DNA of 44,914 nt from a virus, in the IMG/VR virus record IMGVR_UViG_3300037189_017940, positions 1 to 44,914 of that record; one strand, given 5' to 3'. The notes under the pieces are model-generated. The model was given only the letters and a program-made list of their open reading frames with translations, searched no databases and was not told where the DNA came from. Below, in pieces: positions 1 through 44,914 of the stretch. Both the position numbers and the translations under genes were made by a program. Each line of letters starts with the position of its first letter. Position 1 is the stretch's first letter.

Positions 1-42
1 AATGAGAGTTACTTTACCTGCAATGAGAGTTACTTTACCTGC
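1..42. repeat. Terminal overlap: two tandem 21-bp units, repeated at the window end
   Basis: Bases 1-42 are identical to 44873-44914. Each 42-base block is two perfect copies of a 21-bp unit starting AATGAGAGTTACTTT. The simplest reading is an assembly overlap of a circular or circularly permuted genome, because the small gene at 44875 runs in frame into 2-184. A true 42-bp terminal redundancy is possible but short for phage direct terminal repeats. Because the overlap is itself a tandem repeat, the number of units in the real molecule is uncertain. Confidence 0.9.
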
Positions 43-184
43 CTTGATGGCTATTACAGCTGGATTTCTGAAAGATCGTCCAAGTTACATAATTAGGAAT
101 AACAGCGAATTTGTGGGTAAATCGGTTGGTTCTCGTAATAAACCCAAACGTAAACATCCACAAGGCAAACGACGACAACATTAA
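2..184 (+). CDS. Small basic protein with heptapeptide repeat at its N-terminus, spans the circle junction
   Basis: Sixty residues; function not recognised. The 21-bp tandem repeat is translated as MRVTLPA twice, so each unit adds a start methionine and seven residues. The C-terminal third is strongly basic (KPKRKHPQGKRRQH), which could bind nucleic acid; that is inference. On the circle its start lies at 44875, in TAATG overlap with the gene ending at 44874, and GTGGAG lies upstream as a possible ribosome site. Translation could begin at either repeat's ATG. A strong hairpin follows directly (193-225). Confidence 0.6.
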   Translation: MRVTLPAMRVTLPALMAITAGFLKDRPSYIIRNNSEFVGKSVGSRNKPKRKHPQGKRRQH

Positions 185-192
185 ATAACTTT

Positions 193-225
193 GATAGCTA
201 CCCAAATTTAATTTGGGTAGCTATC
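193..225 (+). terminator. 15-bp perfect hairpin, probable terminator
   Basis: GATAGCTACCCAAAT (193-207) pairs with ATTTGGGTAGCTATC (211-225) around a three-base loop. It sits between the stop at 184 and the gene at 249, and TCTATTT follows. The T tract is weak, so it may slow or process the transcript rather than end it. Confidence 0.7.
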
Positions 226-248
226 TCTATTTATGAGAGAGAGAGAGA

Positions 249-686
249 ATGAATTTTCATACCAAAGCATCATACGAACAAAACGGAGTAAAAGCCCATT
301 TCTTATTTGAAATGACCGCAAGTAAGAAACTACAATTAATAATTTATCATGATGAACCATGTATAGATCATGTAACTATTTTTCCAATTTTGGCATCTTT
401 TATTAATTGGAGAAAATATTTCAAAGTTGAAGATTTACTTTCTACTTATCATACATTAGATGTTGAAAAATTTTGTAAGTTTATTGATAATTTTGTTTAT
501 GAATTTGAAGATTCTTATCATGAGGGAGAACTTATTCAAATTATGCCAACTAAACCTGATATAGTAATTCCGAATACAGATGGCAAATGGCACAGATGTT
601 GGTACAAAAAAGAAAAATATGGAAAGATTATTCCCATTTCTGGAATGGACCCAACTCCAGTTGTTGTTTATAAGGAGGTTATTTAA
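249..686 (+). CDS. Hypothetical protein, possible paralogue of the 991-1476 product
   Basis: 145 residues, no recognised domain, no signal peptide or membrane segment. A purine-only stretch (GAGAGAGAGAGAGA) directly before the ATG can act as ribosome site. The stretch around residues 18-30 (FLFEMTASKK) resembles FLFGMTSGG in the protein at 991, and both have a helical segment mid-protein (LDVEKFCKFIDNF against ISPDLFEFVQRFI). The two flank a member of the CP-I/V family, with which this gene overlaps by one base (TAATG). Function unknown. Confidence 0.75.
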   Translation: MNFHTKASYEQNGVKAHFLFEMTASKKLQLIIYHDEPCIDHVTIFPILASFINWRKYFKVEDLLSTYHTLDVEKFCKFIDNFVYEFEDSYHEGELIQIMPTKPDIVIPNTDGKWHRCWYKKEKYGKIIPISGMDPTPVVVYKEVI

Positions 687-994
687 TGAAGATTTTAGTT
701 AACGTAACCCAAACAGATATCAATCAAGGCAGTCCAGCTTGTCTTTCATGTCCTGTAGCTTTAGCTCTTCATAGAGTCGTTGATTGTTACGAAATAAGTG
801 TTCGTTTGAAAAGAATAAAGTTTTTTCGCAATTTATCTGATTCGGGGACAGCTATTGATACTCCTGTAAATGTGTATAACTGGGTAGCTCACTATGATTA
901 TACTTTTAAAACATTGGAGCCTAGGTCTAACGTAAAGCCTTTTAGTTTTGAGCTAGAAATTCCAAATTCAATTGCAGATCTAATAAAACAATGA
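686..994 (+). CDS. CP-I/V family small protein, paralogue 4 of 4
   Basis: 102 residues. It starts with VNVTQTDINQG, then CLSCPVALALHR, and ends with PFSFELEI, the same order of conserved blocks as in the proteins at 41731, 42303 and 43011. The shared pattern is V-x-V-T-x-x-D-I/L-x-x-G, C-x-C-P-I/V-A, an aromatic-D segment and a C-terminal (P)F-x-F-x-x-E. Similar small proteins are common in phages and some bacteria but have no assigned function as far as I know. AAGGAGG lies 8 bases before the ATG. It overlaps the previous stop (TAATG) and the next start (ATGA), so the three genes are translationally coupled. Confidence 0.85.
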   Translation: MKILVNVTQTDINQGSPACLSCPVALALHRVVDCYEISVRLKRIKFFRNLSDSGTAIDTPVNVYNWVAHYDYTFKTLEPRSNVKPFSFELEIPNSIADLIKQ

Positions 995-1476
995 CAATTT
1001 TTACTTATTCCACTTATCAAAAGTTAATGCCAGAAAGCAAGACTTTTTTTAATGCTGCTTTTCTATTTGGAATGACTAGCGGCGGACACGTTATGTTAGC
1101 CACTTGGATTACTCATCCTAATGAGGGTAGTTACGAAACTTCCGATCTTTTGTTTACCCCTATTAATGTTAATGGGCAAATCTTAGAGTCTGTTGCAGGA
1201 CTGTCTGTAAAATATCCTAATGTAATTAGCCCAGATCTTTTTGAATTTGTTCAGCGATTTATTATTGATCTGAATAAAGATAAACAGTTTGCAGAAAAGC
1301 TTCCTTGTTTCTATCGCTATGGCATGTTTAAGCCGATTAAAGTAGTAACTGTTACTCCTAAAGAACCTATTCATATTCACACAGATTTTTTTAAAGCTAA
1401 GTTTATACACACAGAATGGGGTCCCCTTTTGCCAAATATTTCGATTCCAAAAGAATCTAATCCAAAATCAAACTAA
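991..1476 (+). CDS. Hypothetical protein, possible paralogue of the 249-686 product
   Basis: 161 residues, unknown function. ATGA overlap with the upstream gene makes translation coupled. It has FLFGMTSGGHVML near residue 25 and a histidine-rich C-terminal region (PIHIHTDFF, FIHTEWGP). No membrane segment or catalytic motif is recognisable. It is the last gene of the run that crosses the circle junction and is followed by a terminator at 1530-1567. Confidence 0.8.
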   Translation: MTIFTYSTYQKLMPESKTFFNAAFLFGMTSGGHVMLATWITHPNEGSYETSDLLFTPINVNGQILESVAGLSVKYPNVISPDLFEFVQRFIIDLNKDKQFAEKLPCFYRYGMFKPIKVVTVTPKEPIHIHTDFFKAKFIHTEWGPLLPNISIPKESNPKSN

Positions 1477-1529
1477 GATTTAATTGATAAATTAAGTAGG
1501 CATTTGATCTACAATTCACAGCGAGCATC

Positions 1530-1567
1530 ACTCCCACTACTAGACTTTTGTAGTGGGAGTATTTTTT
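1530..1567 (+). terminator. Rho-independent terminator
   Basis: ACTCCCACTAC (1530-1540) pairs perfectly with GTAGTGGGAGT (1550-1560), nine-base loop, then ATTTTTTG. It ends the accessory operon. Both arms carry the hexamer CCCACT/AGTGGG that is abundant in the genome. Confidence 0.92.
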
Positions 1568-1975
1568 GTGTGATTCTAATTAGAATCTAGGACTGTATTT
1601 GATTATAATTATTAGTGAGAATTAGTTTTGGTAAAATGGATATGTACTTAAATAAAAAAGAAAAAAACCGTTATCATTTTGATTTGGATTTTTTCTTAAC
1701 ATTTCTGGGTCATTTTGTGTACTTATCCATATTCTAGCATTAGGTACTTTTTCACCTGATTAAGTACATATATTGGTTCTAGGGATGATCTGTCGCTTGA
1801 TGGGATTTTTTGTGTTAGCGGTGGCAATATGTTAAGTATACTTTCAGCTATTGCAATAATCAATAAAAGTATAACTATGATTTAGGTACTAATAATTAGT
1901 AATACGTAAGTAATAAGTATTTAAAGACTTGACAGAATTTCCGGGATTTTTTCGCGTCCTAGTGGGTGATATGAC
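1568..1975. other. AT-rich non-coding region with spaced inverted repeat
   Basis: No coding frame is supported here. A 12-bp inverted repeat, ATATGTACTTAA at 1640-1651 and TTAAGTACATAT at 1760-1771, encloses about 108 bp, and GTACTT/AAGTAC appears again at 1719 and 1744. AAGTATACTT, a 10-bp palindrome, lies near 1836. These look like regulator sites rather than genes. The segment leads into the promoter at 1976. Confidence 0.6.
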
Positions 1976-2004
1976 TTGACATTCTAAGAAAAGGGTGATA
2001 TACT
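1976..2004 (+). promoter_or_regulatory. Sigma-70-type promoter for the 2042 gene
   Basis: TTGACA (1976-1981), 17-bp spacer, TATACT (1999-2004). Near repeats precede and overlap it: GACTTGACA occurs at 1926 and 1973, and GGGTGATAT at about 1965 and 1994, suggesting an operator. The predicted leader of about 30 bases carries a small CCCC/GGGG hairpin (about 2012-2025) before the ATG. Confidence 0.8.
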
Positions 2005-2041
2005 AGGTGTATCCCCTACCGGGGGAATCGACAGGTACCTT

Positions 2042-2683
2042 ATGGAAACTCAAGAAGTCACAAACACTAGCGCAGAACGTCGCGCCACTATCCGCTACAC
2101 GCTACAACTCTTTCAGATGGGTTTGGGCATAGCCCCTAATATGAAGCAGGTTGAAAAGGGACTCAAGGAATTGGCGGTAAAAATCCCTAAGTCACTCCAT
2201 TCTAATATCGGTCTAGCCGTAGACGTTGCTGACGAGAGGGACCCAGTTTTGATTGTCGAAATGTTCGGTGATAAGGCTAGTAAATATGGATGGTCACCTT
2301 TTACTAAGTTGGCAGATGCTCAAGCATATTTTGCTAATTGGGCAAATAGCGCTATTCAACGGTTGGATTCATTGGATGATGATAATTTTGATTTTGCGCG
2401 CGGACGTAATACCGAAACAGAACGAATCACTTTTATGGGTCGTACTGATCTTCTTCAGGTATTCGCTATGGAAATGGTCACTGGTTCCAAACTTGAGGGG
2501 TACTTCCGTTCTGGACTCGGTGATATTTCCGCAGATGACCTCACGTCATTGAATAAGATTCTTAACGTGATTAAAACCGCTACCCACGGGATTATCCCGG
2601 ATAATATCCGTAAGCAGCATTTCGGCCGTAAGAAGGATGAAGTGGCCGTCACTAATGAAGTGGTGAACGAAACTCAAGACTAG
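2042..2683 (+). CDS. Hypothetical soluble protein in an accessory island
   Basis: 213 residues, no family recognised. The N-terminal half is helical and the C-terminus is charged and tapering (KKDEVAVTNEVVNETQD). Codon use differs clearly from the late genes: CGC/CGT, GTC, ATC and CTC are frequent, while the morphogenesis genes prefer AGA, TTA and ATA. It has its own promoter, a leader hairpin and a terminator directly behind, so it may be a separately expressed, recently gained gene. The start follows a weak AGG (GACAGGTACCTT). Function unknown. Confidence 0.8.
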   Translation: METQEVTNTSAERRATIRYTLQLFQMGLGIAPNMKQVEKGLKELAVKIPKSLHSNIGLAVDVADERDPVLIVEMFGDKASKYGWSPFTKLADAQAYFANWANSAIQRLDSLDDDNFDFARGRNTETERITFMGRTDLLQVFAMEMVTGSKLEGYFRSGLGDISADDLTSLNKILNVIKTATHGIIPDNIRKQHFGRKKDEVAVTNEVVNETQD

Positions 2684-2701
2684 TCACTACACTACCGTTA
2701 A

Positions 2702-2729
2702 GTCCCCCGTCTAATTAGGATAGGGGGAC
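2702..2729 (+). terminator. GC-rich hairpin after the 2042 gene
   Basis: GTCCCCC (2703-2709) pairs with GGGGGAC (2723-2729). There is no T run, so it may be a weak terminator or a processing site before the 2763 gene. The downstream ATCCCCCTAT could also pair with GATAGGGGGA, giving an alternative fold. Confidence 0.6.
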
Positions 2730-2762
2730 CGTCTCCATTTATCCCCCTATTCAAAAAAGACA

Positions 2763-3035
2763 ATGAAAGAAATAGAAATGATTCCAGCGAACGTAATTAA
2801 TACCGTTCGTTCCTTAGTGGGTAATGAACCCATTCTAGAAACTTTAGTCCCCACCGCATTTAAGTCCCCCGAATCACACGCATACTTTGAAATGGTTAGC
2901 GGTATTCAATGCGAACCTTTTATCAGTTGGGAGTTAGTAGAGTGGATTCGTGAACATGCCCACCCAACTATGCACAATCTACCCCCCGTTAAATTAGGCC
3001 AACGTAAAAGAAAAGAAAGAAAAGATATTAGGTGA
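2763..3035 (+). CDS. Hypothetical protein with basic C-terminus
   Basis: 90 residues with no recognised domain. It ends in a lysine/arginine-rich tail (KLGQRKRKERKDIR), which suggests nucleic-acid contact; this is inference. It carries the same codon style as the 2042 gene and lies between two hairpins. No clear Shine-Dalgarno is visible. The in-frame ATG at 2778 (MIPANVINT) would shorten it by five residues. Confidence 0.65.
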   Translation: MKEIEMIPANVINTVRSLVGNEPILETLVPTAFKSPESHAYFEMVSGIQCEPFISWELVEWIREHAHPTMHNLPPVKLGQRKRKERKDIR

Positions 3036-3072
3036 CTTTCTAAGTAGACTAATTTAGTTAGTTAAAACTTTG

Positions 3073-3105
3073 GGATAGGTAATTAAGTTTACCTATCCTA
3101 TTCTT
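3073..3105 (+). terminator. Hairpin terminator after the 2763 gene
   Basis: GGATAGGT (3073-3080) pairs with ACCTATCC (3091-3098) around a ten-base loop, followed by TATTCTTATTT. It closes the rightward part of the small island. Confidence 0.75.
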
Positions 3106-3266
3106 ATTTAAGTAGGTAGTTTCTGAGGGGGATAGGTGGGGATAGAAAAATAGGCCCGCTATGCCGTCTAAATTCGCCGTAGACTCATTTTTATTTGGTA
3201 CCCTATTCAGAACACGCGGAATTGAAACCGTGCGCTAGAATCGAATTTAAATGATTCTTACGTAAA

Positions 3267-3299
3267 AAATCCCCTCACTCATTTTAGAGTAGGGGATTT
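3267..3299 (-). terminator. Rho-independent terminator for the leftward pair at 3321-3793
   Basis: AAATCCCCT (3267-3275) pairs with AGGGGATTT (3291-3299), and ACTC/GAGT extend the stem inward. Read on the minus strand the stem is followed by a T run (from AAAAAA at 3264-3269). It lies just past the stop of the leftward gene at 3321. Confidence 0.85.
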
Positions 3300-3320
3300 A
3301 ATCTTTTCTAGTGGAAATGT

Positions 3321-3554
3321 TTATAGCGTGAATCTACCGTAAGAATCCCCCGAAAATAAATCCAAAACTAGTGTAGAACAAATGAACGGGTTTAACTTGA
3401 GTTCCACCGGAATTTTCTTTTCCGCATTAATGCGTAGTGAATAGCGGTCTATTTCCGAATTGTATTCAAGCGAATAACAGATAGATACCGAGTCTACACC
3501 GGTTAGTTCTTTGAAGTCTTTACTAGGGATACATACCCCTATTTGTTTAGTCAT
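3321..3554 (-). CDS. Hypothetical protein, second gene of a leftward pair
   Basis: 77 residues, unrecognised. It overlaps the upstream leftward gene by one base (TAATG), so it is translationally coupled. The sequence alternates hydrophobic and charged residues as in a small beta protein. The pair runs against all neighbouring genes and has its own terminator, which fits an independently regulated accessory cassette. Confidence 0.7.
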   Translation of the reverse strand: MTKQIGVCIPSKDFKELTGVDSVSICYSLEYNSEIDRYSLRINAEKKIPVELKLNPFICSTLVLDLFSGDSYGRFTL

Positions 3555-3793
3555 TACGCTACCACCATTCCAAAGCAGTAATCTTCATTATCCCCCTCAC
3601 CGTAGTAAACAGGTAATTGATTGATAGGGGAATCAACCTTAAGGAGCATATAACCATTGACTACCGTACCGTCAGGTAACAAGATATGTCCGTTTAGGTA
3701 AATAGAGTTATCTACGTTCTCAACAAACGTAGATACAAACTTAGCGAATTGCGCTAAGCCAAATTGTGTCGAGTCGAATTTGATGGTGAACAT
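3554..3793 (-). CDS. Hypothetical protein, first gene of a leftward pair
   Basis: 79 residues, function unknown. The start MFTIKFDSTQF has TATACT one base before the ATG on the minus strand, but no convincing -35 at the right distance, so I do not call a promoter. The C-terminus YYGEGDNEDYCFGMVVA is acidic. It is separated from the late operon by the long non-coding region at 3794-4904. Confidence 0.7.
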   Translation of the reverse strand: MFTIKFDSTQFGLAQFAKFVSTFVENVDNSIYLNGHILLPDGTVVNGYMLLKVDSPINQLPVYYGEGDNEDYCFGMVVA

Positions 3794-4486
3794 CAGTATA
3801 TTAGACGCGATTTACATAACTTAGGTTACACGTTATTTAGCTAAATGCTGCGCAATTATTCATACGTAGACATAGGTATACATCCTAGGGCTAAAAGTAA
3901 TTATCCCACTAAATAGGAACTATCCCTAGAACTAATATATCCCTGGTTTTATATATCTACAATAACGAATAAGTGTATCTAACAGATACATAACTAGATA
4001 GATATATCTGCATTAGCGAAGTAATTGCATATTAAATATTTTCTCTATTGCAGATATATGTTTATTTATACATATCAGTAGATGATAACTAGTTACTAAT
4101 GCTATCTATCGGATTTTGTTGTAGATATGCGATCGGCAGTAAATAGAGTTGGTACATAGGTTTATTTAGCCATAGACTATAAGATAAACCAAAGTAACTA
4201 GTTAGACTATATGTATTTAGTTATAAAGATATATTAGTTAGTAAGTTACTATTAACTCGTCTTTGCTAAAGAAACTAAATATCTTTATGGGTCCCTATTG
4301 ACCTCTAAGTTACTTTGAAAGCCTTTACTATAGTATATTTTATACCCAATACTCTCTCTCCAAAAACCCCTCTTACATAAAGTATATTCTATACCTAATT
4401 ATTTATCAATTCTCAATTTAAATCTTATCTAACAATTACTTTGGTCATTCCTATTTTCAATTTGACCCTTAACTTCGGCCCCCGGC
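3794..4486. other. Long AT-rich non-coding region with regulator-like dyads
   Basis: No coding frame is supported. Dyads found are: TGTATCT-AAC-AGATACA (3974-3990); ATATATCTGCA (4002-4012) with TGCAGATATAT (4049-4059); TAACTAGTTA at 4086-4095 and 4195-4204, in opposite extended orientations (AACTAGTTACT and AGTAACTAGTT); a long imperfect inverted repeat at 4223-4239 and 4273-4288; and GTATA-N3-TATAC at 4333-4345 and 4382-4394. This density suggests a control region or part of a replication origin. It is the longest gene-free stretch in the genome, continuing into the iteron cluster. Confidence 0.75.
4333..4394. promoter_or_regulatory. Two GTATA-N3-TATAC dyads 49 bp apart, putative operators
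   Basis: GTATATTTTATAC (4333-4345) and GTATATTCTATAC (4382-4394) have perfect 5-bp half-sites with a 3-bp centre. The flanks A...C are also conserved. Two related CGTATAC sites lie at 4826-4832 and 4850-4856, 24 bp apart, just upstream of the sigma-like gene. A dimeric regulator or late promoter element could bind them; this is inference. Confidence 0.55.
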
Positions 4487-4530
4487 ATTGCAGCTTAATA
4501 ACCCTTTAGGGTTATATTAAGCGTTGCAAT
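4487..4530. other. Long stem-loop beside the iteron cluster
   Basis: ATTGCAGCTTAATAACCCT (4487-4505) folds onto AGGGTTATATTAAGCGTTGCAAT (written here as 4508-4530) with a two-base tip and small bulges. It lies 18 bp before the first iteron. Such a structure could extrude as a cruciform, act in single-strand initiation, or be a transcript hairpin; the sequence alone does not decide. Confidence 0.65.
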
Positions 4531-4547
4531 AGGGCTAGGGATTCGCG

Positions 4548-4799
4548 ACGGGTAAAGGGTTTATCCGTTGATTTTGAACCTAAAACAGCCCACTAAACAG
4601 GCACGGATAAAACCACAGGTAAACAGGCAAATACCCCACTTTGAACCTGAGTACCCCTTTACCCGTGCTTTACCCGTGCTTTACCCGGTCTAATTTGAAC
4701 CTAAAATCAACGGATAAACAGGGTCATCAGGTGTTTATCCGTCGGTCTAATCCGGCACGGGTAAAGGTGAACCAATGACGGGTAAAGGTGTTTACCCGT
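4548..4799. repeat. Iteron cluster, candidate replication origin
   Basis: The 9-mer TTTACCCGT or its complement occurs at 4548-4556 (-), 4658-4666 (+), 4669-4677 (+), 4757-4765 (-), 4778-4786 (-) and 4791-4799 (+), with a near copy TTTACCCGG at 4680-4688. A sister form TTTATCCGT lies at 4560-4568 (+), 4603-4611 (-), 4710-4718 (-) and 4734-4742 (+). Three copies stand in an exact 11-bp tandem; two others are 21 bp apart; the last pair is a head-to-head dyad. TTTATCCGTTGATTTT (4560-4575) has a perfect inverse at 4703-4718. TTTGAACCT recurs three times between them. The layout is typical of iteron origins, and the same 9-mer recurs at 30.7 kb. Confidence 0.75.
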
Positions 4800-4904
4800 G
4801 AAAAAGTCAAAATTCCCGCCAAAACCGTATACAATCCGTTAAATCCTGTCGTATACTTAGGCCACCGCCGAGAAAACAGCCCACTTTGAAAATAGGAATG
4901 AAAA

Positions 4905-5519
4905 ATGACCATTTTAATAGCCGATTTCCTAATAGAAAACAAAACAAAAATCTCAAAACTTATCAATCACTACAGTAGGCAAGGTAGTTATTCAATAAGT
5001 GCCGATGACAAAGAAGATATATTCTCAGCGGTAATACTTGCTTTATGGAATTATTACGGATCAATTCCCACTAACATAGATAATATTGAACGAATTTTAG
5101 CTTCCACAATTAAAAATAAAATAAGAGATTTTGTGAGGCATGAAACTAGATCCCAAAGAGATGCCAGAAAAACACTAAGCTACGAAAATCTAGTTAATGA
5201 ATCTTCCGATGAAAATGACTTTGAAGATTGGGTTTCATTTCAGTATTACAAAGAAGAAAAAGTAAATAACATAAACGATCCATTTACTTTTATAGAACTT
5301 GAAAGACTGGAGAAGATAATGAAAAGCCCACTAGACTTTATGTTCTATCCGGAAGCCAGAGCAATAACAATATTTCTAAACAACCACGGTAATCTTTACC
5401 CACTAGACGAAAAATTAACTCCGGCACAAAAAAGAGCCGAATACACTAGAAATTACAAACCATTTATTCGTGCGTGCGCTAAATTAGCCATTCTTTTGAG
5501 GAGTACAAAAATTGACTAG
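4905..5519 (+). CDS. Sigma-70 region 2-like protein, putative late transcription factor
   Basis: 204 residues. Residues about 34-85 read like sigma region 2: an acidic helix (DDKEDIFSAVILALWNYY), then a segment NIERILASTIKNKIRDFVRH that resembles the conserved helix with R-D-F-x-R of ECF-type factors. A canonical region 4 helix-turn-helix is not obvious; the C-terminal third (AQKRAEYTRNYKPFIRACAK) is basic and could serve. It is the first gene of the late operon, directly before the terminases, as expected for a regulator of morphogenesis. AGGA lies 10 bases before the ATG. Alternatives are a small-terminase-like DNA-binding protein. The family call is from motif shape only. Confidence 0.6.
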   Translation: MTILIADFLIENKTKISKLINHYSRQGSYSISADDKEDIFSAVILALWNYYGSIPTNIDNIERILASTIKNKIRDFVRHETRSQRDARKTLSYENLVNESSDENDFEDWVSFQYYKEEKVNNINDPFTFIELERLEKIMKSPLDFMFYPEARAITIFLNNHGNLYPLDEKLTPAQKRAEYTRNYKPFIRACAKLAILLRSTKID

Positions 5520-6441
5520 ACGAGAAGTTAGATTGGGTGGAAGATCTGTAGTTCCTATTGAATGGACTACTAATTTAAATGGTGAACCTATTTGTGGCGC
5601 ACTAAGAAAAGGTAAGAAAGCAATTTGGGATGAAATTAAATTTATTCCTTATTATCAAAGAAATGGACTTACTCCAGCAGAATTTAAGCAGCAAAAGCCA
5701 GAAATGTTTGCTGAGATCGTTTGCCATAATTCTCCAGCAACAGATCCTACTTCCCATTTAAATGGAAGATGTAGGTTTTGTGGAGCTAAATCTGGCGCAC
5801 CTATTAAAACAGGTAAATGGGCTAAGTTAACTACTTTTAGCCAACCAGATTTGTTAGAGAAAATCTTCCAAGAAGAACCCCACTCAGATCTTAAAGATGA
5901 ATTAGATATTATTCATCATCTTGTGGATGAAAAAGTTAATGAAGCTTTAAATGAAGAAACAGCAAGTTTAGCTGATAGGGCTTTTATGAAACTTGTTCAA
6001 GAGTTTAAAGAAGCTTGGCAGGGTTTAGACGGAAATAAAGTTTCTAAAATAGTTTCCCAAATGGAAGCCCATTGTAATGCTAATATAAAACAGCAACGGG
6101 CAAAAGACGAATCTGTAAAACTTATACGAGAATATGGTAATCTCGCTAAAACAGGCGCTGAAATTAAAAAAATGCAGCAAGATTTCTTGCCTGTTTCTGA
6201 AGTTGTAAGAAATACAGTAATAATTGTAACGGCTATAGAAGGATATTTATCTGATGAACAAAAGGTCCAGCTTCACAGGCACCTCGACAACCTTATTCGC
6301 GGAGGCAATCTCGCAGGTTTTACTGCCCAAACAAATTCAATGCATAACCTTGGAAGACCTGAAAATCAGAGACAAGCAAAGGAATATAATCCCATTCCGG
6401 CTCAACTCAGCCCAGCAGTTGTACTTGAAGAAGAATCCTAA
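5512..6441 (+). CDS. terS: Probable terminase small subunit
   Basis: 309 residues. The N-terminal part has Cys-rich blocks (CGALRKGKKA near residue 28 and CRFCGAKSGAPIKTGK near 87-102) like the C..G-A-x-x-K-x-G zinc-ribbon-type region seen in many phage small terminases. A helical region follows (about 110-260). Its position just before terL supports the role: recognising phage DNA and starting packaging. The start is TTG at 5512, with GAGGAG eight bases upstream, overlapping the previous stop by 8 bases. Its 3' end overlaps terL out of frame by up to 188 bases, which is unusual. Confidence 0.75.
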   Translation: MTRREVRLGGRSVVPIEWTTNLNGEPICGALRKGKKAIWDEIKFIPYYQRNGLTPAEFKQQKPEMFAEIVCHNSPATDPTSHLNGRCRFCGAKSGAPIKTGKWAKLTTFSQPDLLEKIFQEEPHSDLKDELDIIHHLVDEKVNEALNEETASLADRAFMKLVQEFKEAWQGLDGNKVSKIVSQMEAHCNANIKQQRAKDESVKLIREYGNLAKTGAEIKKMQQDFLPVSEVVRNTVIIVTAIEGYLSDEQKVQLHRHLDNLIRGGNLAGFTAQTNSMHNLGRPENQRQAKEYNPIPAQLSPAVVLEEES

Positions 6442-7951
6442 ACTTGAAACATTCAGAGGTAACCGTGAAATAATTCTTAAAGCCCGTCAAATGGGCTTTA
6501 CAACTTTCATAGCTGGAAGAATATTTGTAGACACTGCTAATGTTCCCAATACTCAATCAATGATGATTGCGCAGGATGAAACCAATGCTAAAAATCTATT
6601 TGCATTGGTAAAAAGATTTAACGATACTCTTCCACCCCACCTAAAAAGAAAAATAGGCACGGATTCTGCCACTAAACTTGAGTTTGAAGATATTAATTCA
6701 AGTTTTACTGTTGGATGGGCCGGATCTGCTAAAGTTGGTCGAGGAGGAACTTTAAATAATGTTCATCTATCTGAAGTTGCCTTTTATAATAATGCTGGAC
6801 CAGTTATTGCCGGTCTTTTGGAATCCGTACCTGAAGATGGTAATATTTTTCTTGAAAGCACTGCTAATGGCGTAGGTAATTATTATTTTGTAGAATACAA
6901 AGCTGCCGAAGAAGGAAATAGTATCTACTCAGCTAGATTTTTTCCTTGGTTTATAGAGCCCACTTATGCAAAGCCATTTGAAGAAGGTCAAATTTGGGAA
7001 CCCACTGATGACGAAAAAAAACTTTTAGAGTTTTATCCTGATTTGTCGCCCGAACAATTAAATTGGCGACGAAATAAAATACTTGCTCTTAGAAATAGTA
7101 AAAGAGACGGATCTTCAGAAGAAGGAGATTTCCCACAAGAGTACCCAATGAATGCCCAAGAAGCGTTTCTTACTAGTGGGCAGGGTTATTTTGACAATGG
7201 TTTTATAGATAAAGAGTTGGTTCCCGTAGCTTTAGATTCGGAGAAATTAACAATTGAAGTACCTAGAAAATATCCTGAACTATATTTGGAGACTAAACGA
7301 TCTAGAGTTTCTTTATCTATATTTTCTTTACCTGCTATCGGTCATAGATATTTGCTTTCTGCTGACCCTAGCGAAGGTTTAAATGATAAAGGTGACCCGG
7401 ACTCTTGTTCTACTGACGTTATTGATTCAGAAACAATGGAGCAAGTTGCTACATTACATGGAAGATGGGAACCATATGATTATGCAGTCTTAATTAGTCA
7501 ACTTGGTTACTGGTACAACTCCGCTTTAATTGCCGTAGAAAGAAATAATCATGGCCACTCAGTTTTAAATACGCTTATAAATGTAATAGGATACGATAAT
7601 ATTTATTATCATACTGATTACGAAGCAAAAGTAAGTAGCAGGGTAAGAAAACCAGGATTTCATACTAATGTTAAGACAAAAAGCATGGCATTAGCTGCTT
7701 TGTTTGAGATGTCTATGGACGGGTCTTTGATTATAAGACAAATAAAAACATTAGAAGAAATGAAAAACTATTCAAAACTTCCCGGTAATAAATTTGGAGC
7801 TATAATTGGTCATGATGACAGGGTTATGTCTATAGCAATAGCTTGCTATATTTTGAAAGATAAAGTAGCCATAAAAAAATATCTTTCAAAAGAAAAGCAA
7901 AAAGCCACAAAAATTAAGTTTAGAATTGGATCATCTAGGAGTTTTGTATGA
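6254..7951 (+). CDS. terL: Terminase large subunit
   Basis: 565 residues as drawn. The packaging ATPase has a Walker A-like KARQMGFTT (76-84), a Walker B-type segment ending HLSE (171-174) and an ES-T motif near 201-203 (coupling motif). The RNase H-like nuclease has D371 in ADPSEG, E429 in AVERNNHG and D521/D522 in HDDRV. It cuts concatemers and pumps DNA through the portal. ATG at 6254 has GAAGGA upstream but lies deep inside terS; an in-frame TTG at 6350 (LEDLKIRDKQ) is an alternative and still keeps the usual IIPFRLNSAQ start of the family. Confidence 0.95.
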   Translation: MNKRSSFTGTSTTLFAEAISQVLLPKQIQCITLEDLKIRDKQRNIIPFRLNSAQQLYLKKNPKLETFRGNREIILKARQMGFTTFIAGRIFVDTANVPNTQSMMIAQDETNAKNLFALVKRFNDTLPPHLKRKIGTDSATKLEFEDINSSFTVGWAGSAKVGRGGTLNNVHLSEVAFYNNAGPVIAGLLESVPEDGNIFLESTANGVGNYYFVEYKAAEEGNSIYSARFFPWFIEPTYAKPFEEGQIWEPTDDEKKLLEFYPDLSPEQLNWRRNKILALRNSKRDGSSEEGDFPQEYPMNAQEAFLTSGQGYFDNGFIDKELVPVALDSEKLTIEVPRKYPELYLETKRSRVSLSIFSLPAIGHRYLLSADPSEGLNDKGDPDSCSTDVIDSETMEQVATLHGRWEPYDYAVLISQLGYWYNSALIAVERNNHGHSVLNTLINVIGYDNIYYHTDYEAKVSSRVRKPGFHTNVKTKSMALAALFEMSMDGSLIIRQIKTLEEMKNYSKLPGNKFGAIIGHDDRVMSIAIACYILKDKVAIKKYLSKEKQKATKIKFRIGSSRSFV

Positions 7952-9534
7952 ACGTAATAAACACTAAACATCAACCATCCGGGTTAGTAGAGTATGTTAG
8001 CGCGGGAATGAACAGTCGTGCTTATTATAATTTAAATCCTTATCCTTATTATGCTTTTAAAGCTTGGAATACTGAAAAAATGGGACCATATCCCACTTGT
8101 CTCAGTATTGGTCAGCAAATAATTGATAGACCGGCTAAATGGCTATTTGGTAAACCTCCAGAAATGCAATTTAGAGAAGATCAAAAAGTAAATGAGTATT
8201 TACTTAAAGTTTGGAAACAAAATAATATGGATTCCAAACTTGTCAGCATTGCCGAACAAGGTGGACGAGATGGTGGAGTAGTTATTAAATTTACTTACGA
8301 TGCCAGCAAAGCTAAACAAGTAAAGCTACAGGTACTCTCCCCACTCACACAAGTTAGATTTTACTATGATCCTCATGATATAGATACACTCTTAATGGCC
8401 CGTATTCAATATGAATATTTTGATCCAGAAACGGGCAAATTTATGTGGTATCGTGAAGAATGGACTGAAGCAGAAGAAATCAGATATAAACCACAAGAAT
8501 CTCAAATGTTTGGAGCTGGGGCAAAAATTGATTATATGCCAGGAACTATTCCCATTTGGGAAAGTTTGGATAAAAAAGAATGGGAAATTGATAAACAAAT
8601 CAAGAATAATTTTGGAATCATACCAGTTGTTCATATTAAGAATCGAGAAACTTTTTCTCACTATGGTAAAGGAGATATATTTGGTCTTACCCATTTGCTG
8701 GACCGAATAAACCTATCTTACCATTTAATGGATCGTTCTAATCAGTTAGAAGTAGACCCCACTGTTATTTTTATTGATCTGGAACCTAAAGATGATGATT
8801 CTATGGATCATCCGGGAACACCCGGAACAACTTTAGATATGAAAACAGCTGATTCTGATGAAGCTCCCACTAAACAAGGTAGAGCTGAGATATTAGAATC
8901 AGGAAATAAAATACGAGAACATATTGCTAGTTATGCTTCCAATATGAAAAGTATGCTTTTTGATTCTACTGGGGCAGTTTTTCCTAGACAAGAGGACATA
9001 ACTAATAAAGGATCTTTAACCCAATCAGTTTTAATTCAAATGTATCAACCACTTTTAGAAGTGGTAGGTCAAAAAAAGATTCAATATGGAGAAAATGGAA
9101 TCTCCTTATTGATGAGAACTTTAACAATAGCTCTTGCTAATATAGGAGTTGTTGAGTTTAGTAAGTTTGCAAACAAAACTATTTCCGATTTGGAGTACAG
9201 CCTAACTTGGTACAGTCAATTTACGGCCAGTGCTGATGAAATGTTTAACAACTTTGATAGAATAGATAGAGAAGTTAAGGGAGGTTATATATCAGCTAAA
9301 GTAGCAGTTCAAAGAATATCGCAAATGGAAGAAATTCCCATTACAGAAGAAGAATTAACTGAAAGAGAAAAAGAGGTAAAAAATGCAATTGAGCGAGATA
9401 ATGAAACCAGTAAATCAAGAGAACCCGGAGGTTCACAAGACGGACAATCTTCCGATGGAGAAGGAAACAATAGAAAATCCAAATCTTCAAGACAACAACA
9501 AAGATCAGGGGGGACAGTTGGAGACAGAACATAA
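7948..9534 (+). CDS. Portal protein (SPP1 gp6-like)
   Basis: 528 residues, a usual portal length. It forms the dodecameric ring at the capsid vertex used for DNA entry and tail attachment. ATGA overlap couples it to terL. The N-terminal IGQQIIDRPAKWLFGKPP and the central HIKNRETFSHYGKGDIFG match the general pattern of SPP1-type portals, and the C-terminus is a low-complexity Gly/Ser/Gln tail (EPGGSQDGQSSDGEGNN). The last 152 bases are shared with the next gene in another frame. Confidence 0.92.
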   Translation: MNVINTKHQPSGLVEYVSAGMNSRAYYNLNPYPYYAFKAWNTEKMGPYPTCLSIGQQIIDRPAKWLFGKPPEMQFREDQKVNEYLLKVWKQNNMDSKLVSIAEQGGRDGGVVIKFTYDASKAKQVKLQVLSPLTQVRFYYDPHDIDTLLMARIQYEYFDPETGKFMWYREEWTEAEEIRYKPQESQMFGAGAKIDYMPGTIPIWESLDKKEWEIDKQIKNNFGIIPVVHIKNRETFSHYGKGDIFGLTHLLDRINLSYHLMDRSNQLEVDPTVIFIDLEPKDDDSMDHPGTPGTTLDMKTADSDEAPTKQGRAEILESGNKIREHIASYASNMKSMLFDSTGAVFPRQEDITNKGSLTQSVLIQMYQPLLEVVGQKKIQYGENGISLLMRTLTIALANIGVVEFSKFANKTISDLEYSLTWYSQFTASADEMFNNFDRIDREVKGGYISAKVAVQRISQMEEIPITEEELTEREKEVKNAIERDNETSKSREPGGSQDGQSSDGEGNNRKSKSSRQQQRSGGTVGDRT

Positions 9535-9841
9535 AGAACTTATAACACCAGAAATTCTTAAAAAACTAATTGACAATGCGCAAAAAACAAATAATTGTGC
9601 AGAAATTGTTAAAGATGAAGATACTGGAGAGCTAGTTTGGCAGGGAGATAAGAAAGCAATTGCCGTAATTGGTTATCCATATATAAATAGCACTAAAGAA
9701 AGAGATTCCATGAATATGCCAATAATTATCCCCCACTTTCCTGAAGGGATAGCAGATCAACTAAATCTGCTTAATATGGGATTTTATCCTGAATTTCATG
9801 GATTTGTAGTAGTAAGTGGAGAAAAATATGAACAAGAATAA
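9383..9841 (+). CDS. Hypothetical protein of the head operon, overlaps portal
   Basis: 152 residues, unrecognised. AAGAGGT, six bases before ATG 9383, supports the long form, although it overlaps the portal tail by 152 bases. Its first 50 residues (MEKETIENPNLQDNN and similar) are low-complexity and correspond to the portal's low-complexity tail, so the two may tolerate sharing DNA. The C-terminal half (residues about 55-150) looks folded. Position between portal and scaffold suggests a minor head or maturation role, not shown. ATG 9455 is a shorter alternative. Confidence 0.7.
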   Translation: MQLSEIMKPVNQENPEVHKTDNLPMEKETIENPNLQDNNKDQGGQLETEHKELITPEILKKLIDNAQKTNNCAEIVKDEDTGELVWQGDKKAIAVIGYPYINSTKERDSMNMPIIIPHFPEGIADQLNLLNMGFYPEFHGFVVVSGEKYEQE

Positions 9842-10388
9842 ATACTTGCCTATTGAAGAAGGACCAGATCCTTCTAACAATGACAATTCTGTTATTAAAG
9901 AAATGCGTGCTAAAATTGACGCTTCTAATGCAGAAAAAGAAGCCGCTATTAGGGAAAAAACAGCTTTAGAAGAGCGACTTAAAGAAATAGAAGCTAAAGA
10001 ACTTTCCGAAAAAGAACGTCTTTCCAGAGAAGTAGAAGATCTTAAAGGAGCTAAAGAACGAGAAGAGTCTGCTAAAAGTCACCTAGGTAAATACGAACAA
10101 TCAATCAAAGGTTTGTATGAAGAAACTCTAAACACATTTCCTGAAGACAAACGTGAAGCTGTTCGCACAATGACTTTTAATGAACAAGATATTCTTGACT
10201 CTTTAAATCGAATTAAAGCAGCAGCAAAAGTAATTACGCCAGTTACCTCTCAAGGAAACGTAACAAATCCCGGAGCTCCACCTCCATCCTTGCCAAATAA
10301 CAAAGATGATAAAAATACCCCGCCTCCCCCACCAACAGATATAAAAGCATATCGAAATATTGGATGGGGAGCAGTATTAAGTAAGTAA
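9828..10388 (+). CDS. Capsid scaffolding protein
   Basis: 186 residues from ATG 9828; GGAG lies six bases upstream, so I prefer this to the GTG at 9816. Residues about 20-100 form a charged coiled coil (KEAAIREKTALEERLKEIEA and onward), followed by a Pro-rich segment (APPPSLPNN, TPPPPPTD) and a short C-terminal tail. This matches scaffold proteins that guide procapsid assembly and bind capsid through the C-terminus. It overlaps the previous gene by 14 bases and precedes the major capsid gene. No protease domain is seen. Confidence 0.88.
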   Translation: MNKNKYLPIEEGPDPSNNDNSVIKEMRAKIDASNAEKEAAIREKTALEERLKEIEAKELSEKERLSREVEDLKGAKEREESAKSHLGKYEQSIKGLYEETLNTFPEDKREAVRTMTFNEQDILDSLNRIKAAAKVITPVTSQGNVTNPGAPPPSLPNNKDDKNTPPPPPTDIKAYRNIGWGAVLSK

Positions 10389-10401
10389 AATATACAAGAA
10401 T

Positions 10402-10430
10402 GGGACCAATCTCGTAATAGGATTGGTCCC
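10402..10430 (+). other. 10-bp hairpin upstream of the capsid gene
   Basis: GGGACCAATC (10402-10411) pairs perfectly with GATTGGTCCC (10421-10430). There is no T run. It may mark RNA processing or stabilise the capsid mRNA, which must be made in excess over scaffold. AAGGAG for the capsid gene follows 16 bases later. Confidence 0.75.
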
Positions 10431-10463
10431 AAGCTGCACTTGGAGTAAGGAGAAAATAAAAAT

Positions 10464-11483
10464 ATGGCTGCTGCCGATGTAAATGCAATCTCACTAAGTG
10501 AATATGGGGTCATGTCTAATGTCCCACTAGTTAAGAAAATAGTAACTTCTCTTCTTTTTAACGGAATTGTTCTTGCGGATATTCCTTTGATTACTGATCC
10601 TACTTTGGTTCAGCAGGGTGTTCGTTGGATGGATAATCTTCCCAACGTTAACTGGGCAAAACTAAATGAAGGTACTACTGTTACTAAAGGTAAGCCCACT
10701 GCTTATGCAGAACAGGCATGGCTTTTGCGTAACTCCATAGATGTTGATTATAAGCTAATTGAAGATCGAAATCAAATTGTTGATCCTCGTGCGGCAAGTT
10801 TGGAAGCATATTGGAGTTCTGTAGCTTATAACTTTAATGACTACTTTATCAATAATGACCACCTTAGTGGTGATGAAGATAGCTTTATTGGTTTGCGTAC
10901 TCGAATAGATAATCCTGCTACGTATAAACTTGCTACGGATATAAAGATTGATGCTGGCGGTGTAGATATGTCTCAAGCGGGCATGACTACTGCTACCGCT
11001 AATAACATGATTGAATATATTCAAACTCTTCTTTCTTATCTTGGACGAGAAGAAGGCGATGGCGTATGTCTTTATATGAATGATCAAATGAAGCGTCGTC
11101 TGGAGCGGGCAGTACGTTTGCTAGGTGCTGGTGCTGGTTGGAATATTACTAAAGATGCTTATGATCGTTCTCTAACTTATTATAAGGGAGCGCGAATTAT
11201 TGATATTGGACGTAAAGCTGATCAATCTACCCGTATTATTACTAATACGGAAACTGCCGCAGGTTTGCCGGGTGCTAGTAACTTTTCTAGTATCTATGGT
11301 GTTGTTTACGGTGAAGATCGTCTTATTGGTTGGCAATTTGCTCCTATGGAAAAATCTGTTAAAGATCTTGGAGCTATTGGTAATGATGGTACGATTTCCC
11401 GAATTAGCGTAGATTACGCTGTAGGACTTCTTCCACAACACTCTCGATGCATGGGACGAATCTTTAACATTAAGATGAACTAA
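10464..11483 (+). CDS. Major capsid protein, HK97-type fold
   Basis: 339 residues, typical of HK97-fold capsid proteins without a cleaved delta domain. Order in the operon (scaffold, capsid, small decoration) and features such as VRWMDNLPNVNWAKLNEGT, IDVDYKLIEDRNQI and the late VYGEDRLIGWQFAP support the call. Codon use is slightly richer in GCT, CGT and ACT than in its neighbours, as expected for the most abundant protein. AAGGAG lies 12 bases before the ATG. Confidence 0.93.
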   Translation: MAAADVNAISLSEYGVMSNVPLVKKIVTSLLFNGIVLADIPLITDPTLVQQGVRWMDNLPNVNWAKLNEGTTVTKGKPTAYAEQAWLLRNSIDVDYKLIEDRNQIVDPRAASLEAYWSSVAYNFNDYFINNDHLSGDEDSFIGLRTRIDNPATYKLATDIKIDAGGVDMSQAGMTTATANNMIEYIQTLLSYLGREEGDGVCLYMNDQMKRRLERAVRLLGAGAGWNITKDAYDRSLTYYKGARIIDIGRKADQSTRIITNTETAAGLPGASNFSSIYGVVYGEDRLIGWQFAPMEKSVKDLGAIGNDGTISRISVDYAVGLLPQHSRCMGRIFNIKMN

Positions 11484-11484
11484 T

Positions 11485-11856
11485 ATGGTTGACGTTAATT
11501 TTACCCTACAAACACAAACTACGCAAACTGCGTCATTCAATAGTGCCGGTGTTGATTTAAAAACAGGAACTCAGCGTGCCGGTTTTACCGCTCGTTTTGT
11601 TGTAAGTAGTTACGCAAGCGTATCTACTGCTGGAACTGTTTTTACTTTTAAAATCCAGGCATCTAGTGATAATACTACGTTCTTTGATATTGCGGCCGCA
11701 CCTCCTATTACTGGAACTACTGCCGCACAGCAAATAGAACAATTCGTAACTTTCTCAACTACTTTTAGGTATGTCCGGGCCGCAGTTGTATTTTCCTCAA
11801 ATGCAGGTGTTCCGGCTATTGCTTATAAAGTAGAACCAGGACTGTCGTTCCCGTAA
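11485..11856 (+). CDS. Small beta-rich head protein, probable decoration protein
   Basis: 123 residues rich in Thr, Ser, Ala and Val with alternating strands (FTFKIQASSDNTTFFDI, FRYVRAAVVFSS). No membrane segment. It starts one base after the capsid stop. Small beta proteins in this position often decorate or cement the capsid; function here is inferred from position and composition only. Confidence 0.7.
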   Translation: MVDVNFTLQTQTTQTASFNSAGVDLKTGTQRAGFTARFVVSSYASVSTAGTVFTFKIQASSDNTTFFDIAAAPPITGTTAAQQIEQFVTFSTTFRYVRAAVVFSSNAGVPAIAYKVEPGLSFP

Positions 11857-11956
11857 GAACCCATTGCCTAAATAGCAAGTGAATGTTGGTCATTCATTCA
11901 TACTGAAAAGTTGGGTTCTTTCTATAAGCCAATAACTAATTTAGTTATTGGCTTAT
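11855..11956 (+). terminator. Nested hairpins between capsid and glycosyltransferase genes
   Basis: Outer arms AAGAACCCA (11855-11863) and TGGGTTCTT (11912-11920) enclose an inner TGAATG/CATTCA hairpin (11880-11896). A near-perfect 33-bp palindrome follows, ATAAGCCAATAACTAA (11924-11939) with TTAGTTATTGGCTTAT (11941-11956). It probably terminates or attenuates most transcription after the capsid genes, giving more capsid than downstream protein. The outer stem overlaps the stop of the decoration gene. Confidence 0.75.
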
Positions 11957-11979
11957 ATTTATGAGGAGAGCATTAACTA

Positions 11980-13239
11980 ATGACCATTTCTATAAGCCCC
12001 GCTCAAATGAACGATCCTCTATTTGCATCTCAATATGAATCGCAAATAGACCAAGCAATTTTATCTACACCTGAGAATCCGGATTTATACATACTTAAAT
12101 CTGTGTGTCTGCTTCACGCAGGTAAGTACGAAGAAGCATTGAAATATGCTAAAAAAGGTGTTGGAGCAGATCCTAATAACTTAACAAGCTATGTAACTTT
12201 AGCATCTTGTTATCATCATTTAGGAGAATTAGAAGAAGAGTATAATACATATGCATATGCATATAACAAATGTAACCATATTCCTTCTATTAACTGGAAT
12301 TTTTCTCATGTACTTCTTCGCAGAGGTAGCGATCAATTAGGGTGGACTCTTTATGATTGGAGAAAAGTCCATCTCCCTAATCATACTAGATTTAGACAGC
12401 CTGACATAACTCAAACGTTACTAAAAGGCGGAACTTTATTTGTTCATGCTGAGCAGGGTCTAGGAGATCAGATACAATTTTTAAGATACATTCCCACTCT
12501 AAAAAAGTATTTTGATAAAATTATTTATGAATCTTCTCCTGAACTATATCATTTGGTCAGTGATAATGCAGATAGCCTTGGTATAGATTACGTAATTTGT
12601 AGATCAAAAGATTTTTCTGTCAACGTAAAATTTGATCATCATTGTTCAGTAATGGACATACCTTTGTACTTTGTAAAAGTCTCTGTTTACCCAGAAGATT
12701 TTAAAGAAAATATGTATGGTAGCCTACCAAACTGGATAAAAGAAATTAGAAAATCTGTGATTGAAGAATGGGATAAGTCCCTTTTTTCTAATTTTAAAAG
12801 CTCAAATCAGAAAACTGTTGGGTTAAACTGGAGAGGATCTCCTAATCACCCCAACGATAAAAATAGATCTATACCCCATCCAGATATATTTAAACCGTTA
12901 TCTGATAATGTTTTAATATCTTTGGATCTTGGGGAGCCAGTTAAAACAGATTACATGCTATACAATGTTAGAGACGGACTTCCAAATGTTGCTTATACTG
13001 CGGCTTTCATTAAAAACCTAGACGTAGTAGTTACTGTAGATAGTATGATAGCCCACCTAGCTGGATCTATGGGTAAGAAATGTATAATGATGTTACCCCA
13101 TTTAAGCGAATGGAGATGGGGACTAAATGACACAATTACCCCACTTTATTCGTCTATAACTATGGTAAGACAGGGGCCAGACCGAAAATGGGAACCCGTA
13201 GTAGATAAAGTAAAAGAGATAATTCATCATGAAATATAA
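11980..13239 (+). CDS. TPR-domain glycosyltransferase (GT-B, GT9/TPR type)
   Basis: 419 residues. Residues about 28-100 form two TPR-like repeats (LYILKSVCLLHAGKYEEALK, then the PNNLTSYVTLASCYHHLGEL block). The catalytic part has HAEQGLGDQIQFLRY (156-170), GLNWRGSPNHPNDKNRSIP (281-299) and VTVDSMIAHLAGSMGKK (351-367) followed by LPHLSEWRWG. These are the hallmark blocks of bacterial TPR proteins with a heptosyltransferase-like fold, which use nucleotide sugars. AGGAG lies 10 bases upstream. Its place inside the head operon suggests it glycosylates virion protein, or alters host surface sugars; substrate is unknown. Confidence 0.88.
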   Translation: MTISISPAQMNDPLFASQYESQIDQAILSTPENPDLYILKSVCLLHAGKYEEALKYAKKGVGADPNNLTSYVTLASCYHHLGELEEEYNTYAYAYNKCNHIPSINWNFSHVLLRRGSDQLGWTLYDWRKVHLPNHTRFRQPDITQTLLKGGTLFVHAEQGLGDQIQFLRYIPTLKKYFDKIIYESSPELYHLVSDNADSLGIDYVICRSKDFSVNVKFDHHCSVMDIPLYFVKVSVYPEDFKENMYGSLPNWIKEIRKSVIEEWDKSLFSNFKSSNQKTVGLNWRGSPNHPNDKNRSIPHPDIFKPLSDNVLISLDLGEPVKTDYMLYNVRDGLPNVAYTAAFIKNLDVVVTVDSMIAHLAGSMGKKCIMMLPHLSEWRWGLNDTITPLYSSITMVRQGPDRKWEPVVDKVKEIIHHEI

Positions 13240-13429
13240 CATTCTTTTGACCGGGGCTATGTGTGGATTCCTTGGGGCTGTATGTATAGATTTAGATGCA
13301 TGGAAACGAGCGCCAAAAGATTCAAAATTTGAATGGGACTTGGCAATTAAACGATGGATCGCTGGTGCAGTAATTGGTGTTACTGCGGCTCTTTCCCATG
13401 AGTTTAGTGTTCCTATACCTACTCCTTAA
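13229..13429 (+). CDS. Small membrane protein with two hydrophobic helices, holin candidate
   Basis: 66 residues. Two hydrophobic segments (ILLTGAMCGFLGAVCI at about 5-20 and WIAGAVIGVTAALS at about 43-56) flank a charged loop DAWKRAPKDSKFEWD. It overlaps the glycosyltransferase gene by 11 bases. Small two-helix proteins may be holins, but this one is inside the head-tail genes rather than in a lysis cassette, so the role is open. Confidence 0.7.
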   Translation: MKYNILLTGAMCGFLGAVCIDLDAWKRAPKDSKFEWDLAIKRWIAGAVIGVTAALSHEFSVPIPTP

Positions 13430-13431
13430 TT

Positions 13432-14103
13432 ATGTCTACAACCTGGCCCACTAGAACGGAAGTAAAAAACTTAGTCTCAGCAATGGGAGTAAGTATTCCT
13501 GCTCGGGTCACGGATGCTACAATAGATCTTTTTATAGCTGCCGCATCTGCCAATTTTGTACAGCATACAAAAAGAACTTGGATACCCACTACCGAAGTAA
13601 GAACCTTTAACGGTAGTGGGACTGGTATGTTAGAAATAGACGATTACATATCTATTTCTACTGTAACTTTCATAGGTAACCCCACTGTAACAGCTCTGCC
13701 TATTGATCACTTTCACGAAGTAAGCGTAGCTAATTATCCTAAAAATAGAATACAAATCTATCAAGGCGGGGCTCTTTCTTTTAACAATCAATGGATTACT
13801 GCTTTTCCATCTGGAAGAAGTAACATAGAAATTAATGCTAACTGGGGTTATGGGGCAAGTATTCCAGCAGATGTTTGGCTATGCGTAGCATATCAATCTG
13901 TCGCAATGATTGTTAATTTCACTCAGTTTGACATTGACGGCTACCTGATTAAATTTTCTGAAGCAGATGTTACTGAAGTAAGAAATAGGTACGATCCTTT
14001 TCAATTTTTTACTAAGGGAGCTTTGTCTTATAAAGAAACTGTAAAACTTTACAAATTACCCAGTTCTCGATACACTCGGCGCCAAGCTAAGATATTAATT
14101 TAA
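13432..14103 (+). CDS. Head-tail connector (adaptor, gp6-like)
   Basis: 223 residues. It begins with a helical domain (WPTRTEVKNLVSAMGVSIPA..DLFIAAASANFVQH) as in gp6/gp15-type adaptors that bind beneath the portal, then a beta-rich middle (about 55-140) longer than in minimal adaptors. Position after the capsid block and before the stopper gene supports the role. It starts two bases after the previous stop without a clear ribosome site, so coupling is likely. Confidence 0.75.
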   Translation: MSTTWPTRTEVKNLVSAMGVSIPARVTDATIDLFIAAASANFVQHTKRTWIPTTEVRTFNGSGTGMLEIDDYISISTVTFIGNPTVTALPIDHFHEVSVANYPKNRIQIYQGGALSFNNQWITAFPSGRSNIEINANWGYGASIPADVWLCVAYQSVAMIVNFTQFDIDGYLIKFSEADVTEVRNRYDPFQFFTKGALSYKETVKLYKLPSSRYTRRQAKILI

Positions 14104-14104
14104 A

Positions 14105-14515
14105 ATGGCTTTAAACAGTAGGCAGCTAAGACTTTACACCGATACTTGTGATTTGTATCGTCCTGCTCCCCTGTCTGATGCTAGGCTTGGAAGAGATATT
14201 AACCCATTAAGTCATCTTCAAACTCCTGCTTATACCGGTGTTAAATATTTTCATGAATCTCGTCCAGAGATAGAACACGGCAAGTTTTTTGGGAAAATAA
14301 ATAGAGAAGACACTGTGTCTCTAATTGATGCTATTCATATGGACGTAGCCCAAGAAGCTGGCGTTAACTGGCATTTAGTTAACACTAATCCAGAAAGTCC
14401 TTACTATAATCAAACCTTTATACTTACTGGCGATGAAATGACTAAAAATCATAGAGCCAATAAAAAAGTATACTTTGCTAAACGAGTAATAGAAGGTCTT
14501 TATGTCTCTGGTTAA
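14105..14515 (+). CDS. Head closure (stopper) protein
   Basis: 136 residues, beta-rich with the layout of SPP1 gp16/HK97-type stoppers: an N-terminal strand region with LYTDTCDLYRPAP, then a central DTVSLIDAIHMDVAQ and a C-terminal strand that ends RVIEGLYVSG. These proteins close the portal channel after packaging. Assignment rests on gene order and size as much as on sequence. Confidence 0.65.
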   Translation: MALNSRQLRLYTDTCDLYRPAPLSDARLGRDINPLSHLQTPAYTGVKYFHESRPEIEHGKFFGKINREDTVSLIDAIHMDVAQEAGVNWHLVNTNPESPYYNQTFILTGDEMTKNHRANKKVYFAKRVIEGLYVSG

Positions 14516-15185
14516 TCTGGTATTTGAAGAAGTTAAAGAAGTAATAGCTTCCGCTCTAGGCTATACAGATCAAACTAGAATTATAGCCGAAGCCACTAAA
14601 TTAATTAGGTTTGATTGGAGAAGTCTTGTATCTTTATGGGATAGAGGTGGAGATGGTATAAATCCCCCTTATGTTGTTGTTAGGCCACTTCCTACCATGG
14701 AAGCTTATTTTGGATTGGCAGCCGATTGTTGGTATCAACCTTTTGAAATTTATTACATAGACTCTGAAAGAAACAGAGCCTCAGCAACGGCCACCACTGG
14801 AGCTTCTTATGCAAACCCAATCACAGTCACCAACACTAATAATATGTTTGTTGGTCAAGAAATCTGGTTTGATAGCACCTCTCCTCAAGTATTGACAACT
14901 ATAGAATCAATACTTTCTCCCACTAGTATAAAAGCGGCATCCGCAATACCGTCAAATATAACTGGAACTATAGTATCTGATGTAACGTCTGATGTGGCGT
15001 TTAAAACAGAAAAAATAAAATTAGCGTTTACTAGGGGCGGTTCTTTTACCAACTTTCAAGTAATGGAAGATCCTGGTTTATTTATATCAGATCTGAATCC
15101 GGCTAATGATTATTTTCTTTCTGGAAACTACGGAGTTTATGCCGCAAGCGCAACTGTAAATTTGTTAGTGGGAAGGATAATTTAA
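14502..15185 (+). CDS. Tail terminator / tail completion protein with inserted beta domain
   Basis: 227 residues. The N-terminus (LVNLVFEEVKEVIASALG) and the strand PPYVVVRPLP fit tail terminators. An insertion around residues 90-160 is Ser/Thr/Ala-rich (ASATATTGASYANPITVTN) and resembles a small beta domain like those found in fibres. GAAGG lies 5 bases before the ATG; the start overlaps the stopper gene by 14 bases. Gene order stopper - terminator - tube supports the call. Confidence 0.65.
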   Translation: MSLVNLVFEEVKEVIASALGYTDQTRIIAEATKLIRFDWRSLVSLWDRGGDGINPPYVVVRPLPTMEAYFGLAADCWYQPFEIYYIDSERNRASATATTGASYANPITVTNTNNMFVGQEIWFDSTSPQVLTTIESILSPTSIKAASAIPSNITGTIVSDVTSDVAFKTEKIKLAFTRGGSFTNFQVMEDPGLFISDLNPANDYFLSGNYGVYAASATVNLLVGRII

Positions 15186-15613
15186 TGGATCAAATCAATG
15201 TTACTAAAGTAGAGTTAGCATTGATAAATGCCGAAAAAGAAACAAACAATTACGCAATGCGTAAGTTTCTTGATCGCTCTCAGGGAAAATATAGTTATAA
15301 GGCATTGGCAAAGAGAGGCCATCCTTATAACTCTACACATCCCTTCCCACTAGATATGATTCCATATAAAGATTCGGGGATTATAAATATGCAAAGCAGA
15401 AATTTTGTTCTTTCTTGGAAGAAAAATGATCCGTACAGAAAAGGAGATTCAATAGTAAGTAGAACCTATAATGATGCTCCTTATGCTGATGACTTACTTA
15501 ATGGCATACCGGGATTGACAATTCCAAGACCTTTGATGGACAAAGCTTTGCCAAATGTGGCGTATTTTAGAAACAGAAATTTAAGCGTAGGAATAAGAAA
15601 TGCCCTTAGTTAA
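15185..15613 (+). CDS. Hypothetical neck or minor tail protein
   Basis: 142 residues, mostly charged and aromatic with no recognised domain. It overlaps the preceding stop (TAATG) and sits between the tail terminator and tail tube genes, so it is probably a virion or assembly protein. It contains repeated Tyr/Asn/Arg segments (RKFLDRSQGKYSYKALAKRG, PYRKGDSIVSRTYNDAPYAD). No catalytic motif. Confidence 0.65.
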   Translation: MDQINVTKVELALINAEKETNNYAMRKFLDRSQGKYSYKALAKRGHPYNSTHPFPLDMIPYKDSGIINMQSRNFVLSWKKNDPYRKGDSIVSRTYNDAPYADDLLNGIPGLTIPRPLMDKALPNVAYFRNRNLSVGIRNALS

Positions 15614-15746
15614 AATCAAAGTAACAAAAACAATGGCTGGAAGGATGGGAGAAACTTCTGTTTCTACCGAAGAAATGTTTGTTGATCTGGAACAGTTTAA
15701 GGAAAATTATCCTGACGCTGTATTTGAAGTTTTGGAGGAAGAATAA
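15600..15746 (+). CDS. Very small protein (48 aa) before the tail tube gene
   Basis: It reads MPLVKIKVTKTMAGRMG at the N-terminus and ends FEVLEEE; the C-terminal half is acidic. It overlaps the previous gene by 14 bases, and its end (TTGGAGGAAGAATAA) supplies the ribosome site of the tail tube gene. In-frame, compact and consistent with neighbouring codon use, so I think it is real. Function unknown. Confidence 0.65.
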   Translation: MPLVKIKVTKTMAGRMGETSVSTEEMFVDLEQFKENYPDAVFEVLEEE

Positions 15747-15749
15747 TAA

Positions 15750-16211
15750 ATGGCAACTATCCCACTTTGGGCAATTGGTAAACATATTACCGCTATAACT
15801 TTTACGCCTCAATCAGTTAATACCTCTACAGGTGTTTTAACTGATTTGACTACTGTAAAGCAGTTCTATGGGCACTGCGCTGAATTGTCTTTAGATTCTC
15901 AAATAACTACTGAGAACATAAGTGCTATTAATCGTACATATGCCAATAACGTAGGAACCGAATCTGACACTACTCTAAAAGTAACTGAGTTTGAAAAATC
16001 GGCAGGAGCTAATTTGGCAGCAGATTTGGCATTTACTGTAGGTGCTTCTGGTTTAGTTAAGTTTGTACTTACTCGTGGATCTCAGTCTTTTACTGGATAT
16101 GGAATACTTACTGACTATTCTTTGAACACTAGCGGTAAGGGTTCTATAAAAGCAGATCTAACTGTTCGTCAAATTGATTCTGGAACTGATGCTCCGTTGG
16201 TGTATGCATAA
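15750..16211 (+). CDS. Major tail tube protein
   Basis: 153 residues, beta-rich with Thr/Ser-rich strands (ITAITFTPQSVNTSTGVL, FTGYGILTDYSLNTSGKG), as in siphovirus tube proteins that stack as hexamers. It lies directly before the tail chaperone pair and tape measure, the canonical place for the tube gene. GGAGGAAG lies eleven bases before the ATG, a strong site for an abundant protein. Confidence 0.82.
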   Translation: MATIPLWAIGKHITAITFTPQSVNTSTGVLTDLTTVKQFYGHCAELSLDSQITTENISAINRTYANNVGTESDTTLKVTEFEKSAGANLAADLAFTVGASGLVKFVLTRGSQSFTGYGILTDYSLNTSGKGSIKADLTVRQIDSGTDAPLVYA

Positions 16212-16645
16212 TGAAAAAACTTAATGTTTTTGGAATATCTGTTCCAAAACAAGAAATAAAAGAAATCTCCTTCTCTATACCGGAAGGAGATATAGTTTTT
16301 AAACTCAAAGAACCTTCTTTGAGTTTAATGCTTGGTCTTCCGCCTCAAATAGAAAATTACATTGAAAAATATGTGACTGGAAAAGATGGCAAGGAACCCT
16401 ACCCTTTTCCCATTCCCATTCCAGACAGAGAAATAAAAATATCTGCTGAAATGGTAGAAGCTTATACTCTTTTGTATTCTCTTCAAGTTGAAGACGAAGA
16501 TAAGTATGAGTTTGAAGAAATAGTATTTTTGGGAGAATGTTATCCTGAGCATATGCTTGGAGCAATTAAATATGTTACTGAAGTATCTAACAGATTTAAT
16601 GATCGAATACAAGACCCTATAGTTGCGGAGTATCTTCCGCTTTAA
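16211..16645 (+). CDS. Tail assembly chaperone, G form
   Basis: 144 residues, overlapping the tube gene stop (TAATG). It is acidic and soluble and precedes the tape measure gene. The reading frame ends at TAA 16643, while the -1 frame stays open from 16603 through 16854 without any start codon near its beginning. This is the usual G/GT arrangement, in which a small share of ribosomes shift to make a longer protein that binds the tape measure and recruits tube subunits. Confidence 0.78.
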   Translation: MKKLNVFGISVPKQEIKEISFSIPEGDIVFKLKEPSLSLMLGLPPQIENYIEKYVTGKDGKEPYPFPIPIPDREIKISAEMVEAYTLLYSLQVEDEDKYEFEEIVFLGECYPEHMLGAIKYVTEVSNRFNDRIQDPIVAEYLPL

Positions 16646-16854
16646 CTGCTTATATATCAACTACAAATAGGCATCCAGACCTTGACATAAGATTAGATGC
16701 GGTCTTATGTTCTATTAATGATAGGCTAGCTGGAAAACCGGGACAAGACATACCGCCGCTTGAAGATTATGTATTTGAGCATATAATGTCTTACAGTATT
16801 AACGAAGCAAGGAAACTAAAAGATGGCACAAATGACTCTAACTCTAACTCTTAA
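16603..16854 (+). CDS. Tail chaperone T extension, expressed by -1 frameshift
   Basis: About 83 codons open in the -1 frame relative to the G gene, bounded upstream by TGA at 16600-16602 and ending at TAA 16852-16854, inside the start of the tape measure gene. It encodes YISTTNRHPDLDIRLDAVL and then a helical acidic stretch (PPLEDYVFEHIMSYSINEAR). No ATG, GTG or TTG begins it; the first methionine is far downstream. The shift must occur between 16603 and 16645. I see no canonical X-XXY-YYZ heptamer; C-CCT-ATA (16615-16621), where Pro-tRNA can re-pair on CCC, is the best candidate. Confidence 0.68.
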   Translation, partial: SNTRPYSCGVSSALTAYISTTNRHPDLDIRLDAVLCSINDRLAGKPGQDIPPLEDYVFEHIMSYSINEARKLKDGTNDSNSNS

Positions 16855-18094
16855 GGGAGTTAGTAATCTAGTAAATAGCCTAAAAACTCTTAATAAAGAG
16901 CTTCGTCTTTTAGATAGACGCTTAGACAACACTGCTAACAAATTCCTTAATGCCTCTAATAGGTTAGCACTTGCCGTTCAAAACATAAAAGTTCCGGCAA
17001 GGATACCTTCATTAAGACCTGCCTCTAGAGGCTCTGGTGGCTATGGTGGTTCCAATCAACAAAACTCTAATCGTGGTGGATTTAATATGTTGCCATCTGA
17101 TTGGAATTTGTTATCGGCCGCCATTAGTGGTGATATGAAACAAATACTTGTAACTATTGGAAAACAAGTATTAGGTAGCAAAGTTTTACCCACTATAGCA
17201 AAAAATCTTGCTAAACCTCAAAGTGGTATAGGTCCTCCTGTTCCGCCTAGTATGGCATCTGCTGCTTTGGCGGCTATAACCAATCCCATTACTTTATCTG
17301 TATTGGGATTGTCGGCAATTTTTACTGGATTAAAACTATCTGTTGATAAATGGACAGAAGTAGCTAAATCTCAAATATCCCTTTATTATGGAGCAGGTGC
17401 TAATTCTAGCTTTGCTGGATTAAAAAAACTAGGAGCTGCTCTAAACATTTCGCCAGAAGAAATAGGTGCAGATGCTTCCAGAACTCCCGGAAAAGGAAAA
17501 GTTTTAAAAAGTTTACTCAAGCAACTTAATGCTATGGATGAAGAAGCATCCGTTTATTTTGCTGAAAAGTTTGGGCTGGAAAAATACCTCAATGCCGGTA
17601 TACGATCTATGTCTAAAAAAGACCTGGATAAAATTCTAGACGATGAAGGAAAAATTAATCCGGAAGTAATAAAGAAAACTTTGGAATTTAATTCTGCTAT
17701 GGGAGATTTGAGTAATACTTTTAACTCTGCTCTTTTGGAGTTAACCCCACTAATAACTTTGTTTACTGGTCTTATTCAGCTAGGAAAAGATCTTGCTTAT
17801 AATCCGTTGTTCAAATGGGTTATGGATCAATATCAAAATAGACCTAAGGGTGGCTTTGCTGGTTCTGATGCTTTTGGTAATAAAGACGCCGATAACGGTC
17901 AAGCTAAAGCGGCCAAAGATATTAGGGATGCCGCTAAAGATTTTAAATCTGGAGTAGATAAGTGGACTAAAAAAGAAGGAACTATTGGCGGTGGAAACAG
18001 AGGTAAAAATCCTTTTCCTCGTGGGATGGTTTGGATGTCTAACCAGGAATATCTTATTCAAATGCAAGAAAATCTAGGAGCTTTTGAGTTTTGA
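16823..18094 (+). CDS. Tape measure protein (short)
   Basis: 423 residues. An N-terminal heptad helix (LKGVSNLVNSLKTLNKELR), a Gly/Ser/Asn-rich linker (about 70-90), hydrophobic helices in the middle (ITNPITLSVLGLSAIFTGLK at 151-170) and a second hydrophobic helix near 300 (LLELTPLITLFTGLIQLG) match tape measure proteins. They fix tail length and later help DNA pass the membrane. By the known ratio of roughly 0.15 nm per residue the tail would be about 60 nm, short for a siphovirus. It overlaps the T extension by 32 bases. Confidence 0.85.
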   Translation: MAQMTLTLTLKGVSNLVNSLKTLNKELRLLDRRLDNTANKFLNASNRLALAVQNIKVPARIPSLRPASRGSGGYGGSNQQNSNRGGFNMLPSDWNLLSAAISGDMKQILVTIGKQVLGSKVLPTIAKNLAKPQSGIGPPVPPSMASAALAAITNPITLSVLGLSAIFTGLKLSVDKWTEVAKSQISLYYGAGANSSFAGLKKLGAALNISPEEIGADASRTPGKGKVLKSLLKQLNAMDEEASVYFAEKFGLEKYLNAGIRSMSKKDLDKILDDEGKINPEVIKKTLEFNSAMGDLSNTFNSALLELTPLITLFTGLIQLGKDLAYNPLFKWVMDQYQNRPKGGFAGSDAFGNKDADNGQAKAAKDIRDAAKDFKSGVDKWTKKEGTIGGGNRGKNPFPRGMVWMSNQEYLIQMQENLGAFEF

Positions 18095-20781
18095 GAAACT
18101 TACTTCCAGTAACTCCAAATAAGAATCTAAAGATTTATTTGGATGAGCCTATATATTCAGTAGCTGAACCTGTTTTTGAAATGGCTAGACAGGCTTCGGC
18201 TATGTTTCTTAATACGGATACTTCTTCAGTGGGGCTTAGGTTTAATTCTGGTTGGGAAGTAAAATCTTATTTAGATTGGAATGATATAGTTTGGGAGCGA
18301 GATGAAGCTTCTGCTATGTTTATACCGGAAACAGACTGTGGCTATGCTTCTGATATGTTTGTTTATGGTTATCAGTCTAGGGCACCATCTAATACAAATA
18401 TGCCAAATGTTAATTCTGGTGCTTCTGTAAATCAAGCACCTAGAGGGTATAAAGCATTTAAGAAAAGAGTTCCTGCTGGTTATGACTGGTCTACAAAACA
18501 ATTATTGGCAGACGAAACTTCTTTTCCTCCTCCTAATTTAGAAGACAATAATGAGGGAATGGATAGCACGGTTCAAATGGATCGTGTTTTGTTTACTTAT
18601 GCGCCAGACAGCACTGATCAAGATATATGTTTTATATTTACTATATCTAGTCTTGATCATATTATGACTGGAGCTAAGTTAAGAATTTATTTTAATGGTA
18701 ACTCTGGAGAGACTGTTGAAAACGGAGTAACTAAGACAGGTACAGGCCAGTATTGCTGGTGGATAAGAACTGGATATGCTGTTCTATTTGAGAAATTAGT
18801 TAGTGAACCTGGAGTTAATAGTTGGGTAAAACGACATGAGGTATACGGTCATTTTCTAGCTAGGGGCGCGGATAGATTTATAATGACCATTAGAAAATCC
18901 GGTTCATGTTTTAATGTGGGCGAAGGTACTAATGGTTTTATTAAAACAACCTTTGAATTTTCCACTAATCCAGTAAGAAACACTTTTAACCATATGCTCG
19001 AAAGGGTTGCCAACATGGTAACTAATAGTCCCACTAGAATAGAGGATCATTATATGGTTCCTGGTAGCAGACAAGCTACTGTCGAAAGCCCCATAAGAAT
19101 AGATTTTAGACGGGACATAATGGGTGCTTTCTCCTTACTGAGAACAAATTATCCTACAGATCCTATTGTAGTAGATGATTCTCCTTTCTCTTTAACTGAG
19201 CCACCTGCCGCCGGTCAATACATTCTTTTAGATTGGAGTGCTTGTGAGCCCGGGACTAGTAGTGTTATTTGTTCTCTAATAAACAAAGAGACAAACACAG
19301 AATTAACTATCTCCAGCTTTGACTCCGCTAATAACAAATGTAGTTATGAATTGCCAGAAGGAGTTACCGACTACTTTGTTAGATGTACTTTTGTAAGTGA
19401 CGGTGACCATACTGCTAGGCTGAATGGTTGGCGAGTAAAGAAAAATGCTTATCTTCAACTAACTGATCAAACAATAAAGGAAATAGGCGCGGCTCCTTAT
19501 TACAAAACAGTCATTCGTCGTTTTGATATGAAAGGAGCAGAAAGACATATATCTGGAGAATCTGCATCTTTTACAATAGCAGACCCGCTTAAAAAATTAA
19601 ATATTTTCAAAACTAGAACTTCTATACCCGTAAAAATAGTTAATGTTGATTCTGCGTCAGGAAGAACAAACACTATTTTTAGGGGCTTTACAACTAGAAT
19701 AAATAACAACATAAGAAGTAGCTTTAACGATAAGCTGCCTCTTCAAAGTTGGTCTTTGTTTGATATTACGTGTAAGAATATGTGGACTCTGCTTGCTCAG
19801 ACAACTGTAGATTCTCCCTATACTACTACGTTTTACACCAAAGGAACTGTAGATATGAACGGTAATACCGTCACAAATGACGGTACACCATATCTTGCTT
19901 CTGAGTTTATTCGTGCATTAATATCCAGAGCCGGTTTTGATTACGATAACGACTTTGACTTTCCCACTGATATACCTATAAGAATTCTTGCTGATAGTGG
20001 GTTAGATTTTTCTTCTGGCATAGACATGCTAGAGAACAATGGGGTTGTTATTGAGTCTCTTTGTGATGATTATATTTTTCATCATTTAATTAGAGACGAA
20101 AATTTAGGTCCTAGGGGTAAATGGAAACTTATTCCGCCTCCTGTAGCCCCTTATACTAATTTAGTTAACTTCATAACTACTGGACCTGACATGAGTGATG
20201 GCCAACCTAGGGTTACTCATTATTTGCCTAGTTATGCTGGTATGTTAGATCCTAATACCGGACTACCTATTCCCACTTGTGATATAGTAAGCGGTACTTT
20301 TAATACTACAGTAAAGGAACCTGAATGTAATTGGTTACTAGTAGCTGGAATGGGTAGCTTTGATACTAAGGGTCCTAAAGTACAATGTGCTGTTGGTCAT
20401 AATCCTATTAGCTATAATAGGCCCGGTGCTTCTACTGCTGATCCTAATCATCCTGACTATTTAGGTAGAAGAAAGCCCATGTATGTAGTAGATCCTGCTA
20501 TATACTCTGCTAAAAGTGATGCATCAATGCAAGCGATATTAACTGCTGTATGGAGAAGAATTGCTTATCTTTCTTTCCACGCTATCAAAATGGCAACCTT
20601 TACTGCCCCAATGATAGAAATACCCCATGAAACAGAAACAGGCTGTAATAGAATACTTAGATATTATGATCCTGTATTAATTGATGGAGAGCAATTTTTG
20701 ATTAGAAATGTAAACCCAACTTTTACTAAAGATGGAATGCAATTTGCTGTTTATGAGTGTGAAGCTCCGAGGGCTGTTTAA
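18091..20781 (+). CDS. Large tail tip / baseplate protein
   Basis: 896 residues, beginning at TTG 18091 in TTGA overlap with the tape measure stop; AGGAG lies ten bases upstream. It follows the tape measure directly, the usual place for distal tail and tail-hub proteins. The C-terminus (FLIRNVNPTFTKDGMQFAVY) looks like a beta domain. It has few Cys and no recognised enzyme motif. Likely part of the baseplate hub; a fused distal-tail plus hub protein is possible. Confidence 0.72.
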   Translation: MRNLLPVTPNKNLKIYLDEPIYSVAEPVFEMARQASAMFLNTDTSSVGLRFNSGWEVKSYLDWNDIVWERDEASAMFIPETDCGYASDMFVYGYQSRAPSNTNMPNVNSGASVNQAPRGYKAFKKRVPAGYDWSTKQLLADETSFPPPNLEDNNEGMDSTVQMDRVLFTYAPDSTDQDICFIFTISSLDHIMTGAKLRIYFNGNSGETVENGVTKTGTGQYCWWIRTGYAVLFEKLVSEPGVNSWVKRHEVYGHFLARGADRFIMTIRKSGSCFNVGEGTNGFIKTTFEFSTNPVRNTFNHMLERVANMVTNSPTRIEDHYMVPGSRQATVESPIRIDFRRDIMGAFSLLRTNYPTDPIVVDDSPFSLTEPPAAGQYILLDWSACEPGTSSVICSLINKETNTELTISSFDSANNKCSYELPEGVTDYFVRCTFVSDGDHTARLNGWRVKKNAYLQLTDQTIKEIGAAPYYKTVIRRFDMKGAERHISGESASFTIADPLKKLNIFKTRTSIPVKIVNVDSASGRTNTIFRGFTTRINNNIRSSFNDKLPLQSWSLFDITCKNMWTLLAQTTVDSPYTTTFYTKGTVDMNGNTVTNDGTPYLASEFIRALISRAGFDYDNDFDFPTDIPIRILADSGLDFSSGIDMLENNGVVIESLCDDYIFHHLIRDENLGPRGKWKLIPPPVAPYTNLVNFITTGPDMSDGQPRVTHYLPSYAGMLDPNTGLPIPTCDIVSGTFNTTVKEPECNWLLVAGMGSFDTKGPKVQCAVGHNPISYNRPGASTADPNHPDYLGRRKPMYVVDPAIYSAKSDASMQAILTAVWRRIAYLSFHAIKMATFTAPMIEIPHETETGCNRILRYYDPVLIDGEQFLIRNVNPTFTKDGMQFAVYECEAPRAV

Positions 20782-21026
20782 TGCACGCAGAAACTAATTT
20801 AAAAAATTGGATAAAAGAATTATCTGCTAGAACTCACGGTCAGACAGGAAATGTTAAAACCGTGTTTGGTAGACAACTAATTTTTCTTAAAGATAGTTCT
20901 AAAATAATGCAGTTACCTAACTTGGGTACTATTTCTATGCAAGATTTAGATTTAGCTTCTCCCACTTATGGAATGTATTATGCGGCTGTGGATATAGATC
21001 GTGTGGATGGCGGGGTTATAAGATAG
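20781..21026 (+). CDS. Small tail protein
   Basis: 81 residues, unknown. It overlaps the upstream gene (TAATG) and the next (TAGTG), thus coupled on both sides. It ends with a hydrophobic/acidic strand YYAAVDIDRVDGGVIR. Position between two large tail proteins suggests a baseplate part or chaperone. Confidence 0.65.
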   Translation: MHAETNLKNWIKELSARTHGQTGNVKTVFGRQLIFLKDSSKIMQLPNLGTISMQDLDLASPTYGMYYAAVDIDRVDGGVIR

Positions 21027-24000
21027 TGCTTGCTGGTAAAAGACTTGAAGCTAAAAGAGTCAAACTAGGTTTGAGCATTGATAGTTCAAAAAGCTTTTCA
21101 GGTGACGGTACTCATAAATTTGGTTGGGCAGCCTCTCTTCAAAGTTATAGTATATTTAATATTGCGTCTCTCATTAATGGTATACGAATAGAAATTAACT
21201 CTACAGAACTTACTCCTGTAAGAAATGCAAGAATTATAATTCCATCTTTATCTATAGATACTACCAATACTATCGGTTCTTATGAAGATTATGTTTTAGC
21301 CGAAGTTTTTTTGGTTGATTTTTTGCTGTACGAAACATTTCTTGGCTTGTGGAGAATGTCTATTGGTAGTGTAGAATTTAAAGTCAATGGAGTTTTAGTT
21401 GCTACTCTTGGTGGCGGTACTTTAGACTCTACTGGGTTAGGTCCGGGTTATGTTCCTCTACTAGGTATTCCTCCTAAAGTAACTGGAAGTTTGTTTAATA
21501 GTGTCACAGGATTGCCATCTAACTATTCTTATTCTTATACTCAAGAAGGCAATGTTCATTGTTCTTACGGCATACAAATAAATGACGGAGATAGTTATAT
21601 TTATATGCCTGTCTCCGTCCCTTCCTCTGTAATACCTTCTTGTTTTAGTGTGTGTACTTATTGTATGAGTATGCCTGCAATAGTTCAAGGTACTACAACT
21701 GAAAATATTGTACTCCACTTAAAGAATAACGGCACAAAAGTCTTTGCTATAACAGATACTACAGAATATGATGAAGGAACTAGTGAACGTCAGTATGGTT
21801 CTTTTTGGGTGGTACCTAATCTTGATAAAAGTGTTGTTAAACTAGGAGACAGTTATGGTTCTTTAATTCAAAGAGGTGGAATACCATATACAAAATATAC
21901 AGGAAAAAGACTTTGTATAACTTCTGATTCGTCAAAAATTCCCGCTCCACCCCCTCCAAGACCTAATCCATATAGTGAAACCGCAACTTCAACTGGAAAT
22001 TTAACTAATAGTTATAGTGCTTATTTGGATACAGTTTTTGATACTGCTTCTATAATAGAAGATCCTCTCGGAGAGACTTCTTGGCTTCCAGTAGATATAA
22101 CTTACGATAAGCAATATCTTCTTCAACAGATACCCACAATACCAAATCAAGTGGTGGCAGGGGAGACTTTAACTTTTGTTTACCCTAGTAAAGTTCAACA
22201 TAGAACAAAATACGGAGATCCCAATAGTGATATGTTGGGATATCTTTCTTGGGATGATGGAGTATCGACTCCCACTGAAATAAATAACATAATCACTTAT
22301 GTAAGCTATAATACACATCCCCACTGGAGTTATTTTTATCATCCTAGGAATTGGAATGTAGATGGTTCTTCTGTAAATTGGGAAACTTATTGGGCTCCTA
22401 TTGGTGATCAGTTTTTAAGTCATCCTTCTCTGCCAGGAGATAGGGACGTTCAAAAAAGAACTTCATTAGTTTCGGCTCCCTTATTAGAAGGAGGAAACTC
22501 TAGTTTTATAGAATCAATAGCTTTTGGAAAAAAAACTAGTTGGTGGGGTCTGCCTACTTTTGATATAGACAGGCCATCAATCCCATCTAGTATAACTGCT
22601 GAACTATCTACTGCAAGATGGTCCTCTAGCGATGCCATTATTTCTACGGAATCTGGAAAAATAAAAGTAACCTCCAGTGGTCCTAGTACATTATCTGTAA
22701 ACTATAATCTTGCTGATTGGAATTCTTATCCTAGATTATTACCATTACTCACTAAGGAATTTGTTTTTAATTGGGACTCTACTAATGTAAGTTCTATTAA
22801 AGTATTTGCTGTTGGGTCTGATGGGGTTGAATGGCAGATATGTTCTTCTCCCGGAACTTATCCTTGGAGTACCTCATTAATAAATAAAAAATACTCCGGT
22901 AGTTGGATTCAAGATTGGGGATTGACTGATGTTACAGATATTGGAACTGACATACCTGTTAATGGAGAATCTGTAGTTGCTTATAATAACAATATAAGAG
23001 TTATTAATCCACAAGTTTTGTCTGCAAGAGGAGCAAAAAGTCTCAGATTTGAGATAGTTTTTATTAATCCGGCAACCCCAGTAAAAATACATTTACCTGT
23101 ATTTAATATAGAAAATACCTGGAATATTTATCAAGAATCTAGGCAATTTGGGTGTGCTATAAATGAAAATGGATCGTGTTTCAGATTTGGTCAATCTAAT
23201 TTTTGGAATTATTTATTAAACGCATTTGAGTATCCCCCTTCTGTATTACAACCCGGTTCTCAAACCACTGTATTAGATTGGCTATGCTTCAAAAGAGTAG
23301 TCTTAGAAGGAATAGGTCCAACCGATAGTTTGCTAACCGAGTTAAATAGTCTTTACAAATTACACATAGAATGGAATACTTTAATTCATATAGCTAATGA
23401 TACTACTGCTTGGATATGTAATTATGGGGATAATAATGATTTAGTTCAAGCGGTACTTAGCAACACATTACAGCCACCTCCACTAATGATGTTTCCTTGT
23501 TTTGACAGAGACTCAAATCTTACCCCCACTTCTAATTTTTGTATGAAAGTATGGGCGTTTGATCAAATGAATCGTTATCATATAACTCCTAAAGTTACCT
23601 CTGATAACGTTACACTTATTAAATCTCCGGGATCTAACTGGTTAATAACAGATACATCTGAGCCTAATGGATGGACAGTCAGGTACCATCAGCATGTTGT
23701 AGATAATTCAGAAACTGATTATAAATTAAGTGCGTCATCAAAACAATATGCAAATTTGAGACCTTGGCACGGTTTCTTTTTTGTGGGCAATGATGATTCT
23801 ACTTCCTCCACAAATGGAGTAGACATTGTTCATGATAGAAATACCGGAGAATATTTTTATTGTTATTTGATCAACAATGATTTGTGGGTAAATAGATCTT
23901 ATTCCTTACACCCCACTGTAGAAGATGAAATCACTCAAATTACTTTCTCTGCAGACGTAAGTGAGCCAGCAATAATAATTGCTCCAGATGGGGTGTTGTA

Positions 24001-24400
24001 TGTCGTATATACTCGTGGGACTAATGTCTATTACAGATCTAGTACCGATCAATCCTTATCTTGGAACTCGGAGATACTTTTGTTTAGTGGCAAATCAAAA
24101 TGTAGAATAGCAACTAATCATGAAAATAATGATGTTGTTTTTGTTGCTTTTGGTTATGTGTCTGGGACTTCAGGACCTGGATATTTATATTCTATTCCTT
24201 ACGGTGGGGGAGATATAAGTTTGCCATCCCCCACAATTATAAAAGATCAAACAGCAACTAATATAGTTGTAGCTGACGAACAATTTGATATAAGCTACAT
24301 ATCTGGCCAAGTATACCTTTTATGTAAGCTAGACGGTAGCTCGTTACATTCCCACTATTCATCAAAGGATGGTGGACTAACTTTTGATAAAATTTTCTGA
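21026..24400 (+). CDS. Very large tail/baseplate protein with Asp-box (BNR) C-terminal region
   Basis: 1124 residues from a GTG start that overlaps the previous TAG. The protein is beta-rich throughout. A proline-rich linker (PAPPPPRPNPYSETATST) stands near residue 310. The last 180 residues contain BNR-like blades: YRSSTDQSLSWN, then HYSSKDGGLTFDKIF at the end, separated by strands like VLYVVYTRGTNVYY. Such Asp-boxes occur in sialidase-type beta-propellers that bind or cut glycans, so this is probably a receptor-binding component. No catalytic residues can be assigned. Confidence 0.72.
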   Translation: MLAGKRLEAKRVKLGLSIDSSKSFSGDGTHKFGWAASLQSYSIFNIASLINGIRIEINSTELTPVRNARIIIPSLSIDTTNTIGSYEDYVLAEVFLVDFLLYETFLGLWRMSIGSVEFKVNGVLVATLGGGTLDSTGLGPGYVPLLGIPPKVTGSLFNSVTGLPSNYSYSYTQEGNVHCSYGIQINDGDSYIYMPVSVPSSVIPSCFSVCTYCMSMPAIVQGTTTENIVLHLKNNGTKVFAITDTTEYDEGTSERQYGSFWVVPNLDKSVVKLGDSYGSLIQRGGIPYTKYTGKRLCITSDSSKIPAPPPPRPNPYSETATSTGNLTNSYSAYLDTVFDTASIIEDPLGETSWLPVDITYDKQYLLQQIPTIPNQVVAGETLTFVYPSKVQHRTKYGDPNSDMLGYLSWDDGVSTPTEINNIITYVSYNTHPHWSYFYHPRNWNVDGSSVNWETYWAPIGDQFLSHPSLPGDRDVQKRTSLVSAPLLEGGNSSFIESIAFGKKTSWWGLPTFDIDRPSIPSSITAELSTARWSSSDAIISTESGKIKVTSSGPSTLSVNYNLADWNSYPRLLPLLTKEFVFNWDSTNVSSIKVFAVGSDGVEWQICSSPGTYPWSTSLINKKYSGSWIQDWGLTDVTDIGTDIPVNGESVVAYNNNIRVINPQVLSARGAKSLRFEIVFINPATPVKIHLPVFNIENTWNIYQESRQFGCAINENGSCFRFGQSNFWNYLLNAFEYPPSVLQPGSQTTVLDWLCFKRVVLEGIGPTDSLLTELNSLYKLHIEWNTLIHIANDTTAWICNYGDNNDLVQAVLSNTLQPPPLMMFPCFDRDSNLTPTSNFCMKVWAFDQMNRYHITPKVTSDNVTLIKSPGSNWLITDTSEPNGWTVRYHQHVVDNSETDYKLSASSKQYANLRPWHGFFFVGNDDSTSSTNGVDIVHDRNTGEYFYCYLINNDLWVNRSYSLHPTVEDEITQITFSADVSEPAIIIAPDGVLYVVYTRGTNVYYRSSTDQSLSWNSEILLFSGKSKCRIATNHENNDVVFVAFGYVSGTSGPGYLYSIPYGGGDISLPSPTIIKDQTATNIVVADEQFDISYISGQVYLLCKLDGSSLHSHYSSKDGGLTFDKIF

Positions 24401-25398
24401 TGGTTGTAACTTTTTTAGGATCACAAGTACCTGCGCCTCAAACTGTAGGCACGATTAAATTTAAAACAGACTATAATGCGGGATCTTCATTACCTGCATA
24501 TACCTCTGCTGAGCATGTAGAAACAGGAGATACTTTTTGGTCTTCTAAATTTAATCAAAATGCTGCTCTTCTTGACATTATTGCTCAAGTTGGTGGGGGC
24601 GTTATTGCGGTAGTATCTGGTCTGGATCTAACTGCCGGTACTGGTTTAACCCTTAATATTGCCGCAGGAACTGCACTAATTAATGGAGTTATTCAGTTAA
24701 AAAATGCCACGTCTATAGCGATCACTGATAACTCTACTAGATATATTTGGTTTAAATCTAATGGTACATTTGAAGCAACATCAACGACTACTCCGCCCGC
24801 TTCAATGCCTTCTGTATTTGTTGGAATAGTTGTTACTTCTGCGGGTGCAATAACTAAAGTAGATAAAAGTGGTGTAGTTTATTTTAAAAGCGGAAGTTTA
24901 ATTAGAGAAACCAATGACACCACTGCCCCCACTGGTAGCGTAGACTCTAGTATAATAATTCTTACTAAAACTTTGGCGGGTACTTATATTTGGGATGGTT
25001 TTTCTACTAACCTTGTAAAAGGTTTATTGCCAAATCAAACATCTACTGTTCAAAACATTACTTCTAATAAAACAGAAAATAGTTCTGACAGAGACTATCT
25101 TACTACTAATACTGGAGCAGGTTCTAAACCAATAATTACTCTTGAACCTGCAGCTATTGGGGTGGTTAGAAAATTTTTTATAACTAATTCAGTTGGGATT
25201 CGTGTAAAAGCTAACACTGGGGATACAATAAGAATCGTTGGTAATATTACAGCTTCTGGAGGTTATGTTGAATCAACTACAGTTGGTGGACATATTACTC
25301 TTATGTGTTATCAAGCTAACTCATGGATTGCAGTTGATTTTCTTGCTGCTTGGACTAACGGCACTTGGACTGCTGACTATACTAATAGTTTTGTCTGA
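24400..25398 (+). CDS. Tail fibre-like protein
   Basis: 332 residues, Thr/Ser/Gly-rich and repetitive in strand pattern (VSGLDLTAGTGLTLNIAAG, LINGVIQLKNATSIAIT), as in phage fibre head-binding and shaft domains. It starts one base into the previous TGA. The C-terminal part (about 225-332) ends in AWTNGTWTADYTNSFV and reads like a small beta sandwich. Likely a trimeric fibre; the receptor is not known. Confidence 0.72.
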   Translation: MVVTFLGSQVPAPQTVGTIKFKTDYNAGSSLPAYTSAEHVETGDTFWSSKFNQNAALLDIIAQVGGGVIAVVSGLDLTAGTGLTLNIAAGTALINGVIQLKNATSIAITDNSTRYIWFKSNGTFEATSTTTPPASMPSVFVGIVVTSAGAITKVDKSGVVYFKSGSLIRETNDTTAPTGSVDSSIIILTKTLAGTYIWDGFSTNLVKGLLPNQTSTVQNITSNKTENSSDRDYLTTNTGAGSKPIITLEPAAIGVVRKFFITNSVGIRVKANTGDTIRIVGNITASGGYVESTTVGGHITLMCYQANSWIAVDFLAAWTNGTWTADYTNSFV

Positions 25399-25423
25399 TA
25401 TTATAAAGGAACATAAAATAAAT

Positions 25424-25747
25424 ATGGATATGGAAATAGAAGACGGACATACATCATCGTCTAAATTGAGATTTGACGGAACTATAAGCATAGGAAACAT
25501 AATTACTCTTGTTTCCTTTGTGGGAGTTATTCTTATTGCTTACGTAAAATTAGACGAACGTAGCAATACTACTATGAGTGTTTTGGTTGATTTGAAACAA
25601 GATTTTCAAAAAACTAAAGAAGAGAATTTAAAAGCTCTTCACGAAATTTCTGATATTAATAACGAGACTGTAAAAGTCTTAGAGCATCTCAAGTCGGATG
25701 TAGATTGGCTTAAGCAAGAAAGAGGAAAAAATGGAAGTAGTAATTAA
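25424..25747 (+). CDS. Membrane protein with one helix and coiled coil, holin or spanin candidate
   Basis: 107 residues from ATG 25424. I reject the longer form that runs back into the fibre gene, because its N-terminus is out-of-frame fibre code and AAAGGA lies before this ATG. Residues about 19-38 (ISIGNIITLVSFVGVILIAY) form one transmembrane helix; the rest is a charged coiled coil (LKALHEISDINNETVKVLEH). The shape resembles XhlA-type or other phage membrane-coil proteins found near lysis genes. This is the best lysis-associated candidate here, although no endolysin lies beside it. Confidence 0.7.
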   Translation: MDMEIEDGHTSSSKLRFDGTISIGNIITLVSFVGVILIAYVKLDERSNTTMSVLVDLKQDFQKTKEENLKALHEISDINNETVKVLEHLKSDVDWLKQERGKNGSSN

Positions 25748-25943
25748 TGCCGATGAGGCAATTAACCAAGAATCTGATGCCACTTATGTGTACTATGCTT
25801 TTGCTCCTCCAGGGAGTTTAACTAGCGATGCTAAGTGGAAAGTATTTCGTCTTAATAAGACGACTAATCAAAAACAATACGCCAATGGAAATGCTAACTA
25901 TACTAATGTTGGAACTGGAATGTCTGCCTTTACCTACCAATAA
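25731..25943 (+). CDS. Small hypothetical protein between fibre genes
   Basis: 70 residues, overlapping the preceding gene by 17 bases with AGAGG seven bases before the ATG. It contains TYVYYAFAPPGSLTSDAKWK and ends in ANYTNVGTGMSAFTYQ, a beta-type composition. Proteins of this kind (short, Y/A/W, 'A-x-P-G') often accompany phage fibres, but no function can be given. Confidence 0.65.
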   Translation: MEVVINADEAINQESDATYVYYAFAPPGSLTSDAKWKVFRLNKTTNQKQYANGNANYTNVGTGMSAFTYQ

Positions 25944-25954
25944 GGAAATAAATA

Positions 25955-27763
25955 ATGCCACAAGTTTATTCTGATTACGCGTCTAATCCTTTTGATGGTA
26001 GTTTAGCTCCTGCTCTTGTTGAGAGCAGGGCACGAACTATTTTTAATTTGTTAGAAGATCAAAGACGATCTGTAGTTACTTTGGCTTCTCTGCCAGATTG
26101 GTCAACGGTTGGTCCCACTCTAAGCTATAGTTTTGACATTATTAAGGGAGCTAGCGATAGGTATACCCTAAGTATTGATTGGAGAAATACCCTTCCAGCA
26201 GATATTTATAATACTGCTAAGTGGGCATATCTTTATGTAGACCCTGTTAGTGGAAATGACGCTAATGCTGGGACAAAGGCTTCCCCACTTAAAGATCTTT
26301 TTAATGCCGTAAATAGTACTACTTTAGGAAACGCTACAATTACCGGAATGACTGTGGGAACTTCTCCAGTTGTTACAGAAGGCTCTGCTCATGGATTGTT
26401 AGTTAATGAGTGGGTGTATATTCCTAACGCTACTGTGGGAGTTGTTCTTGCCGCTGGCTGGTATAAAATTAGCGCAGTAACTACTACAACTTATACATTG
26501 GGAACTAATGCTACTGGCGGTGCAGTTACTTCTACCGGAACTACTTTTACTTCTGGAACTCGTGTAAAGCCTCGTAGACTTCTCTTAAAGAAAGGCAGTA
26601 CATTTTGGTTTGGAGCTAGCGGTACCGGTCTTTGTTGGAATGGTGCTACTCAAAAATGTCATATGGTTATTACTCCAGATGACGGATTAGATGGAAATGA
26701 ATTTGTTATTTCCACTATGCAAGTAAGGCCAAGTTTCTTTAGCTGGACTATAGAATCAGGTACTACTTGGCAAACTTCTAATACCCTGACAACTAACTAT
26801 GTTTATAATAAAGCTCAGCTAGATAGTACAGGATTGCAGGGAGTTAAATATACAAATGCCGCAGATCTTGCTTCTTGCCGGGCAACTCCACGAAGTTGGG
26901 TTTTAATTTCTAATGTATTGTACGTTAATACTGGAAATACTATTGACCCGTCCAACTTTTTAGAAGTTACTCGTGCATCTGTAGATGGGCAACATAATGA
27001 TTCTCCCGCTAATTTGTTTATGAGTAGGATTAAGTTTGAAAGGGGGGATAGATGTTTCTACGTTGCTCCTTTTGCTACAACTACTTACAGGCCAATTATG
27101 TCTATAGATCAATGCGAGTTTAATAAAGCAACTGGCAGTGATGGATGGCATAATGAAGGAAATATAGAACTATACTGTTTTTCTTGTAAAGCCAATTTCA
27201 ATGAATCAGATGGATTTAACGATAGGGCTACTACCGGAACTTCTTTTATAGGTGTATATACACAATGCGATGGTCACTACAACGGATGCTTAGCTCCTGT
27301 ATTTGGTGATTCAAGAACTAGTGCTTCTTATGGAACTAACCAAGGATTTACCTGTCATATTAATTCTAAGCTACTTAGGGTTGGTTGCAGGGCATCTTAT
27401 AATGGTGGGCAGGGATTCTTTGAAACAGCTACAACTGCTTCTACATCTTGTCAGTCTTGGTGTGTGGGATGTTTTGAATGGAATCAAAGAGGTAGTAATG
27501 ATAACGTTACTTATCCTTCCACTAAATATAATTGTGGGTATGGGATAGGTAGCGTAGCTGGGGCAACTGCTGAAGTTCTTAGGTTAATAGATTGTTATTG
27601 TTCTAATCCAGAAACGGGTGAAGCATCTACAACTACTTATCCTGTAACCATTCAGCAGTTCTCTGGCGCCCAATGTTATGATACTAGAAGCCTTGCATAT
27701 ATCATAGCTAGTCAACTAAAACTTACTGGAAGTGCAGTTAGTACCAACTACGTAACTTATTAA
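25955..27763 (+). CDS. Tailspike with parallel beta-helix domain
   Basis: 602 residues. The short N-terminal part (1-90) probably anchors it to the tail. WAYLYVDPVSGNDANAGTKA (about 90-110) is the typical entry of right-handed beta-helix proteins of the pectate-lyase-like fold, often followed by a P-L-x-x-L-F-N-A-V helix as here. Cysteines and Gly-rich turns continue through residues 380-520. Such spikes bind and often cleave surface polysaccharide. Catalytic carboxylates cannot be named without structure. AAGGAA lies seven bases upstream. It is the last late gene. Confidence 0.82.
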   Translation: MPQVYSDYASNPFDGSLAPALVESRARTIFNLLEDQRRSVVTLASLPDWSTVGPTLSYSFDIIKGASDRYTLSIDWRNTLPADIYNTAKWAYLYVDPVSGNDANAGTKASPLKDLFNAVNSTTLGNATITGMTVGTSPVVTEGSAHGLLVNEWVYIPNATVGVVLAAGWYKISAVTTTTYTLGTNATGGAVTSTGTTFTSGTRVKPRRLLLKKGSTFWFGASGTGLCWNGATQKCHMVITPDDGLDGNEFVISTMQVRPSFFSWTIESGTTWQTSNTLTTNYVYNKAQLDSTGLQGVKYTNAADLASCRATPRSWVLISNVLYVNTGNTIDPSNFLEVTRASVDGQHNDSPANLFMSRIKFERGDRCFYVAPFATTTYRPIMSIDQCEFNKATGSDGWHNEGNIELYCFSCKANFNESDGFNDRATTGTSFIGVYTQCDGHYNGCLAPVFGDSRTSASYGTNQGFTCHINSKLLRVGCRASYNGGQGFFETATTASTSCQSWCVGCFEWNQRGSNDNVTYPSTKYNCGYGIGSVAGATAEVLRLIDCYCSNPETGEASTTTYPVTIQQFSGAQCYDTRSLAYIIASQLKLTGSAVSTNYVTY

Positions 27764-27776
27764 GAATAGTTTAAAT

Positions 27777-27793
27777 CCGATTTTACGAATCGG
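27777..27793 (+). terminator. Small hairpin after the late operon
   Basis: CCGATT (27777-27782) pairs with AATCGG (27788-27793), followed by TTTGACT. Weak alone but placed 13 bases after the tailspike stop. Confidence 0.55.
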
Positions 27794-27826
27794 TTTGACT
27801 AGCCTACTCTACCACTAGAACCTAAA

Positions 27827-27869
27827 AATCCCCCCGCTATTGCCAACGTGGAGCTGGCACGGGGGGATT
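27827..27869 (-). terminator. Strong hairpin terminator between convergent operons
   Basis: AATCCCCCCG (27827-27836) pairs with CGGGGGGATT (27860-27869), with an inner TGCCA/TGGCA stem (27841-27859). On the minus strand it is followed by TTTTTAGG, so it ends the leftward operon; it can also stop rightward late transcripts. Another small CCCG/CGGG hairpin lies at about 27879-27891. Confidence 0.85.
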
Positions 27870-27910
27870 CTGTTGTTACCCGGTCGTCGGGCAGAAACAG
27901 TGGGTATTAA

Positions 27911-28357
27911 TTAAGAATCAGAAATTATTTCATAAACTCTAACTATTTCGTGAAGAAAAAGTTCATAAGAATTTGGTTCTTCATAATTACAATCGTAGAT
28001 AACCCCATCAGAAATAACAAAAACATGACTTGTTTTTCTACCTTTTACATGCTTTACAACAAAATAATCCTTGTTTTTGTTTTCAGCATTAGATAAAACT
28101 TTTGGATTTCTTTCGGCAAGAATAATATTGTGTACTTCTCTAAGATATTCACAAACATCATATTCATAAAGACAAGTATAGATTAAACCACTGTAAATTT
28201 TTTCTTCGTTGCCAAAGAATTTTTCTGGATTAGATTTTTTCCAATACCAATCTAAAAAAGGTTTGTGACTTGAATCCCCTGCAATCATTCCAGCAGTGTG
28301 AGCTGCACACAATTTCTGGCCTATTTTTTGTTTAAGAATTTTAATTGGTTTCTTCAT
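27911..28357 (-). CDS. Hypothetical protein, weak resemblance to a Cys/His hydrolase
   Basis: 148 residues, last gene of the leftward operon. It has Cys17 (KLCAAHTAG) and a later block SHVFVISDGVIYDCN with His111, a pattern reminiscent of papain-like or transglutaminase-like folds where a Cys and a His-strand meet. That is only a motif impression and I would not name it. No signal peptide. Basic N-terminus (MKKPIKILKQKIGQK). Confidence 0.65.
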   Translation of the reverse strand: MKKPIKILKQKIGQKLCAAHTAGMIAGDSSHKPFLDWYWKKSNPEKFFGNEEKIYSGLIYTCLYEYDVCEYLREVHNIILAERNPKVLSNAENKNKDYFVVKHVKGRKTSHVFVISDGVIYDCNYEEPNSYELFLHEIVRVYEIISDS

Positions 28358-28362
28358 TTAAA

Positions 28363-28869
28363 TTAGGAGTTTTCAAAATCGTATTTCCATTTACCTACTT
28401 TAACAACAACTTTAGTGGGGTCATTTTCCTTTGAAAAGAAACCAATAACAAACTCTTTATCCTCTAAAGTAAAGTTAAATTGTTTTTCAATTGCCTCATC
28501 TCTGTCAAAAAATTTATCTTTTGGGTAGCCGTCAGCTAAGGATTGTCCTTGATAATATACTGTAGTTGGATCATCTTGTAAATGTTCTCCTAAATTTGAC
28601 CAATTAACTTCCTCAGGATTTTTGAACCATTTGCTAGACCAATAAATCCCACTTTTTTGTTTATTACTTTCTGGTGCCATTCTGCGCCAATCGGGATTAG
28701 GTATTGTGAGAAGATCTTGAGTTGATAATTTGTTAATAGGAGAAATATCATCTAAATTACTTCCTTCATTTGAATTTCTAAAGTGAACAGATTCAATCTC
28801 AATAGGCTCATAAGTTTCAGAATCAAATAAAGAAATTACATTTCCACCTATAATAACTTTAACTTTCAT
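28363..28869 (-). CDS. Hypothetical protein
   Basis: 168 residues, unrecognised. It overlaps the gene upstream (ATGA at 28866-28869). Aromatic-rich middle (YWSSKWFKNPEEVNWSNLG) and a C-terminal strand pair (EFVIGFF, KVVVKVGKWKYDF). Probably soluble. Confidence 0.68.
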   Translation of the reverse strand: MKVKVIIGGNVISLFDSETYEPIEIESVHFRNSNEGSNLDDISPINKLSTQDLLTIPNPDWRRMAPESNKQKSGIYWSSKWFKNPEEVNWSNLGEHLQDDPTTVYYQGQSLADGYPKDKFFDRDEAIEKQFNFTLEDKEFVIGFFSKENDPTKVVVKVGKWKYDFENS

Positions 28870-29120
28870 TGACCGCTCCTGTGAGAGTTACTTACTTTAC
28901 TTCTTTCATTTAAGTATTCAGAAAGAGTGGGAATTGTCATTAAAATTGTTTCTGTGTATTCTGGGTATACTTCGGGAAGATATTCGTACCTTGCTAAGAT
29001 AACGTTTGCAAGATCAGCTTCTTCATAAGTGCAATTTACATTGCAGACTTCTTTAAAAACTTCAATTTTTAGCCATTTAGGAATAAGACTAAGAATAAAT
29101 AAAATAAATTTTTGTTTCAT
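28866..29120 (-). CDS. Small protein with hydrophobic N-terminus
   Basis: 84 residues. The N-terminus MKQKFILFILSLIPKWLKI could be a membrane anchor or a non-cleaved signal, with no clear cleavage site. The remainder is acidic with two nearby Cys (VCNVNC). ATGA overlaps on both sides. Function unknown. Confidence 0.65.
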   Translation of the reverse strand: MKQKFILFILSLIPKWLKIEVFKEVCNVNCTYEEADLANVILARYEYLPEVYPEYTETILMTIPTLSEYLNERSKVSNSHRSGQ

Positions 29121-29299
29121 AGTGGAGATACCTCGTCAGTGGGGATGTTGTCGCTACAAAGAACAAAGATAATATCGCTTGGTTTCTTTGAGTTAGAGTT
29201 TAAAAAATCGGTTATTTGAATTCCGTAAGATCTTGACATACCTTCACAAATGTTTTTGTTTTTACTTTTATCTTTTTTGTCAACCTTAACTATCTTCAT
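29117..29299 (-). CDS. Small hypothetical protein
   Basis: 60 residues, Lys/Asp-rich start (MKIVKVDKKDKSKNKNI) then a predicted alpha/beta segment ending IIFVLCSDNIPTDEVSPL. ATGA overlap with the next gene and one-base overlap with the previous. Unknown. Confidence 0.6.
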   Translation of the reverse strand: MKIVKVDKKDKSKNKNICEGMSRSYGIQITDFLNSNSKKPSDIIFVLCSDNIPTDEVSPL

Positions 29300-29502
29300 T
29301 AGTAACCTTCAAATGTATGAGGAATATAATCGTTATCTCTGACAACAAAAAACCTAGAAGCATGATCTGCACTGTACCTTTCATTTAAAGAGTTTGCAAT
29401 ATGATCTGCAAAATACTCCATAACATTATCACAAACTACAATATCTGAGACCTCATCTCTATTGGCATTGTCTACTCCAATTATTTTTTTTAAGTTACTC
29501 AA
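29299..29502 (-). CDS. Small hypothetical protein
   Basis: 67 residues. Contains SDIVVCDNVMEYFADHIANS and FFVVRDNDYIPHTFEGY. No known domain. Coupled to both neighbours by overlaps (ATGA upstream, TAATG downstream). Confidence 0.62.
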   Translation of the reverse strand: MSNLKKIIGVDNANRDEVSDIVVCDNVMEYFADHIANSLNERYSADHASRFFVVRDNDYIPHTFEGY

Positions 29503-29810
29503 TTTAGAAAAACCTCATTAATTGTTTTAGCTACGTTATCTTCCCTAATACCTACATACATTTTTACGACCATAGTGTTTAATGAAACCATAAGTTCGTG
29601 AACTTCTTTAGATCTCTCACCATTGATTTTTTCAATCATTCTTTGAGCATCTTCAAGAAGCATTAAAGCGCAAGAAAAAACACCTAAACCAAAATCATTA
29701 TTAGAAACTTCTTTATTTTGACATGCTTGGACAATTTGATCCATAGCATTTCTCACTGTTAGTTCAAAGTGAGGTTGTTTAGTTAAATTAATAATTTCTT
29801 CTTCACTCAC
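29499..29810 (-). CDS. Small helical hypothetical protein
   Basis: 103 residues from GTG 29810; GGAG seven bases before it favours this start over the longer reading to 29846, which would overlap the upstream gene by 44 bases. All-helical composition (FELTVRNAMDQIVQACQNKE, then LMLLEDAQRMIEKINGERSK). It resembles its upstream neighbour (29803-30033) in size and helix pattern. Unknown function. Confidence 0.65.
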   Translation of the reverse strand: MSEEEIINLTKQPHFELTVRNAMDQIVQACQNKEVSNNDFGLGVFSCALMLLEDAQRMIEKINGERSKEVHELMVSLNTMVVKMYVGIREDNVAKTINEVFLN

Positions 29811-30033
29811 TTTTACTCTCCAAAATAGCACCTGCATATTCAGCACATAAATTACTTGCTGCTACGATTTGTAGAATTGCTGGATTAGTTTTATTTTGTT
29901 CTGCTAAATCAAGAAGCAGTTTAGCGGAGTATCCTAATACGGAAGCTTGAAAATCTTCACCTGACATAAATTCAGTGGCTTCTTCAAGAGTTTTAATGTT
30001 GTCCTGTAATTTTTTTAGTTGTTCATCATTCAT
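29803..30033 (-). CDS. Small helical hypothetical protein
   Basis: 76 residues, helical throughout (LKKLQDNIKTLEEATEFMSG, LLLDLAEQNKTNPAILQIV). ATGA overlap with the gene upstream and 8-base overlap downstream. Possibly related to the 29499 product; similarity is in pattern (helix, L-L-x-D/E-x-A) rather than clear identity. Confidence 0.65.
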   Translation of the reverse strand: MNDEQLKKLQDNIKTLEEATEFMSGEDFQASVLGYSAKLLLDLAEQNKTNPAILQIVAASNLCAEYAGAILESKSE

Positions 30034-30386
30034 GGTAGTATCATTTTCCTTAGATAAATATCTACATCGCTCATTGGAATTTGTTTTTCCTTCTCAACAG
30101 ATAAAGCGTCTTTCAAATAGTCAGTTACTTTTGAATTAGTATCTAATCCTTTAAAACATAAAACCTCAAGTGATAGACTTAACGTTTCTTTGTAAAGTTC
30201 GTCAGTGGGACTCATCCAGTAGTCAATTATTTTAAGGATAAGTTTTTTAGCTATGTAAACAAACTCTTCGACTTGTAGTGAGTTGGATTCTCTAAACAAT
30301 TTAAATCGTTTGCTAACTGTAAACATCCAGATAAGATTTTTTACTACCCATCCAAATAATACTGCTTTCTTTAATTCGTCCATCAA
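30030..30386 (-). CDS. Hypothetical protein
   Basis: 118 residues, unrecognised. The N-terminal segment KKAVLFGWVVKNLIWMFTV is hydrophobic enough to sit at a membrane but is broken by charges. ATGA overlaps on both sides. Helical remainder. Confidence 0.65.
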   Translation of the reverse strand: MMDELKKAVLFGWVVKNLIWMFTVSKRFKLFRESNSLQVEEFVYIAKKLILKIIDYWMSPTDELYKETLSLSLEVLCFKGLDTNSKVTDYLKDALSVEKEKQIPMSDVDIYLRKMILP

Positions 30387-30583
30387 TTGTTAGTGATTAC
30401 CCCATTTAAGCAAAGGATATTAAAAACGGTTCCAATATCACTAGAAACTAGTGGCCCTCGTTTTCCATTGATAATTAAATGGGATTGTCCTTGATGTTCT
30501 ACAATAACTACTGCGTTATTACCCCCCACAATTAGTGGGATAGACTTTGGCTTCTCTTTACTGATTAGTTCTTGGATCATCAT
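30383..30583 (-). CDS. First gene of the leftward operon, small hypothetical protein
   Basis: 66 residues. Contains a short strand-rich core (IPLIVGGNNAVVIVEHQGQS) and PLVSSDIGTVFNILCLNG. Two ATGs stand in a row (30583 and 30580). The operon promoter at 30596-30625 leaves a leader of about five bases and no Shine-Dalgarno. Function unknown. Confidence 0.65.
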   Translation of the reverse strand: MMIQELISKEKPKSIPLIVGGNNAVVIVEHQGQSHLIINGKRGPLVSSDIGTVFNILCLNGVITNN

Positions 30584-30595
30584 GATTATAATTGA

Positions 30596-30625
30596 AGTGT
30601 ACCCTGTACTTGACTATTTTGTCTA
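30596..30625 (-). promoter_or_regulatory. Promoter of the leftward small-gene operon
   Basis: On the minus strand TAGACA (30625-30620), 18-bp spacer, TACACT (30601-30596), 12 bases before the ATG. A competing TATAAT lies at 30590-30585 but without a -35 at the right distance. The 18-bp spacer and short leader match the other early promoters of this phage. Confidence 0.6.
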
Positions 30626-30671
30626 GTTTTACATAAGAATGTTTTTGGTATTCTTATTTTCGAGATAGGTG

Positions 30672-30750
30672 TTTACCCGTAGGTTCGTCAGGGTAGGGAG
30701 TAGGGATAACCCCCTTTAGGGGGTTTTCCTGTTGTCCCCCCTTTACCCGT
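30672..30750. repeat. Second iteron site flanking a hairpin
   Basis: TTTACCCGT occurs at 30672-30680 and 30742-30750, in the same orientation, 70 bp apart. Between them lies AACCCCC (30708-30714) pairing with GGGGGTT (30719-30725) followed by TTTT. The 9-mer is the same as in the 4.5-4.8 kb cluster. The site lies between two leftward operons. It may be a secondary origin, a replication termination site or a regulator site. Confidence 0.65.
30708..30727. terminator. Hairpin with T run on the plus strand
   Basis: AACCCCC-TTTA-GGGGGTT then TT. On the minus strand it follows the gene ending at 30794 and can stop the primase-helicase transcript; the T run is better on the plus strand. Confidence 0.65.
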
Positions 30751-30793
30751 CACCCTCTCCGAATTGGGGCACTTGTTAATTAAGTAAGTCATA

Positions 30794-31051
30794 TCAATTG
30801 TTAATTATATTAAAAAGATTAGATACAATCAGAAGCCTATTTCTAGGTAACTGCATACAGCCCTCTCCATTTATAATTTTAATAAATGAATTAGACACAT
30901 ACTCCACAACCCCCACTTCAATAAACTCTCCTAGAACACTATGAATGTAAACTTTAGCGCCTACTGAGAGTGATGCACAATAAAACAATTTTGCCTTAAC
31001 TATACTTGAATGGGTTGTAAATGTTTGGGTAGTTCCAAAATTTTCCTTCAT
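30794..31051 (-). CDS. Small hypothetical protein downstream of primase-helicase
   Basis: 85 residues with no recognised domain. It begins directly after the TAA of the primase-helicase (TAAATG). A beta-rich composition (GAKVYIHSVLGEFIEVGVVE) suggests a small barrel such as SH3 or OB-like, but this is only a pattern. Co-expressed with the helicase, so a replication role is possible. Confidence 0.65.
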   Translation of the reverse strand: MKENFGTTQTFTTHSSIVKAKLFYCASLSVGAKVYIHSVLGEFIEVGVVEYVSNSFIKIINGEGCMQLPRNRLLIVSNLFNIINN

Positions 31052-32995
31052 TTATTTCCTTACTAATTTAACGCAAGCAGGTTTTCCTGCGGCCGGTTTT
31101 GTTTTTTCTAACAATGGGCTTCTTTCAACATGCTTAGTTAATGTAGGCTCACTAATAGAAAAGTGTTTGACGAGATCCATAAACTTAGTTTCTCCTTTTT
31201 CTTGGATATATTTCTCCAATTGGGTAGTGAAGTTGACCAAAGGCTCTTTCTCCACTACCTTACTAAACAATCCAGTTTCCGCATCAAAGAAAGCTCTAAA
31301 TACAGATTTACCGTCGTCAGTTAATCTTTCTTCATCACGAAAGTCAAAGGTAAGTTTTATTCCTTCATAATCTTTTTGAACATCGTTGGCAACAAACATA
31401 CCAAAGTCAACTTCTCCAGCCATTCGTGAAGAACCACGTAATGCTTTCCAAGTTTGATTTATGTCTCCTTCTTTACTAAAGTGGTGGACAACAAGAATAC
31501 ATAATTTATCTTGGCTGTTTAACACTTTAAATAAAGCATCCCACACTGGGCCAGTTTGAGTGGAAGAATCTTCATCTTGAGAGTGTAACCTTTGGAATGG
31601 ATCTAAAATAAGAACACCTATGTCTTTATCTTTGACCATTTTTATTAATTTGGTAACATCTTTTGGTTCATCTAATTTAATAGACGGTTTGAAACTCCAC
31701 TTAGCCCTGTCAGTGTAATCACAATCTTTAAGAACTTTTCTAATACGATCTTTGAATTTACTCTTAGATCCTTCAGTTTGAACGTAAAGAATATTAGGAA
31801 CTGTCTCTGAAGAGACAAAATCATCAATACCTAGAAAATAACTTCCCGGAGTCAACAAACTTCTAACTAAGTTCAAACATATCCAAGTCTTTTTAGATTT
31901 TTGTGCGCCGCCAATGATACCTATCTGGCCAGCATTAATAAACTTAGTTATGTAGTTAATTGAGTGGTCGTCATCTTCTTTGTCAGTCAGAAAGTCGTCG
32001 GTATCTTCAACTAGGTTAGATATGTTGTTTAGCTTAGTAAGCTCGATTAGATTATCAACAAAAGAGTCAATATCATTCTGAGCAAACCATTCACAAAGAT
32101 CCTTACCTAATTGTTTTCTTTTCCATTGAAGATCGCATACAGTTACAAGTCCTTTATGCTTTTCCCAATTCTTAACCATTTCCTGACCGGCTGAATCAGA
32201 ATCAGGAATAATAATTATTTGACCTATATCTGTAAGATCTCTTTCCCACTCTACTTTATAAGCAGTTCCTGGAGTAGATATTACTGGAATATCTATCCCT
32301 CTTTTTCTAAATTCCCAAGTAAGTCTAAAAAAGTCAGACTCACCCTCAACGACAATTAGAGTGGGACAAATTTCCGGAATCCTATCTAATCCGAATGGGA
32401 TATATAAAGATTTCTCAAGACCAGATTTTTTGCCATCTATAGATCTAAACCTAAGGCCAACTATCTTCCCACTATAGAAATATGGAATAACCATACAACC
32501 GTCTGGACAAGATTCAGCCCACTTAGGAGATATAGACTTAGAATTTAAATCTTCTTTTGTTAAAAAACCTACGTCAAAAGACTTTAGTACATCTAATGGA
32601 AATCCTCTTTCGGAACAATATTCAACTGCAAAAGTTTCATCTAGGCTAGTCCTTTTAGACTTTAAATAAAGATCTCTCCATTCTGATTGTTCTTCTACGT
32701 AGATAAACTTATTGCTAAAGTTATTTTCAACTTGCTTTATACCGTTAGCCTGTCTAAAGCTATCAACAATTAACAACGCTTCCGGCATTGTTTTATTGGA
32801 TACCCTAGAAATAAACTTAGTTACGGATAAACTTAATGAACAACTAAAACAATGAAATACACCACTGGTTAAATTAACTCCAGCTGAAGCATTTCTATCT
32901 TCGTGAAAAGGACATTTACAGGGAGTAAAACCGTCAGGTTTACTCTTTGAAGGATCGAACTCAAGATACTGTTGGTATAACGAGAGGTAATCCAT
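31052..32995 (-). CDS. Primase-helicase (CHC2 zinc finger, TOPRIM, RepA/AAA_25-type ATPase)
   Basis: 647 residues. The zinc ribbon uses C28-x2-H31 and C49-x2-C52 (CPFHED, FHCFSCS). The TOPRIM has VVEGESDFF with E218 and DSDSAG with D265/D267. A RecA-fold ATPase follows, with GGAQKSKKT (362-370) as Walker A and VLILDPFQ as Walker B, then a winged-helix-like C-terminus (TKFMDLVKHFSISEPTLTKH). It probably makes primers and unwinds the fork. The ATPase resembles RepA-type AAA_25 more than classic DnaB. ATG lies 12 bases after a TATAGT -10, so its mRNA is nearly leaderless. Confidence 0.92.
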   Translation of the reverse strand: MDYLSLYQQYLEFDPSKSKPDGFTPCKCPFHEDRNASAGVNLTSGVFHCFSCSLSLSVTKFISRVSNKTMPEALLIVDSFRQANGIKQVENNFSNKFIYVEEQSEWRDLYLKSKRTSLDETFAVEYCSERGFPLDVLKSFDVGFLTKEDLNSKSISPKWAESCPDGCMVIPYFYSGKIVGLRFRSIDGKKSGLEKSLYIPFGLDRIPEICPTLIVVEGESDFFRLTWEFRKRGIDIPVISTPGTAYKVEWERDLTDIGQIIIIPDSDSAGQEMVKNWEKHKGLVTVCDLQWKRKQLGKDLCEWFAQNDIDSFVDNLIELTKLNNISNLVEDTDDFLTDKEDDDHSINYITKFINAGQIGIIGGAQKSKKTWICLNLVRSLLTPGSYFLGIDDFVSSETVPNILYVQTEGSKSKFKDRIRKVLKDCDYTDRAKWSFKPSIKLDEPKDVTKLIKMVKDKDIGVLILDPFQRLHSQDEDSSTQTGPVWDALFKVLNSQDKLCILVVHHFSKEGDINQTWKALRGSSRMAGEVDFGMFVANDVQKDYEGIKLTFDFRDEERLTDDGKSVFRAFFDAETGLFSKVVEKEPLVNFTTQLEKYIQEKGETKFMDLVKHFSISEPTLTKHVERSPLLEKTKPAAGKPACVKLVRK

Positions 32996-33007
32996 CTAGT
33001 CTTTCAA

Positions 33008-33036
33008 CTATACCATAAGGTTTATTTAAAAGTCAA
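33008..33036 (-). promoter_or_regulatory. Leftward early promoter (primase-helicase)
   Basis: Minus strand: TTGACT (33036-33031), 18-bp spacer, TATAGT (33013-33008). Its -35 lies in one arm of the inverted repeat at 33031-33056. Confidence 0.82.
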
Positions 33037-33056
33037 TAGTTAGGTATGTATTGACT
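33031..33056. promoter_or_regulatory. Inverted repeat joining two divergent -35 boxes, putative XRE operator
   Basis: AGTCAATA (33031-33038), ten bases, TATTGACT (33049-33056), perfect 8-bp arms. Each arm contains a -35 box, one for each direction. A dimer of the XRE protein encoded just downstream could block or favour both promoters at once; binding is inferred. Confidence 0.65.
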
Positions 33057-33080
33057 TTAAGGCTTTGTTTAGGGTATAAT
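33051..33080 (+). promoter_or_regulatory. Rightward early promoter (XRE and resolvase genes)
   Basis: TTGACT (33051-33056), 18-bp spacer, TATAAT (33075-33080). The ATG at 33095 follows after 14 bases, giving a leader of about seven bases without a Shine-Dalgarno. Confidence 0.85.
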
Positions 33081-33094
33081 AAATATGTATTGCT

Positions 33095-33298
33095 ATGAAA
33101 CAAATAGAATATATAAGAAGAAAAAAAGGTCTAAGTCAATCAGATCTTGGAAAAATAATAGGAGTATCTCAAAAATGTATTTCTCACTTAGAGACTGGAA
33201 AGAAGCAAGTGGGGTACGCAGTTCTTTGTTCTATATCTAAATACTTTAAGTGGGAAAAAACTCCCATAGAATTACTGGAGGAAATTCGTGAAGATTGA
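33095..33298 (+). CDS. XRE-family helix-turn-helix regulator
   Basis: 67 residues, almost all one HTH_3 domain: IRRKKGLSQSDLGKIIGVSQ, then CISHLETGKKQV, with the helix-turn-helix at about 14-35. It is placed between divergent promoters and likely controls both. Such small Cro/CI-type proteins bind DNA as dimers. With no integrase or excisionase nearby, a role in early-to-late switching fits better than lysogeny. Confidence 0.9.
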   Translation: MKQIEYIRRKKGLSQSDLGKIIGVSQKCISHLETGKKQVGYAVLCSISKYFKWEKTPIELLEEIRED

Positions 33299-33782
33299 TA
33301 CCAGAGAGACTCTTAAACAATTTAATGAATTGCTTATTTATGATCCGGGCGGCACCACGGGTTACGCGCGTATAAGATTAGATCGCGAGGGTAATAGTAT
33401 CACCATATTCGAGGCGGGCGAGTTTGCTAATTATGTATTGGCTGAAGACCACCTAAACAAATTAAACAAAGAAAACACTATCTTTCTTTACGAGTCAATT
33501 GTAATAAACACAAGATATCCCACTCCACAGGAAGTAAGAATTCCAATAGAAATGATAGGTGTTCTAAAATATCTCTGTACAAAATTAAAAATAACTTATT
33601 TTGAACAAGATCCCGCTAGACGAAAAGCAGCAGAATTATGGTACCCAAAAATACATTCATTAACATCCCACCATGGAAGCGCATGTAGACATGGAATAGT
33701 CTTTGCTGTAGATTACCTTATGCCAAAGCAACCTAAAATGCCTGAGATTATATTTGATAAACAAACATTATTTAAAAGATAA
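33288..33782 (+). CDS. RuvC-like resolvase fold protein
   Basis: 164 residues from GTG 33288, six bases after GGAGGA, overlapping the XRE gene by 11 bases. Visible RNase H-fold elements: DPGGTTGYA (19-27) with the first Asp, FLYESIV (about 66-72) with the Glu and HGSACRHGIVFAVDYLM (about 130-146) with the last Asp after a His pair. These match RuvC-type Holliday junction resolvases used by phages to resolve branched DNA before packaging. It is part of the recombination module. Confidence 0.82.
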   Translation: MKIDTRETLKQFNELLIYDPGGTTGYARIRLDREGNSITIFEAGEFANYVLAEDHLNKLNKENTIFLYESIVINTRYPTPQEVRIPIEMIGVLKYLCTKLKITYFEQDPARRKAAELWYPKIHSLTSHHGSACRHGIVFAVDYLMPKQPKMPEIIFDKQTLFKR

Positions 33783-33788
33783 CAAGTG

Positions 33789-33818
33789 TTGACAATATAG
33801 TCCCTTGTGTGGTACAAT
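33789..33818 (+). promoter_or_regulatory. Promoter of the nuclease-ATPase-SSB operon, leaderless
   Basis: TTGACA (33789-33794), 18-bp spacer, TACAAT (33813-33818). The ATG lies only eight bases later (33827), so transcription should begin at or next to the start codon. No Shine-Dalgarno is present. Confidence 0.85.
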
Positions 33819-33826
33819 AAATCTAG

Positions 33827-34825
33827 ATGGGAAAAAAGCCTCTAAAATTAAATTGGGGACTAATTCAAACTACCGAACAACCAACTCAAACCGAAACTAA
33901 AACTGAATCAAAATTAATACAAAACCTTCACATTACAGACATTAATCTTTTTCTAAGATGTCCAAGACGTTTTAAGTACGAAAAAAAGTTTAGAATTGTT
34001 CCAAACTATTATCAAACACCAGAGTATTTTGACATTGGAGTTATAGGACATAAAGCATTAGCAGCTAGATATTCCAAAACCCCATACGAAATTCCAGATA
34101 CTGATAATGGAAATCTCATAAAATCATTAATGAACGAATATGTTTATGAGTACCAATCTGAAACCTTTGAAGTATTATCTGTAGAAGATGAAAGAACGAT
34201 TGTAATTGACGGACAACCAATAGCTTTTACTTTTGATCTTTTGTATACAGACTGGACTAATCCAAACGATCCGATAATTAGAATTATGGATCATAAGTTT
34301 TATAGAAGTTTGCCAGACGAAGATAATCTTTTATTTGACTTTCAAATTACTGGATACCTATGGGCGGCGAGAGAACTAAAAATTGGAGCAAAATCTTTAA
34401 CTCTTAATTGTATTAGAAAAGAACCACCAAAGTATCCAGATATTCTTGACAGTGGGAAGCTATCTAAAGCACAGAAAAGTTTAAACCAAACTTCCTACAG
34501 ATTGTTTTTAGAAGCGATTGAAAAATTAAATCTAAACAAATCAGACTATCAAAAAGAACTTGACTTTCTACAAGAACGCGGATCTAATATTGTAAAAAGA
34601 TATGAAGCACGACGTACTAATGAACAGTTAGATTCTTTTGGAGAAAATTTACGACATTGGATTAAAAAAGCTAGAGAAGAAGATTACCCGATTTATTCTA
34701 GTTCTATATTCGATGGCTGTGCAAAATGTCCTTATAACAATCTATGCGAACACGAAGATAAAAAACTAAACGTAAGATCATTAATTCAGATGGACTTTAA
34801 CCGTAAACCAGATTCAGAGAGATGA
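33827..34825 (+). CDS. PD-(D/E)XK nuclease, Cas4/RecB-like, with Fe-S cysteines
   Basis: 332 residues. It has one N-terminal Cys (C45 in LFLRCPRRFKYE) and three at the C-terminus (C298, C301, C307 in CAKCPYNNLCEHED), the four-Cys iron-sulfur layout of Cas4/AddB-type nucleases. The catalytic core shows FTFDLLYTD (Asp), IMDHKFYRS (D-x-K) and the Q-x-x-x-Y motif in FQITGYLWA. It probably resects DNA ends for recombination. It shares an operon with a Sak4-like ATPase and an SSB-like protein, an order common in phages. Next gene overlaps by ATGA. Confidence 0.9.
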   Translation: MGKKPLKLNWGLIQTTEQPTQTETKTESKLIQNLHITDINLFLRCPRRFKYEKKFRIVPNYYQTPEYFDIGVIGHKALAARYSKTPYEIPDTDNGNLIKSLMNEYVYEYQSETFEVLSVEDERTIVIDGQPIAFTFDLLYTDWTNPNDPIIRIMDHKFYRSLPDEDNLLFDFQITGYLWAARELKIGAKSLTLNCIRKEPPKYPDILDSGKLSKAQKSLNQTSYRLFLEAIEKLNLNKSDYQKELDFLQERGSNIVKRYEARRTNEQLDSFGENLRHWIKKAREEDYPIYSSSIFDGCAKCPYNNLCEHEDKKLNVRSLIQMDFNRKPDSER

Positions 34826-35562
34826 ACTACCTAAGACTACTTATTCACGGAGTACCGGGAATTGGAAAGACAGTTTTATTAGGAACTGTTTTAGATATTC
34901 CCGGTGTTCAAAATGTTTTGTTACTCGACATTGAAGGTAACACTGATTCTATTGAATCAAAATGCGAATATATCACCGCTGATAGTATTTTAAAGCCGCT
35001 ACCCGGAAAAATTAACGTACTTCGGATAACTAACTTTAAACAATACTTTGCAGTAGTAAATATGTTGTCAGATAAATCTCAAGATGACAACTTCCCGTAT
35101 AAAGGTGGGGCAGTATTAACAGATAGTCTTTCAGAATTAGATGAATTATCTTTGTTAAATGCAATTTCAGTTTCGGGAATTGCTCCATCTAAAAGAAATT
35201 TTGAAGGAGTTGCTATGCAACCTGAGTATGGTATTTCTAGAATTGCAATGAAAAATGTAATTAGAAATATGGGAACTTGGCCTTGTCACCTTTTCTATAC
35301 TTCTTTCTCTTATAAAGACGAAGGTGAAGATTCCCCCACTCTGAATCATTTAATGCCTCAGTTGTATGGCAAACTTAAAAACGATATTCCGGGAGCATTA
35401 AAACAAACAGGCCATTTAAGTTTATTGAACGATCGTCGTGTTTTGCGGTGTTATCCAAAAGGTAAAACTTTTGGAAAAGATTGCTCTGAGGGTGGGAAGC
35501 TAAGTGTAGATATAGTAGACCCCACATTAAAAAAAGTCTATGATCTACGTTATGGAAACTAA
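34822..35562 (+). CDS. RecA-fold ATPase, Sak4-like recombinase (AAA_24)
   Basis: 246 residues. Walker A is HGVPGIGKTVLL (9-20); a Walker B-type strand is GGAVLTDSLSELDEL (about 94-108). Length and layout match Sak4-type phage single-strand annealing or RecA-like ATPases, which work with SSB. Neighbours (nuclease and SSB-like) support that. ATGA overlap with the nuclease gene couples translation. Confidence 0.87.
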   Translation: MNYLRLLIHGVPGIGKTVLLGTVLDIPGVQNVLLLDIEGNTDSIESKCEYITADSILKPLPGKINVLRITNFKQYFAVVNMLSDKSQDDNFPYKGGAVLTDSLSELDELSLLNAISVSGIAPSKRNFEGVAMQPEYGISRIAMKNVIRNMGTWPCHLFYTSFSYKDEGEDSPTLNHLMPQLYGKLKNDIPGALKQTGHLSLLNDRRVLRCYPKGKTFGKDCSEGGKLSVDIVDPTLKKVYDLRYGN

Positions 35563-35567
35563 AAGAA

Positions 35568-36077
35568 ATGGCAGTATTCTCTGTAAACTTCACTGATCTT
35601 GTAACCGAAAACGTTCCTCTTCCTAAAGACTTTTATCAAGTTGTAATTAAAGAGGCCAAAGTAAAACAACCTAAAGATGAAACTGATGCACAAGGAAATC
35701 GAAAGTATCCTTATCTAAATCTACAACTAGAAATTACTAAAGGGGCATTTGCTGGACGAATTGTTTTTGCTATGCTAACTTTGAATCCTTCTTTGGATAG
35801 GACTGGCCGATCGGCAAACCGAGGTTTGTTTAATTTGCTAAATGTTCTTAATCTAGCCTCTACTCCAGCAGAGATCAGTATTGATGAAGAAGATCTTTTT
35901 GGAAAAGAACTTGATGTTCAAATTTCCATTGGAAAAGGTAGGGATAGCGAAGGAAATGAAATCGAACAAAACCGAGTAGATGAATTTTTCGTTTACGGTA
36001 CTAAAGATACTTCGGGGATTGCCTCTCAATCTAGCGCAGTATCCGCGGAGGATGTAGCAAACTTATTCGCAAGCTAG
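35568..36077 (+). CDS. SSB-like single-strand binding protein (DUF669 type)
   Basis: 169 residues with an OB-like pattern (YQVVIKEAKVKQ, YPYLNLQLEITKGAFAGRIV) and FNLLNVLNLA in the middle, then a flexible Ser-rich linker and a C-terminal tip ending EDVANLFAS. Proteins of this type sit beside Sak4 ATPases in many phages and coat single-stranded DNA. Starts six bases after the ATPase stop. Confidence 0.82.
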   Translation: MAVFSVNFTDLVTENVPLPKDFYQVVIKEAKVKQPKDETDAQGNRKYPYLNLQLEITKGAFAGRIVFAMLTLNPSLDRTGRSANRGLFNLLNVLNLASTPAEISIDEEDLFGKELDVQISIGKGRDSEGNEIEQNRVDEFFVYGTKDTSGIASQSSAVSAEDVANLFAS

Positions 36078-36152
36078 ATTTAGTGGGGGTAACTAAGATA
36101 AGCAATTACTTAGGGGTTTGATCTTGACCTGAATAACTCCCCCATTAAATCT
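36076..36152 (+). terminator. Long stem enclosing the SSB-tRNA gap
   Basis: AGATTTAGTGGGGGT (36076-36090) pairs with ACTCCCCCATTAAATCT (36136-36152) with one bulge. The large loop carries 45 bases. It starts in the SSB stop codon and ends eight bases before the tRNA. Likely a processing or terminator structure separating mRNA from tRNA. Confidence 0.6.
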
Positions 36153-36159
36153 AATTATT

Positions 36160-36232
36160 GGGCTCTTAGCTCAGTGGTAAGAGCGGACGGCTCATAACCG
36201 TTTGGTCATAGGTTCAATTCCTATAGGGCCCA
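36160..36232 (+). tRNA. tRNA with CAT anticodon, most like tRNA-Ile2 (AUA)
   Basis: A complete cloverleaf of 73 bases: acceptor GGGCTCT/AGGGCCC, D-stem GCTC/GAGC with loop AGTGGTAA, anticodon stem GACGG/CCGTT around CTCATAA with CAT at 36193-36195, T-arm ATAGG-TTCAATT-CCTAT, discriminator A. CCA is not encoded. The pattern TTAGCTCAGTGG and the variable loop TGGTC follow bacterial tRNA-Ile2, whose C34 is changed to lysidine by TilS so it reads AUA; C4-G69 is kept. It lacks the GGG/CCC stem of initiators. An elongator tRNA-Met cannot be excluded. AUA codons are common in this genome. Confidence 0.9.
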
Positions 36233-36244
36233 CTAATTAAAGTT

Positions 36245-36415
36245 ATGGATATAAAAACTCTCGAAGCAGTCCGTGAGCTTATTCGTCTTAAAATTGGACA
36301 TATAGCCGCTGACGATAATCAAATTGATGGAGATTCTAAAAGATTAGTTCTTCATGAATTAAGAGACCAACTTGAGAATGAAATACAATCACTTAGAAAA
36401 CCTAACCAAACCTAA
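36245..36415 (+). CDS. Small hypothetical protein between tRNA and polymerase
   Basis: 56 residues, helical and charged (MDIKTLEAVRELIRLK, then KRLVLHELRDQLENEIQS). It overlaps the polymerase start by 38 bases. No Shine-Dalgarno; it may be translated from an mRNA whose 5' end is produced by tRNA 3' processing 13 bases upstream. Length is too short for a domain call. Confidence 0.6.
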   Translation: MDIKTLEAVRELIRLKIGHIAADDNQIDGDSKRLVLHELRDQLENEIQSLRKPNQT

Positions 36416-38711
36416 CTGTGAGGCCTGCACATTAAATACTGGCAATAATAAAATTCTTAGTGGGTCGGGGGTAACTGAGTCTCCCGACCTATTTTTAATT
36501 TTTGAAAATCCAGAATCAAGTGAGCATTATTCTGGTAAACAATTTTCAGGCAGAAGTGCTAAAACAGTTCATAAAGTAATTCAAGAAATTTCTCGGCAGC
36601 TTGGCAGAGAAATAACTGTTTATGCTACTTATGGGGCAAGCTGTAGACATTTATCAGACAGACCTCCCAGCCCACATGAATTATTCCAATGTAACGGAAG
36701 ACTTGTGAGCGAAATAAGCTTAGTAAAGCCCAAAACTATTATTTTGTTTGGCAGTAATTTGTGTTCTGCTTTATTAGAAGTAGAATCTATTTCCAAAAAT
36801 AGAAATAAGATACACAAATTTCAAGGTATACCCACAATAGTAACCTTTAGTCCTAAATTTGTTTTAAATCCCAAAAATCACGCAAGTTTTCCATCTTTTG
36901 TTCAGGATATTGGATTCGCTATAGAGCAAACAGATCCCACTACAAAAAGAGATTGGGGCAAACTATCTTATATTATTGTAGATGATGATAAGAAATGTAT
37001 TGATCTTTTCAAGCTACTTGCGCAAGAAGGCGAAGTATGTTCTTTGGATATTGAAAATACTACCGGGTTTAATCCTTACAATGCTTTTATTCTAGTAACA
37101 GGTATAAAGCATAGAACCGGTACTTACATTATTCCCAACGAGGTATTTTTAAGAAACAAAGATCATTTTGATCCTAATACTCATGTAATTGTTCACAATG
37201 CAGTTCATGAGTATAAGTTTTTCAATGTTCATTATGGCATTCGTCTTACTAATATTGATGACACTATGCTAATGTATCATCAAATAGATGAGAGAACTAA
37301 TGAATGGGCGGCCAAAGATCTTAAAACATTAGGTCAAAAAATACTTGGCGCACCTGATTGGGACGGGCCAGTAAAACCTTACATATCTAAAATGCAGTTT
37401 TGTCCTAAAGATTTAATGCATGAGTATCTAGCTTATGACGTAGATGTTACTTATGGGTTGTACGATGCTTTAGTTCCAGAACTTAAAAAAGATAATGTAT
37501 GGGATGCCTACAATACTGTAGTAAGGCCAGTTATCCCATTTGTAAACAAAATGTCTGCGAATGGTATCTTGATTGATCTCTCTTATGTAGAAGAAGTAGA
37601 AAAAGATCTTACCGAAGATATAAGTCATACCCAAGAAAGATTCAGAGATCTAGTGGGGTTATCTGATATTAATATGGCTTCCCCACAACAACTAGCAGTT
37701 TTACTATATGATGAAATGCAGTTTCCAATTCAAGGTGGAAAGAGGTCTACCGACGAAAAAACTATTTCTAGTTTGATTGCTAAATTCCCCGAGAAGTCAG
37801 AGGCTCTAGATTTAATTGTAGAGTTTAGAACCCTATCTAAGCTACTAAATACTTATGTTTATGGTATTTATGGTAGGGAAGTAAATGGTGTTTGGAGAGA
37901 GGGATTACTTAGACCCGATGGCCGTATTCATGCGGAGTTTAGACAAGCGGGTACTTCTACTGGAAGACTTTCGGCTGAATTAGTCCAAACAATTCCCAAA
38001 AGAAAAGGCCCACTAATTAAGCGTATGTTTATACCAGATGAAGGTATGCAATTAATTGAGGTTGACTATAAACAGCTAGAACTTAGGATGGGGGCTCATA
38101 TGAGCAATGACCAAGTTTTAATTGATTATATTAACTCAGGTAATGACATGCACACTGATATGGCTAGACTTATTTTTGGTATTTATGATATTACACCGGA
38201 CCAGAGATTTGTTGCTAAATCTGGAAATTTTGGTGTTATGTATCGCATGGATGCCAGAGCAGCTTTTTATAATCTAAAGAAAGAGTTTCCAGCAATGACT
38301 ATGGAGCTTGCTAATAAGATTGTAGATATGCCGCGAGATAAGTTTAGAACACTATTTCTTTGGTCTACAGAGATGCTCAGTGAAGCCATCAAGAATCACT
38401 ACACTACTACTATATTTGGAAGGAAAAGAAGATTCCCACTACTTACAGAAAGTAATTGGGACGAAGTTCTTAAACAAATGTCCAATTCGGGTATTCAAGG
38501 TAGCTCATCTGATCTTAACTCTTTGTGTTCTATGAGATGCGATAGAGAGTTACCTATTAAATCTCACTTTCTTATTCACGATGCTTTTCTTGCAAGCATT
38601 CCTATGAGATTTGATCCTAAAGAAATTACAGGAAGAATGGAAGATGTTCCTTTTAAAACTAACGTTAAGTTTGAGGTTGACTACAAAGTTATGGATAGGT
38701 GGGGAGAATGA
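36378..38711 (+). CDS. DNA polymerase I (family A) fused to an N-terminal UDG-like domain
   Basis: About 777 residues from ATG 36378 (TTG 36372 is a poorer start). Residues 1-185 resemble family-4 uracil-DNA glycosylase: C14, C17, C89 and C105 as an iron-sulfur set and FENPESSEHYSGKQFSG as motif 1; the usual late His is replaced (TFSPKF), so activity is uncertain. The exonuclease has DIENTT (D224, E226), NAVHE with Glu where Asp is usual, and YLAYD. The polymerase has VDYKQLELR (motif A), RFVAKSGNFGVMYR (motif B, with Arg for the usual Gly) and LIHDAFL (motif C, HDA for HDE). Replicates the phage genome. Confidence 0.93.
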   Translation: MKYNHLENLTKPNCEACTLNTGNNKILSGSGVTESPDLFLIFENPESSEHYSGKQFSGRSAKTVHKVIQEISRQLGREITVYATYGASCRHLSDRPPSPHELFQCNGRLVSEISLVKPKTIILFGSNLCSALLEVESISKNRNKIHKFQGIPTIVTFSPKFVLNPKNHASFPSFVQDIGFAIEQTDPTTKRDWGKLSYIIVDDDKKCIDLFKLLAQEGEVCSLDIENTTGFNPYNAFILVTGIKHRTGTYIIPNEVFLRNKDHFDPNTHVIVHNAVHEYKFFNVHYGIRLTNIDDTMLMYHQIDERTNEWAAKDLKTLGQKILGAPDWDGPVKPYISKMQFCPKDLMHEYLAYDVDVTYGLYDALVPELKKDNVWDAYNTVVRPVIPFVNKMSANGILIDLSYVEEVEKDLTEDISHTQERFRDLVGLSDINMASPQQLAVLLYDEMQFPIQGGKRSTDEKTISSLIAKFPEKSEALDLIVEFRTLSKLLNTYVYGIYGREVNGVWREGLLRPDGRIHAEFRQAGTSTGRLSAELVQTIPKRKGPLIKRMFIPDEGMQLIEVDYKQLELRMGAHMSNDQVLIDYINSGNDMHTDMARLIFGIYDITPDQRFVAKSGNFGVMYRMDARAAFYNLKKEFPAMTMELANKIVDMPRDKFRTLFLWSTEMLSEAIKNHYTTTIFGRKRRFPLLTESNWDEVLKQMSNSGIQGSSSDLNSLCSMRCDRELPIKSHFLIHDAFLASIPMRFDPKEITGRMEDVPFKTNVKFEVDYKVMDRWGE

Positions 38712-38941
38712 AATTAGTAATAACAGAGCTATCTGATATAGATAAAAAATTAATTCCAGATGTTTTTGAACGTCACTGTGATGTATCATTCAAAAATGAC
38801 ACTCTTACCGTTTCTGGTGACCTTCATGAAGTTATAGAGTATTTGGCAAGGTTAGAGGGTAGGGAGCCTATTCAATTTTTTATGACCGAAATATGGTCTA
38901 GAAGAAGAAAAATGGAAATTGATAATGTTAATCACAACTAA
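38708..38941 (+). CDS. Small hypothetical protein
   Basis: 77 residues from ATG 38708 in ATGA overlap with the polymerase gene. The alpha/beta pattern CDVSFKNDTLTVSGDLHEVI resembles the layout of the 42829 product (a strand ending in G, then a helix ending HLE/RLE), so they may be distant paralogues. Unknown role. Confidence 0.68.
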   Translation: MKLVITELSDIDKKLIPDVFERHCDVSFKNDTLTVSGDLHEVIEYLARLEGREPIQFFMTEIWSRRRKMEIDNVNHN

Positions 38942-39182
38942 AAAAACTGCTGATATGCTTCATAAATACTATAGAATAAAAAAACCAGTTACTTTGATTG
39001 ATATTTCTAGAGGCACTTCCTATATGAAGTATATCAAACGTAGAAATAGTGAAGGAAAAATAACTTTATATGACAAAAACAATAGAAAAATTCCAGATTT
39101 TGATTACAGTAATGGTTTAGTAAATTATGTAAATTTTAGACAGTCTGTAAGGCCAGTAAGATATAAGTTTACAGTTAACTAG
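38925..39182 (+). CDS. Small basic hypothetical protein
   Basis: 85 residues from ATG 38925, overlapping the previous gene by 17 bases. Strongly basic and aromatic (LHKYYRIKKPVTLIDIS, YMKYIKRRNSEGK). Possibly nucleic-acid binding, but no fold is recognised. Confidence 0.65.
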   Translation: MLITTKKTADMLHKYYRIKKPVTLIDISRGTSYMKYIKRRNSEGKITLYDKNNRKIPDFDYSNGLVNYVNFRQSVRPVRYKFTVN

Positions 39183-39203
39183 GGTCCCTTTTCGTCAAAT
39201 ATC

Positions 39204-39728
39204 ATGCACAACAGCTATTACGTAAAAATTCTTTGTTCAACAACTCCAAATAATCATTGTGAAATTTGTTCTTATAGTCCTCCTCAACCAATTTCTATAA
39301 CTTGTTATGTACAATTAAATGGAACAGGTGTAGAAACTTGCCCTAGTTGTGGACGAATGTGTAAAGCAGTAATGCATTACGTAAATTTAGAACCAATTTC
39401 ATCTGATAATCCAGATGTATTAAAGGGAGGAACCGAATATCGCAAGCTACCTAAAAATGGGGAGCATACTTTAACAACACCATTTAGGTCTACTAAGAAA
39501 CTTCAATTAGAAATGCCGCCACCAACCCACCCCACTATTTATTGGAGAGATAACTATTGGGAAGAATGGTACGAAAACAATCCAGATAAACCTGTTAATG
39601 ATATCCTTCCAGAGCATTATCATAGTAGACCAGTTAATCTTCCTAAGAAAAAAACTACTCAACCAGTTCAACGTAAGAATAAAGCAGATAATGTTCAAAA
39701 AGCTTTCCTAGCTTTATTTAAAGATTAG
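39204..39728 (+). CDS. Zinc-ribbon-type protein with Pro-rich middle
   Basis: 174 residues. Cys pairs: HCEIC (19-22 region) and CPSCGRMC (46-53), plus Cys34, giving a likely metal site. A Pro-rich stretch follows (MPPPTHPTIYWRDNYWEEWY). The C-terminus is basic, then ends VQKAFLALFKD, a hydrophobic tip that could dock to a partner as SSB tips do; that is inference. It lies between polymerase and SNF2 helicase genes, so a replication or transcription role is plausible. Confidence 0.68.
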   Translation: MHNSYYVKILCSTTPNNHCEICSYSPPQPISITCYVQLNGTGVETCPSCGRMCKAVMHYVNLEPISSDNPDVLKGGTEYRKLPKNGEHTLTTPFRSTKKLQLEMPPPTHPTIYWRDNYWEEWYENNPDKPVNDILPEHYHSRPVNLPKKKTTQPVQRKNKADNVQKAFLALFKD

Positions 39729-39758
39729 TTGACAAATAAGTGTACCGTGTGCTATGCG
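39729..39758 (+). promoter_or_regulatory. Weak promoter-like site before the helicase gene
   Basis: TTGACA (39729-39734), 18-bp spacer, TATGCG (39753-39758). The -10 is poor. An alternating GCGCGCGCG follows. Listed because the -35 is perfect and the spacer fits this phage's early promoters. Confidence 0.4.
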
Positions 39759-39781
39759 CGCGCGTTCCTAATATACATGCA

Positions 39782-39831
39782 ATATAGACCGATAAAAGCA
39801 ACTTTATGACTTGCAATTTATCGGTCTATAT
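39782..39831. promoter_or_regulatory. 15-bp inverted repeat, operator or RNA hairpin in the helicase promoter
   Basis: ATATAGACCGATAAA (39782-39796) and TTTATCGGTCTATAT (39817-39831), perfect arms with a 20-base loop. The right arm fills almost exactly the spacer between the -35 (39811) and -10 (39834) of the next promoter. A protein bound here would block that promoter; as RNA it would form a strong hairpin from upstream transcription. Confidence 0.75.
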
Positions 39832-39839
39832 GCGATAAT
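39811..39839 (+). promoter_or_regulatory. Leaderless promoter of the SNF2 helicase gene
   Basis: TTGCAA (39811-39816), 17-bp spacer, GATAAT (39834-39839). ATG 39847 lies seven bases later, with no Shine-Dalgarno. This decides against the longer reading that starts at TTG 39811, which would lie inside the promoter itself. Confidence 0.72.
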
Positions 39840-39846
39840 TAATTGT

Positions 39847-41337
39847 ATGCCAAAATTTACGTTACAAAAAGCCTATCAAAATTTAGCGGCTGAAAAGGTT
39901 TCCCGTGCTAATAAGAAACAATCTAATGTAGATTCTGATGGATATGATTTTTCTGTTAAGTTTCCTACCGTTTATAACTATCAAAAAAAGGGAGTAGAGT
40001 TTCTTTCTGATAAAACTTTAAACCGTAGAATCTTGGCTGATGATATGGGACTCGGTAAAACTTTACAAGTCTTAGCTTCTTTTGATAAACAGACTGAAGA
40101 TAGTTCTGGCCGACTTTTAATTGTAACTACTAAAAATGCTAAAGCTACTTGGCGAAAAGAAATTAAAAAATGGCTAGGTAAGGATGCGGCTATTATTGAA
40201 GCTTCTCAAGGTTTATTAGAAGCCACTAGAATAGTTATGATGGAAAAAGCTCCTATCGTTTCTGTTAACTTTGAAAGTATTCCTAGTTTAATTGGACTTT
40301 TACAGTCTCAGCATTGGGATTATATAGTTGTAGACGAAGCCCACAAGCTTAGAAATAGAGATACCAAAATGTATAAAGCTTGTGCGGAATTGTTTAGACA
40401 TTTTCAAATGGTTCCACTTAAATTGGTTACCGGTACTCCTTTAATTAATTCCCCAAGAGATTTGTATTCTTTGCTTCATTTACTTTATCCTTCTTCTTTT
40501 ACTTCCGAAGAAAGATGGATTAATGAACATTTTAAAGTTGTTGATGATGGTCCGCGAACTAAAAAATCATATACCCACCGTTCGCCTAAGCAATTTAAAG
40601 AATATATGTCTCGATATATGCTTAGACGAATTAAAGAAGATGTTTTAGATTTGCCAGATCTTCGAGAAATTACGGTACCTATTGAACTTGAGGGTGATCA
40701 AGCTAAGTATTACAATATGATTCGCGACTCGTTTAGAGCTGAATTTGAAGGTAAAGAATCTATCAGCGCTAGTATCTTAATTGCTCAAGTGGGCAGACTT
40801 AAACAAGTAGCCTTATCTTTAGGATTATGGCATGGCCCATCTTGTGAAGGTGCCAAAACTGAAAAGATTATGGAGATCTTGGAAGAGTCAGAAGAAGATG
40901 AAAAGTTTGTAATTACTTCTATGTACGCTGATTATCTTCGCCCATTAGCTAAGAAGCTAGAAGAAAAAGGATATAAAGTTTGTTGTTTAACTGGACGTTC
41001 CACCACTGACGAACGATTTAACATGGAAAAGAATTTTAATGACCCCAATTCTGGCATTAAAGTATTTCTTTTCTCTACAAAAGCAGGTGGGGAGTCTTTA
41101 ACTTTAACAGCCGCAAGTACAATTATCTTTACAGATAAGCCGTGGACTGATGCCGCAGTTAAACAAGCTATTGGACGTATTAATCGTATCGGCCAAAATA
41201 AGAAGATGACCGCAATTACTCTTCAAGCCGTTAATACAGTAGAAGAGTGGATTGAATCTATTATCGAAATGAAAGCCGCTATGTTTAATGAAAGTATTCC
41301 TGTTACGTTAGTTCGACGAATGTTGTTTGGAGAATAA
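39847..41337 (+). CDS. SNF2-family DNA helicase/translocase
   Basis: 496 residues from ATG 39847. Motifs in order: Q-like YNYQKKGVEFL, motif I DDMGLGKT (about 66-73), motif II DEAHKLRN (DEAH), motif III GTPLIN, then C-terminal lobe with STKAGGESLTLTAA (motif V) and QAIGRINRIGQ (motif VI, two Arg). Phage SNF2 proteins act as translocases in replication or transcription remodelling. No nuclease is fused. It is expressed from its own leaderless promoter. Confidence 0.92.
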   Translation: MPKFTLQKAYQNLAAEKVSRANKKQSNVDSDGYDFSVKFPTVYNYQKKGVEFLSDKTLNRRILADDMGLGKTLQVLASFDKQTEDSSGRLLIVTTKNAKATWRKEIKKWLGKDAAIIEASQGLLEATRIVMMEKAPIVSVNFESIPSLIGLLQSQHWDYIVVDEAHKLRNRDTKMYKACAELFRHFQMVPLKLVTGTPLINSPRDLYSLLHLLYPSSFTSEERWINEHFKVVDDGPRTKKSYTHRSPKQFKEYMSRYMLRRIKEDVLDLPDLREITVPIELEGDQAKYYNMIRDSFRAEFEGKESISASILIAQVGRLKQVALSLGLWHGPSCEGAKTEKIMEILEESEEDEKFVITSMYADYLRPLAKKLEEKGYKVCCLTGRSTTDERFNMEKNFNDPNSGIKVFLFSTKAGGESLTLTAASTIIFTDKPWTDAAVKQAIGRINRIGQNKKMTAITLQAVNTVEEWIESIIEMKAAMFNESIPVTLVRRMLFGE

Positions 41338-41340
41338 ATA

Positions 41341-41598
41341 ATGGCACCCATAAGTTTGCTACATGCTCGCATTACTAGACCAGAAGAACTTTTGGCCTCA
41401 GATGAACTTGGTTATTTTGTTTTCATTGGAGTTATAGGTGGAAAATATAAATTCTATGAAAAAGTAGGGTTAAATCACGTAACTTTACACTGGCAGACAG
41501 TTAACCACCTGATTAATACTTTAGGTGCGACTAGACCAAATACCGACACTAACCCGGAATTACTAAATGCCACGTTTACACTAACTAAAATTCGATAA
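41341..41598 (+). CDS. Small hypothetical protein
   Basis: 85 residues, starting four bases after the helicase stop (AATAAATAATG region). Contains EELLASDELGYFVFIGVIGG and a hydrophobic middle, but no clear membrane helix. No family recognised. Confidence 0.65.
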   Translation: MAPISLLHARITRPEELLASDELGYFVFIGVIGGKYKFYEKVGLNHVTLHWQTVNHLINTLGATRPNTDTNPELLNATFTLTKIR

Positions 41599-41600
41599 AC

Positions 41601-41744
41601 ATGAAAGAAAGTCAAAAAGATCCCCACCAGACTATGTATATATTTATACTGGTTATGTTGTTTGTTTTATCTAGCTTAATGGCTATCGCAGAGAAAAATG
41701 GTATGTTCTTTAAGGAACCGGTGAACTGTTATGAGAACTATTAA
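41601..41744 (+). CDS. Single-helix membrane protein (47 aa)
   Basis: It has a polar N-terminus of about 11 residues and one strong hydrophobic helix (MYIFILVMLFVLSSLMAIA, 12-30), then a polar tail with Cys ending NCYENY. It overlaps the next gene by 14 bases. Small phage inner-membrane proteins of this shape include superinfection-exclusion and holin or antiholin proteins; no assignment is justified. Confidence 0.68.
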   Translation: MKESQKDPHQTMYIFILVMLFVLSSLMAIAEKNGMFFKEPVNCYENY

Positions 41745-42060
41745 TGTCTACGTAACTAGGAAAGATATTTTGGAAGGTAAGTGCATGGCATACTCCTGTC
41801 CAATTGCCTTAGCCGTAAACAGGGCATTAAAAAGAAGCGGCTATGCTCATTATGAATGTACTGTTAATCAAATTAACATAAATATTTATTATGGAAAAAA
41901 TCTTTTATTCCATAGGATAGAGCCACCATATAAGTGTGCGCATTTTATAAATATGTTTGATAGCTTTCTTGAGGAAGATAAGAAGCAAGCTAAGCCATTT
42001 AAATTTTCTTTTCAGATTCCAGATCCGATAGAGGTAAAAAATGTATTTTCAAAAGATTAA
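41731..42060 (+). CDS. CP-I/V family small protein, paralogue 1 of 4
   Basis: 109 residues. It starts INVYVTRKDILEGKC, then YSCPIALAVNRALKRSGY (22-39), HFINMFDSF and PFKFSFQI near the end. The same blocks occur in the proteins at 42303, 43011 and 686. The CP-I-A helix segment and the VT-x-x-D-I-x-x-G start suggest a small alpha/beta fold with one or two conserved Cys. No function is known to me. The gene lies in a chain of overlapping small genes. Confidence 0.85.
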   Translation: MRTINVYVTRKDILEGKCMAYSCPIALAVNRALKRSGYAHYECTVNQININIYYGKNLLFHRIEPPYKCAHFINMFDSFLEEDKKQAKPFKFSFQIPDPIEVKNVFSKD

Positions 42061-42313
42061 TAGTGGGGTATTTGCTTACGGCATAGGCCCACAAAAAGGA
42101 ACATTATTCGTCCGAAGAACTAAAGGTGCTGTTAAAGAATCCTTTAGTTTCTCACTTATGGTTTATCCGGCTAATATTTGTGCTGTAGAGCCAGATAAAT
42201 TTCACGGTTCATTAAATGATTGTATTTCTGCTATTGAAAGATTTGCTGGAAATATTAATCATTTTTATGTAGAGGCATTTAAGAAATGCTTGGAGGATTT
42301 AGATGCAGACTAG
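42041..42313 (+). CDS. Small hypothetical protein
   Basis: 90 residues; AGAGGT six bases before the ATG; overlaps the previous gene by 20 bases and the next by 11. Alpha/beta composition (GTLFVRRTKGAVKESFSFSL then a helix CISAIERFAGNINHFYVEAF). Unknown. Confidence 0.68.
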   Translation: MYFQKINSGVFAYGIGPQKGTLFVRRTKGAVKESFSFSLMVYPANICAVEPDKFHGSLNDCISAIERFAGNINHFYVEAFKKCLEDLDAD

Positions 42314-42620
42314 CCCACTGGAAAAAGTACATTTTTACGTAACTCAAAAAGACCTTAAAAAAGGAATAAAATATAATTGTGATAAATGTCCCGTGGCTAG
42401 ATCTATTAAACGAAGGCTTAAACATAGAAATATAATTTATATAGCAGTAACTCCTAGCTTTGTTACCTTTATATGTAGTGATTCTACGGTTGTGACCAAT
42501 CCTTTGCCAGAAAAAGTTAGAGATTTTATAATCAATTTTGATAACATGGGTAAACATTCTGTAAAATCATTTAGGTTTTATTTGGAGTTTGATGAATCGT
42601 TTGTGGCTGAATTAAAATGA
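42303..42620 (+). CDS. CP-I/V family small protein, paralogue 2 of 4 (divergent)
   Basis: 105 residues: VHFYVTQKDLKKG, CDKCPVARSIKRRLK, FIINFDNMG, SFRFYLEFDE. It keeps the block order but is more basic than its relatives and has a short N-terminal extension. TGGAGG lies seven bases upstream of the ATG. Overlaps next gene by ATGA. Confidence 0.83.
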   Translation: MQTSPLEKVHFYVTQKDLKKGIKYNCDKCPVARSIKRRLKHRNIIYIAVTPSFVTFICSDSTVVTNPLPEKVRDFIINFDNMGKHSVKSFRFYLEFDESFVAELK

Positions 42621-42832
42621 AAACATTAACCAAAGTACCGACTACACTTTCAGTTAGAACTGAACTTTCAGTAACTGGAATTGAAACGATAAATGGAGTT
42701 GAATGCCTAGTGGGGGATAATTTATCTACCTACCAAACTAGGCATAAAATATTTGCGGTGTTTAATGGGGTTAGATACTTGACTGACATTAAATACAAAG
42801 ATTTCAAAACAATGGTGGAAAAATACAAATGA
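42617..42832 (+). CDS. Small beta-rich hypothetical protein
   Basis: 71 residues with strands LSVRTELSVTGIETINGVE and KIFAVFNGVRYLTDIKYKDF. ATGA overlaps on both sides. Looks like a small barrel, but no family is recognised. Confidence 0.66.
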   Translation: MKTLTKVPTTLSVRTELSVTGIETINGVECLVGDNLSTYQTRHKIFAVFNGVRYLTDIKYKDFKTMVEKYK

Positions 42833-43014
42833 TATCTATTACAATCTACGGATTAGCTTGCGAAGATCAATTAGATCTTATGCAATGGGGTCACGTTCAT
42901 TATCCAAACGCTAACATAAAGCATTACTACGATATTAACGATGAATGTCATTTAGAAATTAAAGGAACTTTGTCAGAGTGTGCTGGAATTTGTGCCCATT
43001 TGGAGACATTATGA
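42829..43014 (+). CDS. Small hypothetical protein with several Cys and His
   Basis: 61 residues: ISITIYGLACEDQLDL, then HVHYPNANIKHYY and CHLEIKGTLSECAGICAHLE. Four Cys and five His suggest metal binding, unproven. The C-terminal strand-helix unit resembles the 38708 product. Coupled by ATGA overlaps. Confidence 0.66.
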   Translation: MISITIYGLACEDQLDLMQWGHVHYPNANIKHYYDINDECHLEIKGTLSECAGICAHLETL

Positions 43015-43370
43015 AAGAACCTAGATTTAGAACTGCCTTAAAGCTTAATGTTTACGTTACTAAGAAAGACATTAAAGAAGGAAATCCGTGTAAAGGTTAT
43101 TCTTGTCCTATCTCTAATGCTGTTAATAGGATTCTTAAAAAGAATGGGTATCATTGTATTTATGTATTCTCTAATGTTGTGGGGATACATTTCTACACTC
43201 ACGATAAAGATTTAGAAGCTAAGAGATTGTTTTCTGTAGAAGTGCCGCCTAAATGTTGTGTCTTCATAGAAGACTATGATACAACTAAAATAAACAAATG
43301 CTACCCCTTTAGATTTGTGTTAGAAATTGATGCTCTTCAACTAGCAATCCTTGAGGGAACTAAAAAATGA
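43011..43370 (+). CDS. CP-I/V family small protein, paralogue 3 of 4
   Basis: 119 residues from ATG 43011 (GGAG six bases upstream, ATGA overlap); the GTG at 42978 is rejected as too deep in the previous gene. Blocks: LNVYVTKKDIKEGNPC, YSCPISNAVNRILKKNGY, CVFIEDYDTT, PFRFVLEID. Closest in sequence to the 41731 product (VYVT-K-D-I, YSCPI, AVNR-x-LK), pointing to a fairly recent duplication. Confidence 0.85.
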   Translation: MKEPRFRTALKLNVYVTKKDIKEGNPCKGYSCPISNAVNRILKKNGYHCIYVFSNVVGIHFYTHDKDLEAKRLFSVEVPPKCCVFIEDYDTTKINKCYPFRFVLEIDALQLAILEGTKK

Positions 43371-44476
43371 ACAAAACAACTATTGAGCAAGCACAAGAGA
43401 TTATTTATGGCGATCGAGAAAAGACTTACGGCAACCCATCCGAAAATCTAGATAAGATTGCTAAGATATGGGAAACTATTTTTGGTATACCAGTTACTAA
43501 AGAACAAGTATGTTGGGCTATGGTCGGGTTAAAGATGGCGCGCGCATCTAATCCTAATGCAGAACGCCATAAAGATAATGAAATAGATGCTATTGGTTAT
43601 CTGGCATTGATTGATAGGATTAATGTTTGCCCTTCAGTTACAGTTAAACCAGAAAATTTTATAGAACAAGAAAACAGATTTAAGATTCCAGATTCAGTAG
43701 TTCCCATTGAAGCTGAATGGCCTTCACTTGGTGAATTTATGTCTTTTACTTTTAACTCAAATTCAATATCTAGGGTACAAAATCCTACAACTAAACATAA
43801 ATTGGTATCTTTTTTTGAAGAGCAAAATGAGTATTACCAACCAATTTTTCCTGAAATTTTTATATCTGATAAAAATTGGATAGACATTAAAAAACATTTA
43901 GAAGATTTTTATGATATTATTTTTTCTTTTGGAGATTTTAATGGTATCATATTCCCTTTTGTAGAACACGGAAATCTGTCAGAATCCATTTGCACTAAAT
44001 ACGATTTAATTTATATTAAGCTTGTGGGTTACATCCATAAAAGTGTTTTGGATGTTATAGAAGATAAAATTCATGAAATGCTTATTCCAATAGAAACGAA
44101 TGTAACTGGAATTTCTGATAAATTGGTTTACGCTATACACTTAAAAGGTTATTTGACCCACTATTTTACATTAAAATCAAATAACTATAATTTCCATAGA
44201 CTGTTTACTTATGCATTTGAAAGAGCAAATAAACTTTATGCTTCTTTTGTAGTAGCCAAATTATACGATAAAGCTAAAAACTCCGTTACGGAAGTTTTGT
44301 TCTATTCTTATAATAGAGGGGGGAACAATACTAAAACTTTGAAATTTGAGGATGGTTCTGCGGGTAAGTATCATGTAGATAAAGTTTTAGTAAAAAGTAT
44401 TACTAAACATTGTTTTTTATCTATTTCAATAGATAATTTTGATAGAATTTTAACGTGGGTTAAAGATAGTGAATAA
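43367..44476 (+). CDS. DUF6378-like N-terminal domain fused to a large unknown domain
   Basis: 369 residues. Residues 1-85 match the pattern of phage proteins of the DUF6378 type: IIYGDREKTYGNPSENLDKI, then a helical core and HKDNEIDAIGYLALIDRI. That domain normally stands alone at about 80-130 residues and its helical, acidic pattern recalls MazG-like folds, though no activity is established. The remaining 280 residues are unrecognised and more AT-rich in codons (long runs of ATT, TTT, AAT). A genuine fusion of two domains is the simplest reading. Confidence 0.75.
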   Translation: MNKTTIEQAQEIIYGDREKTYGNPSENLDKIAKIWETIFGIPVTKEQVCWAMVGLKMARASNPNAERHKDNEIDAIGYLALIDRINVCPSVTVKPENFIEQENRFKIPDSVVPIEAEWPSLGEFMSFTFNSNSISRVQNPTTKHKLVSFFEEQNEYYQPIFPEIFISDKNWIDIKKHLEDFYDIIFSFGDFNGIIFPFVEHGNLSESICTKYDLIYIKLVGYIHKSVLDVIEDKIHEMLIPIETNVTGISDKLVYAIHLKGYLTHYFTLKSNNYNFHRLFTYAFERANKLYASFVVAKLYDKAKNSVTEVLFYSYNRGGNNTKTLKFEDGSAGKYHVDKVLVKSITKHCFLSISIDNFDRILTWVKDSE

Positions 44477-44494
44477 TCTTTAATTATCTAACTG

Positions 44495-44524
44495 TAGACA
44501 GAGAATTCAACAGTGGGGTATAAT
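44495..44524 (+). promoter_or_regulatory. Promoter of the junction-spanning operon
   Basis: TAGACA (44495-44500), 18-bp spacer, TATAAT (44519-44524). Unlike other early promoters it has a leader of about 55 bases, holding a spaced inverted repeat AGTGGGT (44530-44536) and ACCCACT (44560-44566) that could fold in the 5' mRNA. AAAGGA follows before the ATG at 44587. Confidence 0.75.
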
Positions 44525-44586
44525 GTAATAGTGGGTGACATAGATACACAATCAAAGTTACCCACTAAAGGAAACTAACAAAACAA

Positions 44587-44874
44587 ATGTTAACTCTTAA
44601 AACGACCGAAGAAGGTAATAATATTCTTAAAGTATCAGAAATTGGTGCTTATGATTTTTCTTTATGCGTTCAATATATAGAAGATTATGGATTCTTCTAT
44701 GACTTTAGCACAGGTGAATCTAAAATTGTTCTAACTGAAGATAAAGGTGATGCTGATGATCTTCGTAGTTTTGTAAAATCTTTGGCTAACGAAGATACCG
44801 AAGAATATAATACTTTGGTTAACGAAGTTCTTCCGGAAGTAGAGAAGTTTATTAACGAAGTGGAGCCAAATTAA
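44587..44874 (+). CDS. Small acidic hypothetical protein
   Basis: 95 residues, very acidic (DKGDADDLRS, ANEDTEEYNTLV) with predicted strands early (NILKVSEIGAYDFSLCVQYI) and a helix at the end. An acidic, DNA-mimic-like charge is possible but not shown. Its TAA overlaps the start of the small gene that crosses the circle junction. Confidence 0.72.
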   Translation: MLTLKTTEEGNNILKVSEIGAYDFSLCVQYIEDYGFFYDFSTGESKIVLTEDKGDADDLRSFVKSLANEDTEEYNTLVNEVLPEVEKFINEVEPN

Positions 44875-44914
44875 TGAGAGTTACTTTACCTGCAATGAGA
44901 GTTACTTTACCTGC
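44873..44914. repeat. Right copy of the 42-base terminal overlap
   Basis: Identical to bases 1-42: two tandem 21-bp units. See the left copy. It marks the point where the circular genome was opened. Confidence 0.9.
44875..44914 (+). CDS. Start of the junction-spanning small gene (partial)
   Basis: The first 13 codons (MRVTLPA repeated) of the protein continued at 2-184. Cut by the window edge. TAATG overlap with the gene ending at 44874 and GTGGAG ten bases upstream support this start. Confidence 0.7.

Follow-up and report, generated by a model that had tools for sequence, protein, structure and literature searches.

Divergent multi-copy members of the phage family phrog_19191: clustering, rapid turnover and a possible action on host or defence components

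The 44,914-bp phage record analysed here over its full length (G000; hereafter the window) carries four small genes, copies 1 to 4 (Table 1), that are new members of phrog_19191, an already catalogued family of unknown function. We propose that the family undergoes a birth-and-death expansion of small stand-alone binders, which would act on host or defence components; the functional part of this proposal is tentative, and we hold it with slightly less than even confidence. What is shown is the evolutionary part: the copies are homologous, agree in their predicted fold elements, lie in clusters, vary in number and change fast in protein, a recombinant is documented, and the family is nearly absent from bacterial genomes. 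The PHROG entry, which agrees with the window copies in length and motif order, carries no function; what is new beyond it is the recurrent multi-copy state, the clustering, the turnover mechanism, the fold model and the contrast in evolutionary rate.

Four paralogous genes across the genome junction

The window encodes a fusion of a uracil-DNA-glycosylase (UDG) domain with a family A DNA polymerase, a primase/helicase, a Sak4-like annealing protein, an SNF2-type helicase, a terminase, a portal and a major head protein. A first-pass annotation had described copies 1 to 4 as one family clustered across the genome junction, and had held that a profile missing the other copies would speak against their kinship. 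The four are true paralogues. Their pairwise BLASTP identities range from 25 to 42% (E 1e-19 to 4e-4), copy 3 being nearest to copy 1 (41%), and profiles built from three copies recovered each remaining copy with E-values of 9e-20, 1e-12, 3e-21 and 2e-11. These leave-one-out profiles found no further match among the 574 reading frames of the window, and a profile made from 79 outside members alone retrieved exactly the same four copies (E 4.5e-16 or better). Thus, the searches from inside and outside members agree on four copies and no fifth. All four match phrog_19191 over profile positions 2-85 of 91, nearly the whole domain. In the 65-member alignment assembled for this study, which includes the window copies, every sequence matches this PHROG. 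In the tree, copies 1 and 3 grouped together with a support of 91 on an alignment of only 88 columns, and a single clade of the four copies and those of the L001 locus was not rejected (p-AU 0.84; 88 columns). A single origin of the four copies is compatible with this sequence tree, not demonstrated by it. For copy 3, we favour the ATG at 43011, because GGAG lies upstream and the start overlaps the previous stop; the longer form from the GTG at 42978 appears less likely.

Table 1. Features of the window discussed in the text (all on the plus strand).
Feature	Position	Strand	Remarks
Hairpin	193..225	+	perfect, 15-16 bp, followed by TCTATTT; terminator-like; separates the group of copies 1-3 from the group of copy 4
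Cassette, gene 249-686 and copy 4	241..987	+	blastn boundaries; cleanly absent from G001
Copy 4	686..994	+	102 aa; phrog_19191 E 1e-7; without G001 orthologue
Copy 1	41731..42060	+	109 aa; phrog_19191 E 1.3e-9; orthologue in G001 (L001), 82% identity
Unrelated gene between copies 1 and 2	42041..42313	+	90 aa; 97% identical to G001; dN/dS 0.04
Copy 2	42303..42620	+	105 aa; phrog_19191 E 1.3e-9; orthologue in G001 (L001), 80% identity
Copy 3	43011..43370	+	119 aa; phrog_19191 E 4.5e-6; without G001 orthologue
Cassette, copy 3 plus the larger part of the DUF6378 gene 43367-44476	43017..44459	+	blastn boundaries
Two 21-nt direct repeats	44873..44914	+	42 nt in total; identical to positions 1-42

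The clustering across the junction proved real: the contig of a relative (G001, IMGVR_UViG_3300010334_000104, 42.5 kb; loci L001 and L097-L099) continues across it. The 42-nt repeat shared by the two ends is a terminal repeat, as in a contig that is circular or circularly permuted. The cluster had also been regarded as a single rightward array of overlapping genes. The overlaps, mostly of 4 bp between start and stop, were confirmed, but the cluster is probably not one transcript, since the terminator-like hairpin precedes genes 249, 686 and 991. When the remaining small genes of this cluster were compared with one another by BLASTP, no homology was detected.

Conserved core and predicted fold

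The ordered motif VT-x-x-[DHN]-I ... G ... CP-[IV]-A ... FD ... PF-x-F is present in the family, and its T, D, G, C, P, D, F and F are invariant across the four window copies; copy 2 has SF in place of PF. The shared ordered blocks reported by the first-pass annotation therefore stand overall, except for two details. A fixed C-x-C does not hold, as the upstream cysteine lies at a spacing of 2-4 in the window and is often absent elsewhere, and CP-I/V-A is not common to all copies, copy 3 carrying CPIS instead of CPIA. Zinc binding through two cysteines was considered and rejected because the upstream cysteine is not conserved. As the motif scan itself demanded Cys-Pro, conservation was recounted on 32 copies collected outside the scan: Cys and Pro were each kept in 31 of the 32, and the following Ala and the Asp of FD each in 30.

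Two of the four copies were modelled by AlphaFold2 from a 65-row alignment, copy 2 with a pLDDT of 92.5 and a pTM of 0.84 (model ma8c2809b14d2) and copy 4 with a pLDDT of 95.6 and a pTM of 0.87 (model m41357b55e199). The predicted elements follow an identical order in both (strand, helix, helix, three strands, helix, strand, helix), and the models portray the family protein as one compact domain, some 80-105 residues long. Unrelated folds, which had been named as evidence against the family, were not what the models of the genes at 42303 and 686 predicted. Foldseek against PDB returned nothing significant for the models of copies 2 and 4 (best E 0.6 and 1.1), VIA-align gave a best Z of 3.0 for one model and none for the other, and a profile search against PDB sequences reached an E of 5.9 at best. 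Altogether, no solved structure matching the predicted models was found by these searches, which may miss a distant match and do not prove a new fold. In BFVD, nine phage proteins matched at E < 1e-3, and the named ones were uncharacterised Gordonia phage proteins. Siglec-like adhesins (Z 3.0) and Dri1 haem domains (Z 2.1-2.6) among the VIA rows were dropped as too weak for evidence, as was Acb4 in Foldseek (E 2.4), which carries no evidential value.

Distribution of the family

The distribution was surveyed by an exact fixed-spacing motif scan, which captures canonical members and fails on some of the window copies, so that the following counts are lower bounds. The scan found at least 67 stretches in viral contigs and three more with one residue fewer; across the genomes of bacteria and archaea (84,980 species), it gave two matches, both of which adjoin phage-like genes as judged from the open reading frames. 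A plasmid search yielded no family match. The family thus appears to be seen almost only in phages. The cultured carriers recovered by tblastn were exclusively Gordonia phages, and the family is spread across approximately 48 unrelated locus groups, Gordonia phages included. Scans with Pfam and NCBIfam gave no match above chance, and literature searches retrieved nothing on phrog_19191 or on these gene clusters. In the Gordonia phages Pupper (gene 220; L011:2995) and Skog (gene 47; L016:4995), the annotated starts are apparently 12 nt too far downstream, and an earlier in-frame ATG restores the MRVTVTQ start known from relatives.

Clustering and turnover of copies

Two to five copies, usually adjacent, were found in 21 of 50 whole records (five in Keelan, four in two viral contigs), a count that includes some non-independent records (G009 and G030 have coordinates in common) and depends in a few cases on weak matches. 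Of the 61 copies in multi-copy records, 44 lie within 1.5 kb of another, against a random expectation of 6.3. Having four copies is not a peculiarity of this genome, as multi-copy clusters are common in the family. The Gordonia phages Keelan (genes 76-78 and two more), RobinSparkles (108/110/111), Gibbles (102/104/105) and Fryberger (78/79) carry similar clusters of two to five mostly adjacent copies in short overlapping genes annotated as hypothetical proteins, although their genomes are larger (67-82 kb), were reached solely via this family, and hold copies about 30-40% identical to those of the window.

G001 was the only close relative of the window phage found in viral contigs. Many of its core proteins are 97-99% identical to those of the window, and the whole contig contains exactly two family copies, the orthologues of copies 1 and 2. 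Copies 3 and 4 each belong to a cassette (Table 1). At the position of the former cassette, G001 has an unrelated stretch of approximately 250 bp instead; the latter includes gene 249-686, which encodes a 145-aa protein assigned to no family in Pfam or PHROG. Of the four cassette borders, three coincide with or adjoin the start of a gene or a start/stop overlap, and the remaining one (44459) is just before a stop; whole genes are thus exchanged. The DUF6378 gene that travels with copy 3 encodes 369 aa, with DUF6378 at the N-terminus (PF19905, E 2.9e-21) followed by about 280 residues of no known family.

Neighbouring copies also recombine at their conserved 5' block, for which Orchid gp103 offers direct evidence. 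Among the members of Orchidvirus, RobinSparkles and Gibbles have three copies each and Orchid has two. Compared with its relatives, Orchid gp103 is a hybrid: its upstream DNA and initial codons correspond to those of their first copy and its body to that of their second, and the switch point falls inside a 47-bp block common to both copies. Decaying members were also encountered: a truncated copy immediately before an intact one in L067 (5287-5394), and diverged copies lacking Cys-Pro in L031 (9940-11273).

Rate of protein change

Between the window and G001, most genes show a dN/dS of 0.02-0.08, with the bulk at about 0.03-0.05, whereas the values are 0.21 for copy 1 and 0.79 for copy 2; the two proteins change several-fold faster than most of the genome. 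The unrelated gene between them (Table 1) is slow amid fast neighbours and serves as a built-in control. Amino-acid changes were tested for an excess over the rest of the genome, from which gene 991, two wrong pairings of paralogues and a tail-region gene that had recombined were removed; the odds ratio was 3.0 for copy 1 (P 4e-4), 8.7 for copy 2 (P 5e-8) and 4.6 for both pooled (P 4e-10). Copy 1 is under purifying selection. The value for copy 2, inflated by a low dS (7 changes), could reflect either positive selection or relaxed constraint, which are inseparable from one genome pair. Other small genes of the cluster are also fast (dN/dS 0.36 for 44587 and 0.33 for 991; 42617 likewise), so the region itself may account for some of the signal.

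Gene neighbourhood

Copies 1-3 lie directly downstream of the genes for the SNF2-type helicase and the UDG-polymerase. Nevertheless, no partner gene recurs in more than 4 of the 48 unrelated locus groups; the few recurring neighbours comprise genes for a polymerase and a helicase, one that is recombinase-like and one with NADAR, besides one antisense artefact. In Gordonia phages, the family genes are surrounded by hypothetical genes. Long open frames in GC-rich loci, inspected for fusions hinting at function, gave no second domain. That no partner gene is conserved speaks against a multi-protein complex encoded by adjacent genes, and in all likelihood the family proteins work without a dedicated phage partner next to them.

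Possible functions

The first-pass annotation had assumed a selected role, perhaps through several host targets or as subunits of one complex. A selected role is supported by the intact frames, the retention of Cys, Pro, Ala and Asp (30-31 of 32) and the dN/dS of copy 1. In the explanation that we prefer, copies are gained and lost as gene-sized cassettes and through recombination of neighbouring copies, and then diverge rapidly around a shared core. Such quick gain, loss and rewriting tends to mark genes directed against host targets that keep changing. Each would be a small stand-alone binder of a host or host-defence component, and several might be retained since they recognise different or changing targets. 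The action after infection, the binding to a host component and the diversity of targets between copies are what we infer here, the last from its fit with fast protein change and variable copy number. A role in counter-defence is plausible. Anti-CRISPR, anti-restriction and signal-sponge proteins as a class are likewise small, fast-evolving, variable in copy number and mostly restricted to phages, a working resemblance only, as no relation in sequence or fold to the family was found. The conserved Cys-Pro, on the other hand, would also be compatible with one catalytic or ligand site common to all copies instead of a diversity of targets.

Such a site would be expected if the proteins were ligand-binding sponges or small enzymes, the copies binding or modifying one class of small molecule (e.g., a defence signal or a nucleotide) with differing specificity, in a pocket including the Cys that opens the first long helix and the Asp of FD. 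We regard this as unlikely. The Cys, Pro, Ala and Asp are indeed kept while most columns vary, and small single-domain proteins of similar size act as signal sponges in phages. Nonetheless, neither the structure comparison (E >= 0.6) nor the PDB profile matched a solved sponge or enzyme, no second polar residue is as strictly kept as the Asp, so that a catalytic set is not evident, and the Thr and Cys-Pro positions resemble helix caps, one copy having Asp in place of Cys. It is less probable still that the proteins serve inside the phage as regulators or accessory subunits of its replication or transcription machinery. The polymerase and helicase genes adjoining copies 1-3 would fit this idea, but the few neighbours that recur, in no more than 4 of 48 locus groups, are for the most part genes widespread in phages, the Gordonia phage copies are placed among hypothetical genes, and the core replication genes have a several-fold lower dN.

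That the four copies assemble into a hetero-oligomer in the window phage is distinctly improbable. The shared fold and the partial co-location are in its favour, but G001 with two copies and the many phages with one make a fixed four-part complex unnecessary, and copy 4 is located beyond the terminator-like hairpin; together with the lack of a recurrent partner gene, this weakens the earlier suggestion of subunits of one complex. We assign similarly little probability to a mostly neutral turnover, in which a recombination-prone gene leaves extra copies of little or no function that are being lost. The high dN/dS of copy 2, the truncated remnant in L067 and the motif-less copies in L031 are what this would predict, yet the four window copies keep intact frames and the core motif, copy 1 shows a low dN/dS, and multi-copy clusters occur independently in many unrelated phages, with clustering far above chance.

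Extending the preferred explanation, phrog_19191 might represent an unrecognised, broad family of host-targeting phage proteins, with a fold unlike solved structures, in which tandem recombination and cassette gain provide each phage with its own set of inhibitors; in this general form, we consider the idea doubtful. Small accessory genes of phages mostly occur singly and offer no handle. For this family, by contrast, there is a fold model of high confidence and a strictly kept core motif, close relatives differ naturally in copy number, and a recombinant is known from a genus of cultured Gordonia phages; experiments on what drives repeated duplication of small genes, and on whether duplication marks an arms race, are now practical.

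Other genes of the window and of related loci

The polymerase (36372-38711) contains an N-terminal domain of the UDG superfamily (Pfam UDG, E 2.5e-11, residues 37-179) and a 3'-5' exonuclease in one chain, and its homologues recur in 4 of the 48 locus groups. Related genes near family members were found in three unrelated locus groups (L084:8703-9257, L073:617-1036 and L015:8355-8810), and both of those tested (L084 and L073) have a NADAR domain. In the structural cluster after the head genes, the gene at 11980-13239 encodes a TPR protein with a weakly glycosyltransferase-9-like C-terminus (E 0.0026). The 1124-aa protein encoded at 21026-24400 is only 36% identical to its counterpart in G001, between flanks of 89-98% identity, and looks like a swapped tail or host-recognition protein.
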